NCBI RefSeq assembly: GCF_024300625.1
Contig: NZ_CP101322.1
Span: forward strand, 2,369,992-2,433,991
Direction of reading: 5' to 3'
Length of the DNA: 64,000 nucleotides
Source: Halovivax gelatinilyticus
GTDB lineage: Archaea > Halobacteriota > Halobacteria > Halobacteriales > Natrialbaceae
The notes beneath the pieces are model-generated. The model was given only the letters and a program-made list of their open reading frames with translations. It was not told where the DNA came from and searched no databases. The number at the start of each line of letters is the position of its first letter. Position 1 is the first letter of the stretch. Below, in pieces: positions 1-64,000 of this stretch. The position numbers and the translations under genes are program-made.

Positions 1-1290
1 ATCGAGCCGGGTGAACCGCCAGTCGTCGATCGGTCGCGCCTCGACGTCCAGCTCCGAATCCAGCCCTCGCGCCAGCAGAGTTCGCGTCGTCGGTCGAATC
101 ACCGCCGAGAGGGGCAGGCGCGTGTCCGGGTAGAAGCGGTGACGAAGCGCCGAAGGGATCGTCTCTCCGAACGCGCTCGCGTACGAGCGGTCACCGTACT
201 CGCAGAGAACTGTCCGGACGAGCGTAGCCAGTTCCTCGCGCCGGTCGTCGAACGCCCGCGGCAGGCTCTCGACGATCCGGAGGTCGTCGCCGACCGGCGA
301 GATAACGACGGCCGCCACCGCCTCGCCGTCGACGCGACCGACGTAGGTGACGTACTCTGGCGACGGGTTCGAGAGGCGCCAGCGGTAGAACTCGCTCGTC
401 CGGTTCGCGTGGATCGCGTCGGGTACGTTCTGTCGATAGATGAACTCCAGGAGCTCGTACGGCGGCGTCTCGTGGCGCTCGACGACCATCGAACCGGCGC
501 CGTTCCACGTCGCCGTCAACTCGTCAGATCGGGCGAGGGCGCCCGAAAGCGCACCCGAGAGGGTCCGCTTTACTTCAGAGGCGGCCCTCGCACCGAGGCT
601 TGTCGGATTCAGCGTCGTCCGTTCGTCCCGCGTCGGGGCGGCCCCGCCGCTCGTCGCGGCTCCGTCGTCGACTGAACGTTCATCGGTTGTCGCGACTCCG
701 CCGTCGGCCCTGCCTCCATCGCTCGTCGCGGCTCCACTACCGTCGTCCCGCGAGCCCGTTTCGCCCTCGCCGGCAGGTTCCTCCCGCGTCGAGTCTCTCA
801 CGCCGATCGCGTCGGCGAGGGCCGCCGGATCCTGCAGGCGGTAGTACATCGGGACGGTCCCGATCTCCCGCCAGCCGTGTTTGAGGTTGCCCGGTTTCGA
901 GTACTGGTTCGGGAAGTTGAAACACAGCGCCGGCGATCGCTCGGCGTAGTACTCGAGGGCGCGCTCGTTCATCCGGCTGAACAACCCCCGTCGGCGGTGA
1001 TCCGGATGGACCATCGTATCGCAGGGCTGGAACGCCAGTCGCGTCTCGCCGTCGATCCGAAGTTCCAGCGCGAAGAAGGCCCGACAGCCGACGATCTCGC
1101 CGTCGCGCGTCGCGACGAGGATCGGAACGTGGTCGACGTAGGGGTTGTCCACGAACTTCCAGCGGAACCACGCGCGTCCCCACTCGCGATCGAAGACCGA
1201 CGCGTGTAGCGACAGCAGCGGGTCCGTATCGCGCTCGCGGAAGTGCCGAATTCGGTAGGCATCCGGCGCCCGTGTGGTGTCGAGGCTCAC
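1..1290 (-). CDS. GNAT-family N-acetyltransferase, 3' end outside window
   Basis: 430 residues lie inside the window and the frame is still open at base 1, so the C-terminus is missing. The start is a GTG at 1290, giving MSLDTTRAPDAYRIRHFRER. The first ~130 residues read as an acetyltransferase domain, with MVHPDHRRRGLFSRMNERAL as the acetyl-CoA-binding motif A (Q/R-x-x-G-x-G/A-like). A low-complexity acidic linker follows, about residues 150-215. A second GNAT-like half follows, with FYRWRLSNPSPEYVTYVGR and VDGEAVAAVVIS. This double-GNAT layout with a disordered linker is seen in haloarchaeal proteins annotated only as GNAT; the substrate cannot be inferred. The next gene lies downstream of this start on the same strand, about 100 bases away. 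Confidence 0.85.
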   Translation of the reverse strand, partial: MSLDTTRAPDAYRIRHFRERDTDPLLSLHASVFDREWGRAWFRWKFVDNPYVDHVPILVATRDGEIVGCRAFFALELRIDGETRLAFQPCDTMVHPDHRRRGLFSRMNERALEYYAERSPALCFNFPNQYSKPGNLKHGWREIGTVPMYYRLQDPAALADAIGVRDSTREEPAGEGETGSRDDGSGAATSDGGRADGGVATTDERSVDDGAATSGGAAPTRDERTTLNPTSLGARAASEVKRTLSGALSGALARSDELTATWNGAGSMVVERHETPPYELLEFIYRQNVPDAIHANRTSEFYRWRLSNPSPEYVTYVGRVDGEAVAAVVISPVGDDLRIVESLPRAFDDRREELATLVRTVLCEYGDRSYASAFGETIPSALRHRFYPDTRLPLSAVIRPTTRTLLARGLDSELDVEARPIDDWRFTRLD

Positions 1291-1396
1291 GAGACTGAAT
1301 CCGAGTACAGGGTCACTACGCCGGTATAGCTGCTCCCTGCGACGGCAGGTCACACCCGTTACGCCCGACCGTGAACGCGAGTAATTTCGAACAGGC

Positions 1397-1564
1397 TTAG
1401 GCTACGGTGACGATCACCCCACGACGAGTGGGATCGACGAATTCGCCGTAGCCACGTTCGCTCGCGATTCGAACCGAGGACCGGTCGCGAAGGCGCGACC
1501 TACACCACTCGACCGCCGGCGTATCCTCGGCGTACGAGTACGTCCGCGTACACGTTCGTCTCAT
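1397..1564 (-). CDS. small hypothetical protein coupled to upstream gene
   Basis: 55 residues starting MRRTCTRTYSYAED and ending GVIVTVA. Its ATG (1562-1564) overlaps the TGA stop of the zinc-ribbon membrane protein in an ATGA arrangement, which suggests translational coupling. The middle (AVEWCRSRLRDRSSVRIA) looks like a short helix followed by a beta strand. I do not recognise a family. Coupling and position support a real gene, but the length is small and the Arg content is high for a haloarchaeal protein, so it could be a chance extension. Confidence 0.45.
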   Translation of the reverse strand: MRRTCTRTYSYAEDTPAVEWCRSRLRDRSSVRIASERGYGEFVDPTRRGVIVTVA

Positions 1565-2511
1565 CCGATCGCACCGCGGTAACCGGCGCCGGAGTCGGCG
1601 ATCTCGGGATCGAACTCGAGCAGGCGACGCTCGCACTCGCGACACCGGAGCGTGTGTACCTCGGCGGCGAAGCAGCACGACTCGACCGTCGTCTCGTCCG
1701 TCGATATCGATCCGTCGCAGGCCGGACACCGCTCGAGAAGCGCCCGGATCGACTCGAGCAGCTCGACGCGCTGTTCGACGGGGACGTCGTACCAGCTCGG
1801 CGTTTCGTCATCAGCGCACGCCTCGCTCCGCTCCGCTAGTACGTCCTGACACGACAGGTCGACCTGCATGGCGAGTTCGGACGGCCACCGTCGAACGCGG
1901 TGGCCGACTCGGACGGCCGGGTACGAGCGATCGAGGTCGGCGATCGACGCCGGGTCCACCTCGAACAGTGCGGCGAGCGCTCGCCGTCGCTCCGCGGACA
2001 GCGGTTCGTCGTCGCCGTCGGGAACCGTGCGATACCGATCGATCCGATCCGCGACGCTGTCGACGAAGGGGTCGCGAAGGTGGCGGTCGTCCGACGGCTC
2101 CCCTCGCGCGCTGGATCCGTCGGGCACTCCGTTCGCGTCCGCCGTCGTGACGCCGATGCCGGCCAGAACGGCCGCGGCGTCGACTCGGTCGTCGCGCTCG
2201 GCGTCGAGGTCCGCGAACGCGGTGGCGATATCGTCGTCGGACGGCCGCCCGTGCGATTCGTCGAACCACTTTCGCGTGCGCTCTGGGAGGTACCGTTTCG
2301 TCAGTTGCGGCGTTCCCGGAATCAGGTAGCCGCGGAGCCAGATCGTCGCGAGTCCGACGGCGAGGACGACCGCGCCGAGCGCGGGCCACCACCATCCGAC
2401 GGCGAACGCTGCGAGACCCGCGAGGACGACGTTCACGGCTGTACAGGGCAAACACCGGTTGTCTCCGGTGTGTGACGGGTTCGTGACCCGGTCGATCAAC
2501 GTCGACGCCAT
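1561..2511 (-). CDS. membrane protein with C-terminal zinc ribbon
   Basis: 316 residues. Starting at MASTLIDRVTNPSHTGDNRC puts the NRCLPCTAVN motif near the N-terminus; an ATG nine codons upstream (2538) is also possible. Two closely spaced hydrophobic segments (VVLAGLAAFAVGWWWPALGA and AVVLAVGLATIWL) make a membrane hairpin. A long acidic cytoplasmic region follows. The C-terminal ~60 residues hold paired cysteines (CPACDGS, CCFAAE, CRECERR), typical of a zinc ribbon. This is a conserved haloarchaeal architecture of unknown function. The start is divergent from the 63-residue membrane protein at 2610, with about 100 bases between them for two promoters. Confidence 0.85.
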   Translation of the reverse strand: MASTLIDRVTNPSHTGDNRCLPCTAVNVVLAGLAAFAVGWWWPALGAVVLAVGLATIWLRGYLIPGTPQLTKRYLPERTRKWFDESHGRPSDDDIATAFADLDAERDDRVDAAAVLAGIGVTTADANGVPDGSSARGEPSDDRHLRDPFVDSVADRIDRYRTVPDGDDEPLSAERRRALAALFEVDPASIADLDRSYPAVRVGHRVRRWPSELAMQVDLSCQDVLAERSEACADDETPSWYDVPVEQRVELLESIRALLERCPACDGSISTDETTVESCCFAAEVHTLRCRECERRLLEFDPEIADSGAGYRGAIG

Positions 2512-2609
2512 CGGAAGCGCTACGACTGCCAGCGCCAAAATACGCGGGCGTGTCGAGGACCGATTCGGCGGTGAGAAAACTGATAGTGGCCGACCCGAAA
2601 CGAGTGCGC

Positions 2610-2801
2610 ATGGACCTCGATGCGGTACGCTGGAATCAGCACTTTCGCAACACGGTCATCGCCATCGTCGTTCTCTGGCTCTATCAGGTCTGGCAGGGCG
2701 CACTCGACATTTCGCTCATCGTCCTCGTGGTCGCGCTCTATCTCGGCTTCGCTATCCCGTTCGACCTCCTCAGACACAGAATCGTCGACGCAGACCGGTG
2801 A
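2610..2801 (+). CDS. 63-residue two-helix membrane protein
   Basis: The predicted protein is MDLDAVRWNQHFRNTVIAIV onward, with two transmembrane segments (VIAIVVLWLYQVW and ISLIVLVVALYLGFAIPF) and a short charged tail. The start was chosen at the ATG at 2610 because the paralogue at 6886 begins MDLSPIRLRYHLVNTTIVIA and is also exactly 63 residues. The two share the layout MDL-x5-R-x2-NT-(I/V)-IA-(I/V)-x-L-x-YQ. Function unknown. It sits between a divergent membrane protein and the 3' end of a sensor kinase. Confidence 0.75.
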   Translation: MDLDAVRWNQHFRNTVIAIVVLWLYQVWQGALDISLIVLVVALYLGFAIPFDLLRHRIVDADR

Positions 2802-2896
2802 ACGACCTTCCGTCTCCGAAACGGGGTCGGAGCGATGTTCGTGGCTCTCGCAGCCGTTTCGATCTCTCGGACGTCAGATGCGGTCGAAACGCGCCG

Positions 2897-4909
2897 TCAC
2901 TCGTCGATGCCGGGAAGCGTGACGTAGAACGTCGCGCCTTCGCCGGGCTCGGAGTCGACCCAGATGTCACCGCCGTGGCGCTCGATGATCCGTTCACAGA
3001 GGGCCAGTCCGATACCGGACCCAGCGTGCTCGCTGCGGCTGTGAAGTCGCTGGAACACCTCGAACACGACCGCCTGATCGTCGGGGTCGATGCCGATCCC
3101 CTCGTCGGCGACCGAGACGATCCAGTCGGTTCCGGTTTCGGCCGCGAGCGCGGGCTCGAGACGCTCGGCTTCGACGTGAATCGTCGGCGGTTCGTCGCCG
3201 CTGTACTCGATGGCGTTCTCGAAGAGGTTCTGGAACACCTGTCGAAGCTGACCCGGGTCGCCTTCGACGGTGGGGAGCGAGTCGACGGTAACGGACGCGT
3301 CAGTCCGATCGATGCATACCGTTAGATCGGAGCGGACCGCAGCGACGAGCGTCTCGAGGTCGACCGGTTCGAGCGGCTCGCCCTGGGTCTCGACGCGCGA
3401 GTACTCGAGCAGGCCCCGAATCATCTCCCGCATGCGGTCGGCGCCGTCGACGGCGAACCCGATGAACTCCTCGCCGTCTTCGTCGAGTTCGTCGGCGTAC
3501 CGCCGATCCAACAGCTGGAGGTACGACGAGACCATCCGTAGCGGCTCTTGCAGGTCGTGGGAGGCCGCGTAGGCGAACTGTTCGAGCCGTTCGTTCGACT
3601 GTTCGAGCTGGTAGACGAGGTTCTCCAGTCGACGTTCGCGCAGTTTGTGCGCCGTTATGTCCTGGACCGCACCTCTTAGCGTGACGACTTCGCCGTCTTC
3701 GACGTCCGTAACGCCCTGAATGCGAAGCCACCGTATCTCGTTCGTCCGAGTTTCGATCCGCGCTTCGGTGTCGAACGGTTCGCGGGCGTCGATCGCCGTC
3801 TCGATCGCCGAGCGAACCCGCTCGCGATCCGCCTCGTGGTACATCTCCAGGATGTCCTCGAGCGGCGGCTCCTCGTCTCCGTCGATCCCGAGGAGCTCGA
3901 AGATGTGGTCGGTCCAGAAGACGTCCATCGTCTCTGGATCGATCTCCCAGCCGCCGACGTCGGCGATGTGCTCGGTCTGTTCGAAGAGATCGAGGGTTCG
4001 TTTGAGTTCGCGCTCTCGATCCGTGCGCTCGGTAACGTCGCGATCGGAGACGATGATCGAAACGACGTCACCGTCGTCGTCGGTGACCGGTCTGAAAAAT
4101 CCCTCCAGCGTGTAGGTATCGCCGTTCGAGCGGGTGAGGTCGGCATCGAACTCGACGTACTCGCCGGCCGCCGCCCGCTTCGTCCAGCACTTGACGGCGT
4201 CGGCGTGATCGTCTCGCTCGCCCCACCACGGCGTCTCCCAGAACGGCTGGCCGACGACGTCCGCCAGTTCGGCGTCGACGTACTTCATCGCCGTCTCGTT
4301 AATGTCTCGGACCGTTCCGTCGGGTTCGAGTAACCCGACGAGGATGTTCGGGTCCTCGAAGATCGCGTCGAACCGTCGCTCGGTCTGGACGTTTTCGATC
4401 GCGCTCGCGAGTACGTTCGCGACGTTTTTTACGAACGTCGCGTCCCGGTCGGTGAACGACTTTCGGTCGGTCGAGTGGGTCCCCAGGATGCCCCACGGCT
4501 CCTCGACCGAGCCGATGATGACGCTGATCCCGGCGCGAACGTCGTGATCCGTGAGCAGTTCCGGCCCCGAAAAGCGCGTTTCGGTCCGGAGATCCTCGAC
4601 GATCACCGGCGCCTCGGTGAGCAGGGTGTAGCCCGCTTGCGAGTCGCGGTCGGTGGGTACCGACGCACTTCCGACGAGACCCTCCTGCCAGCCCACTCCC
4701 TGTCTGAGGAGGACGCTATCACCGTCCGGCGTCAATTCCAGAACCTTCGCGTACTCGGTGTCGAGCACCTCGGTGATAACGGCACAGGCGTCCGCCATTA
4801 GCTGATCGAGATCGTCCGTTTCGAGCGCCCGTTGACCGAGTTCTGCGACGACTGATTGCTGTCTCACCTCCGTTCTGAGATCGGAACTCTCGCCTGGTGG
4901 TGAACCCAT
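2897..4909 (-). CDS. GAF-PAS-PAS sensor histidine kinase
   Basis: 670 residues from the ATG at 4909 (MGSPPGESSDLRTEVR). An ATG 17 codons upstream is possible but adds a basic, untypical stretch. Order of domains: GAF about 20-180, a PAS domain about 185-300, a second PAS with PAC segment about 305-425, then a dimerisation/phosphoacceptor domain with ASHDLQEPLRMV and the phospho-His at about 451. The ATPase domain has the N box (LFENAIEYS), G1 (ADEGIGID) and G2 (GSGIGLAL). No membrane helix is visible, so it is probably a soluble cytoplasmic sensor. The GAF could bind a ligand or chromophore. No response regulator is adjacent; the HTH_10 regulator at 5148 is divergent and may be functionally linked. 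Confidence 0.93.
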   Translation of the reverse strand: MGSPPGESSDLRTEVRQQSVVAELGQRALETDDLDQLMADACAVITEVLDTEYAKVLELTPDGDSVLLRQGVGWQEGLVGSASVPTDRDSQAGYTLLTEAPVIVEDLRTETRFSGPELLTDHDVRAGISVIIGSVEEPWGILGTHSTDRKSFTDRDATFVKNVANVLASAIENVQTERRFDAIFEDPNILVGLLEPDGTVRDINETAMKYVDAELADVVGQPFWETPWWGERDDHADAVKCWTKRAAAGEYVEFDADLTRSNGDTYTLEGFFRPVTDDDGDVVSIIVSDRDVTERTDRERELKRTLDLFEQTEHIADVGGWEIDPETMDVFWTDHIFELLGIDGDEEPPLEDILEMYHEADRERVRSAIETAIDAREPFDTEARIETRTNEIRWLRIQGVTDVEDGEVVTLRGAVQDITAHKLRERRLENLVYQLEQSNERLEQFAYAASHDLQEPLRMVSSYLQLLDRRYADELDEDGEEFIGFAVDGADRMREMIRGLLEYSRVETQGEPLEPVDLETLVAAVRSDLTVCIDRTDASVTVDSLPTVEGDPGQLRQVFQNLFENAIEYSGDEPPTIHVEAERLEPALAAETGTDWIVSVADEGIGIDPDDQAVVFEVFQRLHSRSEHAGSGIGLALCERIIERHGGDIWVDSEPGEGATFYVTLPGIDE

Positions 4910-5147
4910 CTGATCAGGACAACGGGTGAGAAACGGGTAAACCCTGCTGTTCACGTACACGATCCGTGATAGGACGGATGGCTGACCCGCCGTGGACGCT
5001 GGGCGAATCGGCCCCCGCTCGAGCCGGATCCCGCTCGGTCCTCGATCGCGGTCGACGTCGGTTCGGTCGAACGGATCCGACCGGTGGCGTCGTTGCCCCG
5101 GCGAATGTCTCCCGTCCTATTACCCTGCCGGCCACCCAGTAGTAGGT

Positions 5148-5807
5148 ATGAGCGTCATCGCGGAGATCGCAGTTCCGGCGGACGCGCTCGCGCTTGCCGC
5201 GCTGTTCGAGGCGGACGGCGACGCGACCCTCCAGGTCGAACGCCTCGCGAGTCACAGCCGGAAGTGGGTGATGCCGGCCGTCTGGCTCAGTGCGTCCGAC
5301 GTCCGATCGGCCGCGGACCTGATCGAGGCGGACTCCGCCGTCGAGGCGGTCGAACTGGTGGACGTCGAGGGGCCGAACGCGTTCGCCCTCGTCCAGTGGG
5401 GAGCGGAGATTCAGCGCCTGGTCGACGCGGTCCTGGACCGACACGGCGTCGTCGTCGAGGCCAGTGCGGCGGGCGGGACGTGGTACCTGAAATTGAAATT
5501 CGTCGAGCGAACCGCCCTTACTGATTTTCAAGCCTACACTAGCGAACGCGATCTTTCGGTGGACCTTCGACGCCTCGCGGACGCGACGGCCGCTCCCGAC
5601 GAGGCGTACGACCTGACGGCCGAACAGCGCGAGACGCTTTTACTCGCCCACCGGATGGGGTACTTCGACGTCCCGCGCGAGGCGCAGATCGAGGATCTCG
5701 CGGCGGCACTCGACATCTCGACCAACTCCGTCTCGGAACGGCTCCGCCGGGCGACGAAGGCCCTCACCGAGAACACGATCGGTGACCAGGCAGGTCGACG
5801 AGCGTGA
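5148..5807 (+). CDS. HTH_10 (bacterio-opsin activator type) regulator
   Basis: 219 residues starting MSVIAEIAVPADALALAALF at the ATG at 5148. The N-terminal ~150 residues form the sensory beta-alpha domain typical of haloarchaeal Bat-like regulators (SRKWVMPAVWLSASD). The C-terminus has the HTH_10 helix-turn-helix: LTAEQRETLLLAHRMGYFDV, then AALDISTNSVSERLRRATKA as the recognition region. The family regulates transcription, but targets cannot be named. It diverges from the histidine kinase with a ~240-base shared upstream region. A GTG-started reading frame overlaps its stop codon. Confidence 0.9.
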   Translation: MSVIAEIAVPADALALAALFEADGDATLQVERLASHSRKWVMPAVWLSASDVRSAADLIEADSAVEAVELVDVEGPNAFALVQWGAEIQRLVDAVLDRHGVVVEASAAGGTWYLKLKFVERTALTDFQAYTSERDLSVDLRRLADATAAPDEAYDLTAEQRETLLLAHRMGYFDVPREAQIEDLAAALDISTNSVSERLRRATKALTENTIGDQAGRRA

Positions 5808-6082
5808 CCGGTCACCCGATTTCAGTGGGTGAGTTCCTCGAACGCGTCGCCGAGATCGACTCGCCGTCCGAATCACTGGATACGGACGACCCATCCCTCC
5901 AGAACAGTGAATCGCTCCGCCGAGAGCGGCGATACCCGTCTTTCGAGAGGTGGCGATGTCCGTCTGTCGAACGACGGCGATATCCGTCTATCGAGAACGG
6001 CCAACCCGTCCGTCGATATCGATCGCTGACGACCCCAGTAACCGTCACTTTCTCCGCGGTGGCCCGAATAATCACCGGCTAG
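5804..6082 (+). CDS. doubtful small ORF overlapping regulator stop
   Basis: A GTG at 5804 overlaps the stop of the HTH_10 gene (GTGA) and opens 92 codons. The first 28 residues (VTGHPISVGEFLERVAEIDS...) look like a genuine acidic haloarchaeal protein start. From about residue 38 the frame runs through a tandem repeat and becomes Arg-rich (RRYPSFERWRCPSVERRRYP), unlike neighbours. It may be a decayed coupled gene or chance. The rest of the 5808-6199 gap holds the repeat and a TACATAAG motif near 6136, a possible promoter for the next gene. Confidence 0.25.
   Translation: MTGHPISVGEFLERVAEIDSPSESLDTDDPSLQNSESLRRERRYPSFERWRCPSVERRRYPSIENGQPVRRYRSLTTPVTVTFSAVARIITG
5928..5999. repeat. 24-bp imperfect tandem repeat, 3 copies
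   Basis: Three adjacent 24-base units begin at 5928, 5952 and 5976, all of the form GGCGAT-(A/G)-(C/T)-CCGTCT-N-TCGA-(G/A). They differ at a few positions each. They lie between the HTH_10 regulator and the next winged-helix gene. Confidence 0.85.
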
Positions 6083-6199
6083 GATTTGGGTAGTGACGGA
6101 TATTCGACCAACCGAATCGAACCGATTCGCCGCCGCTACATAAGGAGCCTCGAAGTCACCGCACGACGCCCTTGTCTCTCTGCCATCACCTCACAGTCG

Positions 6200-6793
6200 A
6201 TGAGCGATCCAGACTTCACCCGACCGATCACGGTAACCCCGACTTGGCCGCACGACGACCGATCGCCGCGACGCAACTCGAGACTCTCTCGGCCGCCCGA
6301 TCGACCACCCCACAATACGTCGAACGACGACCCGAATCGGGGCGATCCCGGTCGAGACGAGGGCTACTCGGCGACCGGTCGGTCGCGACCGGACGCCGCC
6401 CAGCCGACGTCCGACGAATCCGGCGGTGCGTTCACCAGCGGACCGGGCGAATCGGCCCATCCGGTGGCGACGAGCGAACTGTTCGACCTGCTATCTAACG
6501 CCGAGCGTCGCGTCCTCTGTGCGATGCTCTGTGACGTGACCGGCGAGGTATCGGTCGAGTCGCTCGCGACGGAACTGGCTCGACGGACGCGGGCCGACGG
6601 ACGCGACCGCGCCGTCCGGTCGGCGTCGATCTCGCTCGTGCACAACCACCTCCCGCACCTCGCGGCGCTGGATCTGATCGAGTTCGACCGCGAGCGACAC
6701 CGCGTCGAACCGACCGAGACGTACCGTCGAATCGAATCGCCCCTCCGCACGCTGATCGACGCCGGCGCGACGCTCGTCTCGGACGGTGGGTGA
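6200..6793 (+). CDS. winged-helix regulator with disordered N-terminus (DUF7344 type)
   Basis: 197 residues from the ATG at 6200 (MSDPDFTRPITVTPTW). The first ~95 residues are Pro/Arg/Ser-rich and probably disordered. The C-terminal ~95 residues form a winged helix of the haloarchaeal DUF7344 kind: LFDLLSNAERRVLCAMLCD, ESLATELARR, then HNHLPHLAALDLIEFDRERH as recognition helix and wing. No membrane helices follow, unlike the two relatives at 40961 and 51403. It probably acts as a transcription regulator, possibly of the flanking signalling genes. An in-frame upstream ATG at 6086 would add basic low-quality sequence and was rejected. Confidence 0.75.
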   Translation: MSDPDFTRPITVTPTWPHDDRSPRRNSRLSRPPDRPPHNTSNDDPNRGDPGRDEGYSATGRSRPDAAQPTSDESGGAFTSGPGESAHPVATSELFDLLSNAERRVLCAMLCDVTGEVSVESLATELARRTRADGRDRAVRSASISLVHNHLPHLAALDLIEFDRERHRVEPTETYRRIESPLRTLIDAGATLVSDGG

Positions 6794-6885
6794 CCGCCGG
6801 CGTGGGGAGTCGAGCACCCGTCGACTCCGACCCGGTTTCCGCTCGATCGGGAAACCGTCTTGTCGATCCGGCGTGACCCGGAGGT

Positions 6886-7077
6886 ATGGACCTGTCACCG
6901 ATACGCCTCCGGTATCACCTCGTCAATACGACGATCGTTATCGCCGTTCTGCTGGCGTACCAGTCCTCTCGCTCTTCGGTCGACGTGGTACTGTTGCTCG
7001 CGGTCGCGGTCATCTACCTCGCGATCGTGATCGCGATCGACCTCGTTCGACCGCTCGAATCGAACGAGGAGACCTAG
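6886..7077 (+). CDS. 63-residue two-helix membrane protein, paralogue of 2610
   Basis: MDLSPIRLRYHLVNTTIVIA onward, 63 residues with two membrane segments (TTIVIAVLLAYQ and VVLLLAVAVIYLAIVIAIDL). Same length, same MDL start and same helix-turn-helix-tail layout as the protein at 2610. Together they bracket the sensory block of histidine kinase and two regulators. Function unknown. Confidence 0.75.
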   Translation: MDLSPIRLRYHLVNTTIVIAVLLAYQSSRSSVDVVLLLAVAVIYLAIVIAIDLVRPLESNEET

Positions 7078-7108
7078 CCGCGGAGGAGACGTAAACGCGA
7101 GAGACGCG

Positions 7109-7151
7109 TTCTCGTCGCGGTAGGGCCCCATTCTCGTTGCGGTAGGGGCCC
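7109..7151. repeat. 22-bp tandem duplication in spacer
   Basis: TTCTCGTCGCGGTAGGGCCC is followed after two bases by TTCTCGTTGCGGTAGGGGCC (copies at 7109 and 7131). They differ at two positions in 20. This lies in the non-coding gap 7078-7321. Confidence 0.8.
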
Positions 7152-7288
7152 GTCCTCGGCGCAGTTTTGGAAATCACGTCGGCATCCGTATCGGTGCTGT
7201 CGACGCCCGTCGTCCGATCTGTCGTCGCTGGCCGAGTTAGCCGGCCATTACTAGCCGATGAATAGATTAATTAAGACGAATAAACAAA

Positions 7289-7300
7289 AGATATCTATAC
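7289..7300 (+). promoter_or_regulatory. TATA box of lipoprotein gene
   Basis: AGATATCTATAC is centred about 26 bases before the ATG at 7322, in an AT-rich block (7258-7300). The spacing fits a leaderless haloarchaeal transcript and favours 7322 over the earlier ATG at 7307. Confidence 0.55.
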
Positions 7301-7321
7301 CGTCGAGTGAAGTATTTACTC

Positions 7322-7996
7322 ATGCAACGGACTGTGAGTCGTCGTCGACTCCTCGCGCTCGCAGCGATTTCCGGGGTTGTCGGGGTCGCCGGCTGCACCG
7401 GCGGAGACGATGGATCGGACAGTGGAGCCGATGGCGAATCAGACAGCGGGGACGGGGGATCGGCTGATGGCGATGACGAATCGGACGCCAGTGACGACAC
7501 CGGCGGGCTCTCACTCGATGAACCGTCAGAGACCGAACTCGTCGAGCGCGAGTCGAGTCCCGATGACCCGCTGAGTCCCGGTGAACCGGCGACGTTCGGC
7601 TCCAGAGAGCTACTCGTTCACGACATTCTCGTCGACGACGACGCCGTCTCCGCTCACGTCGATGCCGCCGACGGAAACGAACCACCGGACGACGGCGCGA
7701 TGTACGTGCTCGTCGACCTCGAAGTCCGCGTCCCCGGAGCCGAATTCCCTGTCGAGGACCTCGGCCTTTCGGTGGCCGTCGTCACCGACGGTGCAACCTA
7801 CGATCCGGCCGGTGACGCCGCCTGTTACGGCGAGGAGACGGCCCAGCTCGGCACCACCGACGATCACGAACACCACCGAGAGACGCGCTGTCTCGCCGTC
7901 CCTGACGGTACGAACGAGTCGGGCGTCCTTCGGGTCGTCTCGACGGAAGACGACGCCGAACACTTCTTTTCGCTCCCGGTCGATCGGTCGCTCTGA
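7322..7996 (+). CDS. Tat-exported lipoprotein, DUF4352-like
   Basis: 224 residues. MQRTVSRRRLLALAAISGVV carries a twin-arginine signal and ends at lipobox VAGC, so the mature protein is probably lipid-anchored on the outer face of the membrane. A Gly/Asp/Ser-rich linker follows to about residue 60. The rest is a beta-rich domain (PATFGSRELLVHDILVDDDA, AMYVLVDLEVRVPG), which resembles DUF4352-type extracellular immunoglobulin-like domains. Two cysteines (DAACYGEET and ETRCLAVP) could form a disulfide. Role unknown. Confidence 0.8.
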   Translation: MQRTVSRRRLLALAAISGVVGVAGCTGGDDGSDSGADGESDSGDGGSADGDDESDASDDTGGLSLDEPSETELVERESSPDDPLSPGEPATFGSRELLVHDILVDDDAVSAHVDAADGNEPPDDGAMYVLVDLEVRVPGAEFPVEDLGLSVAVVTDGATYDPAGDAACYGEETAQLGTTDDHEHHRETRCLAVPDGTNESGVLRVVSTEDDAEHFFSLPVDRSL

Positions 7997-8026
7997 CCGG
8001 GTCGATATTCACCGAGCGGGTCGATT

Positions 8027-8998
8027 CTACTGCGCGTTCACACCCTCGCGACGGGCCGCTTCGATCGACTCGTAGAGCGCGTCGGCGTCGTCGATGACGG
8101 CGCGATGACAGCGGATATCGGTCCAGCGGGGCCGTTCGATCCGGAGTTCGTCGTCTGAGAGCGTCACGTCACCGATCGACGTCCACGGGTGGAACCGTTT
8201 GTGATAGCCGCTGTGTACGACGAGACCGGCGTCGTGGACGGCGAGCGTCGGAAGTCCGTCCGTGTCGATCCGTCCGTCCGTTCGCCACTCGCCGCCCAGC
8301 ACCGACCGCCGCGTGCGATCGGGCAGGTATCGAGCGAGTCGACTCTCGCCGTGATCGAGACGAACGGCGGCCCGCGACCACCAGGCCATCGCGATCGAGT
8401 ACAGCGCCATGGCCGCGACCCAGAATCCCACGCCGCCGAGGGCGCCGTCCGCGGAGACGAACTGGACGCCGCCGATGGCGACGAAGACGAGTCCAACGAT
8501 CGTCCAGTTTCGCGCCTGGGTGGTCGAGAACAGCGGTGCGTTCGCGATCGGGTCGTCGTCGACGGCCGCTCGGGCGTATCGTGTCCGGGCCATCGGCGTC
8601 GCCCCGAGGGCGACGAGCCCGGTGCCGACGGCCCCGATGGCGGTTCCGACGGCCGCGTGCCCGGGAATCGTAGACGTCGACGATACGAGGAGCGTCGCAA
8701 TGGCGAATCCGGCGGGAACCAGGTACAGCGCACCCAGCCACGGCCAGCCCTGGCCGAGCCGCTCTGCGATTCCGCGGGTGCGCCGAATCGCGATCGCGCC
8801 GGCGACGAGGCCGGCCGTGAACGCCGTGGTTACGCTCGTCGCGATGGCGGCTCCGGAGAGTCCGGCGGCCGCGCCGACGGCGATGACGATGGCGGTGACG
8901 GCGACGCCGACGTACACCCCGGCGACGGCTACGGCGCCGACGTCCGGTGGCTCGACCGACGTCACGCTCTCGATCGAACTGGCCGGTGCGTATCCCAT
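8027..8998 (-). CDS. polytopic membrane protein with C-terminal PH-like region
   Basis: 323 residues. About eight hydrophobic segments occupy residues 20-205 (VAVAGVYVGVAVTAIVIAVG, LGALYLVPAGFAIATLLVSS and others). A soluble C-terminal domain of about 110 residues follows (TLAVHDAGLVVHSGYHKRFH, WTSIGDVTLSDDELRIER), which reads like a bacterial PH/YdbT-type beta domain. The stop lies just downstream of the convergent lipoprotein gene. I do not recognise a named family. Confidence 0.8.
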   Translation of the reverse strand: MGYAPASSIESVTSVEPPDVGAVAVAGVYVGVAVTAIVIAVGAAAGLSGAAIATSVTTAFTAGLVAGAIAIRRTRGIAERLGQGWPWLGALYLVPAGFAIATLLVSSTSTIPGHAAVGTAIGAVGTGLVALGATPMARTRYARAAVDDDPIANAPLFSTTQARNWTIVGLVFVAIGGVQFVSADGALGGVGFWVAAMALYSIAMAWWSRAAVRLDHGESRLARYLPDRTRRSVLGGEWRTDGRIDTDGLPTLAVHDAGLVVHSGYHKRFHPWTSIGDVTLSDDELRIERPRWTDIRCHRAVIDDADALYESIEAARREGVNAQ

Positions 8999-9070
8999 CG
9001 AACGAGTCTTCAGCGTACTGGCAGATATAGGTTTCTTTCAGCTTGATCGCGCTCGGTCCTTCCGGTACGA

Positions 9071-9490
9071 TCACTGATCGCGTTCGAGCGAGAGCCGTTC
9101 GGTCTCGACGCCGGCCGCCTCCGCTCGCTCGTCGGCCTCGAGCAACTGATCGAGCGTGCGTTCGAACTCGATTTCGGTGATGTCCCCGCTCGCGTAGCGC
9201 TCCTGGAGCGTCGTCACCGGATCGATCCCGCCGCCCCTGTCGTCGGTGCTGCTGGCTTGCTCGCGTTCCCACTCGCGGCGATCGGAGTCCGCCGACGAGT
9301 CGTCCGCACCGACGCGCTCGGTGAGATACCAGACGAGAAAGACGCTCACGATGAGCAGTGCCGTGATGGTGACGGCGTAGATCGGGCCCGCAAAGAGCAA
9401 GGCGGCGATGATGACGACGTCGGCGAGGACGAACTTCACGACGTAGAGTTCGATCAGGCTGAAGCCGCCGTCGTCGTCCGAACTACCCAT
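9071..9490 (-). CDS. SHOCT-domain membrane protein
   Basis: 139 residues. Two transmembrane segments (VVKFVLADVVIIAALLFAGP and YAVTITALLIVSVFLVWYL) are followed by an acidic linker. A SHOCT motif comes next (DPVTTLQERYASGDITEIEF, then ERTLDQLL), about residues 89-116. SHOCT segments are short oligomerisation modules common in haloarchaeal membrane proteins. It lies 72 bases downstream of the start of the PH-like gene, in the same direction. Confidence 0.87.
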   Translation of the reverse strand: MGSSDDDGGFSLIELYVVKFVLADVVIIAALLFAGPIYAVTITALLIVSVFLVWYLTERVGADDSSADSDRREWEREQASSTDDRGGGIDPVTTLQERYASGDITEIEFERTLDQLLEADERAEAAGVETERLSLERDQ

Positions 9491-9551
9491 GGGTCAGCTT
9501 CGTCCAGCGTTGGATTAAATCTACGGTATCGACCGACCGGAACGGAGGCTT

Positions 9552-9593
9552 CTGGTCGGTCGTCGGAGGCTACTGATTGGTCGTCGGAGGCGA
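9552..9593. repeat. 21-bp tandem duplication in spacer
   Basis: CTGGTCGGTCGTCGGAGGCT and CTGATTGGTCGTCGGAGGCG start at 9552 and 9573, identical at 17 of these 20 positions. A decayed third start (CCGATCAGTC) follows. They lie between the SHOCT gene and superoxide dismutase. Confidence 0.8.
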
Positions 9594-9672
9594 CCGATCA
9601 GTCCGCGAGATGATTGGTAACGGAACAAACGACGCGGGGAGCCAGCGGATCGGCACGCTCTGTTCGATCGGA

Positions 9673-10275
9673 CTACTCGAACCGGTCTACGGCCCGTTCG
9701 TATCGACGCGCCGGCTCGTCCCAGTCGACGACGGCGAAGAAGGCCTCGACGAAGTCACCGCGGGCCGGGCCGTAGTCGTGGTAGTAGGAGTGCTCCCAGA
9801 CGTCGAGCGCGAGGATCGGGTGAGCGCCCCAGAGGGCGCCCTGGTCGTGTTTGTCGACGACGACGTTTCGAAGCTGGTTCGAGAAACTGTCGTATACCAG
9901 CAGCGCCCAGCCGCCGGCGGCGCCGGCCGCGGCTTCGAACTCGGCTTTCCAGGCGTCGTAGGAGCCGAAGTCGGTCTCGATCCGGTCGGCGAGGGCGCCG
10001 GTCGGTCCATCGCCGCCTTCGGGCGACATGTTCTGCCAGAACAGCTCGTGAAGGACGTGCCCCGACCCGTTGTGGGTAACGCTGCGAAGTGCGCCGGCCG
10101 AGCCGTCGACGTCGCCCGACTCGCGATTCGCGGCGAGGGTCTCTTCGGCCGCGTTCCAGCCGTCGACGTAGCCCTGGTGGTGGGTGTCGTGGTGCCAGGT
10201 GAGTACCTGTTCGGAGAGGTGCGGTTCCAGTGCGTCGTACTCGTACGGAAGCGGTGGTAGCTCGTAGTCGGTCAT
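9673..10275 (-). CDS. sod: superoxide dismutase (Fe/Mn)
   Basis: 200 residues, full length for the cytoplasmic Fe/Mn family, which converts superoxide to oxygen and hydrogen peroxide. It opens MTDYELPPLPYEYDALEPHL. Metal ligands by alignment to E. coli SodA are H28 (LTWHHDTHHQGY), H76 (HVLHELFWQN), D158 and H162 (ALDVWEHSYYHDYG). A glycine-rich GAAGGWALLVYD precedes the last pair. Mn versus Fe cannot be told from sequence alone; haloarchaeal enzymes are mostly Mn. On its strand a TATA-like AAATATC lies near 10325-10331, giving a leader of about 25 bases. Confidence 0.97.
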   Translation of the reverse strand: MTDYELPPLPYEYDALEPHLSEQVLTWHHDTHHQGYVDGWNAAEETLAANRESGDVDGSAGALRSVTHNGSGHVLHELFWQNMSPEGGDGPTGALADRIETDFGSYDAWKAEFEAAAGAAGGWALLVYDSFSNQLRNVVVDKHDQGALWGAHPILALDVWEHSYYHDYGPARGDFVEAFFAVVDWDEPARRYERAVDRFE

Positions 10276-10390
10276 GTCTCAGGCCGATCTGAGGGGAGAT
10301 GCGGGGAAAAACGTTCGCTGAAACTGATATTTGTTGGGCCGTGGACACGACCGAGAACGGTGCAATCGCTCTTTCACCGTGGGAAGCCGA

Positions 10391-10398
10391 GTTATACC
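10391..10398 (+). promoter_or_regulatory. TATA box of lipoprotein gene 10419
   Basis: GTTATACC is centred about 25 bases before the ATG at 10419. This fits a leaderless transcript and supports that start codon over an in-frame ATG at 10299. Confidence 0.45.
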
Positions 10399-10418
10399 TG
10401 GCAGCCGTACTGTCGGCC

Positions 10419-11702
10419 ATGACTGGCTACGAACGACGGGCGTTGCTTCGCTACGGCGGACTCGGTCTAGGTGTCGGTGTCGCCGGCTGCCTCGGTGAGT
10501 TACCCGGCACCGGCGGTGACGAGGATCTCTCGGTAGACGTCTTCCAGCTCGGCCCGACGGGGCGACGTCCGCCCTGGGACGACGAGGAGCGCCGAGGCAG
10601 CGTCACGTCGATCGAGTCCGCTGAGGACCTCCCGTGGACGCTTCACTTCGACGACGAACCCGGGGTAGCGGACGATCCCGATAGTGACGACGATTCAGAT
10701 AGTGAGCACGATGGCGCTTCCCCGGCCGAGACGGTAGCTCTCGAGCCTGAGGACGTAGCGGACTGGTTCGACGAGACGGACTTCGACGAGTCGGTCGTTT
10801 TCGCCGTCCAGACGGTTGGTCCGAACACGTGTTATGGGGAGGTAGCTATCGACGACGTCGAAATCGCAACCGAACGCGTCGAGAGCGTCGACGAGGATCG
10901 CGAGGTCCTCGCGGCTACGGCGACGGCCATCGACGTGAGCGAACCTGAGACGGCCTGTGGTCAGGCCGTCACCTACCCGTCGGCGCTCGTCCGCGTCACG
11001 CCAACGGATCCGGACATCGAGCTCCCCGTGGTCGCCCAGTTCACCATCGTCGACGGCTGGGGCGATTCGAGCGTCGAAGATTCGATCCGCGGAGTCCTCG
11101 GGGCCGACGACGTTCCCGGCTTCGCCGAGCCGCCGGGTGATCCGACGGTCGTTCCACCCGCCCTCGAGTGTCCGAACGACGACTTCGAGCGACTTCCCTC
11201 TCACCGGGACGAGGAGGTCGTCTACGGTGAGACGGTCGACGACGATGGTCGTCCGCTGTACGCGATGCGAGCCGCAAATCCGCAGGTCGAGACGACGTCT
11301 GCGGACCCGACCGAGGAGGAGATCGAACGCGCACTCACGTTCGAGTACGGCGACGAGATCGAGATCGTCCTTCGCAACGTCTCGAACGGCCGCCCGTCGG
11401 TCGGTAACAAGCACAAGTACAACTTCGAGCTATTGACCGAAGACGGCTGGCAGGACGTTCGCGGGACCGACCCAGAAACTCCGTTCGGCTACACGGACGA
11501 AGCGTACCTGCACCCGCCCGGCGAGGGATTCGACTGGTCGTTCACGCTCACCGAAGGTGGTCTGCTCGAAGACGGCGGGTTCGATGACTACCTCCGCGTC
11601 TGTCCGGATCTCCAGCCCGGTCGTTATCGCTTCCGATTCTGGTCGGTCGCCGGTGCGGAGTCGCTCGCCGTCGCGTTCGACCTGGTCGATACGGACGGAT
11701 AA
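10419..11702 (+). CDS. large secreted lipoprotein, function unknown
   Basis: 427 residues. MTGYERRALLRYGGLGLGVG has a twin-arginine pair and ends at lipobox VAGC, suggesting Tat export and lipid anchoring. The mature part is strongly acidic, with an Asp/Ser-rich stretch around residues 85-105. It contains several cysteines (NTCYGE, ETACGQA, ALECPND, RVCPDL). The C-terminal third (FEYGDEIEIVLRNVSN, KYNFELLTEDGWQDVRG, DLQPGRYRFRFW) reads as an immunoglobulin-like beta-sandwich. No family name recognised. Divergent from superoxide dismutase. Confidence 0.75.
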   Translation: MTGYERRALLRYGGLGLGVGVAGCLGELPGTGGDEDLSVDVFQLGPTGRRPPWDDEERRGSVTSIESAEDLPWTLHFDDEPGVADDPDSDDDSDSEHDGASPAETVALEPEDVADWFDETDFDESVVFAVQTVGPNTCYGEVAIDDVEIATERVESVDEDREVLAATATAIDVSEPETACGQAVTYPSALVRVTPTDPDIELPVVAQFTIVDGWGDSSVEDSIRGVLGADDVPGFAEPPGDPTVVPPALECPNDDFERLPSHRDEEVVYGETVDDDGRPLYAMRAANPQVETTSADPTEEEIERALTFEYGDEIEIVLRNVSNGRPSVGNKHKYNFELLTEDGWQDVRGTDPETPFGYTDEAYLHPPGEGFDWSFTLTEGGLLEDGGFDDYLRVCPDLQPGRYRFRFWSVAGAESLAVAFDLVDTDG

Positions 11703-11750
11703 TCCGGTTCGGCGGTGAAAACGTTCGGCGGCGAAAATCAGCGACTCAGT

Positions 11751-13856
11751 TCACTTGAACCGACCGTGACCGCGTCCGGGATGGTCGTCGTCGTGGCCTG
11801 GCGGCGTCGTACCCGGTCCACGGCCTGGGAGTCCGGGACCCTTGTTGCCGCGGACGACCTCGAACGGCCGCATCATGGCGTAATCTTCGTGTTCTAAGAC
11901 GTGACAATGGAACGGATACATCCCGTCGCGCTCGAATTTGACGGCGATGCGAACGGTCTCGCCCGGGTCGACCAGGACGGTGTCCTTCCCCCCTCGCTCG
12001 TTGGGTCGGGGATCGTCCCAGCCGTGGTGATCGTCCCACGCCTCCATGTACTCGTGGTGATCCGCTCCGGGTGCGTAGACGACCTCGCCGTCCATCCCCA
12101 TTTCGTGGATTCGTCCGTCGAGGCCCAGTTCTCTCGACGCTTTGATCGCCTGCCCTCTGGCCTCGTACGTCGGCAGGTCGTCGTGGTGGCCACCGTGATC
12201 GTCATCGTCACCGACCATATCGTGGTCGTGGTCGTCGCCGTGGTCGTGATCGTCGTGTTGCTTGCGCCCGACCACGTCGAACTCGACGAGGTGTAAGTGA
12301 ATCGGATGCGAGTGGTGGTCGTCGTTGACGAGGTCCCAGACCTCGGTCGAGCCGAACTGCGGTTTGATCTCGACGGGATCGCCCCACGTTCGGTCGTTCA
12401 GGGTGTGCGCCATGAGGCCGTGTTCGTCCATCTCCATCCCCATCGTGATCTCGCGGTGGGCACGGGCTGTCTCCGGATTCAGTCCGGAGCGGTTTGGCAG
12501 CTGCAGATCACTCGGATGGACGCTCGCGTCTTCGCCGTCTGCGTGATGAGCGACTCGAATCTGCATCACTTCGTGGATCTGCGGGTACTCGTCGTCGCCG
12601 TGGTCGTGGTCGTCGTCCGTGGTATCCATATCCCCGTGATCGTGGTCGCCGTGATCCATGTCGCCCATGTAGGGGAATTCGGCGTGATTGACGAGCGTGA
12701 ACGTTTCGCCGGCGAAATCGGAGAAGTCGACGATGACGTCCGCCCGTTCGAACGGTGCCAGCAACAGCGAGTGGAGATCGCCCATGTGTCCGATCTCGAC
12801 GACCTCCTCTAAGAAGCCGTGTCCGGGCGAAATCTGGTGGAGGGGAGGGACCATCTCCATCCCGTTCGCGTGCGTGTGACCGTCGTCGTCATCGCCGTGG
12901 TCGTGATCCCCGTCGTCTCCGTGATCGTCTTCGGTGACCAGTTCGAGGTCGAACGTCCGGGCGTTCGAGACGTTCAATACTCGAAGGCGGTAGCGGCGCG
13001 GTTCGACCTCGAGGTACGGCCAGGCCGCGCCGTTGACCGTCATCGTGTCGCCGGCGAAGTCGTCTTCGAATCCGTCCGGATAGTACAACTCGCCGTCGTC
13101 GTGGAACGACCGATCGGCGAGCACCAGCGGTACGTCGTACTCACCGTCGGGGAGACCGAGGTCTCGCTCGCGCTGGCTCGTGATGTAGTACGGGCCGACG
13201 AGTCCGGCGTAGTTGTTGAGCCGAGTGATTCCACGGGTGTGATCGTGGTACGTCGAGGTTAGACGCGACTGACGGTTCGGGATCTCCTGGACGTCGACCG
13301 AGCGTCGTGGCCCGGTACTCCCATCGGGTGAGATCCACATGTCGGCCTGCCCGTCGCTTTCGGTCGCAACGTCGAGTCCGTGAAAGTGCGTCGAGTTTCG
13401 GACGTCCGGAACTGGACCGTCGTACCCGACGTAGTTCTCGGCGGTCGTCCCGGGAATTCGCTCGTCGACGTCGAAGAGGTGCGTCCCGGGAAGCTCGCTG
13501 TTGTCTACCTCGACCGACAACCGCCGATTCCGTTCGGCTTCGATGATCGGCCCGGGGAACTGGCCGTCGTAGCCCCAGATGGTCGTCTCGTCGAGATCCG
13601 GGTGGAACGAGTGTGTCGTCTCCTCGATCGTAACGTCGTGGTACGGCCCGCCGCGTCGACTGCCGTCCGGCGTGCGAACCTCGGGAACTGGTAGCTCCTG
13701 GACGTACTTTTCCAGGTCCGGTGAGTGATGGCCGTGGTCGTGATCGCCATCGTCTCCGTGACCGTCGTCGTGTGCGCCCACTCCGGTCGAGACGACTCCT
13801 GAGAGCCCGAGGGCGGCGCCCGACTGGAGCAAGCGTCGGCGTGAGAACCCGCTCAT
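11751..13856 (-). CDS. multicopper oxidase with His/Asp-rich loops
   Basis: 701 residues from the ATG at 13856. MSGFSRRRLLQSGAALGLSG is a Tat signal, so the enzyme is exported folded. Copper-site motifs are complete: THFHG (H157, H159), YHDH (H204, H206), HPIHLH (H517, H520, H522) and HCHVLEHEDYAM (H650, C651, H652, H656, axial M661). This is the CotA/laccase-like group, which oxidises phenols or metals and reduces oxygen to water. Unusually it carries five His/Asp/Gly-rich segments, at about 29-44, 311-331, 400-422, 534-560 and 688-698, which could bind copper or manganese. An inverted repeat (AACGA...TCGTT, 13970-13987) with an AT-rich core lies upstream. Confidence 0.94.
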   Translation of the reverse strand: MSGFSRRRLLQSGAALGLSGVVSTGVGAHDDGHGDDGDHDHGHHSPDLEKYVQELPVPEVRTPDGSRRGGPYHDVTIEETTHSFHPDLDETTIWGYDGQFPGPIIEAERNRRLSVEVDNSELPGTHLFDVDERIPGTTAENYVGYDGPVPDVRNSTHFHGLDVATESDGQADMWISPDGSTGPRRSVDVQEIPNRQSRLTSTYHDHTRGITRLNNYAGLVGPYYITSQRERDLGLPDGEYDVPLVLADRSFHDDGELYYPDGFEDDFAGDTMTVNGAAWPYLEVEPRRYRLRVLNVSNARTFDLELVTEDDHGDDGDHDHGDDDDGHTHANGMEMVPPLHQISPGHGFLEEVVEIGHMGDLHSLLLAPFERADVIVDFSDFAGETFTLVNHAEFPYMGDMDHGDHDHGDMDTTDDDHDHGDDEYPQIHEVMQIRVAHHADGEDASVHPSDLQLPNRSGLNPETARAHREITMGMEMDEHGLMAHTLNDRTWGDPVEIKPQFGSTEVWDLVNDDHHSHPIHLHLVEFDVVGRKQHDDHDHGDDHDHDMVGDDDDHGGHHDDLPTYEARGQAIKASRELGLDGRIHEMGMDGEVVYAPGADHHEYMEAWDDHHGWDDPRPNERGGKDTVLVDPGETVRIAVKFERDGMYPFHCHVLEHEDYAMMRPFEVVRGNKGPGLPGRGPGTTPPGHDDDHPGRGHGRFK

Positions 13857-14103
13857 CGTGATCTCCCGCCGCGACACGGACGGTTGCCTCGCGCGTTCGT
13901 TCGTCGATTCGTAACCCCGATCGATTTTCGATCCCCCTGCGTGTGCGCCATACCACTGATAGTTCCCATAACGAGTTATTAATCGTTTTGGAACGTTCTT
14001 ATTACTTTACCTGTATCGGCCACCTTCGCTCGAATACTGGTGCGGAAAGCCCGATCAACGGCCGTTCCGCAATCATTTTCCCACCGTCGATCCAACGTGG
14101 CCT

Positions 14104-14472
14104 ATGAAGGTGTTGTTGGGTCTCGGCGGGACGGCCGAGTCGACGCGGGCGCTCTCGGAGACGGTCGAGCGAGGCCGCGCCATGGGTGACGAACTGGTGA
14201 TCGCCGTCCTCGAGAAACCCGACTCGCCGCGGTCGAGCGAGGAGATGGCGACCGAAGCCGAAACCGTCGTCTCCGACGCGGGCCTCGACGCCGAGATCAG
14301 GCGCCTGGCGGGAGATCCCGGTCCGGCGCTGGTCGACCTGGCCGAACGCGAAGGATTCGACCAGGTGGTGATCGGCGGCGGCACGGAGACGCCGATGGGA
14401 AAGATTCGCCTCGGTTCGATCACGGAGTTCGTCCTGTTGAACGCCTCGATGACGGTCAAACTGGTTCGATGA
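14104..14472 (+). CDS. universal stress protein (UspA-like)
   Basis: 122 residues. MKVLLGLGGTAESTRALSET opens the Rossmann-like Usp fold. ATP-binding-type residues are only partly kept: VVIGGGTETPMGKIRLGSI matches the G-x2-G-x9-G-S motif loosely. It overlaps the following acetyltransferase gene by four bases (ATGA), so the two are probably co-translated. Confidence 0.85.
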   Translation: MKVLLGLGGTAESTRALSETVERGRAMGDELVIAVLEKPDSPRSSEEMATEAETVVSDAGLDAEIRRLAGDPGPALVDLAEREGFDQVVIGGGTETPMGKIRLGSITEFVLLNASMTVKLVR

Positions 14473-15140
14473 TGCAACGGACGAGACGATACCCCGACGA
14501 CCCGGCCGGCCCGTTTCCGCGGCCGCCGGCGGTGTTCACAGACGACGAGGAGCGCCGGCTCCGGATCGAGCCCCTCGACGACTCGGAAGCTCTCGACGGA
14601 TTTGGGGCGCTCGACGACTCCGAGGCCGTCGTCGACGCGCTGACGACGATGTACTCACAATTTCACCCCGCTGACCGCGCCCAGGGGATTCCCCCGGCCA
14701 GCGAACCCCAGATCAGATCCTGGCTGGCACCCCTCGTCGAAAACGGGATCAACGTCGCCGTCAGGCCGGTGTCGACGGACGAGCCCAAAAACGGCACGGC
14801 GAGTGGCTCCGCTCCCGATCGAGTCGACGACGAACCCGGGTACGTCGGTCACGCCGTCCTCGTTCCGGAGACCGACGAACCCGACTCGATCGCCGACCCG
14901 GGCGAGGTCGAGTGGGAACTGGCGATTTTCGTCCTCCAGGCCTACCAGGGCGCCGGGATCGGCACCGAACTGCTGGCTCACCTCCTCGGCGAAGCGAGCG
15001 CGCGCGGCGTCGACCGCGTCTGGCTCACCGTCGAGCGCTGGAACGGCGCGGCGATCACCGTCTACGAGCGGACGGGCTTTCGAACGGTCGGCACCGAAAG
15101 CTTCGACATCGAGATGGCGATCCGGCTCTCCGGTGAGTGA
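14469..15140 (+). CDS. GNAT-family N-acetyltransferase
   Basis: 223 residues. Starts in an ATGA overlap with the Usp gene; a second ATG follows directly. The acetyl-CoA-binding motif A is LQAYQGAGIGTELLAHLLGE, followed by motif B (LTVERWNGAAITVYERTGFR). The N-terminal ~60 residues are acidic, with a repeated LDDSEA segment. Substrate unknown. Coupling to a Usp protein suggests a stress-related role, but that is inference. Confidence 0.88.
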   Translation: MMQRTRRYPDDPAGPFPRPPAVFTDDEERRLRIEPLDDSEALDGFGALDDSEAVVDALTTMYSQFHPADRAQGIPPASEPQIRSWLAPLVENGINVAVRPVSTDEPKNGTASGSAPDRVDDEPGYVGHAVLVPETDEPDSIADPGEVEWELAIFVLQAYQGAGIGTELLAHLLGEASARGVDRVWLTVERWNGAAITVYERTGFRTVGTESFDIEMAIRLSGE

Positions 15141-15274
15141 CTCGCTGGAGACGCTGGGCGAAGTCGTCGAACTATCGATCGAACGGGTGACTTCGACGAT
15201 CGGTGACTCCCAGAGGTCACAGAGTATTCCGTTCGTTCACAGGATCGATACCGTTCTACCTACGGCTAATCTCG

Positions 15275-15284
15275 ATATTTTTAT
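15275..15284 (+). promoter_or_regulatory. TATA box of MBL-fold gene
   Basis: ATATTTTTAT is centred about 28 bases before the ATG at 15309, in the position expected for a leaderless haloarchaeal transcript. Confidence 0.55.
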
Positions 15285-15308
15285 CCCTGTTCGGGGTAGT
15301 TCGTACGT

Positions 15309-17048
15309 ATGCGCGTCTCCTTCCAGAACGCGAACGTCCACCGCGGGAACGAGTCGACCCTTCTTCGCGTCACCACGACCGACGGACGCCGCGCGTGTAT
15401 CCTCGTCGACGCGGGCCCGGGCGTCGACGTGGAGACGCTTCTCGACGAGGACGAGTATCTGAACGCGATATTGCTCACGCACGCCCACATCGACCACTAT
15501 CTGACGCTCGCGAACAACGTCACGCACGGCGCGCCGATCTACGCGTCGCCCGCGACGGCTGCCACGCTCGAACGGGCGCTCCCCGAGGCTACCAAGGACA
15601 ACGACGTCGGTCCCGTCTCGGACGCGCTGGAGGCCCTCACGCCGATTACCGAGTGGACGGACGTGCTTCCGGAAGTCGCCGTTCGCCCCGTCCCGGCCGG
15701 CCACGCACCCGGTGCATCCGGCTTCGTCTGTCGTTTTCGTGACGAGGCGGCCACCGTCTCCACCGATCGCCACGTACTCATCACCGGCGATTTCACCCGG
15801 CGGTCCTGTGCCGGCTATCCGGGGCTCCCGACGCAATTTCCGTTCGAAATCGACACCGTTGTCTGTACCGTCGCGACGAACGACGCGTACGAGTCGACCC
15901 TGCAGACGGCCGTCGAGACGATCCTGGAACGGGCATTCGCCGGCTCGACGGTCGTCGTTGCGGCCGGATCGCTCGCCGGCGTCCACCTCGGTTCGCTCAT
16001 CGCCGACGTCGCCGATCGCCTCGACAGACCGCTCCCGGTCGAACTCGTGGGCCAGGCGGCCAAACTGGCCGACGAACTCGACGTCGTTCCGTCCGGACTC
16101 TCGACGCGTCCCGTGTTCGACGATCCGGCCGAAATCCTGGAACCCGGCAGCGTCACGATTGCCGGCCCGGCCGATCCGACCCGCGGGAGCGCCCGTCGAC
16201 TGTTCGACGCAATTTCCGACGACGACGGGGCGCTCTTCGTCCAGTCGACGCCGGACGACGACGCGACGCGTTCGGCACGGTGTACGATTCGGACGTTCGA
16301 CCTGTCGAACCACCCCGCCCACGAGACGATCGTCGAACTCGTCGACGAGCTGGCACCGTTGCAGGTGATCGCGACGCACGGCGGTCGCTCGCGACTGAAG
16401 CGCGTTCAGCGCGATCTGGACCGGTGTTTCGTCTGGGGGAGCGCCGACGACGCGATTCACCCGCTCTACGACGACGGCGAGTGGCTCGAACCGGCCTGGA
16501 TCGGCGAGGAGGCGGTCCGTACGATCAGAGACCGACACCGACAGCGACTCGTCGAATCTCCGCCGACGACGGCCGTGACGTTTCCGACGCTCGATCCCGG
16601 TCCGGTCGATCTCGAAGACGAAGGGGTCGAATTCGATCGACTCCGGACGAAGTTTACCCCGTCGATTGCCAACCCGTACGGCTCGTCGGCGACCGCCGAC
16701 GGTGGGACGCTCGATTCGTCGTGCGGTCCGGAGGCGCAACCGACGGGGGAATTCGTCGCCGGCGAATCGATCGCCACGGACGATTCAGCGATGATGACGG
16801 ACGGGAAACAATCGTTCGAATCGACCGTCCTGGACCGACTCGATGCGATCGAAGCGCGACTCGATGAATCGGAATCCGTTCGGGCGCGCGTTCTCGGCGG
16901 CGGACCCGACCGCCTTCTCAATCCGCTGGACGATGTCGATCTCGAACCGGGTGAGATCGTCGAGATATCGATCGAACGGGCCGCAGAGCGAGCGGACGGA
17001 GAGGTCGAACGTGGCGCGGACGAAACTCAGACCGACAGCACGGGTTGA
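15309..17048 (+). CDS. metallo-beta-lactamase-fold hydrolase, beta-CASP-like
   Basis: 579 residues. The metal motif is LLTHAHIDHY (H58, H60, D62, H63), with further probable ligands in GHAPGAS, ITGDFT and ATHGGR. The order of motifs, with a middle segment (VVVAAGSLAGVHLGSLIADV) between them, fits the DNA/RNA-processing beta-CASP group (Snm1/RNase J-like). The C-terminal ~170 residues are an extra acidic region. It includes ESTVLDRLDAIEARLDESES, a likely short coiled coil that could mediate oligomerisation. Its 3' end overlaps the convergent UspA gene by 22 bases. Confidence 0.82.
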   Translation: MRVSFQNANVHRGNESTLLRVTTTDGRRACILVDAGPGVDVETLLDEDEYLNAILLTHAHIDHYLTLANNVTHGAPIYASPATAATLERALPEATKDNDVGPVSDALEALTPITEWTDVLPEVAVRPVPAGHAPGASGFVCRFRDEAATVSTDRHVLITGDFTRRSCAGYPGLPTQFPFEIDTVVCTVATNDAYESTLQTAVETILERAFAGSTVVVAAGSLAGVHLGSLIADVADRLDRPLPVELVGQAAKLADELDVVPSGLSTRPVFDDPAEILEPGSVTIAGPADPTRGSARRLFDAISDDDGALFVQSTPDDDATRSARCTIRTFDLSNHPAHETIVELVDELAPLQVIATHGGRSRLKRVQRDLDRCFVWGSADDAIHPLYDDGEWLEPAWIGEEAVRTIRDRHRQRLVESPPTTAVTFPTLDPGPVDLEDEGVEFDRLRTKFTPSIANPYGSSATADGGTLDSSCGPEAQPTGEFVAGESIATDDSAMMTDGKQSFESTVLDRLDAIEARLDESESVRARVLGGGPDRLLNPLDDVDLEPGEIVEISIERAAERADGEVERGADETQTDSTG

Positions 17049-17476
17049 CTCGCGTAGCCGAGGACGTACTCGGCGACCGTCTCTAGCACCGTCGCGGCCT
17101 CGTCCGACTGCGTGCGCGGGAGGACGATGACGTCCGCGTTGACGGCGTCGGCGGCGTCGAGGACGACGCTTCCCGGGTGGTGGGTCAACCGGTTGGACGA
17201 GAAGCCGTGGACGGTCGAGGTGGTAAACGGCACGTCTTCGAGGTCGGCGTGGGTGCGAACGTCGGCGAGAAACGCCTGAACGCTCTCGGCGACGGTTTCC
17301 TCGTCGACGGCGTCGGCGTCCATTCCTAGCACCACTTCGCGGCCGAGGACGAACAGCGCGTGAACGGACGCGTCGTAGCGGTCGGCGAACTCGATCGCAC
17401 ACTCGATGGCCTCCATCGAGCCGTCGGTGCCGTCGACCGGAGCCAGCACCGTCTCGACGGTGAGGGAGTCGTCCAT
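17027..17476 (-). CDS. universal stress protein (UspA-like)
   Basis: 149 residues from the ATG at 17476 (MDDSLTVETVLAPVDGTDGS). The family features are APVDGTDGSMEAIECAIEFA at the N-terminus and ADVIVLPRTQSDEA towards the C-terminus, where the usual G-x2-G ATP loop is not preserved. It is therefore probably a non-ATP-binding Usp. Convergent with the MBL-fold gene and divergent from a second Usp gene 109 bases away. Confidence 0.85.
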   Translation of the reverse strand: MDDSLTVETVLAPVDGTDGSMEAIECAIEFADRYDASVHALFVLGREVVLGMDADAVDEETVAESVQAFLADVRTHADLEDVPFTTSTVHGFSSNRLTHHPGSVVLDAADAVNADVIVLPRTQSDEAATVLETVAEYVLGYASQPVLSV

Positions 17477-17585
17477 GCCCGAGTGTGTGTCGAGCGGGGT
17501 GAAAAAGTTCACCTATCCGGGTCCAGGCCGGTTTCTCCGGTGGACGTGGTGGGAAGTTATGGCGGGGGCGCGCGTATCGCCGCCT

Positions 17586-18032
17586 ATGTTCGATCGAGTA
17601 GTCGTCGCGACCGACGGATCCGAGAGCGTCGAGCGAGCGATCGACGTCGGGCTCGACGTCGCAGATCGGTTCGACGCCGAGGTGGCCGTCGTGACCGTCG
17701 TCGACACGGGTGAAGCCGATGCGGCGCCCGAGGAGCTACGCGAGGAGTACCGCCGCGCCCTCGAGACGCAGGCGGAATCGGCGATCACCGACATCGAGTC
17801 GCGGCTCGACGGAGCACAGATCACGACGGCGGTCCGCGAGGGACGCCCGGCCCCGGAGATCCGAGCCTACGCCCGCGAGGTCGACGCCGACCTCGTCGTC
17901 GCCGGGACGCGCGGCCGCCACGGCGAGCACCGTCCGCTGCTGGGAAGCGTCGCCGAACACCTGGTGCGGAGTTCGCCCGTTCCCGTCCTCACGGTTCGAC
18001 AGCTCGAAGCCGGCGAACTGGCGACCGGGTGA
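17586..18032 (+). CDS. universal stress protein (UspA)
   Basis: 148 residues from the ATG at 17586 (MFDRVVVATDGSESVERAID). The ATP-binding signature is well kept (DLVVAGTRGRHGEHRPLLGS, then VAEHLVRSSPVPVLTV). This is a canonical haloarchaeal UspA, presumably a stress-induced nucleotide-binding dimer. It is one of three Usp genes within 4 kb. Confidence 0.93.
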   Translation: MFDRVVVATDGSESVERAIDVGLDVADRFDAEVAVVTVVDTGEADAAPEELREEYRRALETQAESAITDIESRLDGAQITTAVREGRPAPEIRAYAREVDADLVVAGTRGRHGEHRPLLGSVAEHLVRSSPVPVLTVRQLEAGELATG

Positions 18033-18190
18033 GCCGAACGAGTAGAGCGGATCTATCCGCGGGGATTCGCGGGTGGCGAGCACTCGCCCAACGGACCTTC
18101 CTCGACGGCCACGTCAAAACCGACTAACCGTAACCGGCGCTGACACGAACGGACCGGCGGTTTCTTCCCGCAGCCTCTCCAACGGCGGCC

Positions 18191-19372
18191 ATGGACGACC
18201 TGTTCGATACGACGGATCTCGATCCGGCTCGCCGGAGTCTCCTCCCCGGTGCCGGATTTTTCCTCCCCGACGACGTCGAAGACGACCTTGAATCCGAACG
18301 GATCGAGTCGGCACTCGAACGGGCCGACGCGGCCGTCGTCGCCGACCCGGACGCGGACGGACTCGCCTGCGTCGCCCTGATCCGCGAGGCCTACGACGAC
18401 GTTCTCGACGTCCCAGAACCCGACGCAGACGACGAACGCGACCCCGACGCGGACGATCCGATCGACGTTCCCGAGCCGGGACCCCACGACGTGGTGCTGG
18501 TCCCCGCGAGTCCGCACGACGTCGAGGACGCCATCGGCCGCGTGGCGGGTGCGGCGGAATCCGGCATCGATCTCTTCGTCTGTGACCTGGCGCCGGATCG
18601 TTACGAGTACGTCGCAGACGAACTCGAAGCGGCCGTCAACGTCGCCTCGTCGGTTCGCTGGTACGACCATCACCAGTGGGACGACGAGGTCGCGACGGCC
18701 GTCCGCGAGGCGGGCGCCGAACTCGTCGTCGGCGACTCGGACGAAGAGTGCAGCGCGGACGTAGTCGCCCGTTCGCTCGCTCACGACTTCGACGACCGAC
18801 ACGTCGATCTCGTGGCCGTGACGCGCGATCACGACCTGTGGATCCGCGAGGATCCGCGCAGCGACGACCTCGCCGACTACGCCTACTGGACCGATCCGGG
18901 CGAGTACGTCGAGGTCGTCCGCGAGTACGGCGCCGACCTTCCCGAGTGGGTCACCGACTTCCTGGCCGAAAAGCGCGTCGAGAAGAATCGCCTCATCGAC
19001 TTTGCGATCGATCGCGCCGAGTTTCACGACGTCGGCCCCTACACGGTCGGCGTCACCTACGGGCGCTGTTCGCAGAACGAGGTCGCAGAAGGATTACGCG
19101 AGGCCGGCGCCGACGCGGCCGTCGTCGTCAAACCCGCCGGTAGCGCTTCGATTCGCGGGACGGAGACGTTTCAGCGCTGTCACGAGGTCGCCGGCCGCGT
19201 CAACGGCGGCGGCCACCCCAAGGCCGCCGGTTGCAAGCCCGACATCTACGACGACATGCTCGATTACGCGACCCACTGGACGACCCGCGGCGCCGTCGCG
19301 AAGCGGGTCATCCTCCGTGCCTTCGAGGACGTCGTCGAGACGGCCGACGGGAGTACGGACGAGTCGCCGTGA
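18191..19372 (+). CDS. DHH-family phosphoesterase
   Basis: 393 residues. Catalytic motifs are ADPDADG (52-57), CDLAPDR, YDHHQ (D159-H160-H161) and, in the DHHA1 domain, GGGHPKAAG (339-347). DHH/DHHA1 proteins act on phosphodiesters: RecJ-like exonucleases, nanoRNases or cyclic-dinucleotide phosphodiesterases. The length and single-domain pair fit a haloarchaeal RecJ/NrnA-like protein. An Asp-rich insertion lies at about 78-95. Upstream is the UspA gene, with a 158-base gap. Confidence 0.9.
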   Translation: MDDLFDTTDLDPARRSLLPGAGFFLPDDVEDDLESERIESALERADAAVVADPDADGLACVALIREAYDDVLDVPEPDADDERDPDADDPIDVPEPGPHDVVLVPASPHDVEDAIGRVAGAAESGIDLFVCDLAPDRYEYVADELEAAVNVASSVRWYDHHQWDDEVATAVREAGAELVVGDSDEECSADVVARSLAHDFDDRHVDLVAVTRDHDLWIREDPRSDDLADYAYWTDPGEYVEVVREYGADLPEWVTDFLAEKRVEKNRLIDFAIDRAEFHDVGPYTVGVTYGRCSQNEVAEGLREAGADAAVVVKPAGSASIRGTETFQRCHEVAGRVNGGGHPKAAGCKPDIYDDMLDYATHWTTRGAVAKRVILRAFEDVVETADGSTDESP

Positions 19373-19413
19373 TTCGTGCGGTGAAATCGGACTGGCGGAA
19401 GCTTGATAGGTAC

Positions 19414-19431
19414 TGCATACGACTGTATACA
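19414..19431. promoter_or_regulatory. inverted repeat before toxin-antitoxin operon
   Basis: TGCATAC-GACT-GTATACA is an inverted repeat with 7-base arms and one mismatch, one base before the antitoxin ATG at 19433. Antitoxins of this kind usually repress their own operon, so this is a plausible operator. It would overlap the start of transcription. Confidence 0.4.
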
Positions 19432-19432
19432 C

Positions 19433-19669
19433 ATGTCGAAGAGCGTCCGTTTGAGCGAGGAAGCGTACGATCGTCTCGCCGCTCACAAGCGCGAAGACGA
19501 GACGTTTTCGGAGGTAGTGCTCCGGTTAGCGGGTGAACGCTCCCTTCTCGAACTGGCCGGCATTCTGAGTGACGACGAGGCGGCCGAACTCGAAGCCGCA
19601 GTCGAAGAACGTCGACGACGACGATCGAACGAACTAGAGCGCATTTCGGAGCGACTGAAGGACTCGTGA
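19433..19669 (+). CDS. vapB: VapB-type antitoxin
   Basis: 78 residues from the ATG at 19433. The N-terminal SKSVRLSEEAYDRLAAHKRE is the short DNA-binding segment of the archaeal VapB/DUF217 antitoxins. The charged helix SDDEAAELEAAVEERRRRRS would bind and block the toxin. Its stop overlaps the GTG start of the PIN toxin by four bases (GTGA), the usual coupling in such pairs. Confidence 0.88.
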   Translation: MSKSVRLSEEAYDRLAAHKREDETFSEVVLRLAGERSLLELAGILSDDEAAELEAAVEERRRRRSNELERISERLKDS

Positions 19670-20058
19670 TTCTCGACACGTCGTTTTTAATCGATCTCAT
19701 GCACGGAGACGACGATGCGGTCGAAATGGCCGAGACGATCGAGTCCGATCTCCGTCAGCAGCGAGTGTCATCGATGACGCTCTTCGAATTGTACTACGGC
19801 GTCGCCAGGTCGACCAGAAGCGATGCCGAGCGAAAACGCATCGAAACGGTCCTCGATTCAAAACCCGTTCAACCCGCTGATTCTGCCGTTATGCGCAAGG
19901 CGGGGCGACTTGCTGGTGAATTGATGAACGAGGGAAATGCGGTTGATGACAGCGATGTCGTAATCGGTGCGACGGCAGCCATGCTGGATGAACCGGTATT
20001 GACCAGAAACGTCGACGACTTCGAACGCATTCCGGGTGTCGATGTCGAGACCTACTGA
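19666..20058 (+). CDS. vapC: VapC-type PIN-domain ribonuclease toxin
   Basis: 130 residues, GTG start overlapping the antitoxin stop. Conserved PIN acidic residues: D4 in MILDTSFLID, E39-type in TLFELYYGVA, and the pair in VDDSDVVIGATA, with a final N/D in TRNVDDFERI. These coordinate the metal ions for RNA cleavage. VapC toxins cut specific RNAs, often initiator tRNA, when the antitoxin is lost. Part of it is less GC-rich than its neighbours, which fits an accessory, mobile module. Confidence 0.92.
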   Translation: MILDTSFLIDLMHGDDDAVEMAETIESDLRQQRVSSMTLFELYYGVARSTRSDAERKRIETVLDSKPVQPADSAVMRKAGRLAGELMNEGNAVDDSDVVIGATAAMLDEPVLTRNVDDFERIPGVDVETY

Positions 20059-20082
20059 CCCCTCGAGGGGTCAATTACAGGT

Positions 20083-21921
20083 TCACAGCCGCCGGTCGAG
20101 GTAGTCAGAGAGCAGTTCGAATTTGCGGATCTTGTGTTCTACGTCGGTCGAGCCGTGGCCCTCGTCGCCGAACTCGGTGTACTCGAAGTCCGTCCCTTCC
20201 TCCCAGCCCAGGTCGACCAGCGCGTCCCGGAAGATTCGCGCCTGACCGATCGGACAGCGGGGGTCGTTCACCCCGTGGACGATGTAGATGGGTCGTTCCA
20301 TGTTCTCGACGTGTTCGATCGGGCTTCGGTCTCGCCAGAGGTCGTAGTTCTCCTCGGGGTCGCCCAGCTGCTGGCGGAGGATGTATTGGAAGTGGGCCAT
20401 GTCCTCCTCGTAGAGTTTGTGCAGGTCGGTGATGCCGACCGAGGCGATGCCGGTCGCCCACAACGTCGGGTACTGCGTGAGCTGTGAGTAGACCGAGTAG
20501 CCGCCGTAGCTGCCGCCGTAGACGGCGACCCGCTCGGCGTCGATCCACTCACGGCTCTGGATCCACTCGCCGCCGGCGGCGACGTCCGCCTGCTCCATCC
20601 CGCCCCAGTCGCCGAGGATGGCCTGCTTGAACTCGCGGCCGCGGCCGGTCGAGCCGCGGTAGTTGGGAGCCAGGACGGCGTAGCCCTGAGAGGTCAGTAA
20701 CTGGGCGGTGAGGGTGAACGCCATCGACGAACGGGCGTGCGGACCGCCGTGAACCAGCACCACCGCGGGGACGTCCGTCGCGTCGTCGGGCAGGGCCGGA
20801 CCGTCGCGCGGATCGTACAGGATCGCGCCGATCTCGAGGCCGTCGTCGCCCTCGTAGGTGACGTACTCGGCGTCGACGAAGACGTCGGGATCGAGGCCGC
20901 CGTAGGCCGCCTCGAGGACCACCTCGTACTCGTCGGTCTCGAGGTCGTAGGCGTAGAGTTCCTTGCGCTCGTCGGGCCGGGAGTGTGAGAAGACGAGCGT
21001 CGTCTCGTCCGTGAACGCGGCCCCTCTGCCGCCCGGGACGCTGGCCACGCCGTCGGGAACGTCGAGTTCGGCCGCGTCGCCCGTTTCGACGTCGTACCTG
21101 ACCGGCATCGACGCCCCGCGACGGTGACGGATCGCGACGACGTATCGGCCGTCGGGCGAGATCGCAGCGGGCGATTCCTCGTCATCGTGCGGCCCGAGCC
21201 AGTCGATCTCGTCGGTCGCGAGGTGGTAGACGCCGACCCGTCGCAGGTCGTGTGCGTTGTCCGAGACGAGCAGGCGCTCGCCGTCGGGGAACCAGCCGCT
21301 GACGGTCGACTCGGAGCCGTCCTCGCCGATCTCGAGTCGGCGCACGTCGTCTCCGTCTGCGGCCATCACGTAGCCGTCGCGATTTTCGAGCGAGTCGGAC
21401 TCGTTCGTCACGTAGGCGATCCGTTCGTCGTCGGGATCGAACGTCGCGCCCATGACCGGCCGGTCGTAGGTCGTGAGTTGTGACGTCTCGCTCGCCGCCG
21501 TATCGTACCGGTAGAGGTTCATCTGTTCGCCCTCGTCGCTCGCGTAGAGGACGGTTTCCCCGTCCTGCGAGGTGTCCGAGAGGACCGCTTGCCCGTCGAC
21601 CTCGACGACGGTTTCGACGCCACCCTCGGGTGACCAGGCGACGAGGTCGTTCTGTTCGTCGCCCGCGTCGTCGCGGTGGAAGAAGACGCGTTCTCCGTCC
21701 TGGCTCCAGCGAACGTGCCAGCGTGCACTTCGCGGAGCCTCCCCGTCGGTAACTCTCTCGTAGGACCCTTCGTCGACGTCGAGAACGTAGAGGTCGTTTC
21801 GGCCGTGTTCGTCGTAGTAGAACGCAATCTGTGAGCCGTCCGGCGAGACCACGGGATGGTAGAATTCGGGCAGTCGGGCGAGCGTCTCCAGATCGACCGC
21901 CGGTGTGTCCTGTGTGCTCAT
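20083..21921 (-). CDS. S9-family prolyl oligopeptidase-like peptidase
   Basis: 612 residues. The N-terminal ~350 residues form a beta-propeller with repeated WD/TolB-like blades (SPDGSQIAFYYDEHGRNDLY, SPDGRYVVAIRHRR). The C-terminal alpha/beta hydrolase has the nucleophile YGGSYGGY (S471), acid VNDPRCP (D553) and base DEGHGS (H589), plus an oxyanion-loop LVHGGPHAR. No signal peptide, so it is cytoplasmic and probably an acylaminoacyl- or dipeptidyl-peptidase cutting short peptides. It converges on the vapBC operon with a 24-base gap. Confidence 0.93.
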   Translation of the reverse strand: MSTQDTPAVDLETLARLPEFYHPVVSPDGSQIAFYYDEHGRNDLYVLDVDEGSYERVTDGEAPRSARWHVRWSQDGERVFFHRDDAGDEQNDLVAWSPEGGVETVVEVDGQAVLSDTSQDGETVLYASDEGEQMNLYRYDTAASETSQLTTYDRPVMGATFDPDDERIAYVTNESDSLENRDGYVMAADGDDVRRLEIGEDGSESTVSGWFPDGERLLVSDNAHDLRRVGVYHLATDEIDWLGPHDDEESPAAISPDGRYVVAIRHRRGASMPVRYDVETGDAAELDVPDGVASVPGGRGAAFTDETTLVFSHSRPDERKELYAYDLETDEYEVVLEAAYGGLDPDVFVDAEYVTYEGDDGLEIGAILYDPRDGPALPDDATDVPAVVLVHGGPHARSSMAFTLTAQLLTSQGYAVLAPNYRGSTGRGREFKQAILGDWGGMEQADVAAGGEWIQSREWIDAERVAVYGGSYGGYSVYSQLTQYPTLWATGIASVGITDLHKLYEEDMAHFQYILRQQLGDPEENYDLWRDRSPIEHVENMERPIYIVHGVNDPRCPIGQARIFRDALVDLGWEEGTDFEYTEFGDEGHGSTDVEHKIRKFELLSDYLDRRL

Positions 21922-22044
21922 GTGAACCGCTTACGGTGAACGTGTTATAATTGTTGAGGAAGCGGTCGTCGGCGGCCGGTTCGTCGCCCGAGGTTGACGC
22001 GGTCAGGCGACTGGCTCTCAACGTGGGCGCACGTTGTCACCGGC

Positions 22045-22740
22045 TCAGTCACGAAGCACGTACCGCATAACGAGTTGCAACACGTGGACGAAGACGCCAG
22101 CGATGGCGACGTAGACGCCGATCGCCTGCAACGCGGTCGATCCGACCGCGTTTTCTCTGAGCCGCCAGATCTCCCAGCCGAGTCTGAGGAGAAAGCCGAG
22201 AAAGATCAACACGAAACCGACGAGGAGTAACTCCGTGAGGACGAACGTCCCGATCGCGATGGCGACGACGCCGCCGACGAAAGCGTAATTCGCCCATCGA
22301 CCCCACGATTCGAACGACTTCCGGCGGCCGTAGACGTAGCCCGCGATGAGCGCGGTGAGAACGATCGTCACGACGGCGGTGAGACCGAGTATCTCGAGGC
22401 GAACGTCGGCGGGGGCGACGCCGAGAACGCCCGCGCCGAAGATGCCAAAGGCCAGCGCCAGGATGGTGGTTCCGAGCGCGGCGATACCGAAATCCTCGCG
22501 TTCGATTCCCCGCTCGGCGATCAACTCGCCGCCGACGATGGCCGCCCCGTACACCAGGACGCCGACGATCGGGTAGGCGAACAGCTGCTGGTTCACCGCC
22601 GCCAGCGGCGTCTCGGCGAACGCGTACATCAGCGCGATCGTGACGGCCATCAACGCGGTCGCCCCGCCGATGACTCGGACTTCCCGCCCGGAGAGGCCGA
22701 ATCCGGTCTCGGTCGCGTCGCCGGTCTCGAAGGAATTCAT
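22045..22740 (-). CDS. seven-helix membrane protein
   Basis: 231 residues from the ATG at 22740 (MNSFETGDATETGFGLSGRE). About seven transmembrane segments span residues 23-225, including VIGGATALMAVTIALMYAFA, GIAALGTTILALAFGIFGAG and IGTFVLTELLLVGFVLIFLG. The ATG 36 codons further upstream would add a basic non-membrane stretch. No named family recognised; conserved haloarchaeal membrane proteins of this size often have no assigned role. Confidence 0.8.
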   Translation of the reverse strand: MNSFETGDATETGFGLSGREVRVIGGATALMAVTIALMYAFAETPLAAVNQQLFAYPIVGVLVYGAAIVGGELIAERGIEREDFGIAALGTTILALAFGIFGAGVLGVAPADVRLEILGLTAVVTIVLTALIAGYVYGRRKSFESWGRWANYAFVGGVVAIAIGTFVLTELLLVGFVLIFLGFLLRLGWEIWRLRENAVGSTALQAIGVYVAIAGVFVHVLQLVMRYVLRD

Positions 22741-22834
22741 CGGTCGCACGTACCACGTCGATCGATAAAATGACGGCGTCCGTCGCCGACTGACGACCCG
22801 AATTTCTATTCGGACGTCTCTCGTCGGTGAATAC

Positions 22835-23056
22835 ATGTCCGAGTACACGATCGAGATCTCCGAGGCGAACTGGCGCCGATTGTGTGATCTCAGGCGGTCG
22901 AACGAGTCGATCGACGACGTTCTGACTCGATTGACGAGGGATCACCGGTGGACGGGATTCGATGCCCTCTCCGAAACCGGTCTGGCCGAGGAGATGGAGT
23001 CGGTTCGAGAACAACTGGAGCGTGAGATCGAACCCGATCGGAGTGAGTCGGAGTAA
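22835..23056 (+). CDS. small antitoxin-like protein
   Basis: 73 residues: MSEYTIEISEANWRRLCDLR and then a Glu-rich helix (ETGLAEEMESVREQLEREIE). The layout is an N-terminal beta strand with a short helix-turn-helix-like segment, then a charged helix. It resembles haloarchaeal VapB/RHH-type antitoxins, but no PIN toxin follows (the next gene is convergent), so it may be an orphan regulator. Confidence 0.7.
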   Translation: MSEYTIEISEANWRRLCDLRRSNESIDDVLTRLTRDHRWTGFDALSETGLAEEMESVREQLEREIEPDRSESE

Positions 23057-23069
23057 ATTGGCTCACCGG

Positions 23070-23495
23070 CTATCGATCGCCGACGACCCACTTGTCCGAG
23101 TACGCCAGATCACAGTCACAACGCGCGTAGGCGTGAACGACGTCTCCTTCGCCGTAGAGCCCGCCGACGTCCTCGTTCTGTTCTTCGGCGAAGGCGAAGA
23201 CGAACCGGACCTCGTGGTCCCCGTCCGCTTCGGGGCAGGTCCCGCCGGTCAGCTTCGCGTCGATCGATCCCTGGGTGGCCATCGCCTCCTTCGCGAACGC
23301 CATCGCGTCGACGCCCGTCGCCGCGCGGAAGGCGTTGCGTCCGCGCTCGCCGTCGACGACGATCACGATGCCGTCGTCTACCCGTTCGCCGTACGATTCG
23401 AGTCGGCCGAGGTCGTCGACGGCGTCCGCGGCGAGGTAGATGGCGACGTCGTCCGGTCGCTCGCCGGCGAGAAACGCCTCGTGGTCTGCGGTCAT
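23070..23495 (-). CDS. DUF5807-family protein
   Basis: 141 residues from the ATG at 23495 (MTADHEAFLAGERPDDVAIY). I recognise the haloarchaeal DUF5807 pattern: AGERPDDVAIYL, TGVDAMAFAKEAMATQGSID, HEVRFVFAFAEEQNEDVGGL, and a C-terminal CDCDLAYSDKWVVGDR. Soluble and cytoplasmic; function unknown. Convergent with the small antitoxin-like gene, 13 bases between them. Confidence 0.88.
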   Translation of the reverse strand: MTADHEAFLAGERPDDVAIYLAADAVDDLGRLESYGERVDDGIVIVVDGERGRNAFRAATGVDAMAFAKEAMATQGSIDAKLTGGTCPEADGDHEVRFVFAFAEEQNEDVGGLYGEGDVVHAYARCDCDLAYSDKWVVGDR

Positions 23496-23530
23496 ACCGG
23501 TGACTGTGCGGTCGAGCGGGAAAAAGCCCG

Positions 23531-23755
23531 TTATCGCGACCGGAGATACGAGACGAGCCGTTCGACCGTCTCCGTTAGAATCGGCTCGTCCAGCCGGCCG
23601 AAGTACGCACGAATATCTGACTGTGCTGGCGAGACGATTCCCCACGGGACGATAGAACGCTCTCGTGGAAGTCCACCGTTGATTAAGTCGTATTCGTCGA
23701 TCGTAACCGAGTTGTCGAGAGTCTCGATTAGTACGACACCCAACCTACTCGTCAC
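23531..23755 (-). CDS. small hypothetical protein behind the truncated copy
   Basis: 74 residues from a GTG at 23755 that overlaps the 3' end of the truncated lipoprotein copy. It reads VTSRLGVVLIETLDNSVTID, then an Arg-ended helix (ETVERLVSYLRSR). Codon use is less GC-rich at third positions than the neighbours. It could be a real short gene or part of the decayed duplication; no family recognised. Confidence 0.4.
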   Translation of the reverse strand: MTSRLGVVLIETLDNSVTIDEYDLINGGLPRERSIVPWGIVSPAQSDIRAYFGRLDEPILTETVERLVSYLRSR

Positions 23756-24125
23756 TGTCAGCGGCTTCGGTCTCGTTCGTCGCCTCGTCGCTCTCTGGAT
23801 CGAAGTCGCCGTAGTCTTTCGTCCGCTCGATCATCTCCCAGAGCGCGAGGGCGTCGCGCTCGTCCGACTCCGCGTCGGGGCTGTCGTACTCGTGGATCCA
23901 GTCGGTGTCGATCATCCAGCTGTGGGGTTGGCCGTAGAACGGGTCGGCGACGGTTGCTGAGAGCGAGGTGATCTCGGAGCCGCGCTCGATCAGCGCCTGT
24001 TTGTACACCTGGTAGATGATTCCGATCTCCTCGTCCGAGCCGGCGGGCGTCTCCTCGGTCGAGTGGTAGGTGAGGAAGAGGGCGTCGCCACGGCGGGTGA
24101 AGTCGGCACGCTTTGGTACGGTATC
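23745..24125 (-). pseudogene. 5'-truncated copy of the lipoprotein at 24329
   Basis: 127 codons are open after a TAA at 24126-24128, with no usable start at the 5' end. The frame matches the C-terminal part of the lipoprotein at 24329: ALFLTYHSTEE against ELYLTYHSEAE, IIYQVYKQALIERGSEI against VVYEVYKQALIHRGSDI, and PFYGQPHSWMIDTDWIHEYD against PFDGQAHGWGINTDWIRQYD. The signal peptide, lipobox and ~60 mature residues are missing. A start at the GTG of VYKQALIE (24008) would give an 87-residue cytoplasmic fragment. The ~200 bases between the copies do not resemble the parent's N-terminus. Confidence 0.7.
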
Positions 24126-24328
24126 TTAATGATCGATGAAGGGGTCGGCGGGAGTGGCGCCATATGGGTCGGTCCGCATGGGACAGTTTCTGGCTGCCAA
24201 ACGGTACCGAGTAGCGGTAGAGTGTGACCGTCGTTCCGACGGCCGCCAACGCGCTGCAGGTGTAGATACTGGCGAAGACGTCACAAATCCGATGCTACAC
24301 TATCCGCCAGAAGTCGATCGCCGCCCTC

Positions 24329-24973
24329 TCACTCGTTTTCGTCAGACTCGTCGTCTACGTCCACGTCTTCATCGGGATCCGCCGGGCTGGATCCATCCTC
24401 GTCATCGCCCACTGCATCGACGTCCTCCTCGTAGACCTTCGAATTGAGGATCATGTTCCACAAGGAGAACGCGTCCCCATCGATGGCTGATTCGTTTCCA
24501 GTTTCGTTGTCCGAATCGTTCGCGTCCTCCTCGCTGTCGTACTGGCGGATCCAGTCCGTGTTGATACCCCACCCATGGGCCTGGCCGTCGAACGGATCGG
24601 CGATCTCGTTGTAGAGGAACTCGATGTCCGACCCACGGTGGATCAGAGCCTGTTTGTACACCTCGTACACGACGAGGATCTCCTCGTCGGACTCGTCGAC
24701 CGTCTCCGCCTCGGAGTGGTAGGTGAGGTAGAGTTCGTCGTCTTCGCGGGCCAGTTTCTCGACCGCGATGCCGTTCTCCTCGAGGAAGTAGTAGAACTCC
24801 TCAGGCGTGCCGTCGCGGTCGATCGGCGGCTCTGCGGGGTCGATTTCGCCGTCAGTCGACTCACCGCCCAGTATCCCGACGCACCCGGCGGTCACGCTCG
24901 CGACGAGTGCGCCGGCACCGGCGAGCATTCGCCGCCGGGAGTGTGTCTTCTTGGAGGGGCTCCATTCTGCCAT
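24329..24973 (-). CDS. Tat lipoprotein, full-length copy
   Basis: 214 residues from the ATG at 24973 (MAEWSPSKKTHSRRRMLAGA). Twin-arginine signal with lipobox VTAGC. The mature domain (TPEEFYYFLEENGIAVEKLA, then DELYLTYHSEAE) suggests a compact alpha/beta fold with conserved Tyr and Trp (WGINTDWIRQY). It ends in a very acidic tail (about 30 Asp/Glu/Ser), presumably disordered. Function unknown; the relative downstream on the same strand is truncated. Confidence 0.78.
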   Translation of the reverse strand: MAEWSPSKKTHSRRRMLAGAGALVASVTAGCVGILGGESTDGEIDPAEPPIDRDGTPEEFYYFLEENGIAVEKLAREDDELYLTYHSEAETVDESDEEILVVYEVYKQALIHRGSDIEFLYNEIADPFDGQAHGWGINTDWIRQYDSEEDANDSDNETGNESAIDGDAFSLWNMILNSKVYEEDVDAVGDDEDGSSPADPDEDVDVDDESDENE

Positions 24974-25127
24974 AGAATACCCACTCTGCCAAACGGCCAA
25001 ATACGTCAGTTCCGTATCGAACTGTGAATCGAGCGTCGAAACGGATGGGAACAGCAATGCGCGGACTACCGAGATCGTTGCGTTCAGCGAAGAATTCTTC
25101 TGACCGGCATTGGCCCCATCGAGACGG

Positions 25128-25598
25128 TTATTCGAGATCAGTAGCGGCGACCAGAACTTCGAGGGCTTCCATCGGTGTAAGGTCCTCGTCTAGCTGATTC
25201 GCGTACCAGGCCATCATGTCGGCGAACACCTCGCGGATGTCGTTCGACGTGGTTCGGTGTCTGGCCACCTCGCCGTCGGTCTTGAGCGTGATGTCGACGC
25301 CGTGTGGTGAGACTTCGTTCGCGAGCTTCACCTCTGGGTCCAGTACGCGTGGCTGGCTCTCGGTTGCGCTCGTCGGATCGGGGTCGAGCGCCCCCGCCGG
25401 TGGATCCACGAGGGTCTCGGGTCGATCGTCGGTAATCTGCGCGGTGTCCGGCCCATTACGATCGAGAGATGTGGGGCGGTCGGCTTTGGAGTCGTCCGGG
25501 CGGACGACGAAGCGGTTGTCCTCGATGCGGTCGACCAGCTCCGGGTCGAGGGTGAGATCCTCGGGATCGAGCACGCCGTCGTCGGTGTCGGGGGTCAT
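25128..25598 (-). CDS. conserved haloarchaeal protein (DUF7500-like)
   Basis: 156 residues starting MTPDTDDGVLDPEDLTLDPE. An N-terminal motif (VDRIEDNRFVVRPDD) and a C-terminal helical domain (TTSNDIREVFADMMAWYANQ, LTPMEALEVLVAATDLE) are joined by a disordered linker. This two-part layout occurs in uncharacterised haloarchaeal proteins; the DUF number is from memory and not certain. No signal peptide or membrane segment. Confidence 0.72.
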   Translation of the reverse strand: MTPDTDDGVLDPEDLTLDPELVDRIEDNRFVVRPDDSKADRPTSLDRNGPDTAQITDDRPETLVDPPAGALDPDPTSATESQPRVLDPEVKLANEVSPHGVDITLKTDGEVARHRTTSNDIREVFADMMAWYANQLDEDLTPMEALEVLVAATDLE

Positions 25599-25706
25599 GT
25601 TGGGGGTTAGGTCAAGAACGGTCGAGGGTCGTTGTTAGCCTGTCGGCCAGTGAAGAGGTGTTCGAAAGTGGGGGCTTCTCTAGCAACCGGTTATCGCCGC
25701 CTGGCT

Positions 25707-26045
25707 TCAGATCTCCGTTACTTCGTACTCGTAGCTTTCGAAGTCCTCGTCGAGTTGGGTCCGATGGATGATCGTCTGCTCTTCGTCCGTGAGTTCGTCC
25801 TCGAACGTAATTTCGTCGACGACCTCGTCGTTCTCGTCGAACGTCGTCACCTCGAACTCGAGGTCCATGGGTGGATCGTTTGTTTCGAGGATGAAGATCA
25901 CGTTGGCGCCGTCGTCCGGCGAGTCCTCGGAGAATTCGATGTTCACCGCGTCGACGGTGACGTCGCCGTTGTCCATGCAGCCGGCGAGCGCTGCGGCGGA
26001 GAGTGCTCCGGCCGCTCCGATAAATTTGCGTCGGGAAAGCGTCAT
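25707..26045 (-). CDS. small Tat lipoprotein
   Basis: 112 residues from the ATG at 26045. MTLSRRKFIGAAGALSAAAL ends at lipobox LAGC, giving a Tat-exported, lipid-anchored protein of about 90 mature residues. The mature part is a single beta-sandwich-like domain (VIFILETNDPPMDLEFEVTT) with a high Asp/Glu content. Role unknown. Confidence 0.78.
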   Translation of the reverse strand: MTLSRRKFIGAAGALSAAALAGCMDNGDVTVDAVNIEFSEDSPDDGANVIFILETNDPPMDLEFEVTTFDENDEVVDEITFEDELTDEEQTIIHRTQLDEDFESYEYEVTEI

Positions 26046-26048
26046 CAC

Positions 26049-26678
26049 TGCAGTAACGGCGCTCTCAGCTAATAGTGACTCGTACCGCCACAGCTGTCGT
26101 TACAGAACTCGATTCGGGGGTCGACACGGCGTGGTCGGGGCTGTGCGCAGCCGCCGTGGTCTGTCTGTCCGCTCGAGTTGGTCGAACAGTTTGGCGCGAT
26201 TGCGCTGACTGTCTTGGGTTACGAGGTGGCGGCACAGATGCAGGCCGCTCGTGCGTCTCGAACGAGGTGTCGTGGACCTCTCGGATCGTTCCGTCGGTGA
26301 GACTCGGGATACGTTTTAGACTACTGAAAGAAAGCGTGGTACACGACGATGCGTCAGTCGCTGTCTCATCGTCGAATTGGCTCACATACCACGTCGCGAG
26401 CCGATTGCCACCCGCCGCCTCTTTACTGAGTGACGGCGGCCCCATCGACCATCGGCTCGGTTGCGAGCACCTCGGCGGGATCGACGACGCCGGTGATCGA
26501 TTGGCGACGTCTCGCCCGCGGAATCGGCGGCGGGCTCAGGGGTCTCCGACAGCGTCCCGTCACCGCCCTCGCGTCATCCGAGTGACCGACGAACCGGTTC
26601 TCGGGCGAGAGCACCCGTCGTCAGTTCGGTCGGGTGTCGCGGTGGGTATGCGTGAGTGGTTGGTGGACTGTGCTCCGT
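26049..26678. other. 630-base gap without a confident gene
   Basis: Frames are open on both strands but none has convincing composition. On the minus strand, TLSETPEPAADSAGETSPID in one frame and GVVDPAEVLATEPMVDGAAV (stop at 26423) in another read like pieces of one acidic protein split by a frameshift, so a decayed gene is possible. No clear TATA box or repeat. It lies downstream of the archaellin operon and upstream of the lipoprotein at 25707. Confidence 0.5.
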
Positions 26679-27290
26679 TTAGACGATGACGACGTTTGCG
26701 TCGTCGTCGTACGTCGCCGGGACGGTTACCCCGTAGCTGAACTGGGCACCGGACTGATCGACCAGTTCGATAGTGGCACTAGATCCACCTTCGAGGTTTT
26801 CCTGATCTGGAATGTGGTCGATATTGAGATTGATCTCAACGCGGTCTGATGTGTCTACCAGCGACGTGGGGTTATCCGTGGTAAGCCCGGTAACACCAAA
26901 CTCACCGTTCTCAGTTGATGAAAGTACGCCGTCTGCATCGGGGTCACCATCAGGTAATTCAAGTGTCTCAGAAGTTTCATCACTGGTCCACTGAACGGTC
27001 ATTGATTCGATATCGATGACGTCAGAGCCAGCAGACTTTTTCACGACGAGGTTCACTTGCTCGACGTCATCGCCGTTAAGGTCACCATACGCGTGGACGA
27101 CTTCAATCTGGTTCGCCACTGCTTGCTGGGTCTCCGTTCCCGTGTCGGAAGCCTGGCTCTGCAGCGAGCCAGCCGTGTTGATCAGGACGCCTGCGGCGAT
27201 GGCCGCAACAAGCACCATCGCGATGAACACGATCAGGGTACCGATTCCCACTTGGCCGCGTTCGTCTTCGGAGTGAACTTTCTCGAACAT
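26679..27290 (-). CDS. arlB: archaellin (third of three)
   Basis: 203 residues. The class III signal [13 protein letters not shown] is cleaved by the prepilin-type peptidase before [20 protein letters not shown], the conserved hydrophobic core of the archaellum filament. The outer domain is acidic. The C-terminal [20 protein letters not shown] is almost identical in all three archaellins, while the middle (residues ~95-165) differs. It is the last gene of a three-gene leftward operon, with a three-base gap from the previous gene. Confidence 0.96.
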
Positions 27291-27293
27291 GGA

Positions 27294-27914
27294 TTAGACC
27301 ACCACGACGGCTGCGTCGTCAGCGAACGTTGCCGGAACGGTCACGCCGTAGCTGAACTGGGCACCGGACTGGTCGACGAGTTCGACGGTTGCGCTGTCAC
27401 CGGGGTCGAGGTGCTGATCTTCATCGAACGCGCTGTTATCAGCCGAACTAAGGTCAATATGAATTTCAATTCGATCGTCAGTACTTACCAATGCATCACT
27501 TTCGGTCCCGGATGTGAGTTCGGTGCTATCAAATCCATCACCGAGTTCGAGTGTCTCGGAGACTGAGTCACTGGTATACTGCACCGTCATCGAGTTAAGG
27601 TCGATTACGTCAGATCCAGCCGACTTCTTTACGACCAAGTTGATCTGTTCGACGTGAGAGGCAGCCGTATTTACGCTTCCATCTGCCGCGATATCGGCGT
27701 TCGTATCACCGTACGCGTGGACGACCTCGATCTGATTCGCCACTGCCTGCTGGGTTTCCGTACCCGTGTCAGATGCCTGACTCTGCAGCGAGCCGGCCGT
27801 GTTGATCAATACGCCTGCGGCGATCGCCGCCACGAGCACCATCGCGATGAACACGATCAGGGTACCGATTCCGACCTGACCGCGTTCGTCTTCGGAGTGA
27901 ATTGTCTCGAACAT
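27294..27914 (-). CDS. arlB: archaellin (second of three)
   Basis: 206 residues. Starts [20 protein letters not shown] and is identical to its neighbours through the hydrophobic core (residues ~13-65). The variable surface region includes a unique insertion ([14 protein letters not shown]) and then [15 protein letters not shown]. It ends [19 protein letters not shown]. Structural protein of the archaellum filament, exported and assembled by the ArlI/ArlJ machinery encoded across the divergent gap. Confidence 0.96.
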
Positions 27915-27917
27915 GGA

Positions 27918-28499
27918 TTAGACCTCCACGACGTCAGCGTCATCAGAGAAGGTCGCCGGGACAGTCACGCCGTAGCTAAACTGGGCACCGGACTGGTCGA
28001 CGAGTTCGACGGTAGCACTGTCGCCTGGATCGAGATTGTCTTGATCGGTCAAATCCCCGAACGCGATCTGGATCTCGATACGGTCGCTCGTGTCCACGAG
28101 CGCTTCACCATCGTCGTCAGTGTCGGTGGTTAATGCCTCTGTCGTAAAGCCATCATCATATTCTAACGTCTCAGAGGTGTCCTGGCTCGTCCACTGAACG
28201 GTCATCGATTCGATATCGATGACGTCAGAGCCAGCGGACTTCTTGACGACCAGGTTCACCTGTTCAACTTCGGGATCACTATCTGCTATCTCGCCGTACG
28301 CGTGAACGACTTCGATCTGGTTCGCAACCGCTTGCTGGGTTTCCGTTCCCGTGTCTGAAGCCTGGCTCTGCAACGAACCGGCCGTGTTGATCAATACTCC
28401 TGCGGCGATGGCCGCAACGAGCACCATCGCGATGAACACGATCAGGGTACCGATACCCACCTGACCGCGCTCTTCCGTCTCTGTTATATTTTCGAACAT
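27918..28499 (-). CDS. arlB: archaellin (first of three)
   Basis: 193 residues from the ATG at 28499 ([20 protein letters not shown]); an upstream ATG at 28529 would lengthen the signal beyond the family norm. Same core and C-terminus as the other two; the variable part is DDGFTTEALTTDTDDDGEAL. As the promoter-proximal copy it is probably the major or first-expressed subunit, but this is inference. An inverted repeat GTGTA...TACAC (28503-28522) sits just before its start. Confidence 0.96.
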   Translation of the reverse strand: MFENITETEERGQVGIGTLIVFIAMVLVAAIAAGVLINTAGSLQSQASDTGTETQQAVANQIEVVHAYGEIADSDPEVEQVNLVVKKSAGSDVIDIESMTVQWTSQDTSETLEYDDGFTTEALTTDTDDDGEALVDTSDRIEIQIAFGDLTDQDNLDPGDSATVELVDQSGAQFSYGVTVPATFSDDADVVEV

Positions 28500-28935
28500 T
28501 ATGTGTACACCCTGTGTTACACGATTCACCCGTGCGTCGACCGGTCGGGCCGATCGAGGTTACAGACGCGCGTGCGTCGATCCCGCGTGACGGGGATGCC
28601 CCGTCGCGTTCGCGGTTTCCCGCGAAGCTGGCGACGGGCGCTGTCGTGGCCCGTCTAACGGCGGGAGCGGGTGAGTCGTGTGGCATCACAGTATCTGGGG
28701 ATGTACCCCGACGAAGACATTCACTAGTTCATCTATTAACCTCGGTATCGCCTCAGACGGCGTATCGAGACTCGATTCACGACTCGAAACGCCGGTCGAA
28801 TCGGCCGCCGAACTCACGACTAGAGCTTTAGGACGAGTGTGGCTACTGTGGGGTAGATGAATTCCGTCTCGCGAGCCAGGGACGACGCCGCCCGTATCCG
28901 GCGCACCGCCGCCGACGCGGCGTTTCGAGCCCCAC
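28500..28935. promoter_or_regulatory. divergent control region of archaellum operons
   Basis: 436 bases separate the leftward archaellin operon from the rightward arlCE-J operon, and should hold both promoters. I see the inverted repeat at 28503-28522, an AT-rich patch TTCATCTATTAACC near 28727 and AGCTTTAGG near 28820. No single convincing TATA box at the usual distance from either start. No gene seen. Confidence 0.5.
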
Positions 28936-30144
28936 ATGGATCTCAGCCTAGATAGTCTTCGGAAGCTCTTCGAGAACCTGCTCGGCAACACCGGCGGCCG
29001 ACGCGGCCGCGAACGCGAGCAGGTGCGCGAAGAACAGTTCGACCCGGACGCCCAAGGACAGGGCGTCCCCGGCGAGCGCGGCCAGCAGCCGCCGGTCGAC
29101 GGACAGGGTCAGCCGATACAGGGCGGACAGGACGGCCAACCGGTCGATGGACAGGGCCAGCCGATGCAGGGCGGACAAGCGGGCCAGGACGGCCAGCCGA
29201 CCGACGGAAATGCCGCGGGCGGTGGAGCCGCCCAGTCCGGCGCCGACGTCGGCCCGTCGTTCGACACCGAGCGGCCGGATCCGGACGAGATGGACGACGA
29301 CGAGGTCGTCGACGACCTCTACTACCGAATCGAGACGCTCGAGGACGAACTCGAGCGAAACGGCACCCGATTAGGCTCGATTCGCGACGCTCAGGAGAAC
29401 GTCACCAGCGAGATCGAAGACGTCAACGACACCATCCGACGCCTCCTCGGCGTCTACGACAAGCTCACCCAGCCCGTCAATCCGTTCACGGGCGCGGGAG
29501 AGGAGACCGAAGGATTCGGCGTCTTCGGCGAGAACCACCACGAGGGCTTCGGTCTGAACGAGTCGACGACCGACGCGTCCGGAACCTCGGTCTCGTTCGA
29601 CGACCTGCGCTCGGCGGTCGAAGAATCCGACGCCGGCAGTCCCCAGCGAATTCCGTTCGAGGACGAACTCGACGACGCCGACGACCACGACGGTGACAAT
29701 TACGACTCGACGGACGATCGACGCGACGACCGCGACGCGACTGACGACTCGTCGGTCGAGGTGCAGGCGACCGACCCGACGGACGACGGGGACGGTTCGG
29801 ATGCAGACGACTCGAGCGACGACGGGGACGACCGCGTCACCCTCACCCGACTCGCCGACACGTACGCCTCCGACGTCATCGTCTTCGAGTGGCTCACCGA
29901 GATGGTTCGGACCGCCGGCCCCTCTGCGACCTTGCGCGCGATCTCGTACTATCACGAGATCGGCTGGATCGACGACGAGGTCAGAGCCCACTTAGAAACC
30001 GTCCTCAGCGGACCCGACCTCGACATGCACGTCGATCCGGAGCGCACGCCCGAAGAGCTCACCGCCGAGGATCACGCCGACAGTTACGAGTACATCATGA
30101 AGTTGACCGAAGTGCACGAAGCCAGCGCGGAGGTGCACGGCTGA
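28936..30144 (+). CDS. arlCE: archaellum motor protein ArlC/ArlE fusion
   Basis: 402 residues. N-terminal helix LSLDSLRKLFENLLGNTGGR, then a Gln/Gly-rich repeat region (about 35-95). The ArlC domain is predicted as coiled coil: VDDLYYRIETLEDELERNGT and then VTSEIEDVNDTIRRLLGVYD. An acidic linker (230-285) leads to the ArlD/E domain (TLTRLADTYASDVIVFEWLT, YYHEIGWIDDEVRAHLETVL). In euryarchaea ArlC/D/E form the cytosolic ring under the motor and link it to chemotaxis. The fused form is usual in haloarchaea. The repeat linker is unusual. Confidence 0.93.
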   Translation: MDLSLDSLRKLFENLLGNTGGRRGREREQVREEQFDPDAQGQGVPGERGQQPPVDGQGQPIQGGQDGQPVDGQGQPMQGGQAGQDGQPTDGNAAGGGAAQSGADVGPSFDTERPDPDEMDDDEVVDDLYYRIETLEDELERNGTRLGSIRDAQENVTSEIEDVNDTIRRLLGVYDKLTQPVNPFTGAGEETEGFGVFGENHHEGFGLNESTTDASGTSVSFDDLRSAVEESDAGSPQRIPFEDELDDADDHDGDNYDSTDDRRDDRDATDDSSVEVQATDPTDDGDGSDADDSSDDGDDRVTLTRLADTYASDVIVFEWLTEMVRTAGPSATLRAISYYHEIGWIDDEVRAHLETVLSGPDLDMHVDPERTPEELTAEDHADSYEYIMKLTEVHEASAEVHG

Positions 30145-30176
30145 TGGATCCATACGATCCGTCGCCGGCGAGGTGA
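30144..30176 (+). other. 10-codon mini-ORF bridging arlCE and arlF
   Basis: The ATG overlaps the arlCE stop (TGATG) and opens MDPYDPSPAR. Its stop is six bases before the arlF ATG. It probably keeps ribosomes moving through the spacer rather than making a functional peptide. Confidence 0.35.
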
Positions 30177-30182
30177 CCGTCG

Positions 30183-30650
30183 ATGGGATTTTCCACGAGC
30201 GCCGCGGTCGCCATCCTGTTCATCGGGCTGTTCGTCGCCGTCGGCATCGCGTTTCCGGCCTTCGAATCGGCCTACGAACGCCAGTCGGCCGCGATGGACG
30301 ACCGCGACGACCGCGCCCTGGAGATCAGAAACACGGCGATCGACGTCGACGCCACTAACGACGAACCGGCGGAGACGCTCACGGTGAACGTGACGAACGA
30401 GGGCTCGACGACGCTCGACGTCGCCGCCGTCGACCTCCTGCTAGACGGAGCGTACGTCTCCTCGGAGGCCTACGCGACCGCCGTCGGCGAGCCGGACGCG
30501 AGCGCCGACGCGGGACGGACGATCGTCCAGCCGGGCGAACGGCTCCAGATCACCGTCGAAGAGCGCGCCGAAGCGCCGGACCGGCTCAAGGTCGTCACCG
30601 GCAGCGGCGTCGCCCAGACGCTAACGGAGGTGGACGTCGATGGTGAGTGA
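30183..30650 (+). CDS. arlF: archaellum stator protein ArlF
   Basis: 155 residues. A single N-terminal membrane helix (AAVAILFIGLFVAVGIAF) anchors an extracellular beta-sandwich (ETLTVNVTNEGSTTLDVAAV). ArlF and ArlG form the stator that binds the S-layer outside the cell in Sulfolobus; the same role is inferred here. Starts MGFSTSAAVAILFIGLFVAV. Confidence 0.92.
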   Translation: MGFSTSAAVAILFIGLFVAVGIAFPAFESAYERQSAAMDDRDDRALEIRNTAIDVDATNDEPAETLTVNVTNEGSTTLDVAAVDLLLDGAYVSSEAYATAVGEPDASADAGRTIVQPGERLQITVEERAEAPDRLKVVTGSGVAQTLTEVDVDGE

Positions 30651-30717
30651 CGTGGTCACCGCCCGTCGCGGTTCGGCAGGCCCGATCGACCACGGCCGAG
30701 ATGGAGGTGAGCGCTAA
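30640..30717 (+). other. 25-codon mini-ORF bridging arlF and arlG
   Basis: The ATG lies 11 bases inside the end of arlF in another frame and opens MVSDVVTARRGSAGPIDHGR plus five residues. Its TAA overlaps the arlG ATG (TAATG). Function as a peptide is doubtful; a role in translational coupling is more likely. Confidence 0.35.
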
Positions 30718-31193
30718 TGGCCGGCGAGGCGATTTCGAGTCTCATCTTGTTCATCGCGGCGATGCTCGTCGCGCTCGGCGTCGCGGGGACGCTCGTCGCG
30801 GGCGTCGGCGACCTCACCGGCTCGCTCGATTCGATGAGCGGCTCGGTCAGCGACGAGATCGACACCGACGTCGAGATCATCAGCGATCCGGGCAGCGGCG
30901 CGATCGTGAGCGACGACGGCGAGACGGTGACGCTCCTGGTGAAGAACACGGGCGATCGATCGCTCGCGGGCGACGGCCGGCAACTCGATTTCGTGGTTAA
31001 CGGCCAGTACGTTCCGCGCGACGACGTCTCGGTCGACGTCTACGATTCGAGCGTCTGGCGGCCGGGGACGGTCGCGGAGATCGAACTCGAACTCGGCACC
31101 GACGATTCGCTCGAACTTGCCGAACATCGCGTCAGAATCGCCGGAAGCGGAGTCAGCGCGTCGATCGAGTTCTACGACGGGGGTGAGAACTGA
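30717..31193 (+). CDS. arlG: archaellum stator protein ArlG
   Basis: 158 residues. N-terminal helix GEAISSLILFIAAMLVALGV followed by an extracellular beta domain (GETVTLLVKNTGDRSLAGDG, LDFVVNGQYVPRDDV). Pairs with ArlF in the stator. Its stop overlaps the arlH ATG (TGATG), so the two are coupled. Confidence 0.92.
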   Translation: MAGEAISSLILFIAAMLVALGVAGTLVAGVGDLTGSLDSMSGSVSDEIDTDVEIISDPGSGAIVSDDGETVTLLVKNTGDRSLAGDGRQLDFVVNGQYVPRDDVSVDVYDSSVWRPGTVAEIELELGTDDSLELAEHRVRIAGSGVSASIEFYDGGEN

Positions 31194-31921
31194 TGGTCGA
31201 TCACTACCCGCTCGGCCTCACCGGACGGGATCGCGTCGAGAGCGCCTTCGGCGGCGGCCTTCCGGAGGGATCGGTCGTGCTCATCGAGGGCGAAGACGGG
31301 GCCGGAAAGAGCGCGATCACGCAGCGATTCGCCTACGGGATGGCCGATACCGACGTCTACGTCACGTACGTCTCGACGGAACTGGCCTCCTGGGAGTTCG
31401 TCCAGCAGATGAACTCGCTGTCGTACGACGTCGTCGAGCACTTGCTCGGCGAGCAGCTGCTGTTCCTGCACGCCGACATCGACACGCACAACCGGGGTCA
31501 ACAGCGCGAGTTACTCAAACGGTTCACCGAAGCGAAGACGCTGTGGATGGCAGACGTGATCTACGTCGACAGCCTCTCCGGCCTGCTCCGAAACGACCCG
31601 CGCTACGAGGCGGTCGCCGGGACGGGCGACGAAGATCACGTCCTCCAGCGGCTCGTCTCGTTCCTGCGGACGGTGACCGAGATGGACAAGACGGTCGTCT
31701 TCACGGTCGATCCGACGAGCGTGAGCGAGGAGGCGCTCAGGCCGCTTCGCAACGTCGTCGACGTCTACTTCGAACTGGAGACGTCTGCGGTCGGCCAGGA
31801 TATCAGACGGAATGTCCGGGTGCGTCGCTTTCAGAACATGAAAGAGCCGGTCGACGATTCGATCGGCTACACGGTCCAGCAGGGACGAGGGCTCTCGATC
31901 GTGAGCCGGACGGTGGCCTGA
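31193..31921 (+). CDS. arlH: archaellum KaiC-like ATP-binding protein ArlH
   Basis: 242 residues. RecA/KaiC fold with Walker A IEGEDGAGKS (G33-S40) and Walker B-type MADVIYVDSLSG. ArlH binds ATP and sits on the ArlI hexamer in the motor; its nucleotide state controls assembly. No catalytic Glu is obvious after the Walker B Asp, as in the family. The next gene begins one base after its stop. Confidence 0.95.
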   Translation: MVDHYPLGLTGRDRVESAFGGGLPEGSVVLIEGEDGAGKSAITQRFAYGMADTDVYVTYVSTELASWEFVQQMNSLSYDVVEHLLGEQLLFLHADIDTHNRGQQRELLKRFTEAKTLWMADVIYVDSLSGLLRNDPRYEAVAGTGDEDHVLQRLVSFLRTVTEMDKTVVFTVDPTSVSEEALRPLRNVVDVYFELETSAVGQDIRRNVRVRRFQNMKEPVDDSIGYTVQQGRGLSIVSRTVA

Positions 31922-31922
31922 G

Positions 31923-33602
31923 ATGGCTGACTTCGGCTCGACCCGACTGTCGAACGAACTGCAGGAGCTGGCGGACCGACACCCGCACTTGCGAGAGCAC
32001 TTGGACTGGTTCTACGACGAGTACACCGAGTATCCGGCGCTGATCGACGAACCCAGCGAGGAGTGGGAGTCTCACCGCCCGAACGTCATCTACGAGGCCG
32101 AAGAACCGATCTTCTGTCACGTCTACGGCGACGTCGGCATCGACACGACCTACTACTGCGTCGAACCGACGCTAGACGAGTCGGATCACGAACTCTACAC
32201 GAAGATCCGCCAGCGCATTCTCGACAAGAGCGTCACGCGGCCGGCGCCGACCAACGAGGAGGAGTTCGAAGAGCACTTAGACGAACTCTTAGACGAGGTC
32301 GTCGAGATCACCTCCGGGCTAAGGGGGCAGTCGGTCGGCCGAATCAAGGCGTTCGGATCGACGAAGTTCTCGATCACGCGCGAGCGATTCGATCGACTCC
32401 GCTATCAGCTCCAGCGCGACATCGTCGGCCTGGGGCCGCTCGAACCGGTGATGGCCGACACGGCCAACGAGGACATTCACGTCATCGGTCCCAAGCAGTG
32501 TTACCTGGACCACGCCACCTACGGCATGATCAGCGCGACGGTCGACTTCGGCTCGCCCGAGCAGTTCGAACAGTGGCTCCGGAACATGGGCGAGCGAATG
32601 AACCACCCGGTCAGCGACTCCGACCCGATCATCGACTCGACGCTGCCGGACGGCTCGCGTATCAACATCATCTACTCCGACGACGTCTCCGTCCAGGGCC
32701 CCTCGCTGACGATTCGACAGGGTGAGGAGATCCCGCTGTCGGTGTTTCAGATCACGAACTGGGGGACGATCAGCCCGGAGCTGGCCGCCTACCTCTGGCT
32801 CTGTCTCGAGAACGAACAGACCGTGTTCGTCGTCGGTGAGACGGCGTCGGGCAAGACGACGACGCTCAACGCGTCGCTGTCGTTCATCCCGCGCGATTCG
32901 AAGATATACACGGCGGAGGACACCGCCGAGGTCGTCCCGCCCCACGACACCTGGCAGCAGCTACTCACCCGCGAGGGGTCGGGCGACGAGAGCGCCGACG
33001 TCGACATGTTCGACCTGGTCGCCGCGGCGCTCCGGTCCCGCCCCGATTACATCGTCGTCGGTGAGGTCCGCGGAGCGGAGGGACAGATGGCGTTCCAGGC
33101 GGCCCAGACCGGCCACCCGGTGATGCTCACGTTCCACGCGAGCGACATCGTCAGCATGATCCAGCGATTCACCGGGAACCCGATCAACGTCCCAGAGACG
33201 TTCATGGACAACTGCGACGTCGCGCTGTTTCAGAACCGGGTCAAGCAGGGTGACGACATCCTTCGACGCGTCACGAGCGTCCAGGAGATCGAAGGCTACT
33301 CCGAGTACGAAGGCGGCGTCGTCACCCGGCAGGCCTTTCGCTGGGACCCGCGTGACGACGAGGTCGTCTTCACCGGCCGGAACAATTCGTTCGTCCTAGA
33401 AGAGCAGATCGCGACGCTGCTCGGCTACACCGACACCCGGGAGATCTACGACGAACTCGACAAGCGCGCGGAGATAATCCGCCAGCTCATCGACGCGGGC
33501 GTCCTCGGCTATCACGAAGTCAACAAGGCTATCTCCGACTATCAGCGCGACGGCATCGAGGGCCTGCCGATCCAGCCGACGGGAATGTACCAGTTCAGCT
33601 GA
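31923..33602 (+). CDS. arlI: archaellum motor ATPase ArlI
   Basis: 559 residues. Type IV secretion/GspE-superfamily ATPase. N-terminal domain to about residue 270 with TVDFGSPEQFEQWLRNMGER. Walker A VVGETASGKTTTLNAS (about 303-318), Asp box AEDTAEV, Walker B PDYIVVGEVRGAEGQMAFQA, His box TFHAS. It powers both filament assembly and rotation as a hexamer. Length and motif order are normal for the haloarchaeal protein. Confidence 0.97.
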   Translation: MADFGSTRLSNELQELADRHPHLREHLDWFYDEYTEYPALIDEPSEEWESHRPNVIYEAEEPIFCHVYGDVGIDTTYYCVEPTLDESDHELYTKIRQRILDKSVTRPAPTNEEEFEEHLDELLDEVVEITSGLRGQSVGRIKAFGSTKFSITRERFDRLRYQLQRDIVGLGPLEPVMADTANEDIHVIGPKQCYLDHATYGMISATVDFGSPEQFEQWLRNMGERMNHPVSDSDPIIDSTLPDGSRINIIYSDDVSVQGPSLTIRQGEEIPLSVFQITNWGTISPELAAYLWLCLENEQTVFVVGETASGKTTTLNASLSFIPRDSKIYTAEDTAEVVPPHDTWQQLLTREGSGDESADVDMFDLVAAALRSRPDYIVVGEVRGAEGQMAFQAAQTGHPVMLTFHASDIVSMIQRFTGNPINVPETFMDNCDVALFQNRVKQGDDILRRVTSVQEIEGYSEYEGGVVTRQAFRWDPRDDEVVFTGRNNSFVLEEQIATLLGYTDTREIYDELDKRAEIIRQLIDAGVLGYHEVNKAISDYQRDGIEGLPIQPTGMYQFS

Positions 33603-33604
33603 TC

Positions 33605-35326
33605 ATGTCCACGGCCAACGAGTCTCGACCGGATCTGGGTGCGCGCTCGATACTGTTCGCGCTCTATCGGTCCTACGAGGCCATGGGGATGTCGGTCAGG
33701 CGGTATTTCCTCCTGATCATCCTGCCGTCGGTCGCCTTCTTTTTCGGCGCGCTCTTCGCGCCGTTGCTGGTCGGAGTACCGCTCTTCGTCGCCGGACCGC
33801 TCGCCGGTCTCGGCCTACTCGCCATCCTGACGGCCGTCGCCTATCCGAAACTCGCCCAGGATCGACGACGAAAGCAGGTCAGACAGCGCTTTCACCTGTT
33901 TTTGACCCACATCACGGTGCTCTCGATGGCGAACATCAACCGGGTCGAGATATTTCGCATCCTGGCCGAAGAAGACGAGTACCAGGCGCTCGCCGAGGAG
34001 ATGGGCTACCTGGTCGCGCTGGTCGACACCTGGAACCAGAGCCTAGACGACGCGTGTCGTATGCGGGCGAAAGAGGTGTCGAGTCCCCTCCTCGCGGACT
34101 TCTTCGAACGACTCGCCTACACCGTCGGTGCCGGCCAGGAGATCAGCGAGTTCCTCGTCGAAGAGCAAGACACGATGATCCAGCAGTTTACCACCCGCTA
34201 CGAGTCAGACCTGGCGAAACTCGACGTGATGAAGGAACTCTACATGTCGATGATGCTCTCGCTCGCGTTCATCCTGGTGTTCGCCATCGTCCTGCCGATG
34301 CTCGTCGGGATGAGCCCGATGCTGTTGATCGGGGCGACGATCGTGATGTTCACCATCGTCCAGGCGGTCTTCGTCTACGCCATCCACGTCATCGCGCCCT
34401 ACGACCCGCTCTGGTACATCGAGAAGACGGCCGGCACGAGTCCGACCGACCGCATCCCGCTGGCGCTCATCATCGGATTCGGAGGCTGTCTCGCGCTCGG
34501 GCTCGTCGTCCTCGCCATCCTCTCCGGCGTGACGCCGATCGCATCCGATCGCATCCCGACGCCGATCATGGTCGCCATCCCGGTCACGCCGCTCTTTTAT
34601 CCCGGCTGGAAAATGCGCAGAGAAGAGAAAAAGGTCAAGGAACGAGACAGCGAGTTCCCGGCGTTCATTCGGGCCCTCGGCGCGGTCGAGAGCGTCAAAC
34701 AGACCTCGACGTCGAGCGTCTTAGAGTCGCTCCGGACGAAGGACTTCGGGGCGTTGACGGCGAACATCGACGCCCTCTACAAGCGCCTGCACATGCGTGT
34801 CGACGACATCAGGTCCTGGCGGCTGTTCGCGGCGGAGACGGGATCGTACCTCATACAGAAGTTCGGTGACATGTACGTCATGGGTCGCCAGATGGGCGGC
34901 AACCCGCGACTGCTCGGCCAGCTCATCAGCATGAATCAGAGCCACGTCCTCAAAGTCAGAGAAAAACGCCAGCAGGCGACGACCACGCTGACCGGCGTCC
35001 TCTACGGTATCACGGCCTCGGCCGTGTTCTCGTTTTTCATCGGCCTCGAGGTCGTCAAGATCATGATGGACATCACGGCCGAAATGGACCTGGATCAGCA
35101 GATGGTCGGCGGCCTCCTCCAGACGGCTCAGTACAATCTCGTCGTCATCGAGTACCTCCTGATCGCGACCATCCTCATCAACGCCGCGCTCTCGGCGGTG
35201 ATGATCCGGCTCACCGACCGCGGGCACATGATCACCGGCCTCGTCAACTTCGTCCTGCTCACGTGGATGGGCGCGATCATCGCCGTGATCACCGGCTACG
35301 TCGTCGGCGCCGTGATCAGCGTTTGA
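33605..35326 (+). CDS. arlJ: archaellum platform membrane protein ArlJ
   Basis: 573 residues. About nine transmembrane helices in groups: near the N-terminus (FLLIILPSVAFFFGALFAPL), the middle (MMLSLAFILVFAIVLPMLVG, IPLALIIGFGGCLALGLVVL) and the C-terminus (LTGVLYGITASAVFSFFIGL, MGAIIAVITGYVVGAVISV). Basic cytoplasmic loops between them (AYPKLAQDRRRKQVRQRFHL, KMRREEKKVKERDS) would contact ArlI. This is the T2SSF-like membrane platform for the filament. Starts two bases after arlI. Confidence 0.96.
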   Translation: MSTANESRPDLGARSILFALYRSYEAMGMSVRRYFLLIILPSVAFFFGALFAPLLVGVPLFVAGPLAGLGLLAILTAVAYPKLAQDRRRKQVRQRFHLFLTHITVLSMANINRVEIFRILAEEDEYQALAEEMGYLVALVDTWNQSLDDACRMRAKEVSSPLLADFFERLAYTVGAGQEISEFLVEEQDTMIQQFTTRYESDLAKLDVMKELYMSMMLSLAFILVFAIVLPMLVGMSPMLLIGATIVMFTIVQAVFVYAIHVIAPYDPLWYIEKTAGTSPTDRIPLALIIGFGGCLALGLVVLAILSGVTPIASDRIPTPIMVAIPVTPLFYPGWKMRREEKKVKERDSEFPAFIRALGAVESVKQTSTSSVLESLRTKDFGALTANIDALYKRLHMRVDDIRSWRLFAAETGSYLIQKFGDMYVMGRQMGGNPRLLGQLISMNQSHVLKVREKRQQATTTLTGVLYGITASAVFSFFIGLEVVKIMMDITAEMDLDQQMVGGLLQTAQYNLVVIEYLLIATILINAALSAVMIRLTDRGHMITGLVNFVLLTWMGAIIAVITGYVVGAVISV

Positions 35327-35470
35327 CGACGCTCGCAATCTGACTGCTGTCTCGCCACATCGTGTCAATTCAGTAACCGTGGCCTATTACGAGGCGCGAC
35401 TCACGGTTCGATACCGCACGAAGGTACTTTGTACGGGATTTACTCTAGTCGTTCAGCCGGAGATTTCACT

Positions 35471-35932
35471 ATGACGCAGGATACCTACCACGTAGAAACG
35501 CTCGAGCAGTCAGTCGGGAGAACCGACGCCACGATCCAGTGGGCGCGGTTTCTCGGCGAGACGTTCGGGACGACCGGCGCCCTCAACTGTCTGCGCTACT
35601 ACGAAGATCTCGGCTGGATCAGTCCGCTGGTCAGAGAGCAGATGATCTCGTACCTGCGCGGGCTCTCGCTCGGCGAGATGCACAACAAGCGCTACGACGA
35701 GCCGACCACGCTCGAGTATCCGCTCGAATCGTTGAGCGGGACGCTCTTCGGTGCACACGCACAGTCGCTCGAGTACATCTCCGAGATCAACGACGACGAC
35801 CTCGAAGAACACGTCATGGTCGCCAGAATGGCAGAACGCCGGGTCGACCGCCGGATCGAAGCGGACGAAGACGACGAACCCGGCGGCGAGCTAGTTAGCA
35901 TCATCCGCGACGAACCGCCCGTCTCCGACTGA
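35471..35932 (+). CDS. arlD: archaellum protein ArlD-like (ArlD/E domain)
   Basis: 153 residues from the ATG at 35471 (MTQDTYHVETLEQSVGRTDA). It carries one ArlD/E domain (TIQWARFLGETFGTTGALNC, YYEDLGWISPLVREQMISYL), which aligns with the C-terminus of ArlCE (YYHEIGWIDDEVRAHLETVL). The 144-base gap after arlJ suggests its own or attenuated transcription. Probably part of the cytosolic ring. Confidence 0.87.
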   Translation: MTQDTYHVETLEQSVGRTDATIQWARFLGETFGTTGALNCLRYYEDLGWISPLVREQMISYLRGLSLGEMHNKRYDEPTTLEYPLESLSGTLFGAHAQSLEYISEINDDDLEEHVMVARMAERRVDRRIEADEDDEPGGELVSIIRDEPPVSD

Positions 35933-36304
35933 TCGTCTCCGTTCGATTTCGACGCACGTCCCTTCGACGTCTAGGCCGTTCGTCTCGTCGGCTACGGTGT
36001 GTCGCATTCGACTCGAACGTGGAGCCACAACAGTTATCTGTACAGTTCACCCCGCCTGACTATCGGACGAATCGGCACTTTCGACGTCCCTTCCAGGCTA
36101 CTTCGTCAAATAGTGGTTATTAATTGGTCGAATGTCTATATATGTATGGGCCTGGATTTATTGGCTGACTTCTGTGGGGTATTTATGGACGCTCGACGCC
36201 TTTCTCGGCCACGTTTTTTATAACCCATCGGTTCTTCCACCGACTATAATCGGGACGGTTCCGAGCACCCCATCGCTCCGGTCCGTTCTGACAGGTGATC
36301 GGAA
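35933..36304. promoter_or_regulatory. AT-rich control region before PadR-type regulator
   Basis: 372 bases without a gene. Two TATA-like elements: TCTATATATG near 36136 and TTTTTTATAA at 36214-36223. The second would give a leader of roughly 60 bases before the ATG at 36305. The run of six T at 36214 could also stop upstream transcription. Confidence 0.5.
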
Positions 36305-36802
36305 ATGCGCGATTCAACCCCCAACAAGACGGAATCTGTGCTCGACGCGTTCGCCCCGGCCGGGACGGACGATGAAACGACGTACGACATCACGATCGGG
36401 ACGACCGAAGCGGCCAATTACGACATCGAAGCGGACTTCGACGCGCTGATGGAACAGGTGCGCGGTTCGCTTCCGACCGACGACGTCCAGTTCGACGAGG
36501 CGATCGTCAAGGAGAACTTAGAGGAGGTGCTCTTGATGTTGATCTCGCTACACGGCGAGACCCACGGGAAGGAACTACTCTCCGATCTCAGCCGGTTCTT
36601 CGGAACGCAGCTGAGTCCGGGCACGGTCTATCCGAGTCTCCACGAACTCGAAGACGAGGAAGTCCTCTCGATGCACGCGAAAGTGAGAACGAAGGAGTAC
36701 GCGATCGACGACGAGGAGGCGGTCAGAGGTCGCCTCGAACAGACCATGGTCCAGCACCTCGCGTTCGGCCTGTTGCTCTACGCGTTCTTGCCCGAGCTGT
36801 AG
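36305..36802 (+). CDS. PadR-family transcription regulator
   Basis: 165 residues. N-terminal ~70 residues are acidic and probably flexible. The winged helix is NLEEVLLMLISLHGETHGKE, then LSRFFGTQLSPGTVYPSLHE, with the wing at RTKEYAIDDEEAVRGRLEQ. The LSPGTVYPSLHELED recognition helix is the PadR signature. Its place beside the archaellum genes suggests, but does not prove, control of motility. Confidence 0.85.
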   Translation: MRDSTPNKTESVLDAFAPAGTDDETTYDITIGTTEAANYDIEADFDALMEQVRGSLPTDDVQFDEAIVKENLEEVLLMLISLHGETHGKELLSDLSRFFGTQLSPGTVYPSLHELEDEEVLSMHAKVRTKEYAIDDEEAVRGRLEQTMVQHLAFGLLLYAFLPEL

Positions 36803-36861
36803 CGGTATACCGGATCTCTATCAAACTCGTCCCCGTGAGTGCCCACAGTCTGTGTGAGCCG

Positions 36862-37299
36862 TCACTCGGATTCGTCTATCGATTCCGCGATCGACGAGAG
36901 CGACTCCGACGGGGGCTCTTTTGCCGTGTAAATGGTCGTCTCTCCCGGTGGACGGAGACCGTACTGAAAGTCCTCCTCGACGACGTCGACCAGGACCGAG
37001 CCGCCGTCGATTCCGTTCGTCGAGAGCCACTCGGCCAGGCGGTCTTCGCCCGTTCCCGGCTGGCGCGCGCTGGCCGGCGTGTCGTAGACGCCGTCGATCG
37101 TCAGCCCGTCGCCCGTCAGCGGGCGGTCGATGCGGCAAAATCGTTCCTGGCCGTCGAGGACGACCCGGACGACGGTGTCCGCCGGAAACTCGGCCGTTTC
37201 GTCTGCCGGGATCGAGATCCGATGCCCGGTCGCCGTGGGTGTGGCGGTCGCTCTGATCGTCGTCACCGACGGGTGCTCGCTCGATATCTGATCAGCCAC
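36862..37299 (-). CDS. conserved haloarchaeal protein (DUF7112-like)
   Basis: 145 residues starting MADQISSEHPSVTTIRATAT. A compact beta-rich domain (DTVVRVVLDGQERFCRIDRP, SVLVDVVEEDFQYGLRPPGE) ends in an acidic tail. It lies 13 bases after the S6e gene on the same strand, so it is probably co-transcribed with it. I recall this pattern as DUF7112, but the number is uncertain. Cytoplasmic, function unknown. Confidence 0.75.
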   Translation of the reverse strand: MADQISSEHPSVTTIRATATPTATGHRISIPADETAEFPADTVVRVVLDGQERFCRIDRPLTGDGLTIDGVYDTPASARQPGTGEDRLAEWLSTNGIDGGSVLVDVVEEDFQYGLRPPGETTIYTAKEPPSESLSSIAESIDESE

Positions 37300-37312
37300 G
37301 AAAACGTCCCCC

Positions 37313-37711
37313 TTACTCCGCGTCCTCGTCGTCGCCGAGCAGGTCCGCGACCGGCGCCGAGCCCGCTTCGGCGACGGTGACGTTGATCTGGCTCACGTCG
37401 TCGGCGACCTCTCGCCCCCGAACCGTGATGCGACGGCGCTCGCCGTCGCGCTGTTGGTTGTACCCCGTCTCGGTCTCGCGCATCAGAACCTCCTTTAAGT
37501 TCGAGCCCGCGACGCCGGCGTGCATCGGACGACCCGTCTCGTCCGAGCCGCCCGTGATCTCGAGCGTGTAGCCGTCGAGACCGAGCGCACTGCCGTCGAC
37601 GTCGTCGCCGATCGACTTACCCATAAACCGATTCGCGTCCTGTCCCTCGGCTTCGAGCTGGTAGGCCTGCCCCGATTCGGGGTCGCCGAGGACGACACTA
37701 AACGTTGCCAT
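37313..37711 (-). CDS. rps6e: 30S ribosomal protein S6e
   Basis: 132 residues from the ATG at 37711 (MATFSVVLGDPESGQAYQLE). The S6e core is clear: FMGKSIGDDVDGSALGLDGY, EITGGSDETGRPMHAGVAGS, then GERRRITVRGREVADDVSQI. The haloarchaeal form lacks the phosphorylated eukaryotic tail. It is a small-subunit ribosomal protein on the cytoplasmic face of the 30S body. Confidence 0.97.
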   Translation of the reverse strand: MATFSVVLGDPESGQAYQLEAEGQDANRFMGKSIGDDVDGSALGLDGYTLEITGGSDETGRPMHAGVAGSNLKEVLMRETETGYNQQRDGERRRITVRGREVADDVSQINVTVAEAGSAPVADLLGDDEDAE

Positions 37712-37986
37712 GCCCGGACCAACTCGGCGACCGCTCAAAAGCACATCGAAACCGAACGTTAGGCGGTCGTTCGGGTAGGCGGATCCCGTTCGGTCTGTGG
37801 CGGTCGACAAGTGGTGAACGTTGACACTCTGAGAACGGTGCCGATCGGTGGATGTCGACAATCTGTGGAGGTTCGAAAATCAGCGGAGGTCGACGATTGC
37901 TCGGCACAAGCCTGTCGCGTGGGGTCGACAGCGGTCTCGTCGCGCCGCTCTCCCCCCGTTCGGATCGAGTCGCTCGCGACGGGCGC

Positions 37987-38032
37987 CGCCTCGCCGGATC
38001 AGCCAACGTCGCCTCGCCGTATTAGCCAAGTG
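37987..38032. repeat. 23-bp tandem duplication in spacer
   Basis: CGCCTCGCCGGATCAGCCAA and CGCCTCGCCGTATTAGCCAA begin at 37987 and 38010, differing at two of these 20 positions. They end 21 bases before the next ATG, in the otherwise empty gap 37712-38053. Confidence 0.8.
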
Positions 38033-38053
38033 TCTTCGCGTGATAGATCCGGT

Positions 38054-38335
38054 ATGGCTCTCGACCCTGGCCGGCTCGAACTGCGGTTACGCGAGTCGTT
38101 CGGCGGGACGATAGGAGAGTCGCGCACCGTCGTTCGGCAGGCGGTCGACCTGGCCGACAGCGGGAGGTACGCAGACGACGTCGGTGTCGCGCTCACGAAC
38201 GAGCTCGTCATAGACGAACTCGCCGGTGCGCCCGACGGGACGCCGGCGGACCGGTGGAACTGGTGGATCGGTTCGCTGGAAGTGGCCTACGCGGGATACG
38301 GACGGTTCGGCGTCCGTCGGTTTCGATCCGAATAG
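38054..38335 (+). CDS. small conserved hypothetical protein
   Basis: 93 residues from the ATG at 38054 (MALDPGRLELRLRESFGGTI). An alpha-helical segment (RTVVRQAVDLADSGRYADDV) is followed by a Trp-rich stretch (DRWNWWIGSLEVAYAGYGRF). Composition and acidic start are typical of haloarchaea. No family name known to me; no membrane segment. Confidence 0.68.
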   Translation: MALDPGRLELRLRESFGGTIGESRTVVRQAVDLADSGRYADDVGVALTNELVIDELAGAPDGTPADRWNWWIGSLEVAYAGYGRFGVRRFRSE

Positions 38336-38356
38336 TGCCGACGGTCGATCCCCACT

Positions 38357-38392
38357 CAGTTACTCGCTCAGTTACTCGCTCAGTTACTCGCT
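38357..38392. repeat. 12-bp perfect tandem repeat, 3 copies
   Basis: CAGTTACTCGCT occurs three times without change from 38357. Degenerate copies follow to about 38416 (CACACACTCGTT, CACTTACGTACT). They lie between two convergent genes and run into the 3' end of the HtpX-like gene. Confidence 0.92.
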
Positions 38393-38407
38393 CACACACT
38401 CGTTCAC

Positions 38408-39478
38408 TTACGTACTCTCTGTCGTCTCTAGCTCGACGGCCATCGACCGCAGTCGCTCGATACGGTCTGCAGTCTCGGGATGGGTGTCCGGAAAGAGGTC
38501 CTTGCTCAACAGCCCGTCGTCGCCGTCTTCGGTGAACTGCGCGAAGTCGAGCGGAGCGACGTAGAGCGCTTCGACGCCGCCGTCTAACTGTCGGAGGTCT
38601 CGATCCGGCGTTCGCTTCAGTTCGCCGTCGATGGTTTCGAGCGCGCTCGCGAGCGCGAGCGGATCGCCCGTCAATTCGGCGGCCCCGCGGTCGGCGGCGT
38701 GCTCGCGATACCGACAGAGGAGCCGATAGAGCAGGAAGCTCGCGATCCAGAACAGCGACGCGACGGCGACGGTGACGATCGTCGTCACGACGACCACGAC
38801 GATGACGGCGGCGACCGCCCGGCCGTCGTTGTCGTGGCCGGTCCGGAGGAACCGAAGCGAGTGAAACACCGTGCGCAAGATGGTGTAGGCGCTCGTCGCC
38901 ACGAGGTACGTGATCGTCGGTAGCAGGTAGGCGATCGTCATCACCGTCACGTCGCGATTGGCGACGTGAGCGAGTTCGTGTGCGAGGACGGCGTCGCGTT
39001 CGGCCGCGTCGAGGCTGTCGAGCAGGCCGGTGGTGACGACGATCGTCGTCGACGCTCGGGTCCGGCCCGTCGCGAACGCGTTCGGCGCCTCCGACTCGAC
39101 GATCGCCACCGACGGGACCGGGAGGTCGGCCTGCTGGGCGAGTCGCGAGACGGCCGCGGTGAGCGCCGGATACTCGTCGTCCGTGACGGGACGTGCGTCG
39201 AGCGACCGCAGGGCGAGCCGGTCGCCGTAGGTGTACTGGCCGACGAGTCCAGCGAGGATCGCGACGAGCAGGAGGCGCCGATCGACGACGGGTTCGATAC
39301 CGGGATCCACGCCGGTCAGTCCAGACGTGACGGCGGGAACGATCGTCCCGAGTGCGGCTTCGAGAACGACGACGAAGAGTACCGGAAAAACGACGATGAG
39401 TGCGAGCCCGACGACCATCCTGGCCTGTAACCCGCGATCGACCGGGATCCCGCGGGCGCTCGCCGGTCGGCCGTTCAT
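38408..39478 (-). CDS. HtpX-like M48 metalloprotease
   Basis: 356 residues from the ATG at 39478 (MNGRPASARGIPVDRGLQAR). Zinc motif VLAHELAHVANRD (H167, E168, H171) with the third ligand probably the Glu in YREHAADRGAAEL. Two N-terminal membrane helices (GLALIVVFPVLFVVVLEAAL, LLLVAILAGLVGQYTYGD) and two more after the active site (AYLLPTITYLVATSAYTILR, AAVIVVVVVTTIVTVAVASL) match HtpX. It probably degrades misfolded membrane proteins. Divergent from the beta-CASP gene. Confidence 0.93.
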   Translation of the reverse strand: MNGRPASARGIPVDRGLQARMVVGLALIVVFPVLFVVVLEAALGTIVPAVTSGLTGVDPGIEPVVDRRLLLVAILAGLVGQYTYGDRLALRSLDARPVTDDEYPALTAAVSRLAQQADLPVPSVAIVESEAPNAFATGRTRASTTIVVTTGLLDSLDAAERDAVLAHELAHVANRDVTVMTIAYLLPTITYLVATSAYTILRTVFHSLRFLRTGHDNDGRAVAAVIVVVVVTTIVTVAVASLFWIASFLLYRLLCRYREHAADRGAAELTGDPLALASALETIDGELKRTPDRDLRQLDGGVEALYVAPLDFAQFTEDGDDGLLSKDLFPDTHPETADRIERLRSMAVELETTEST

Positions 39479-39590
39479 ACCGAGCCAAGGCGAATCGATC
39501 GGTAAAAGCGTTGCCATCATCACGCTGAGAGCGCTCGCCTTCGGACAGCAACCGACGGACCCAAACGACGCTCGCCCGAAGCGTACCCAG

Positions 39591-40847
39591 ATGCACCTCG
39601 AGTTTCTCGGCGGGGCGGGCGAGATCGGTCGGAGCGCGCTCCTCGTCGACGACCGCCTCCTGCTCGACTACGGGGTCGACTCGGGTGATCCACCGCGGTA
39701 TCCGGTCGGCACGCCCGAACCCGAGGCGGTCGTCGTGAGCCACGGCCACCTCGATCACGTCGGGTCGCTGCCGACGCTCCTCTCGGGGGCCGACCGGCCG
39801 AGCGTTCACTGGACGTCCCCGACCAGAGATCTCGCATTGTTGCTCGTCAAGGACACCCTGAAGCTCCACGGCGGGACCTACGACTGTCCGTTCACCGAGG
39901 CGGAGGTTGCCAGGCTCACCCAGGTATCGGTGACCCATCGCTACCGCGAGCCGTTCACCGTGCTCGGAGGCGCAGCCGGTGGCGGATACGACGTGACGTT
40001 CTACAACGCCGGTCACATTCCTGGCAGCAGTCACGTGCTCGTCGACGACGGGGAGACGAGACTCCTCTACGGCGGCGATTTCAACACGGCGGATCAGCGT
40101 CTCGTGACGGGGACGACCGCACGACCCGACGCGGACGTCGTCGTCTGTGAAAGCACCTACGCCGACACCGACCGACCGCCGCGCGAGGAACTCGAACGCC
40201 GGTTCGTAGAAAGTCTCGAAGCGACGCGCTGGGAGGGCGGGACGACCGTCGTTCCAGCCTTCGCGATCGGCCGCACGCAGGAGGTGATGGCCATCTGCGC
40301 CGAACACGACATCGCCTGTTACGTCGACGGGATGGGTATCCGGGTCGCGAGACTCCTCCGCCAGCCGCGAAACGAACCGTTTCTCTCGGATTCGTCGGTG
40401 TTGAGACGGGCGTGTGCGAACGCGCGGTTCGTCGACGGTCGCGACGGGCAGCGCAAACGGATCGCCGCCAAACCCACCGTCATCATCACGACGAGCGGCA
40501 TGCTTCACGGCGGTCCGGCGATGACGTACGTCCCGGAGATCCGAACCCATCCGGCCAACAAGATCGCGTTTACCGGCTACCAGGTCGACGGGACGCCGGG
40601 TCGGGAACTACTCGATACGGGCAGCGCTGAGATCGACGGGCGCGTCGTCCCGGTGAGCGCACAGGTCGAACACTACGACTTTTCGGCCCACGCCGACCGT
40701 CGTGGACTCCGCCGGTTTCTCGACGCCTATCGCGACGCGACCGTTCACGTCACCCACGGCGATCGCTGTGATTCGTTCGCCGAGGAACTCTCAGCCGACG
40801 GATTCGACGCGTCCGCACCCGCGGTCGGTGAGTCGATCCGCCACTGA
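39591..40847 (+). CDS. beta-CASP metallo-beta-lactamase RNase-like protein
   Basis: 418 residues from the ATG at 39591 (MHLEFLGGAGEIGRSALLVD). Motif 2 is VVVSHGHLDHVGSL (H51, H53, D55, H56). Other motifs are NAGHIPGSSHVLV, LLYGGDFNT, the beta-CASP PAFAIGRTQEVMA, TTSGMLHGGPAMTY, and the final SAHADRRGL and VTHGDRC. All signature positions are present, so it should be an active nuclease of the archaeal RNase J/CPSF-like group. It has no KH domains at the N-terminus, unlike aCPSF1. Confidence 0.92.
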   Translation: MHLEFLGGAGEIGRSALLVDDRLLLDYGVDSGDPPRYPVGTPEPEAVVVSHGHLDHVGSLPTLLSGADRPSVHWTSPTRDLALLLVKDTLKLHGGTYDCPFTEAEVARLTQVSVTHRYREPFTVLGGAAGGGYDVTFYNAGHIPGSSHVLVDDGETRLLYGGDFNTADQRLVTGTTARPDADVVVCESTYADTDRPPREELERRFVESLEATRWEGGTTVVPAFAIGRTQEVMAICAEHDIACYVDGMGIRVARLLRQPRNEPFLSDSSVLRRACANARFVDGRDGQRKRIAAKPTVIITTSGMLHGGPAMTYVPEIRTHPANKIAFTGYQVDGTPGRELLDTGSAEIDGRVVPVSAQVEHYDFSAHADRRGLRRFLDAYRDATVHVTHGDRCDSFAEELSADGFDASAPAVGESIRH

Positions 40848-40960
40848 CTCCGGAGCGGCTCCTTACTTGAGCACTGGTAGGAACGAACTGCATGTGCAGA
40901 CGGTGTTTTCGCGGAGGACGGTGCCTTCTGGCGAACCCGTGGGTCGGTGCCGAGGCTGAG

Positions 40961-41554
40961 TCAGTCGTCGAGGGGGACGAAGTCGGTATCAGTGAGCCGA
41001 CTCCCCCGGAGGTGGTAGGCGTGTGCGAGCGCCGATACCGTAAACGTACAGAAGATGATGACGGAGACGGCCGCCCACCCGACGGCGAACGGGTAGATAT
41101 CCAAGTAGGTCGCCAGCATCAACGCGCCGCTCAACGCGGTCACGCCCAGGTAGTGGACGTGCCACGGAATGTCGTGACGTGGAACGTACTCGAGATAGAG
41201 TTGGACCTGATTCGCCCGGTCGGTCAATCGCATCACGCCTCGCGATTTGTCGAACTCGACGATACCCAGCTCGTCGAGTTTCGGGAGGTGGGTCTGACGG
41301 AGCGCCGTGTACACCGACTTTCTGTCCTTGTACGCGACCTGGCCCTCCAGGTCCGGATTTTCACTTTTTGCGACGTACTCGACGACATCTCTGAGGCTGA
41401 CCAGTTCCTCGTCCGTCTCTTTGAGATAGCGGATGATGCATATACGCCGATGGTTGCTGAGGACGTCGAAGATCTGGTCGCGACTGATCTCTGCGTCCGA
41501 ATTCGATGCGCCAAACGTTTCAGGTAGTTCTGTCGTCCGTGAATTTACGCCCAT
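40961..41554 (-). CDS. DUF7344-type winged helix with two membrane helices
   Basis: 197 residues from the ATG at 41554 (MGVNSRTTELPETFGASNSD). Winged helix: ISRDQIFDVLSNHRRICIIR, then YKDRKSVYTALRQTHLPKLD and a wing at IVEFDKSRGVMRL. Two C-terminal membrane segments (VHYLGVTALSGALMLATYLD and AAVSVIIFCTFTVSALAHAY) would tether it to the membrane. It is a close relative of the gene at 51403, which also has two membrane helices. The pair brackets the signal peptidase and TasA-like locus. Confidence 0.85.
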   Translation of the reverse strand: MGVNSRTTELPETFGASNSDAEISRDQIFDVLSNHRRICIIRYLKETDEELVSLRDVVEYVAKSENPDLEGQVAYKDRKSVYTALRQTHLPKLDELGIVEFDKSRGVMRLTDRANQVQLYLEYVPRHDIPWHVHYLGVTALSGALMLATYLDIYPFAVGWAAVSVIIFCTFTVSALAHAYHLRGSRLTDTDFVPLDD

Positions 41555-42231
41555 ATCTCCCCCGTTTTCCCACTTCAACCGCGATGTGGCTTCTGATTGT
41601 GGCGATGACGGGCACAGACGATCTGGATTCGACGATCCGAACCCAGCCGCCCATCGTCACCGTATTTTCAACCAGTGCGAGCACAACCACAACACAGGAT
41701 AAATTAAATACATTCTCTTTGTGGCTAAGATTGTACAAACTGAACGTCGTCAGGTTCATATTGACCGTCGTTTCACCCGTGAACGATCGAAACTGCCCCG
41801 GACTGAGGTTTCTGTTTCCCGGCCCGTGACCGCGATGACTCCGGATCACTCGACTATTCGATACAACTGCTCGGCAGTGTCCGATAACTATCCGCTGCTT
41901 CGGTTGCTTGTTCGACATCTCCGTACTCCCACGTGACGTCGGCGTACCGTTCCGAGTAGGAGCGTATTCAGACAGTGATCCTCATCGATATATAATATTA
42001 TCTACCTTATGGGCAATTAATGGAGAATTTCAAGCTAAAAAAGTCGCTGAACGTAGCCAACCGCGTATCGGCTGGTCGTATGTTCGGCCCAGAATCTCGT
42101 ACCCGTCGTGAACTGTCGGATGTGCTTAAATCCTGGATACGGCATGGTCACTATCGAGTGAAGGGGGTTGTCCGGTCTGGATACTCGGTGGCACGGCCGC
42201 CGAGTGACGCCTCATCCCGACACCTGAGACG
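41555..42231. other. AT-rich gap upstream of signal peptidase
   Basis: 677 bases. It contains AT-rich patches at 41698-41712 (GATAAATTAAATACA) and 41985-42000, one weak ORF at 42020, and no confident gene. The lower GC compared with flanks suggests regulatory sequence or acquired DNA. Confidence 0.5.
41989..41999 (+). promoter_or_regulatory. TATA box upstream of sipW-like operon
   Basis: TATATAATATT is centred about 26 bases before the ATG at 42020, the normal distance for a leaderless haloarchaeal start. It is the strongest TATA-like element in this part of the window. A second weaker one (CTTAAAT near 42124) lies closer to the signal peptidase gene. Confidence 0.55.
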
Positions 42232-42235
42232 ATGA
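42020..42235 (+). CDS. doubtful 71-residue basic ORF coupled to sipW
   Basis: Opens MENFKLKKSLNVANRVSAGR. Its TGA overlaps the signal peptidase ATG (ATGA), and a good TATA box precedes it by ~26 bases. The protein would be Arg/Lys-rich and not acidic, which is unusual for a haloarchaeon. It could be an untranslated leader rather than a gene. Confidence 0.25.
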   Translation: MENFKLKKSLNVANRVSAGRMFGPESRTRRELSDVLKSWIRHGHYRVKGVVRSGYSVARPPSDASSRHLRR

Positions 42236-43383
42236 CTATCAAGACTGGGGTGACGTACGCGGCGGGAGTGATCGGCGCTATCGTAGTCATCTCGCTCGTC
42301 CTCGGAATGCTCCTCGGCCAGCCGGTGTTGTTCGCCTACGTCGAGACCGGGAGCATGGAGCCGACGCTCTCGGCCGGTGACGGCTACGTCGCGATCCCGG
42401 CCCCGATAGCAAGCGACGTCGAGACGGGCGATGTCGTCGCGTTCGAAGCCGAGTCCGTTCACGGTGGCGAGTTGACGACTCACCGCGTCGTCGACGAGCG
42501 CGAGCGAGGATACGTCACGCAGGGAGACGCCAATCCGTTCATCGATCAGAGTCAGGGCGAACCGCCCCTGACCGACGGGCAGATCCACGCCGTCGCGTTG
42601 CAGGTAAACGGCGAGGTCGTAGCCGTCCCCCACATGGGAACGGTCGCGATGGGGATCGATTCCGGGTTCGATCGCGTAGAGAGCCTGGTCTTCGGGACGC
42701 TCGGTGGCGATCGGTTCGGGTCGGGATCGATGACGTACCTGTTGTTCGGCGTGGGAGTACTCCTTCTCGCCAGCAGTGTGGTCGGTGGGCCAAATCGAGA
42801 ACGCCAAGGGTCGCGCTCGGGAGCGCGGACTCGGGAGGATTCAGTCGACTCGCGAGTGTTGCTCGCCGGCTGTCTCGTCCTGCTGTGTCTGGCCGCTACC
42901 GTGGCGATGGTGGTTCCGGCCGGCGGCGAACATTACGGCATCGTCAGTACCGAGGGCAACTCCTCGAACCCGACGGTCGTCCCGGTCGGCGAGTCCGACG
43001 ACTTCGACTACGAGATCCACAACGGCGGATTCGTTCCGACCGTCTCGTATCTCTCCGCGGAAACGAACGGTATCGACCTCGAACCCGAGCGGATCAGGCT
43101 CGCTCGCGGTGAGTCCGAGAACGTCTCCGTCACCGTCTACGCCGACGACGAGACGGGATACCACGTCGAATCGAGCCGCGAGTACCGGTACCTCGTCGTC
43201 CTCCCGCCCGTCGTCATCGATTCGCTCTACTCGATTCACCCCTGGCTGCCCTCCCTCGCGATCTACGCGACTATCTCGACGCCCGTCTGGCTCGCCTGGA
43301 GACGGTTTTCCGGGCCGAGCGATCGGATCCGAACCCGATCACGCCCCCGATCCGGCCCCCGATTCAACTGGTTACACCCATGA
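42232..43383 (+). CDS. SipW-like signal peptidase with extra membrane-anchored domain
   Basis: 383 residues. Signal peptidase core: membrane helix (VIGAIVVISLVLGMLLG), catalytic Ser VETGSMEPTL (S41), His instead of Lys at TTHRVVDE (H84), and TQGDANPF (D99). The Ser/His pair is typical of archaeal, ER and SipW-type enzymes. After the core come two further membrane segments (SMTYLLFGVGVLLLASSVVG, LAGCLVLLCLAATVAMVVPA), an external beta-sandwich-like domain (~235-330) and a last helix near the C-terminus. Neighbouring genes encode proteins with TasA/SipW-type signals, the likely substrates. Confidence 0.85.
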   Translation: MTIKTGVTYAAGVIGAIVVISLVLGMLLGQPVLFAYVETGSMEPTLSAGDGYVAIPAPIASDVETGDVVAFEAESVHGGELTTHRVVDERERGYVTQGDANPFIDQSQGEPPLTDGQIHAVALQVNGEVVAVPHMGTVAMGIDSGFDRVESLVFGTLGGDRFGSGSMTYLLFGVGVLLLASSVVGGPNRERQGSRSGARTREDSVDSRVLLAGCLVLLCLAATVAMVVPAGGEHYGIVSTEGNSSNPTVVPVGESDDFDYEIHNGGFVPTVSYLSAETNGIDLEPERIRLARGESENVSVTVYADDETGYHVESSREYRYLVVLPPVVIDSLYSIHPWLPSLAIYATISTPVWLAWRRFSGPSDRIRTRSRPRSGPRFNWLHP

Positions 43384-43405
43384 TTCGAACGAGTGTGATA
43401 CGACC

Positions 43406-44929
43406 GTGATCGCCCACGAACTGTCCGACCACGATCGACGATCGATCCGGACGCGAACGCTGCTCAACCGGTGGTTCGTCGCCGTCGTCGCCATCGCGAT
43501 CGTGGCGTTCGTCCTCGGCGGCTGGGGGATATACACCGCCCACGTCGACCCGGGAACGGACGAATCCGTCGAGGTGGTCGGTACCTGGAGCGAGCAGCCC
43601 GAACTGAGCCACCAGGCGAGCGTCGCGGTGGAAAACCCGGTCTTCGAAACCGGCGACGTCCTGGCCGACCGCCCGCTCTATTATGCGGACCTGATGCCCG
43701 AACTCGAGGGGGTTTACGCCTACTCCTTCGACGGCGACATCACCGACGGATCGCTCTCGGTCACTGCGAACGCGTACGTTCTCTATCAGGCGACGGACGA
43801 CGGCGTTTCGTACTGGGAGGAGACGGAATCGCTCGAATCGGTTTCGACCGAGGCGGTCGAACCCGGCGAAGCGGTCCCGCTGTCGTTCGAGGTCAACGTG
43901 AGCGACCTCGAGTCCCGGATAGACGAGATCGAAGCTTCACTCGGGGCGAGCGTCGGAACGACCGAAACGCTCGTCGTCGTCGATACCACCGTCTCGGGGA
44001 CCGTCGATGGGACGCAGATCGCGAACGCACACACCGCCCGGTTCGACGTTTCGAGCAACGGCGGGACCTACGCCGTCGAGACGGAGACGGGGGGGCTTCA
44101 TGACGCGGAGATAACGGAGTCGGTCCATACCGATCGATCCTACGGTCCCGTCCGTACGTACGGGTCGGTCGTCGTCTTCGTCCTGAGTCTTGCGGGGATC
44201 GCCGGACTCGTGTACGCGAGAGAAACCGATGCACTCGAGGTCGCGCGAGCCGAGCGGCGGGCGGTAGCCGTCGCGAGCGAACGCGAAGCGTTCGCCGACT
44301 GGCTGAGCGTCGGTCACGTCCCGGAAGCCGAACTCGACGGCCCGCGTATCGACGTCGACTCGCTTCCGGATATCGTCGACGTGGCGATCGACTGCGACAG
44401 ACGCGTCATCGAAGATCGGATGCGAGGCGCCTACTTCGTTCAGGATCTGGCCGCCTACTACGTGTATGAACCGCAACTCCCGGACGAGGTGACCGACCTC
44501 CCGTCCGCCGATCGCGATCGGAACCGGACAGACGACCCGGTCGAACTGGCGACAGCGGGCCGATCCGACCCGGTTCCCGACGAGTCTCGGGCCGATCCGG
44601 CTACCGCCGAAGGGACGACAGCGGCCGCGCCTGTCGAGTCGACCACCGACGAACGCCTCGCCGAGGTGGATGCGGTCGGTCCCGCACGGTCGAATGATGA
44701 CGATCGAACGACCGTCTCGTACTTCGACGAGACCGACGAGGCTGCGGCGGCGCTCGAATCGCTGTTGGGCGGGCGCGAATCGTGGCTCGATCCGGACGAC
44801 CGTCACGCGACCGACGGCCGATCCGATTCGGCAGACGGAGAGCCGACGATCGAGTCCGACGGCGGACGAGACGGCTGCGGTGACCGAGCCGTCGACTGTC
44901 GGGACGATTCAGACGGCGACGACCGGTGA
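43406..44929 (+). CDS. DUF5305-type membrane protein
   Basis: 507 residues from a GTG at 43406 (VIAHELSDHDRRSIRTRTLL), 22 bases after the signal peptidase stop. One membrane helix near the start (RWFVAVVAIAIVAFVLGGWG) and one at about 245-265 (VVVFVLSLAGIAGLVYARET) enclose a large external domain (PVFETGDVLADRPLYYADLM, VNVSDLESRIDEIEASL). A cytoplasmic acidic tail follows. Matches haloarchaeal DUF5305, which is commonly found next to signal-peptidase genes. Possibly an assembly or anchoring factor for the secreted fibre proteins; inferred from context. Confidence 0.8.
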   Translation: MIAHELSDHDRRSIRTRTLLNRWFVAVVAIAIVAFVLGGWGIYTAHVDPGTDESVEVVGTWSEQPELSHQASVAVENPVFETGDVLADRPLYYADLMPELEGVYAYSFDGDITDGSLSVTANAYVLYQATDDGVSYWEETESLESVSTEAVEPGEAVPLSFEVNVSDLESRIDEIEASLGASVGTTETLVVVDTTVSGTVDGTQIANAHTARFDVSSNGGTYAVETETGGLHDAEITESVHTDRSYGPVRTYGSVVVFVLSLAGIAGLVYARETDALEVARAERRAVAVASEREAFADWLSVGHVPEAELDGPRIDVDSLPDIVDVAIDCDRRVIEDRMRGAYFVQDLAAYYVYEPQLPDEVTDLPSADRDRNRTDDPVELATAGRSDPVPDESRADPATAEGTTAAAPVESTTDERLAEVDAVGPARSNDDDRTTVSYFDETDEAAAALESLLGGRESWLDPDDRHATDGRSDSADGEPTIESDGGRDGCGDRAVDCRDDSDGDDR

Positions 44930-45386
44930 TCGCCCGCTCGCTCGTCGTAGTCGGGGTTTCTTCTCAGCGCTCAGCCGTGGCGTCGTGAACCGGCGCGACT
45001 GCGTGGCCGACTGTCGTACGACTACCACACTGGCGGCTGTTCGCCAGACAGCCATGCTGGATGCCGGTCGGTAGACGGCCATGCTGAATGCCGGTCGACA
45101 AGCTGCCATGCTGGTAGATCCAGGCCGGACCAGACGACGGATAACGTCACGTTTCCCGTCGAACTGGGTCGCTCGGCGGGTCAATCTGGCCACCTTCTCG
45201 GTTTTAGTTCGGGATGCCGTCAGACTGCGAACCGTCCGTTCGGGGGCGTCCTGTCGAAAGACAACGGGGTCGTGTTGGACACCGTCCGCGTAGAAACGTC
45301 TCTATACATACCGAGGGTGGGTTCGTCGACGTCGACACGAGGCGGACGGTCTCGTCTTCGAGACGGTCACGACTCAAACCACAACC
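44930..45386. other. gap before first TasA-like gene, with promoter
   Basis: 457 bases. It holds the 27-bp repeat array at 45024-45128 and a TATA-like TCTATACATA at 45300-45309, about 80 bases before the ATG at 45387, giving a leader of roughly 50-60 bases. No gene seen. Confidence 0.5.
45024..45128. repeat. 27-bp imperfect tandem repeat, 3-4 copies
   Basis: Clear copies begin at 45051 (GCCATGCTGGATGCCGGTCG), 45078 (GCCATGCTGAATGCCGGTCG) and 45105 (GCCATGCTGGTAGATCCAGG, partial). A more distant copy lies at 45024 (18 of 27 bases shared). They lie between the DUF5305 gene and the first TasA-like gene. The unit is a multiple of three and reads on the minus strand as a nine-residue repeat. Confidence 0.85.
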
Positions 45387-47054
45387 ATGCAACGACGAAA
45401 ATTCCTGATCGGGGTGGGATCGGCTTCTATCGGTGGAAGCGCCATCGTCGGATCGGGCGCGTTCAGCAGAGTCGAATCGGATCGAGCGGTGACAATTCAG
45501 GTCGCCGAGGACCCGGATGCGTATCTCGGTCTCGACGAGTGTGACAGCCTCCACGGCGACAACTACGTCGACATCGACGACAACGGGCACCTGTACGTCG
45601 ACATTTCGGAGAATCCGAACGGCGGTGAGGGTGTCAACTCGAACTCCCGAACGTGGTTCCACAACGTCTTCGAGCTGTGTAACCACGGGAAGGAGGACGC
45701 CTGCATCTGGATCGACCGGCCGGACGAGTGGCCGGTCGTCGACGAGGGTCCCTACGAGGGCGAACCGCGCGTCGACTTCTACCTCGGTGACGACGACGAG
45801 CGGTCGATTCTGGGCGAGGAGAACGCCGTCGAGGTGGAACTGGGCGAGTGTCACTGTATCGGCATCCGAACGATCACGCACGGGATCGACGCGAACGATC
45901 CGGCGGCGCTGCTAGACGAGATCGACGACACCATAACGATCGTCGCCGACGTCGGCGGCGACTGTGGCGACGCTCCGCCGGAGTGCGTCGACCCGGACGA
46001 GGAGACCTGGTCCGACGTCGTCGACGAGGAAGAAGGCGGCGGACCGGTCGTTCTCATGGGCCTCGACTCCGAACTCGGTGCCGGTGGTTCCGGACACGGG
46101 ACGCCGGAGGAGCACGCTGATATGGTCGAGTCCATCCTCGACGACGTGACGAACGGGGGCGAGGGTATTCTCGTCCTCGGCGGCCAGATCGGTCCGTCGA
46201 GTAACGTCGACGACTACTGGGAGGGAGACGTCGGCAACGCGTCGAACGTCGACCAGCACGTCACGTTCGTCACCGACGAGGCCGAGATCCGAACCGTCGA
46301 CTTCGACGGCTACGCCATGATCGGCGTCGTCAGCAGCACTCACCAGATCAGTCACGGACTTACGAACGACCAAAACGACGCGCTCATCGACCGGGCCGAC
46401 GACATCGCCGACTTCGTCAACGACGGCGGCGGTCTCCTCGGCAAGACCCAGGAGGACCTCGACGAGCCGTGGGCGTACGTCGATCCGTTCGGCGAGTTCG
46501 AAAACCGCGAGATGGGGTGGGATCAGTACAGCTCCGTCGAAGTCACGCAGGCCGGCCTCGACATGGGACTCACGCAGTCGGGAATGAGCGGCTGGTGTTG
46601 CTATCACGAGACGTTCCCCGAGTTCCCGGAGTTCTTCGACGTCTTACTCACGCGCGATGAACCCGGCCTCGGTGACGGCGAAGCGGGTGCCATCGGCGGC
46701 AGCACGGTCGTGATTCCGCGGATCGTCTCGCTCGAGGTCTCGGGGCCGTCGAACGTGGAACTCGGCGACGCGCAGTCGTTCGACGTCACGCTCTCGAACG
46801 AGGGCGACACGTCCGAAGGAGACGTCGAGTTCGTCGTCGACGATCCGAACGGGTTGCTCGCCGACGACACGCTTCCGGACGCACCGTTCGAACTCGACGC
46901 GGGCGACGAGGTGAATTACGAACTAACCCTCGAACCGACCGACGCTGCCACCGAACACGTCGATCTCTCCATCGTGCGCGCTGACGATGGCGAGGAGATC
47001 ACGTCGGTCACCGTCGAGATCACCGGCATTCCGACCGACCCGGGCGTCTGCTGA
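45387..47054 (+). CDS. TasA/camelysin-like secreted protein with amidotransferase-like and Ig-like domains
   Basis: 555 residues. Signal: MQRRKFLIGVGSASIGGSAI then VGSGAFS, close to TasA/camelysin signals for SipW, with mature sequence from about FSRVESDRAVTIQV. The fibre-like domain (about 27-190) has GVNSNS (82-87), a CNHGKEDACIWI motif and repeated Cys pairs. It is followed by an amidotransferase-like alpha/beta domain (about 219-425, VVLMGLDSELGAGG, DNA ILVLGGQIGPSS-encoding, ADDIADFVNDGGGLLGK). A C-terminal Ig/CARDB-like domain (about 445-555, GDAQSFDVTLSNEGDTSEGD) ends it. The amidotransferase-like region shows no clear catalytic Cys-His pair, so it is likely structural. No membrane anchor. 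Confidence 0.82.
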   Translation: MQRRKFLIGVGSASIGGSAIVGSGAFSRVESDRAVTIQVAEDPDAYLGLDECDSLHGDNYVDIDDNGHLYVDISENPNGGEGVNSNSRTWFHNVFELCNHGKEDACIWIDRPDEWPVVDEGPYEGEPRVDFYLGDDDERSILGEENAVEVELGECHCIGIRTITHGIDANDPAALLDEIDDTITIVADVGGDCGDAPPECVDPDEETWSDVVDEEEGGGPVVLMGLDSELGAGGSGHGTPEEHADMVESILDDVTNGGEGILVLGGQIGPSSNVDDYWEGDVGNASNVDQHVTFVTDEAEIRTVDFDGYAMIGVVSSTHQISHGLTNDQNDALIDRADDIADFVNDGGGLLGKTQEDLDEPWAYVDPFGEFENREMGWDQYSSVEVTQAGLDMGLTQSGMSGWCCYHETFPEFPEFFDVLLTRDEPGLGDGEAGAIGGSTVVIPRIVSLEVSGPSNVELGDAQSFDVTLSNEGDTSEGDVEFVVDDPNGLLADDTLPDAPFELDAGDEVNYELTLEPTDAATEHVDLSIVRADDGEEITSVTVEITGIPTDPGVC

Positions 47055-47505
47055 ATCGGCTCGCAGACGAAGCGCCGTCGGGCGGACCGTCTTCCGGGAG
47101 ACGATCCGACGACCGATCTCCGATTTCGGTACTCGTGGGGCGTTACACGTGTCCATCGTGCGCCTATATCGATTGTCGATACCTTCGAATGCAACGGTGG
47201 ACGGTTGTATCGAGTATCGCTCCGTTCGAGTACGAATCTGTGGACTCGCGAGCGACGGATACCCGTCCCATCGGGATTTCAGTTGAACCTGAACCGGTAA
47301 CACCGACCGAATACCTACGTGCGGGCGAGTCCGTCCAGTACACGGGGGATGACGCGAAACACGGTCGACTGGGGGAGCGTGTTCGTGAGTGGGAACACCC
47401 GCTCGCCGCCGGCGAGTCGACGACCTCTCGGCCAGCGAGTCGAACCGGTTCGACACCGGGGGCGCGAACGAGCAGGTCGAATGCGCCTCCCCGAAGTGGT
47501 AACTC
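47055..47505. other. 451-base gap without a gene
   Basis: No frame has protein-like composition throughout. One frame starts MGRYTCPSCAYIDCR on the plus strand, but it runs into the neighbouring gene frame and low-quality sequence. No repeat found. Confidence 0.45.
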
Positions 47506-47748
47506 GTGTTCGTCTGTTCTGAATGTGAGTCGGCTCAGTTTCTCCAGATCGTCGAAAGCGCGATCGAGTTCGACACCGCTGGAATTCGATCGATCGACGA
47601 GTCCTACCAGTGTACGTTCTGTGGCGAGCGCGGACGATACACCGACGACGGTGACGCAGAATCCGTGAGCGGGTCGATCCGTCGACGCAACTCCCAGCCA
47701 CGGACCACGGGCCAGCACGCTTCAGCCGGCGATCGTCCGGCGGAGTAA
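47506..47748 (+). CDS. small zinc-ribbon protein
   Basis: 80 residues from a GTG at 47506 (VFVCSECESAQFLQIVESAI). Two CxxC pairs (C4/C7 and C36/C39) frame a short beta domain, as in haloarchaeal single-ribbon proteins. A polar tail follows (RRRNSQPRTTGQHASAGDRP). Likely cytoplasmic; it sits among TasA-like genes but has no signal. Function unknown. Confidence 0.6.
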   Translation: MFVCSECESAQFLQIVESAIEFDTAGIRSIDESYQCTFCGERGRYTDDGDAESVSGSIRRRNSQPRTTGQHASAGDRPAE

Positions 47749-48023
47749 TTCGACTGCGTGCCCGATCGATTCTCCGCGGAATCGTTCCATTCGTGGTGTA
47801 TGGCGTCCTCGAGCGGCCCGTTCTGTGTCGGATCGACGAATCAGGGGGACAATCGGGCGTTGTTAGCGTCGAACCGATCTCACGGTCGCCCTGAGCACCA
47901 CTACGCTCGGGTTGTTGGTCGAACTACGTGTGATATCTTACGGTGGGTATCCTCGATGGATCGATCGAGCGCGGGGGCTGGGGGACCCGGTCTGGACCCG
48001 TGCGAAAACGACTACGATCAACC

Positions 48024-48629
48024 ATGCAACGACGCAACTTCCTGGTCGGAATCGGTGGAACAGCTATCGGCGCCAGCGCGCTCGTCGGATCGGGCGCGTT
48101 CAGCCGAGTCGAATCGGATCGCGCAGTCAACATCGAGGTGGCACCCGACGACGAGGCCTACCTCGGACTGGTGCCGCTCGACAACGCGAACAGCAACAAC
48201 TACGTCGAACTCGACGACAACGGTCACCTCGAGATCGACATCGCCGATCAGCCGATCGGTGACGGTGTCAACTCGAACTCGCGGACGGAGTTCGAGGGGA
48301 TGTTCGACATCTGTAACAACGGAAAGGACACCGCGACGATCACCGTCGACGTCACGGACCTCGAATTCCATCCGAGCGCGTCCGACGGAATCAACTCCGC
48401 TGGCACCCCGGTCGCCGACGTCCAGGACGAAGATGGCAACTCGATCGTTCTCGACAGCGACGACGACTGGGAGGCCCCAGGCTTCGAACCGCTCGTCCTC
48501 GAAACCGGCGAGTGTGAGACGATGCGGATCGTCACCGAGACCTACGGCATCGACGCAACCGAGGACGAACCGCTCATCAGCGGTCGCGTGACCATCGTGG
48601 CAGACGCACCCGGCGCTGGTGGGAACTAG
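48024..48629 (+). CDS. TasA/camelysin-like secreted protein (single domain)
   Basis: 201 residues from the ATG at 48024. Signal MQRRNFLVGIGGTAIGASAL then VGSGAFSRVESDR, nearly the same as its neighbours. The mature domain has VELDDNGHLEIDIADQPIGD, GVNSNSRTEF, CNNGKDTATITVDVTDL and GECETMRIVT. No extra C-terminal domain, so it is the minimal form and a likely main fibre subunit. A TATA-like GATATCTTAC near 47933 gives a leader of about 60 bases. Followed after 26 bases by the next paralogue, probably in one operon. Confidence 0.84.
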   Translation: MQRRNFLVGIGGTAIGASALVGSGAFSRVESDRAVNIEVAPDDEAYLGLVPLDNANSNNYVELDDNGHLEIDIADQPIGDGVNSNSRTEFEGMFDICNNGKDTATITVDVTDLEFHPSASDGINSAGTPVADVQDEDGNSIVLDSDDDWEAPGFEPLVLETGECETMRIVTETYGIDATEDEPLISGRVTIVADAPGAGGN

Positions 48630-48655
48630 CCGCCGCGTGCCATCCGGTAACTCTC

Positions 48656-49753
48656 ATGAAACGACGAACATTCATCGCCGGTGTGGGTGCCAGCTCGATC
48701 GGGACGAGCGCGCTCGTCGGAACGGGTGCGTTCAGCCGCGTCGAGTCTGACCGGGCCGTCACCGTCCAGGTTGCGGAGGATCCGGATGCGTACCTCGGGC
48801 TGGACAAGTGTGACGCGCCCAACGGCAGTTACGCCCACCTCGACGAGAACGGCCACCTCGCGATCTACATGGACCCGGAGAACCCGACCCGAGACGACAC
48901 GCCGTTGGGAGCCGGCGTCAACTCGAACTCGACGACGTGGTTTCACAACGTCTTTCGGATCTGCAATCAGGGGAAAGAAGAAGCCTGTGTCTGGATCGAA
49001 GACGACGCTGACTGGCCGTACTACGACGACGAACGCCGCATCGATTTCTACCTCGGTGCGGACGACGAGGCGTCGATCATCGGACAGGAGAACGCACGTT
49101 CGCTCGAAGTGGGCGATTGCGTCTGTATCGGAATCAAGACGCGGACCTACGAATTAGCCGACGGTGATCGGTTGCTCGAATCGCTCGACGACCGCATCAC
49201 CCTCGTCGCGGACGTCGACGGTACTTGCGCGGAGTCACCCGCCTGTACCACGCTCTACGGTCGATACGAGTGTACGACCTACGAGGAAGAAAACGGCAGC
49301 TACCGGCGAACCGGAAGCGCGTATCGGATCGGAAACGACGCCAGCGGTTCCGGCGGGGCGACGACGTACGATCTCGCGATCGCCGACTCTCCCGGCGAGT
49401 TTCGCTCGAATCTCGAACTCGAGGCGAACACGTCACAGCGACGCATCGGCGACGCGAGCGTTCCGCTCGGCGGGTTGCTCTTTTGGGATGCTGGCGACGC
49501 GTGTTCACCCCTGGCTCGGACCTGGGGCCGGTACAAATCCGATCACGGCCTCGACGACCTCACCGACTGGTACGGAACGGTCGGCAACGGCGTTCCGGCT
49601 GACGCACCGTCGGATGTCGACGATGACCTCCTCGTGGTCACCGTCGAGGACGTGCCGGCGGAGGCCGAACCCGACGTGACCATTCCGAGTGACCAATTCC
49701 CGGAGATGAGCGACGCGGCCAGCGACGCCGGTTGGACCACCTGCGACGAATAG
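48656..49753 (+). CDS. TasA/camelysin-like secreted protein with unique C-terminal domain
   Basis: 365 residues. Signal MKRRTFIAGVGASSIGTSAL then VGTGAFSRVESDR. The fibre-like domain (about 27-200) keeps GAGVNSNSTTWFHNVF and CNQGKEEACVWIEDD. The C-terminal ~160 residues are a separate domain with many aromatic residues (YGRYECTTYEEENGSYRR, AYRIGNDASGSGG, LARTWGRYKSDHGLDDLTDW) and four or more cysteines. I do not recognise the domain. It could be a tip or anchor variant of the fibre; inference only. Confidence 0.8.
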   Translation: MKRRTFIAGVGASSIGTSALVGTGAFSRVESDRAVTVQVAEDPDAYLGLDKCDAPNGSYAHLDENGHLAIYMDPENPTRDDTPLGAGVNSNSTTWFHNVFRICNQGKEEACVWIEDDADWPYYDDERRIDFYLGADDEASIIGQENARSLEVGDCVCIGIKTRTYELADGDRLLESLDDRITLVADVDGTCAESPACTTLYGRYECTTYEEENGSYRRTGSAYRIGNDASGSGGATTYDLAIADSPGEFRSNLELEANTSQRRIGDASVPLGGLLFWDAGDACSPLARTWGRYKSDHGLDDLTDWYGTVGNGVPADAPSDVDDDLLVVTVEDVPAEAEPDVTIPSDQFPEMSDAASDAGWTTCDE

Positions 49754-50088
49754 GCGGGCCGCCGTCGGCACCTGGTGCGTTCTTCGCACCGAGTACCCGT
49801 TCTGGCTACATTCACCGTTGTCACTCACTCGGCGTATCGGCTCTACAGCCACACGCAATTTCCCGCTCGTCGACCGGCGATAACGTCCCGTTGTGGCTGA
49901 CCGGCCGGTTTCAGGCCGACTCATCCGTTCGACTATCGTCGCACTACTAAGTGGGGTCGTTCGGAACTGACCGATAGACGAATCCGCGCGACCAGCGGGT
50001 TGCCCGCTCGACCATCGTATCGACTGAACGCCTGATCGGCGGGTGTCTGGCGATTGCAACGGATCGCAACCGGTGGACGATAACTACA
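49754..50088. other. 335-base gap without a gene
   Basis: No coding frame with haloarchaeal composition and no repeat. It would carry the promoter for the fourth TasA-like gene; I see no convincing TATA box. Confidence 0.4.
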
Positions 50089-51027
50089 ATGAAACGACGA
50101 ACATTCGTGCTGGGAATGGGAACGGCATCGATCGGGGGCAGTCTCGTCCTCGGGTCGGGCGCGTACTCGCAGGTGAACGCGAGGCGCGACGTCTCGATCG
50201 AGACGGTCGGTGACGACGATGCCTACCTTCGATTGCAGTACAACGACGATATCGACTTCGAGTGTGAGACGGTCGAGACGATACTCTGGGTGACGAATCA
50301 ACTCAAAGCACCGATCGACGAACTCGGTTTCGACGTCGTGGGGACGGACCCGGAGATCGCCGTCGAGGTCGTCGACACCACCGACTCGATCGCCGTCGGC
50401 GAAACGGGCGAGATCGTCGCGGAACTCACCTGCGTCGGCGGCGAGGGGGATCGCACCGTCAACTTCGAAATCGAAGTTCGGGGCGAAGACCTCGGCGTCG
50501 ATGCCCATCGGACCGACGAGATCGCCCTCTCGTGTCACTGTCCGGGAGAAACTGCCTGGGCGCTGCTCGAAGATGCGACCGGATCGACCGACCCTGCACG
50601 CCACCGACTCAACGAGATCCCCGAAATCCGGACCAATCGCTGGGGCTGGTACCTCCCGTACGAATTAGCTGCCGGGCCGGTCACTGCCCAGCTGTGGGCC
50701 GGTGCCGGACGGAACGAACTCGATCGGGGATCCGAAACCGGTTCCGTCACACTCGACGACGACGGAGACGTGCTGTCCGTCTCGGTGTCGTCGCTCGACT
50801 CGTCGGTGATCGATCGCAGTCACTGTTACGTCGGTCCGGACACAGACGGACTTCGAGAGCGTAACGCCGCGCCCGGTCTGTTCGAGTACGACAGCGACAG
50901 CCTCGCCTACGACCAGCAGACGGAAACGTACGAGATTCCCACGAGCGATATCACGGACGGACTCGCCGTCGGGGATTCCCTCGTCGTCGCGTTGCACGCC
51001 GAGGTGTTCGAATACGGCGCCGACTGA
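50089..51027 (+). CDS. divergent TasA/camelysin-like secreted protein
   Basis: 312 residues. Signal MKRRTFVLGMGTASIGGSLV then LGSGAYSQVNARRDVSIE, matching the others in the RR, the G-x-G-x-S core and G(S/T)GA(F/Y)S. The mature N-terminal part is shorter (VTNQLKAPIDELGFDVVG) and lacks the GVNSNS and CN-x-GK motifs. A cysteine-rich middle (ALSCHCPGETA) and a C-terminal beta region (RWGWYLPYELAAGPVTAQLW) follow. It probably uses the same signal peptidase but is the most diverged member. Confidence 0.72.
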   Translation: MKRRTFVLGMGTASIGGSLVLGSGAYSQVNARRDVSIETVGDDDAYLRLQYNDDIDFECETVETILWVTNQLKAPIDELGFDVVGTDPEIAVEVVDTTDSIAVGETGEIVAELTCVGGEGDRTVNFEIEVRGEDLGVDAHRTDEIALSCHCPGETAWALLEDATGSTDPARHRLNEIPEIRTNRWGWYLPYELAAGPVTAQLWAGAGRNELDRGSETGSVTLDDDGDVLSVSVSSLDSSVIDRSHCYVGPDTDGLRERNAAPGLFEYDSDSLAYDQQTETYEIPTSDITDGLAVGDSLVVALHAEVFEYGAD

Positions 51028-51282
51028 CGGGGTGATCCACGATCCTGTAACGCGACGGAACAGTCCTGTCGCGGCGCTCTCGTTGTTGGGCTTTTCCCGC
51101 GCTCGAATCGATCAACCGCGTCTGGGGCTGTAGCGGCGGTGATCGACCCGATCTGTTCGTCTACTTTGTTCGAATCTCACCTACCGAATCAAATCACGTT
51201 CGGGCGGTTCTGTCGTACAGTCGTTAGCACTCAGAATTTTCTGTCACGCAGTCTCCCGTTCAGGGTGTCTCTGTCGTTCAAT

Positions 51283-51294
51283 CTGAACGTTCAG
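51283..51294. promoter_or_regulatory. 12-bp perfect palindrome CTGAACGTTCAG
   Basis: A perfect palindrome ~110 bases before the regulator ATG at 51403. CGTTCAGGG occurs both here and at 51258, so a multi-site operator is likely. Confidence 0.5.
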
Positions 51295-51308
51295 GGCGAG
51301 CCAGCCAC

Positions 51309-51337
51309 ACTTACCTGGGGGTAAGTGCCCTACTTAC
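51309..51337. promoter_or_regulatory. three ACTTAC half-sites, inverted and direct
   Basis: ACTTAC at 51309, its reverse complement GTAAGT at 51321 and ACTTAC again at 51332. The first two form a hairpin with a six-base loop. Spacing of 11-12 bases puts the sites roughly one helix turn apart. Confidence 0.5.
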
Positions 51338-51402
51338 TCGACACATACCTTGAATTTATGTATCACCCATTCGTTCTATTCGACTGCTCGGGTGCCGTGA
51401 TA

Positions 51403-52032
51403 ATGGGAACGAAGGCAGTACTGAAAGACGGAAACGCGGTCACGGGAGAGCCGACCCCGAGGACCGGGGAATCGATCACCGACCGACCGATCGACCGGCC
51501 GCTGGACGTCGATCGGCTTTACGACGTACTGGCGAATCAGCGCCGGCGGTTTGCGCTGTACTATCTGAAACGGCATCCGGAGGGCGTTTCGATCGGCGAG
51601 TTGACCGAACAGGTTGCCGCCTGGGAGGTCGGTGCCACGCCGGCGGAGGTCACGCCGGACCAGCGAAAGCGCGTCTACACGGCCCTCCAGCAGTCACACC
51701 TCCCGGCGCTCGAATCGGCCTCGATCGTCACCTACGACGAAGAGCGACGGATCGTCGAACCGACCGAGGCCCTCGCGTCGATCGAGTGCTATCCGATGTC
51801 CGATCGGTCCGATTTCGACGCGTGGTCGCGGTGGTACCTCGGCGTCACGGCTCTCTCGAGCGCCGTCGTCTCGCTCGCGTGGCTGGGACTCTGGCCGATC
51901 TCGATCCTCTCTCCGCTGGTCATCGCGACGGGCATTCTCGTGGCGTTCGCGACGCTCGTGGTGACACACTGGTACGCGACCGAACACCGATCGTCGTCGA
52001 CCGACGCGCGACCGCCGGAACTCGACGAGTGA
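51403..52032 (+). CDS. DUF7344-type winged helix with two membrane helices
   Basis: 209 residues from the ATG at 51403 (MGTKAVLKDGNAVTGEPTPR). Winged helix: VDRLYDVLANQRRRFALYYL, then DQRKRVYTALQQSHLPALES and a wing at IVTYDEERRIVEPTE. Two C-terminal membrane segments (LGVTALSSAVVSLAWLGLWP, SPLVIATGILVAFATLVVTH). Related to the gene at 40961, sharing RK-VYTAL-Q-(T/S)HLP-L and WYLGVTALS against HYLGVTALS. Probably a membrane-tethered regulator at the right end of the TasA-like locus. Confidence 0.86.
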   Translation: MGTKAVLKDGNAVTGEPTPRTGESITDRPIDRPLDVDRLYDVLANQRRRFALYYLKRHPEGVSIGELTEQVAAWEVGATPAEVTPDQRKRVYTALQQSHLPALESASIVTYDEERRIVEPTEALASIECYPMSDRSDFDAWSRWYLGVTALSSAVVSLAWLGLWPISILSPLVIATGILVAFATLVVTHWYATEHRSSSTDARPPELDE

Positions 52033-52141
52033 ACGCTCGAAACCAGGCGAGTAAACGCTCGAAACCGGACGACACGACGTGTTCGTGGCCTGACTAGTAA
52101 CCGCTCGCACAGCCCCACTCAAAAAAGAGAGGCGGGCGTAC

Positions 52142-54109
52142 TCAGTCGTCAGCAGCCGCCTGCGATCCCGACGCCGCCTGCTCTTTCGTCCAGGAGAGCT
52201 TTCCGCCGGCGGCGAGGATGTCGCGTTCGCGAGTCGATGCGGAGAGGGTCGCGTCGAACGTCTCCTCGCCGTTGACGCGGACGGTGAACGTCTCCCGACC
52301 GCTGGCGACGCCCTCGTGGACGTCCTCTTCGATCTCGACGTCGTCGCCCTGTTCGATCGAATCGTAGGTCTCCTCGTCGATCACGAGCGGGACGATTCCG
52401 AAGTTAAAGAGGTTCGCCCGGTGGATTCGCGCGAAGCTCTGGGCGAGTACGGCCTCGACGCCGAGGTACATCGGACACATCGCGGCGTGTTCGCGCGAAG
52501 AGCCCTGTCCGTAGTTCTCGCCGGCGAGCAGGACGCCACCGTCGGCCTCGGCAGCTCGTTCGGCGAACGTCTCGTCGACGCGCGAGAGGGTGAACTCCGA
52601 GAGCCTGTCGATGTTCGAGCGATACATCAGGATGTCCTGGGTCGCGGGGATGATGTGGTCGGTGGTGATGTTATCGCCCATCTTCAGCAGCACCTCGCCC
52701 GCGACGTCGTCGATCCCCTCGCGAAGTGGCACTTCACCGATGTTCGGGCCCTTGATGAGTTCGTCGTCGACCGCCTCGTCCGGTTCGATGAGGTCCGCCT
52801 TCGAGGCGTCGTACTCGTCGGGGAGTTCGAACCCGGGATCGTCGAGGTCTCCCAGCTCGTCTGCGAGGTCGCGCGGATCGACGATCTCGCCGGCGATCGC
52901 CGCCGCGGTGGCGACCTCCGGCGAGCAGAGGTAGACGTTGTCATCTTCGATGCCGGATCGTCCCTCGAAGTTCCGGTTGAACGTTCGCAGCGAGACGGAG
53001 TCGGAGGCCGGCACGTGACCGATACCGATGCAGGCGCCGCAGGTGGCTTCGGAGAAGTTGACGCCGGCGGCCATCATTTCGGCGACCCAGCCCTCGCGCG
53101 CCAGGATCTCCGAGGCCTGCTTCGAGCCGGGTGCGACGATCATCTCCGTCCGCTTGTCGACGGTGCGACCCTCTAACATCTTCGCGGCCGGGAGGACGTC
53201 CTCGTAGGCGCCGTTGGTACACGAGCCGATGATGACCTGATCGACGTCCGTGCCCGCGACCTCGCCGACCGGAACGACGTTGTCGGGCATCGACGGCGTC
53301 GCGATCAGGGGTTCGAGATCATCGAGATCGACGACGATCTCGTCGTCGTACTCGGCGTCGTCGTCCGGCTGGATCTCGACGTACTCGTCTTCGCGGCCGA
53401 CGCGCGCGAGGTAATCGCGGGTCTGTTCGTCGGTCGGGAAGATCGACGTCGTCGCGCCGAGTTCGGTTCCCATGTTGGTGATCGTCATCCGCTCGGGCGC
53501 GGTGAGGTTCTCGACGCCCGGACCGGTGTACTCCAGGATCTTGCCGACGCCGCCTTTGACGGTGAGCCGCCGGAGCATCTCGAGGATGACGTCCTTCGCC
53601 GTCGCCCACTCGGGGAGTTCACCCTCCAGCCGGACGTTGACGATCTCCGGCATCTCGATGTAGTAGGGGGCACCGCCCATCGCGACGGTGACGTCGATAC
53701 CGCCGGCGCCGATCGCGAGCTGGCCGAGTCCGCCGGGCGTCGGTGTGTGAGAGTCCGAGCCGAGCAGCGTCTTTCCGGGCGTCGCGAAGTTCTCACGGTG
53801 GACGTTGTGACAGATTCCGTTGCCCGGTCGCGAGAAGTGCGCCCCGTACGTTCCCGCGGCCGAGCGAAGGAATCGGTGGTCGTCGGTATTCTTAAAGTCG
53901 AACTGGTAGGTCTGGTGGTCGCAGTACTGCGCGGCGATCTCCGTCTGGACTTCGTCCAGATCCATCGCCTCGAACTGCAACCAGACCATCGTCCCCGTCG
54001 TGTCCTGCGTGAGGACCTGATCGATCTCGATGCCGATCTCCTCTCCGGTGACGAGGTCGCCTTCGACGAGGTGATCGTCGAGAATTTTCTCTGTAACCGT
54101 CAATCCCAT
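52142..54109 (-). CDS. acn: aconitate hydratase
   Basis: 655 residues from the ATG at 54109 (MGLTVTEKILDDHLVEGDLV). Complete aconitase: 4Fe-4S ligands in SCTNG and CGACIGIGH, active-site GSDSHTPTPGG, the C-terminal swivel domain with GDNITTDHI and GENYGQGSSREHAAM. Interconverts citrate and isocitrate in the TCA cycle. Length fits the short archaeal/mitochondrial-type enzyme rather than bacterial AcnA (~890). Confidence 0.97.
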   Translation of the reverse strand: MGLTVTEKILDDHLVEGDLVTGEEIGIEIDQVLTQDTTGTMVWLQFEAMDLDEVQTEIAAQYCDHQTYQFDFKNTDDHRFLRSAAGTYGAHFSRPGNGICHNVHRENFATPGKTLLGSDSHTPTPGGLGQLAIGAGGIDVTVAMGGAPYYIEMPEIVNVRLEGELPEWATAKDVILEMLRRLTVKGGVGKILEYTGPGVENLTAPERMTITNMGTELGATTSIFPTDEQTRDYLARVGREDEYVEIQPDDDAEYDDEIVVDLDDLEPLIATPSMPDNVVPVGEVAGTDVDQVIIGSCTNGAYEDVLPAAKMLEGRTVDKRTEMIVAPGSKQASEILAREGWVAEMMAAGVNFSEATCGACIGIGHVPASDSVSLRTFNRNFEGRSGIEDDNVYLCSPEVATAAAIAGEIVDPRDLADELGDLDDPGFELPDEYDASKADLIEPDEAVDDELIKGPNIGEVPLREGIDDVAGEVLLKMGDNITTDHIIPATQDILMYRSNIDRLSEFTLSRVDETFAERAAEADGGVLLAGENYGQGSSREHAAMCPMYLGVEAVLAQSFARIHRANLFNFGIVPLVIDEETYDSIEQGDDVEIEEDVHEGVASGRETFTVRVNGEETFDATLSASTRERDILAAGGKLSWTKEQAASGSQAAADD

Positions 54110-54306
54110 AGCACCCAGAAATCGGCTACCCGTGGCCATAAAACCAGTGTGTTCTTCACACCGGATGTATCGAATTGCCGGGCGACGGCTCGCGTTTACG
54201 TGAGATTTCCGGGCGACTCCGGGTCGCACACCATCCGGTCGACCACGCTCCCCACCAGCCGGTCGAACGCGATACGTTTTTGCCGGTACCGTTACCTCTC
54301 GGTGAT

Positions 54307-54786
54307 ATGTACCGATCCGGCGCCTTCGTGGCCGATTGCGTCTCGCCGACGACCGACGAGCAGGTCCAGCCCAACGGCGTCGATCTCACGCTCGACGTCG
54401 TCTTCGAGCAACTCGAGCCCGGTCGCATCACCCGCGACGGCAAAGAGATCGGCGACCGCGTCGCCCGCCCGCTAGAAGAACTCGAGGAGAAAGCCCCGGC
54501 CACCTACTACTTACCCGAGGGAACCTACGTGGCTCGCTACTCCGAGCGGATCGCCGTTCCCGACGGCCACGTCGGCTTCGTCTATCCCCGGTCGTCGCTC
54601 ATGCGCAACTCCTGTATGCTGAACACGGCCGTCTGGGACGCCGGCTACGAGGGTCGCGGCGAGGGACTGCTCCAGGTCCACCACGACGTCGAACTCGAAC
54701 GCGGCGCCCGAATCGCACAGCTCGTCCTCGCCGAAGCCGACCACGAGGGCGTCTACGACGGCAGTTACCAGGGCGAAAATCTGTAA
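54307..54786 (+). CDS. dut: dUTPase/dCTP deaminase-fold enzyme
   Basis: 159 residues from the ATG at 54307 (MYRSGAFVADCVSPTTDEQV). Family motifs: QPNGVDLTLDVVFEQLEPG, VYPRSSLMRNSCMLNT, AVWDAGYEGRGEGLLQVHHD and the C-terminal YDGSYQGENL. Haloarchaeal proteins of this length are annotated as deoxyuridine triphosphate nucleotidohydrolase; a dCTP deaminase role cannot be excluded, since both share the trimeric fold. It keeps uracil out of DNA. Divergent from aconitase. Confidence 0.87.
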   Translation: MYRSGAFVADCVSPTTDEQVQPNGVDLTLDVVFEQLEPGRITRDGKEIGDRVARPLEELEEKAPATYYLPEGTYVARYSERIAVPDGHVGFVYPRSSLMRNSCMLNTAVWDAGYEGRGEGLLQVHHDVELERGARIAQLVLAEADHEGVYDGSYQGENL

Positions 54787-54974
54787 TCCTCCCGGGGAGC
54801 CGTAGAAATCGTCCGACCGTCAGTTTGTGCGTCGTACATCCCACGACAGAACGCCCTCCACCCGCCGGCCAACGCGCCACCCACCCCTCGCAATCGACCG
54901 AGCCGGTTCCGGGACGCGGAACTTTATAGGCTGACTCGCGAACCCTCGGCCATGGCAGGAGGCGTTCGACCGTG

Positions 54975-55526
54975 ATGGCAACCACCCACGCGTTCGCCGC
55001 GCTCGCCCTCGTTTCTCCGGTCGCGTACGCGGCCCCCGAACTGGCGACGCCGCTCGCGATCGGCGCGATCCTGGGCGGTCTCGCGCCTGATCTCGACGTC
55101 GCCTTCGACCACCGTCGGACGCTTCACTTCCCGATCCTGGGGGCGATTCCGGCGCTCGGGTCGGTCGCGCTCGCGACGCTCGTCACGACCCCGTTGTCAG
55201 TCGGCGTCGCGGCCTTTTTCGTCGGCGTCTGGCTCCACGCCGCGAGCGACGCGATCGGCGGCGGGTCCGAGTGGAATCCCTGGACGAATCCGACCGATCG
55301 GGCCGTCTACGATCACGCCCGCGGCCGGTGGATCCGACCGCGCCGCTGGATTCGCCACGACGGCGCGCCCGAGGACGCGGCGGCGGCGATCGCCCTCGCC
55401 GTCCTCGCTCTCTACGGCTTCGAGTCCCTGTGGATTCGCGGCTTGATCGGGGTCGGCCTCGTCGTCTCCGTCGGATACGCACTTGTCAGACGCCGCGTCG
55501 CCGAGTGGGCGGGCCCGGAGTCCTGA
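54975..55526 (+). CDS. membrane-bound metal-dependent hydrolase-like protein
   Basis: 183 residues from the ATG at 54975 (a GTG one codon earlier is possible). MATTHAFAALALVSPVAYAA contains the TTHAF His motif, then GGLAPDLDVAFDHRRTLHFP with the PDLD and DHR...H ligand set of YdjM/PgpA-like membrane hydrolases. Several hydrophobic helices follow (LSVGVAAFFVGVWLHAASDA) with a further HAASD motif. Substrate unknown. Confidence 0.85.
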   Translation: MATTHAFAALALVSPVAYAAPELATPLAIGAILGGLAPDLDVAFDHRRTLHFPILGAIPALGSVALATLVTTPLSVGVAAFFVGVWLHAASDAIGGGSEWNPWTNPTDRAVYDHARGRWIRPRRWIRHDGAPEDAAAAIALAVLALYGFESLWIRGLIGVGLVVSVGYALVRRRVAEWAGPES

Positions 55527-55592
55527 CGGTGGACGCTCATCGCACCGGTCGGGGATCGGTACGCTCATGGCGAGCCACTCGAACCGACGCGT

Positions 55593-56057
55593 ATGGTCGA
55601 CGTACTCCTCTCGCGAATCGCACACGTGGTGTTCGCCGGGTTGTGGGCCGGGGCGGTCTGTTACGTCGCGTTCGTCGTCATCCCGCTGGCCCGCGACGGC
55701 GCGTTCAGCTCGACGGAGCCCCTGGAGACGTTTTCGGGCTCGCTGAAGCTCCTGTCCCGAGTCAGCGCCCTGGCCCTCCTGCTCACCGGCGGCCACCTCG
55801 CCGGCACCGGCTACACCGCCGAGAGCCTGTTCGAGTCGACGAACGGGCAACTCGTCCTCGCGATGACGGGGCTGTGGCTCGTCCTCGCCGGGCTCGTCGA
55901 GGTAGCCACGGCGCGTTTCGAACGCGGTCTCGCCCAGAAGAAATTGCGAGAGCCGGCCCACCGGACGCGCTGGCTCTTTCAGGCGGCCGCGATCGTCGCT
56001 ATTTCCCTCCTCGTCGTCGCCGGCGCGCTCTCAGGAAACGTCGCGCAATTTCTCTGA
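55593..56057 (+). CDS. four-helix membrane protein (CopD-like)
   Basis: 154 residues. Four transmembrane helices: IAHVVFAGLWAGAVCYVAFV, LSRVSALALLLTGGHLAGTG, VLAMTGLWLVLAGLVEVATA, and AAAIVAISLLVVAGALSGNV. His residues in the first two helices resemble CopD/DUF4149-type proteins. No metal site can be proven. Function unknown. Confidence 0.8.
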   Translation: MVDVLLSRIAHVVFAGLWAGAVCYVAFVVIPLARDGAFSSTEPLETFSGSLKLLSRVSALALLLTGGHLAGTGYTAESLFESTNGQLVLAMTGLWLVLAGLVEVATARFERGLAQKKLREPAHRTRWLFQAAAIVAISLLVVAGALSGNVAQFL

Positions 56058-56222
56058 GCCCTCGTCGCCTCCCACGTTCTCCATCTCCGAGAAATCCGCT
56101 TTTCGATCCTACCTGTCATACCGGTGGTTAGTTCGATAAAACAATCAAATTGGGGCCGTCATTCTCATTTTTGAAACTTTCTGCGAAAGATACTTGAGGG
56201 TCTGCTATCACCTACTGCCATA

Positions 56223-56651
56223 ATGCGCAACGGCAGGATGCTGGGGTTGTCGCTTCTCGCGGTCGGAGCGGCGGCGGTCGCCGGCTACGCGATCCGAAAG
56301 GGCGGATCCCGGGAGTCGATCGCCCGTGCACAGGCCAGCCTCGGCGCGCGAATCGTCGAAGACGTCCCCTCGACGGCGACGGTCGTCGACGTCTCCTCGC
56401 GTCGACTCGAAGAGATACCCGGCGCGAGACGAGCCGTCGATCGGGCGGTCAGCGCCGGATCGGTCGACGACTGGGTCGAGATTACGTTCGCCGACGAGGA
56501 CGCGTGGTCGGTCGTCGACTCGCTCCGCGGGGCCCTTCCGTACTACAACGGGACGATGGGCGAGTACAACGGCGTCTACGTCAGAGCCGACGATCGAATC
56601 GTCGTGATCGACGCCGTCGGCTGGGCCAACGTCGAAGAGCCGGCCTTCTAA
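56223..56651 (+). CDS. conserved secreted or membrane-anchored hypothetical protein
   Basis: 142 residues. N-terminal helix (MLGLSLLAVGAAAVAGYAI), then a soluble domain (EDVPSTATVVDVSSRRLEEI, LPYYNGTMGEYNGVYVRADD). The charged start MRNGR suggests a membrane anchor or signal. No lipobox or twin Arg. Family not recognised. Confidence 0.72.
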   Translation: MRNGRMLGLSLLAVGAAAVAGYAIRKGGSRESIARAQASLGARIVEDVPSTATVVDVSSRRLEEIPGARRAVDRAVSAGSVDDWVEITFADEDAWSVVDSLRGALPYYNGTMGEYNGVYVRADDRIVVIDAVGWANVEEPAF

Positions 56652-56762
56652 TCGACGTCTCTTCGCCGCGAACCACGACTCTATCTCTCCCACGCGCTGA
56701 ATCTCATCTCTTCCGCGCGTTGAATCGGAACCCTGACGACGCCCGCCCGACGAGCCTGTGGC

Positions 56763-57671
56763 ATGCACCTGGGCCTGATCGGACTCGGACGGATGGGGCG
56801 TATTGTGGCGGATCGCTGTCTGGATGCCGGACACGACGTGGTCGCGTTCGACGTAGACGAGGAGGCGGTCGCGGCCGCGGCCGACGCGGGGGCAACACCG
56901 GCCGATTCCGTCGCAGATCTCGTCGCGAAACTGGAAGACGCGGGCGGCCCGAAGCACATCTGGCTGATGGTCCCGGCCGGCGACGCCGTCGACGCCGCAC
57001 TCGCCGATCTCGACTCGCGACTCACCGACGAGGACGTCGTCGTCGACGGCGGCAACTCCTACTTCAAGGACTCGATCCGACGGGCGGAGTCCTGTCCGGC
57101 GGCGTACCTCGACTGCGGCACGTCCGGCGGCCCCGCCGGTGCCGATCTCGGCTTCTCCCTGATGATCGGCGGTCCCGAGTGGGCGTACGCGGCACTCGAA
57201 CCCGTCTTCGACGCGGTCGCGACGGGACCGGACGGCCACGCGCACATGGGTCCGTCGGGCTCCGGTCACTACGTGAAGATGGTCCACAACGGCGTCGAGT
57301 ACGCCCTGATGCAGGCCTACGGCGAAGGGTTCGAACTCCTCTCGGAGGGACGATACGATCTCGATCTCGAAGCCGTCGCGCGCGTCTGGAACAACGGCGC
57401 CGTTATCCGATCGTGGCTGCTCGAACTCTGTGAGGAGGCGTTCGGCGAGGAGGGATCCGACCTGGGCGACGTCGCCGACCGCATCGAGGGCGGCTCGACG
57501 GGAACCTGGACCGTCACGGAGGGGCTCGAACAGGAGGTGCCGGTCCCGCTGATCTACACCGCCCTCGCAGAGCGGTTCGGATCGCGCGCGGACGACGGTC
57601 GCTTCTCACGGCGACTCGCCAGCCGACTTCGGTACGGATTCGGCCGCCACGACGTGCCGCGACGCGAGTGA
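56763..57671 (+). CDS. gnd: 6-phosphogluconate dehydrogenase (decarboxylating), short type
   Basis: 302 residues. NAD(P)-binding MHLGLIGLGRMGRI, substrate loop DGGNSYFKDS, SGGPAGADLGFSLMIGG, and the catalytic region HYVKMVHNGVEYALMQAYGE. This is the short GndA form found in haloarchaea and some bacteria, ~300 residues instead of ~470. It oxidises 6-phosphogluconate to ribulose 5-phosphate and CO2. Starts an intergenic gap of ~110 bases from the gene before. Confidence 0.93.
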   Translation: MHLGLIGLGRMGRIVADRCLDAGHDVVAFDVDEEAVAAAADAGATPADSVADLVAKLEDAGGPKHIWLMVPAGDAVDAALADLDSRLTDEDVVVDGGNSYFKDSIRRAESCPAAYLDCGTSGGPAGADLGFSLMIGGPEWAYAALEPVFDAVATGPDGHAHMGPSGSGHYVKMVHNGVEYALMQAYGEGFELLSEGRYDLDLEAVARVWNNGAVIRSWLLELCEEAFGEEGSDLGDVADRIEGGSTGTWTVTEGLEQEVPVPLIYTALAERFGSRADDGRFSRRLASRLRYGFGRHDVPRRE

Positions 57672-57737
57672 CCCCTCGGGAACCCGCCTAGCCGACTTTC
57701 AAAACGTTGATTTGAACTGACTGTTACTGCCCGTACA

Positions 57738-59579
57738 GTGCCTGACGAACCCCGCGACGGTGACGGCGGGGATCGTGATCCGTTCGGCCCCCGAGACGAC
57801 GCGTCTCCTCCCGATTCGTCGGCCGATTCCGACGATCTACGTCCGTCACGAGACGGCGCTGGCGAGGGACAGTCCGACGCGGACCGTTCCGAAAGCGATC
57901 CATCTCCGGCAACCGACAGCGACACGCGTGCCACGGCGGGGAGTACCAACAATGATTCGCCCGATGACGGGGCGGGAACCGACGACGAGCCGCCACAGGA
58001 CGCCGATCAGGCACCGGTTTCGTCGATCACTGAGGGCAGTCTCACGCGACCGTTGTTTCACCTCGCCTGGCCGATCGTCGTAATTCAGCTGTTGCAGGTT
58101 ACCTACAACGTCGTCGACACGCTGTATCTCGGTCGGCTCTCGGCCGAGTCCGTCGGCGCGATCAGCCTCGCGTTTCCGCTGATCTTCCTGTTGATCGCCG
58201 TCGCAGGCGGATTTACGACCGCCGGTGCGATCCTCGTCGCCCAGTACACCGGAGCCCGCGGCGATCGATCGGCGGGACTCGTCGCCGGACAGACGCTCTC
58301 GTTCGTCGCCGGCCTCTCGGTGGTGATCGGTGCGGTCGGGTACGTCTACACCCGGCCGGCGCTCGAACTCCTGCCGAGCGATCCGGACACGGCCGAGACG
58401 GTGATTCCGCTCGCGGCGGACTACATGGAGGTTATCTTTCTGGGCATGCCGTTGATGTTCGGGTTCTTCGTCTTCGCCGCGCTCATGCGCGGCTACGGCG
58501 ACACCCGAACGCCGATGGTCGTGATGGTCCTGTCGGTACTCATCAACGTCCTCGCCGACCCGTTTTTCATCTTCGGCTTCGAGGCCAATCCGCTGTTCGG
58601 CTGGCTGGACGCCACACCCGTCGTCGGTACCGTCGACTTCGCCGGTCTCGAGGCGGGGCTGTACGATCTCACCGGCTTCGCGGGCTGGGGGATCGAGGGG
58701 GCCGCGTTCGCGACTATCCTCGCACGCGGCGTCGCGACGGCCGTCGGATTGTACGTCCTCTTCGCGACGAACCGCGGCCCGACGGTGGGGATCGAGCACC
58801 TCGCTCCTAACGTCGGCATCATCGAGGACGTCATCCGCCTCGGGACGCCGAGTATGATCGAGCAGACGACGTCCGCGCTTGCGATGATCACGCTGACGGC
58901 GATCGTCGTCACGTTCTCGCCGGAGGTGGTCGCCGCCTACGGTCTCGGTAACCGACTCATCTCGCTGGTATTCTTGCCGGCGATGGGACTCGGTCGCGCC
59001 ATCGACACGATGGTCGGGCAGAACCTCGGCGCCGACCGAGCCGACCGGGCGGCGAAAGCCGTCTGGCTCGCGGCGACGACCGGCGCCGGCGTCATGCTCG
59101 TCGTCGCGGTGATCGCGGTCACCTTCACCGAGCCGATCGTCTCGGTCTTTCTCGGCGACGTGCCGAACGCGCCGGAGACGATCGCTCACGGCGTCGACTA
59201 CGTTCGCATCCGCTCGGTCGAGTTCGCGTTCATCGGCGTCTCGCAGGTCATCCTCGGCGGCTTCCGGGGCGCGGGGAACACGAAGACGGCGATGGTGATC
59301 TCGATGTGCACCCTCTGGGTCGGCCGCGTCGCGAGCGTGCTCGTCCTCTCGTTCAGCGTCGCGGTCACGATTCCGGTCGTCGACGTCACGATCACGACCT
59401 TCGGTTGGGGGGTAACGGGGGTCTGGGTCGGCATGGCACTCGGAAACGTCCTCGGGGCGATCGTCGGGGTCGCCTGGTTCACCCGCGGAACCTGGCGCGA
59501 GAAGTACATTGACGACGAACGTCCGCCGGCGGCCGAGGAGACTGCACCAAAGTCGTCGACGTCCGCATCGGACGAGTGA
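57738..59579 (+). CDS. MATE-family efflux transporter with long N-terminal tail
   Basis: 613 residues from a GTG at 57738. The first ~95 residues are an Asp/Ser/Pro-rich, probably disordered cytoplasmic tail. Twelve helices follow in two MATE halves, for example PLFHLAWPIVVIQLLQVTYN and GAISLAFPLIFLLIAVAGGF, then later IRLGTPSMIEQTTSALAMIT and VILGGFRGAGNTKTAMVISM. MATE proteins export drugs or metabolites using Na+ or H+. Substrate unknown. The tail is longer than usual for the family. Confidence 0.9.
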   Translation: MPDEPRDGDGGDRDPFGPRDDASPPDSSADSDDLRPSRDGAGEGQSDADRSESDPSPATDSDTRATAGSTNNDSPDDGAGTDDEPPQDADQAPVSSITEGSLTRPLFHLAWPIVVIQLLQVTYNVVDTLYLGRLSAESVGAISLAFPLIFLLIAVAGGFTTAGAILVAQYTGARGDRSAGLVAGQTLSFVAGLSVVIGAVGYVYTRPALELLPSDPDTAETVIPLAADYMEVIFLGMPLMFGFFVFAALMRGYGDTRTPMVVMVLSVLINVLADPFFIFGFEANPLFGWLDATPVVGTVDFAGLEAGLYDLTGFAGWGIEGAAFATILARGVATAVGLYVLFATNRGPTVGIEHLAPNVGIIEDVIRLGTPSMIEQTTSALAMITLTAIVVTFSPEVVAAYGLGNRLISLVFLPAMGLGRAIDTMVGQNLGADRADRAAKAVWLAATTGAGVMLVVAVIAVTFTEPIVSVFLGDVPNAPETIAHGVDYVRIRSVEFAFIGVSQVILGGFRGAGNTKTAMVISMCTLWVGRVASVLVLSFSVAVTIPVVDVTITTFGWGVTGVWVGMALGNVLGAIVGVAWFTRGTWREKYIDDERPPAAEETAPKSSTSASDE

Positions 59580-59762
59580 CTGGCGGCGGTATTCGTCCGA
59601 CGTGACTTCGGTCAACCCGGGCTGCGGAGGTACGTCACCGAAACCGAGTCACCTGGCGCCGCGACTATCTCTCGGGTTGAACATGTTCGCCCCTTCTCCC
59701 ACCGGACGGGAACCACTCCCCCTTTTCAACGGGGTACGCTGCCAAGCTGTGAGTGTAACACC

Positions 59763-60245
59763 ATGTATTCGACCGATACATCCCGACGAACGGTACTGAA
59801 GGCGACTGGCGCATCTCTCGCGGCGATCGGCGTCGCCGGCTGTCTCGGCGGCGACGATGACGACAACGGCGGCGGAGACGGAGGCGACGGTGGGAACGGC
59901 GGCGACGATGGAGTCTCGATCGATCCAGGTACCGAAATCGTCCTGGACGGTCAGTCGAGCGGCTGGGTCGGAAAATCGCCGTCTGAGATTAACGGAGAGA
60001 CGAACCCGACGCTTATTCTGCAGGAAGGTGAATCGTACACGATCGGGTGGGACGAGGGCGATGGCGCGACGCACAATATCGAAATTCGCGATAGCGGTGG
60101 CTCGGTCGTCGGTGACTACTCGACGGACTTCACCGGTGATCCTGGCGAGGATCAGTTTATCGACTTCGAAGCGACGTCGGAGATGGCGTCGTACGTGTGT
60201 GACCCTCACCCAAATCAGATGAACGGCGACATCATCGTCGAATAA
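59763..60245 (+). CDS. halocyanin-like blue copper lipoprotein
   Basis: 160 residues. MYSTDTSRRTVLKATGASLA ends at lipobox VAGC, so it is Tat-exported and lipid-anchored. A Gly/Asp linker leads to a plastocyanin-like domain. Copper ligands: H104 (GATHNIEIRD), C146, H149 and M153 (YVCDPHPNQM). The spacing C-x2-H-x3-M is typical of small blue copper proteins. It carries electrons outside the membrane, possibly to an oxidase; the multicopper oxidase at 11751 is too far away to call a partner. Confidence 0.92.
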   Translation: MYSTDTSRRTVLKATGASLAAIGVAGCLGGDDDDNGGGDGGDGGNGGDDGVSIDPGTEIVLDGQSSGWVGKSPSEINGETNPTLILQEGESYTIGWDEGDGATHNIEIRDSGGSVVGDYSTDFTGDPGEDQFIDFEATSEMASYVCDPHPNQMNGDIIVE

Positions 60246-60370
60246 GCTGTCCTCACACGAGCGTTGGTACGGACAATTTTCCGCCACGGTACAGCTGACG
60301 GTGTGAGCCTCGTACTGTGGGCGCCGTCGAGACGACGCCGTTAAGGCGATAAAGAGACAAGTTCCGTAGA

Positions 60371-61780
60371 ATGACTGATGGGACACTGGACGTCGTCGAG
60401 TTCCTCCTCACGGCCTCCGTGTACACGGACGACCGGTCGCTCGACGAGAACGACCTGCCGCCCGCGTTTCGGCGCGTCTTCTGGTCGGCCGGCGTGGGTC
60501 CGGACGATGACGGCGAGAACGAGCGTAGCCCGGGTCAGCGCGGACGGATCGCCCGCGGCGGGATCGAACGGCCGCTGTCGACGACGAACGCGACCGCTCG
60601 GGAGGCGACGGGCGTCGAGCAGCCCTGGGGAGCGATCTCGGGGCTCATGTTCACCGAGCGCGACGACTTTTCGGGTCGGCTCTCGTTTACCGACCGGGAG
60701 ATGGCCGAAACCTGGTACGCAGACCGCGTCGACGACGAGCGGTTGCTCGACAATCCCGTCCTCGCAAAGCACTTCGAGGGCGACGACGGCGTCGAGGCCG
60801 AGTACGAGACCGCGCGCGAGTTGAACCGGCCGATCCAGGCCGACCGGGTCTGGATCGACGGCCTGCTCGAAGAGTACTTCGCGGACGAAGAAGACGAGGA
60901 GATGTTAGACCTCGTCGACGTTCGCGCACCCGAGGAGATCGATATCACCCTCGACGACCTGGTCCTCACCGCCGATCAGGAAGCCGAGATACACAAGATC
61001 GCGAAGGCGATCGAACACCGCGACTACCTCGCCGACATCGGGCTGCGCGAGATCGGTAAACTGCTGTACGTCGGCCCGCCCGGGACGGGAAAGACGTCGA
61101 CCGCCCGAGCGCTCGCGCGCGACATGGATCTTCCGTTCGTCGAGGTGAAACTCTCGATGATCACCTCCCAGTACCTCGGCGAGACGGCCAAAAACGTCGA
61201 CAAGACGTTCGAGGTCGCAAAGCGACTCGCGCCGTGTATCCTCTTTATCGACGAGTTCGACTTCGTCGCGAAGACTCGGCGATCCGACGAGCACGCCGCA
61301 CTCAAACGGGCGGTCAACACGCTGTTGAAGAGCATCGACGACATCTCGCTCATCCAGGACGACGTCCTGCTCATCGGCGCGACGAACCACCCCGATCAGC
61401 TCGACGCCGCCGCCTGGCGCCGGTTCGACGAGATCGTCAACTTCCCGAAGCCGGACACCCGGATGCGAAGCGACATCCTCACCGTCATCACCCGGACGAT
61501 GGACATAGAGGAGTTCGACCCGTTCGCGATCGCCGAGATCACCGAGGGCTTGACCGGCAGCGACCTCAGAATGGTCTTACGCGAGGCCGTCCTGGAGGCG
61601 CTCACCGAAAATCGGACGACGCTCACCCAGGCCGACCTAGAACACGCCGTCGAGGACTTCGAAGAGCGTGACAACCTGAAAAACATGGACATGATCGAAG
61701 GCGACCACGAGGCGCTCGTCGCCGGGGGCGATCCCGGCGCGTCGAGCGACGGTGGACACGACCACGGCCACGACGACTGA
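60371..61780 (+). CDS. AAA-family ATPase with N-terminal extension
   Basis: 469 residues. A ~190-residue N-terminal domain without obvious motifs is followed by one AAA domain: Walker A VGPPGTGKT (G235-T242), Walker B ILFIDEFD (290-297), sensor 1 LIGATNHPD, and the arginine-finger region AAAWRRFDEIVNFP. The C-terminal end is His/Asp-rich (GGHDHGHDD). It resembles the ATPase part of Cdc48/FtsH-type proteins. Being single-domain and soluble, it could be a haloarchaeal ClpX-like or chaperone ATPase. Role unknown. Confidence 0.87.
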   Translation: MTDGTLDVVEFLLTASVYTDDRSLDENDLPPAFRRVFWSAGVGPDDDGENERSPGQRGRIARGGIERPLSTTNATAREATGVEQPWGAISGLMFTERDDFSGRLSFTDREMAETWYADRVDDERLLDNPVLAKHFEGDDGVEAEYETARELNRPIQADRVWIDGLLEEYFADEEDEEMLDLVDVRAPEEIDITLDDLVLTADQEAEIHKIAKAIEHRDYLADIGLREIGKLLYVGPPGTGKTSTARALARDMDLPFVEVKLSMITSQYLGETAKNVDKTFEVAKRLAPCILFIDEFDFVAKTRRSDEHAALKRAVNTLLKSIDDISLIQDDVLLIGATNHPDQLDAAAWRRFDEIVNFPKPDTRMRSDILTVITRTMDIEEFDPFAIAEITEGLTGSDLRMVLREAVLEALTENRTTLTQADLEHAVEDFEERDNLKNMDMIEGDHEALVAGGDPGASSDGGHDHGHDD

Positions 61781-61835
61781 GTCGGCCGCCGCTCGTCGGA
61801 TCGATCGCGACGAGTTCGACCCGTCGAGTAACACC

Positions 61836-61843
61836 CTTATATC
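61836..61843 (+). promoter_or_regulatory. TATA box upstream of PhnP-like gene
   Basis: CTTATATC before the GTG at 61935 implies a leader of about 70 bases, within which a 22-codon ORF (from the ATG at 61865) precedes the gene. Confidence 0.4.
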
Positions 61844-61934
61844 GCGGCTTCGAACCCGGAGACGATGACGTGGTTTCGCAGTCGAACCCGACCAATCGAA
61901 ACCCGATTCGCGCTGTCACCCAGGGTGAGCTGAC

Positions 61935-62759
61935 GTGCGCGTCACCTTACTCGGCACCGGCGACACGACGGGGACGCCCACCGTGGGGTGTACCTGCGAG
62001 ACGTGCGAGGCCGCCCGCGACCGCGGCGTCGAACGCACGAGATTTTCGGTCCACGTCGAGAACGAGCGCACCGGCGAGTCGCTGCTGATCGACGCCAGTC
62101 CCGACTTTCGCTACCAGTTTTTACGAGAGGGCGTCTCGCTCCCCGACGGGATCGTGATCACGCACGTCCACTTCGACCACCTCGACGGGCTCGGCAACGT
62201 CTACCGGCTCGTCGACGACGTCCGCGTCTTCGCGCCGGACGAGGTCGATCCGCAGACCGGCCGGAGCGTCGCCGAGACCGTCGACGCCGACTACCACTAC
62301 CTGGACGCGATCACCGTCTCGCCGGAGTCGCCGTTGTCCCCGTTCGAAACCTGTGGCTTCGAGGTGACGCTCGCCCCGGTCGACCACCCACCCCAGCTCT
62401 GTTACGGCCTGGCCGTCGAAGATCCGGAGACGGGTGCGAAACTGTCGCTGTCGGGCGATACCTCGTACGACATCCCGGAGCCATCCCGGGAGGTGCTCGC
62501 CGACCCAGACGTGCTGCTGGCCGACGCCATCGTTCCGGCACACCTCTGTGAGCACCACCCGATGGGCGGTCGCCACGCTGGAGCCGACGGCGTCCCCCGA
62601 ACGTTCGGCACCAAACACATGACTCGCGAGGGCGCGCTCGCGCTCGCCGACGACCTCGACGCGACGGAAACCCGGCTCGTCCACGTGGCCCACTTCTACC
62701 CGGTCGAGGAGGCGTTCGCAGAGCCGCTGGCGGTCGACGGCGAAGTGTTCGAGCTATAG
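61935..62759 (+). CDS. PhnP-like MBL-fold phosphodiesterase
   Basis: 274 residues from a GTG at 61935; an in-frame TGA a few codons upstream excludes a longer start. Opens MRVTLLGTGDTTGTPTVGCT with C19, C21 and C24 (GCTCETC), then the metal motif VITHVHFDHLDG (H77, H79, D81, H82), LSLSGDTSYD, and VPAHLCEHHPMGGRHAG and HVAHFYP near the C-terminus. PhnP/RNase Z-type family; acts on phosphodiesters, possibly cyclic phosphates. The Cys cluster may hold a structural zinc. Confidence 0.9.
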   Translation: MRVTLLGTGDTTGTPTVGCTCETCEAARDRGVERTRFSVHVENERTGESLLIDASPDFRYQFLREGVSLPDGIVITHVHFDHLDGLGNVYRLVDDVRVFAPDEVDPQTGRSVAETVDADYHYLDAITVSPESPLSPFETCGFEVTLAPVDHPPQLCYGLAVEDPETGAKLSLSGDTSYDIPEPSREVLADPDVLLADAIVPAHLCEHHPMGGRHAGADGVPRTFGTKHMTREGALALADDLDATETRLVHVAHFYPVEEAFAEPLAVDGEVFEL

Positions 62760-62830
62760 CGGTCTCCACCGCGCGTTAGTTCCCGCCCGTGAACGTTCGA
62801 GAATTCGCTATACCTATCGACGAGCGTTCG

Positions 62831-62914
62831 CTACTGCAGTCGAACGAGCACGATCAGAAACAGGAGTATCGCGCCGACGAACAGCCCGATGAGTGCCTCA
62901 ATTTCATCGCCCAT
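62831..62914 (-). CDS. 27-residue membrane microprotein
   Basis: MGDEIEALIGLFVGAILLFL then IVLVRLQ. A perfect short amphipathic start and one hydrophobic helix, with an acidic cytoplasmic or surface N-terminus and Arg-Leu-Gln at the end. Small single-helix proteins of this kind are frequent in haloarchaea and usually missed. It lies in the gap between convergent genes. Confidence 0.5.
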   Translation of the reverse strand: MGDEIEALIGLFVGAILLFLIVLVRLQ

Positions 62915-63055
62915 AACCGGTATCGGACCAACTCACACTTCGTTGTTGGGGTACACTCGCTACGACACCGCTGGGGGATGGCAGAGCGGATGATCGCGGC
63001 GGTGACATTGGGGCGGACGGTTGACCGATTAGAAGCGTACCCCGCGTCGACCGAC

Positions 63056-64000
63056 TCAGCTGCCGAATCGATCCAGTCCGGACTGGCGACGGCCGACCGC
63101 CTCCGGATCGGCGTTCCACGGGGTGAGCCGGTCGCGTTCGTCGGCCAGGTCGACGTTCGGTGCCGGCGCGTTCTCGTAGCCGGAACAGGCCGGTCCGCAC
63201 TCCGATGCGGCGTCGACGAGGCGGCCGAGGTAGCGACAGTAGGGAAGCGAGAGTCCCGTCGAAGCCTCGCCGCTGGGAGACGAACAGCCGGCGGCACACG
63301 CCGGGAACGAAAACGTCCGCCAGCCTTTGCCGTAGGCCCGCTCGGCGAGGCGCCGCCGGGCGTCGCGCTTGGCTTTCGCGGAGACGACCGCCACGTCGGT
63401 TCGTCCCGCGTGGTAGGAGACCGGTTCGATGCCCGGTTCGGCCACGTCGAGCGGTCGCGGTTCGCGAACGACTTCGACCGACACCGGGTCTTCTGGTCTG
63501 TTTCGGTGGACGCGCCAGACGCCGACGGCCTCGGGAATGCGATTCAGGTGTGCGCCGGTCACGTAACTCTCGGTCGCGAGGATCACCTCGTCGACGAGTC
63601 CGAGCGAGACGTCAGTTCGGAGCTGTCGTTCGAGGTCGCCGGGCGTCCCGAGGTCCGGTTTGTTCTCGATGGCGACGATTCGGCCGGCCCAGTCCGGGTA
63701 GCGGGCGACCTGTCTGATGCAGTCCCGGCCGCCCCTGCGCTCGCGTTCGAGAAAACCGATGTCGACGGCGCGCTCGACGGCGCGCCTGGCCCGATCGGGA
63801 TGGCAGTCGAACGCATCGCGAACCGGCGTCCACCGTCCCGTCCCGACGTCGGCACAGAGAACGGCGTCGGGGATCGCCTCCGGTGTGAGCGCCGTTCGAC
63901 GGTCGAACTGCGGGCCGGGTTCGATCAACACGACGTCGACGATGCGCCCGCCGGGGTCGGCGACGCTCGCACCGAGCTGGCGGGCGACGATCCCTTCACG
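63056..64000 (-). CDS. DUF5787-family protein, 5' end outside window
   Basis: 314 codons in the window plus the missing start: the frame remains open at 64000 (REGIVARQLGASVADPGGRI). Pattern matches haloarchaeal DUF5787: PGPQFDRRTALTPEAIPDAV, the winged-helix-like FDCHPDRARRAVERAVDIGF, and a nuclease-like IVAIENKPDLGTPGDLERQL (E-K pair, restriction-endonuclease-like fold). A Cys-rich C-terminal part has CAAGC, LPYCRYLG and ECGPACSGY. Suggested, not proven, nucleic-acid role. Confidence 0.82.
   Translation of the reverse strand, partial: REGIVARQLGASVADPGGRIVDVVLIEPGPQFDRRTALTPEAIPDAVLCADVGTGRWTPVRDAFDCHPDRARRAVERAVDIGFLERERRGGRDCIRQVARYPDWAGRIVAIENKPDLGTPGDLERQLRTDVSLGLVDEVILATESYVTGAHLNRIPEAVGVWRVHRNRPEDPVSVEVVREPRPLDVAEPGIEPVSYHAGRTDVAVVSAKAKRDARRRLAERAYGKGWRTFSFPACAAGCSSPSGEASTGLSLPYCRYLGRLVDAASECGPACSGYENAPAPNVDLADERDRLTPWNADPEAVGRRQSGLDRFGS

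Follow-up and report, generated by a model that had tools for sequence, protein, structure and literature searches.

A fimbrial-stem protein of Halovivax gelatinilyticus carrying an unnamed head domain, and evidence for a modular scheme of heads and stems in Tat-fimbria-like clusters

Introduction

What is the role of a protein of the haloarchaeon Halovivax gelatinilyticus that begins as a fimbrial subunit would and then continues with two further domains, one of them without a name? The gene in question lies in a stretch of 64,000 nucleotides, here called the window, to which all coordinates refer unless another locus is named. Fimbriae exported by the Tat pathway (Tat-fimbriae) have been described only recently. 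The haloarchaeal Tat-fimbria set, tafi, includes TafA, TafC, TafE and TafF (Galeva et al. 2025, iScience 28:111793, as cited in PMC12687288), and Bacillus TasA and the archaeal bundling pili are donor-strand fibres (PMC9674648).

Results

An intact gene encodes a protein of three parts

The open reading frame at 45387-47054 (+) runs intact from ATG to stop over 555 codons, and its translation contains the motifs VVLMGLDSELGAGG and FVNDGGGLLGK that an earlier sequence-only reading had quoted from it. It is a gene and a chance ORF is ruled out, because a congener (G208) has an orthologue, likewise built of stem, middle domain and C-terminal domain, at the same place and in the same gene order, and because the differences between the two heads concentrate at third codon positions (38, 28 and 73 differences at codon positions 1, 2 and 3 of the middle domain). 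Identity to this orthologue is 61% in the stem, 77% in the middle domain and 54% in the C-terminal domain. The N-terminal 195 residues or so are paralogous to the products of two adjacent genes (56% and 51% identity), and a linker (residues 196-216) separates the stem from the middle domain (Table 1).

Table 1. Genes of the cluster and parts of the fusion gene, in window coordinates
Feature	Start	End	Strand	Evidence
Signal peptidase I, archaeal/SipW type, with C-terminal extension	42232	43383	+	TIGR02228 50.5 bits (cut-off 51.85); SipW 1.2e-05
DUF5305 membrane protein, start approximate	43400	44929	+	Pfam PF17231, E 6.9e-51
Fusion protein: Tat signal peptide, residues 1-27, MQRRKFLIGVGSASIGGSAIVGSGAFS, RR-x-F motif	45387	45467	+	Read off the translation
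Fusion protein: TafE-like/DUF1102 fimbrial stem domain, residues 28-195	45468	45971	+	NF052522, PF06510, PDB 9p0a_C
Fusion protein: middle head domain, residues 217-441, unnamed	46035	46709	+	Conserved in 14 sequences; stem-less occurrences
Fusion protein: C-terminal Ig/CARDB-like beta-sandwich, residues 442-555, and stop	46710	47054	+	AlphaFold, VIA-align, CARDB subthreshold
Stem-only paralogue, 201 aa, no C-terminal extension	48024	48629	+	TafE-like, E 5.4e-23
Stem paralogue, 365 aa, its unnamed head unlike that of the fusion protein	48656	49753	+	TafE-like, E 1.3e-19
TafC-like paralogue, 312 aa	50089	51027	+	TafC 5.2e-12, TafE 4.8e-13; both far under curated cut-offs

The stem is related to Taf proteins and lies in a tafi-like cluster

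The NCBIfam model of TafE (NF052522) matches residues 1-161 with an E-value of 3.1e-22 and 79.2 bits, under its curated cut-off of 155, and that of TafA (NF052520) gives 31.7 bits, under a cut-off of 190; across the whole Halovivax genome, no gene reaches either cut-off. Pfam DUF1102 (PF06510), over residues 59-106, exceeds its gathering score (24.3 bits with respect to 22.2). When a profile of six stems was compared with the PDB, one solved structure was matched, chain C of 9p0a, deposited as 'Pilin' (E 3.1e-18), and the same entry was found with the fusion protein as single-sequence query (E 1.2e-12). The alignments of signal and stem to TafE and to 9p0a both begin at residue 1. TasA and camelysin models gave no sequence match to the stem, which in the AlphaFold whole-protein model is strand-rich at low confidence. 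Because of the TafE, DUF1102 and 9p0a matches, the N-terminal part is, by homology, a fimbrial stem, Taf-related but distinct from the TafE equivalog. This agrees with the earlier description of a TasA/Taf-type fimbrial domain adjoining a signal peptidase gene, the latter being found at 42232-43383, where Pfam Peptidase_S26 exceeds its cut-off.

The signal peptidase and DUF5305 genes stand upstream of the fusion gene, and three further stem-bearing genes stand downstream. On this gene content (signal peptidase, DUF5305, four stem genes), the segment 42232-51027 is a tafi-like cluster; counting the signal peptidase in the definition of a Tat-fimbria cluster is our own reading. Stem paralogues with Tat signals are thus grouped with a signal peptidase, and the grouping is kept in relatives; the DUF5305 gene adjoins stem genes also in G208, G045, G046, G254 and G284. 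The head-less paralogue is a candidate shaft or adapter subunit, and the 172-aa extension of the paralogue that follows it is unrelated to the extension of the fusion protein. DUF7344 genes, possibly regulators of the cluster, lie on either side of it, at 40961-41578 (-) and 51325-52032 (+). An 80-aa ORF (47506-47748, +), placed after the fusion gene and before the stem-only paralogue, carries two CxxC pairs, zinc-ribbon-like, and has no match in Pfam.

The middle domain occurs with and without the stem

Neither the middle domain (about residues 217-441) nor its 13 relatives match any family of Pfam or NCBIfam. The domain is also found without the stem, in other secreted or surface proteins of haloarchaea and Nitriliruptoria: near the C-terminal end of Tat-signal proteins of about 1,360 residues in Natrarchaeobius chitinivorans and relatives; directly after a Tat signal and followed by the sandwich; preceding PKD domains on plasmid pHME505 of Haloferax mediterranei; and in three genomes of the bacterial class Nitriliruptoria, with SLH (one case) or Ig-like domains. 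These stem-less occurrences mark the middle region as a separate domain, as the sequence-only reading had supposed. In the bacterial genome G470 (class of Nitriliruptorales MAG), a surface protein of 1601 residues containing the domain (L100 1441-6246, +) also has an HExxHxxGxxH motif and three S-layer homology repeats, and a transfer between archaea and bacteria living in hypersaline habitats is probable. Viral contigs and phages were searched for relatives of the domain and none was found; designed SAKe proteins in the PDB (E about 1e-3) matched over a low-complexity start, taken as chance.

Among 391 sampled Halobacteria genomes, 15 gave matches to the middle domain, of which three weak ones were put down to chance and 12 have the domain; a family-wide profile search added one stem-less case (G404). 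The fusion to a stem was found in six of the 391 (H. gelatinilyticus itself, G208, G045, G046, G254 and G283), from two genera of one family, and all six fusion genes adjoin other stem genes, in support of the earlier reading. The whole cluster accompanies the fusion in G208, and parts of it adjoin the fusion in G045, G046, G254 and G283. The domain combination was not found in the domain libraries searched; the earlier reading knew of no described TasA-family member with it. In another haloarchaeal family (G284; L033 1524-8299, +), the middle domain and sandwich form an ORF of their own, perhaps a truncated gene, with no evident signal peptide. This ORF adjoins genes for a signal peptidase, a DUF5305 protein, TasA-like proteins and a laminin-G protein.

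These distributions bear on whether the protein enters a fibre at all. It could instead be monomeric or S-layer-associated, the DUF1102/TafE-like part serving only for export and anchoring, as would fit stem scores below the curated Taf cut-offs and the other head-bearing proteins, which are stem-less surface proteins. We consider this unlikely, however, because its gene stays linked in relatives to those for a signal peptidase, DUF5305 and several stems, a head-less one included, and because the stem resembles a pilin of solved structure.

The middle domain has conserved polar residues and an uncertain fold

In 14 aligned sequences, the middle domain has in common G-P, G-x-D-x-E, HG, G-(I/V)-L-V-x-G, W, GG-x-L, Q, CC-x-H, P and GG. 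In the fusion protein, E229, H237, W278, Q355, C404-C405 and H407 are invariant positions and D227 is nearly so. The conserved polar residues (D227, E229, H237, S316, Q355, CC404-405 and H407) mostly come after predicted strands, whose positions are of low confidence, and this placement, in the model, resembles that in a binding pocket. AlphaFold gave no confident model of the domain alone (three input sequences, pLDDT 32), and in the whole-protein model the region has an alternating strand/helix pattern at low confidence.

The domain had been said to resemble ThuA-type and class I amidotransferase domains. Its profile scores 23.2 with haloarchaeal ThuA, above 100 of 100 column shuffles (best 21.5) over 13 columns only, and 21.5 with DUF4350, above 98 of 100 shuffles with only 12-13 columns aligned; both alignments land on one helix-GGG-strand element, 'FVxxGGGLL'. 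The positive control, ThuA with DUF4350, itself scores only 26.2. Single-sequence alignments of the domain to ThuA and DUF4350 gave no signal, and no member of the 14 matches Pfam ThuA (PF06283) at E-values up to 10. Class I amidotransferases (PF00117) score 18.6, within the shuffled range, and their catalytic Cys, present in 25 of 25 amidotransferases compared (GVCLGHQ, G-x-C-x-G elbow), has no conserved counterpart in the 14 head sequences, in which the sole conserved Cys is the CCxH pair near the end. The ThuA side of the earlier claim thus keeps a weak similarity at one motif, whereas membership in the class I amidotransferases is not borne out, and from these profiles a ThuA- or amidotransferase-like fold has an almost even chance of being correct.

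Could the head be a class I amidotransferase/ThuA-type enzyme, one acting on sugars or hydrolysing amides for instance, which the stem holds at the cell surface? The profile similarity at the helix-GGG-strand element and several invariant polar residues would suit such a role; we nevertheless judge it improbable, since the nucleophile is missing, the conserved Cys forms only a vicinal pair, and no enzyme family of Pfam matches the domain. A degenerate ureohydrolase (arginase/agmatinase), suggested by an agmatinase ORF (E 5.6e-4 with the domain, score 33 with its profile), is refuted at the profile level as a single chance-level match and can practically be dismissed: the arginase profile (PF00491) scores 16.8, within a shuffled range of up to 22.3, and two equally strong matches from the same search, at loci L037 and L038, fell on implausible ORFs unlike the domain and were discarded.

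A C-terminal sandwich completes the head

In the AlphaFold whole-protein model, residues 442-555 form a beta-sandwich (ten-residue blocks from 451 to 550 mostly at pLDDT 53-78). Foldseek and VIA-align on this model were informative for residues 442-555 only, where VIA-align matched alpha-2-macroglobulin Ig-like domains at Z 10.9 (110 residues). The Ig/CARDB-like domain proposed earlier was in this way recovered, CARDB (PF07705) itself being subthreshold (E 0.052, 14.2 bits, gathering score 22.7). Most stem-less homologues likewise have the sandwich behind their middle domain, and for this reason we treat the two as one head.

Heads and stems have different histories

The stem sample comprised 194 genomes and the fusion loci and is partly biased towards the fusion; in it, 38 of 65 stem ORFs have a C-terminal extension of at least 60 residues past the stem, falling into 20 groups unrelated by BLAST. 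As some of the short extensions may be divergent stem ends, a reasonable count is about 15-20 unrelated groups. Heads named by Pfam are VWA (L103), laminin-G (L117) and a right-handed beta-helix (L108), and the extensions at L029 and L030 are, by eye, beta-propeller-like. In the VWA case (L103 1969-3531, -, in G111), the head on a TafE-like stem is a von Willebrand factor A domain. The laminin-G-headed stem protein also matches TafC positions 149-363, so that a headed stem is already present in the described tafi set. The L108 protein (1275-2468, -, in G160) matches the product of 50089-51027 over its whole length, C-terminal part included, at 32% identity, which suggests that a TafE-like stem (L108) and a TafC-like one have a head in common.

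A single clade stays compatible with the head tree of the five distinct fusion proteins (p-AU 0.075) and is rejected for their stems (p-AU 2.5e-9). In the stem tree, the Halovivax fusion stem clusters with those of G045 and G046, that of G208 pairs with its adjacent paralogue, and that of G283 joins, with weaker support (93/96), a protein from another family that has a VWA head. By these trees, fusion-gene stems have been exchanged, their single origin being rejected, and as the histories of heads and stems differ, both can be regarded as evolutionary modules. Consistent with this, the DNA of the fusion stem and the adjacent stem in G208 is 88-100%, mostly 98-100%, identical over nt 101-550 of the ORF, with respect to 48-66% past nt 550 and 52-72% immediately before the start. 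The tract of about 450 nt, in two neighbouring genes of L024 (G208:C1:1384000-1399000; genes at 4324-5424 and 6875-8548, minus strand), appears recent and gene-conversion-like and ends at the stem/head boundary. In the same gene pair of the Halovivax window, no conversion-like tract was found, identity being 58-78% within the stem and junction. On these comparisons, the fusion architecture exemplifies a general modular scheme, which the earlier reading had overlooked.

Discussion

The product of 45387-47054 is probably a minor, head-bearing subunit of a Tat-exported, tafi-like fimbria, with an interchangeable head that would bind a ligand. Read directly from sequence are the three parts, the cluster membership, the stem-less heads, the variety of heads per stem type and the exchange of stems. 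As its signal suggests, the N-terminal stem would be exported folded via Tat, and the signal would be removed by the adjacent SipW-type signal peptidase, as linkage and the TasA/SipW precedent indicate. Its freed N-terminus may then let the stem enter a TasA-type thread, probably through donor-strand exchange, as in TasA (PMC9674648). Domain order and head variety point to the middle and Ig-like domains as a head displayed outward, from a position that could be at the tip or lateral in the fibre, and the invariant polar residues suggest that this head would bind a ligand. Fibre formation in H. gelatinilyticus is proposed only by analogy, because no gene of the genome reaches the TafE/TafA cut-offs and the stem scores well below them. 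That the protein is a fibre tip, an adhesin or a unit for ligand sensing, as proposed earlier, is plausible; the many alternative heads on the same stem lend this comparative support.

Heads may swap between stems where the two join, by recombination or gene conversion, and one fimbrial scaffold would in this manner present many binding functions. A broader reading, which we put forward tentatively as somewhat short of an even prospect, is that Tat-fimbriae are a modular, recombining display system with swappable heads, in which conversion keeps neighbouring stems alike, and that the head is an undescribed family with a conserved ligand/metal pocket, common to hypersaline archaea and actinobacteria. 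Within this tentative reading, D-x-E, HG and CCxH would be the predicted ligand or metal pocket of the new family. Should the stems prove to be a shared scaffold for exchangeable heads, it is in the heads that haloarchaeal adhesion and cell recognition, and possibly the binding of viruses, should first be sought; the stem would then be a display system for folded proteins that functions in high salt. The middle domain is in any case a concrete unclassified domain family worth structural work.

The fold of residues 442-555 is that of the CARDB/Ig-like sandwich domains, the CARDB match staying below the Pfam cut-off. With ThuA (PF06283), DUF4350 (PF14258) and the class I amidotransferase-like folds, the middle domain possibly has one helix-GGG-strand element in common, but it differs from them in having no Pfam match, a similarity of 12-13 columns and no amidotransferase nucleophile. 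We know of no TasA with a head like that of the fusion protein. The likeness to TasA lies in export, which here too would be served by a dedicated SipW-type signal peptidase, and the likeness to archaeal pili in a stem homologous to the sequence deposited as 'Pilin' (PDB 9p0a). With the tafi set, the cluster has in common the Tat signal, a homologous N-terminal stem and several stem paralogues per cluster, and the NCBIfam TafC model too has a LamG-like C-terminal region. Unlike the tafi proteins, those of the window score far under the curated TafA, TafC and TafE cut-offs, and the head combination of the fusion protein is absent from every Taf model. In conclusion, the principle of a fimbrial stem with a C-terminal binding domain is already known from TafC, and what is new is the unnamed head family, the evidence for stem exchange and the variety of heads.
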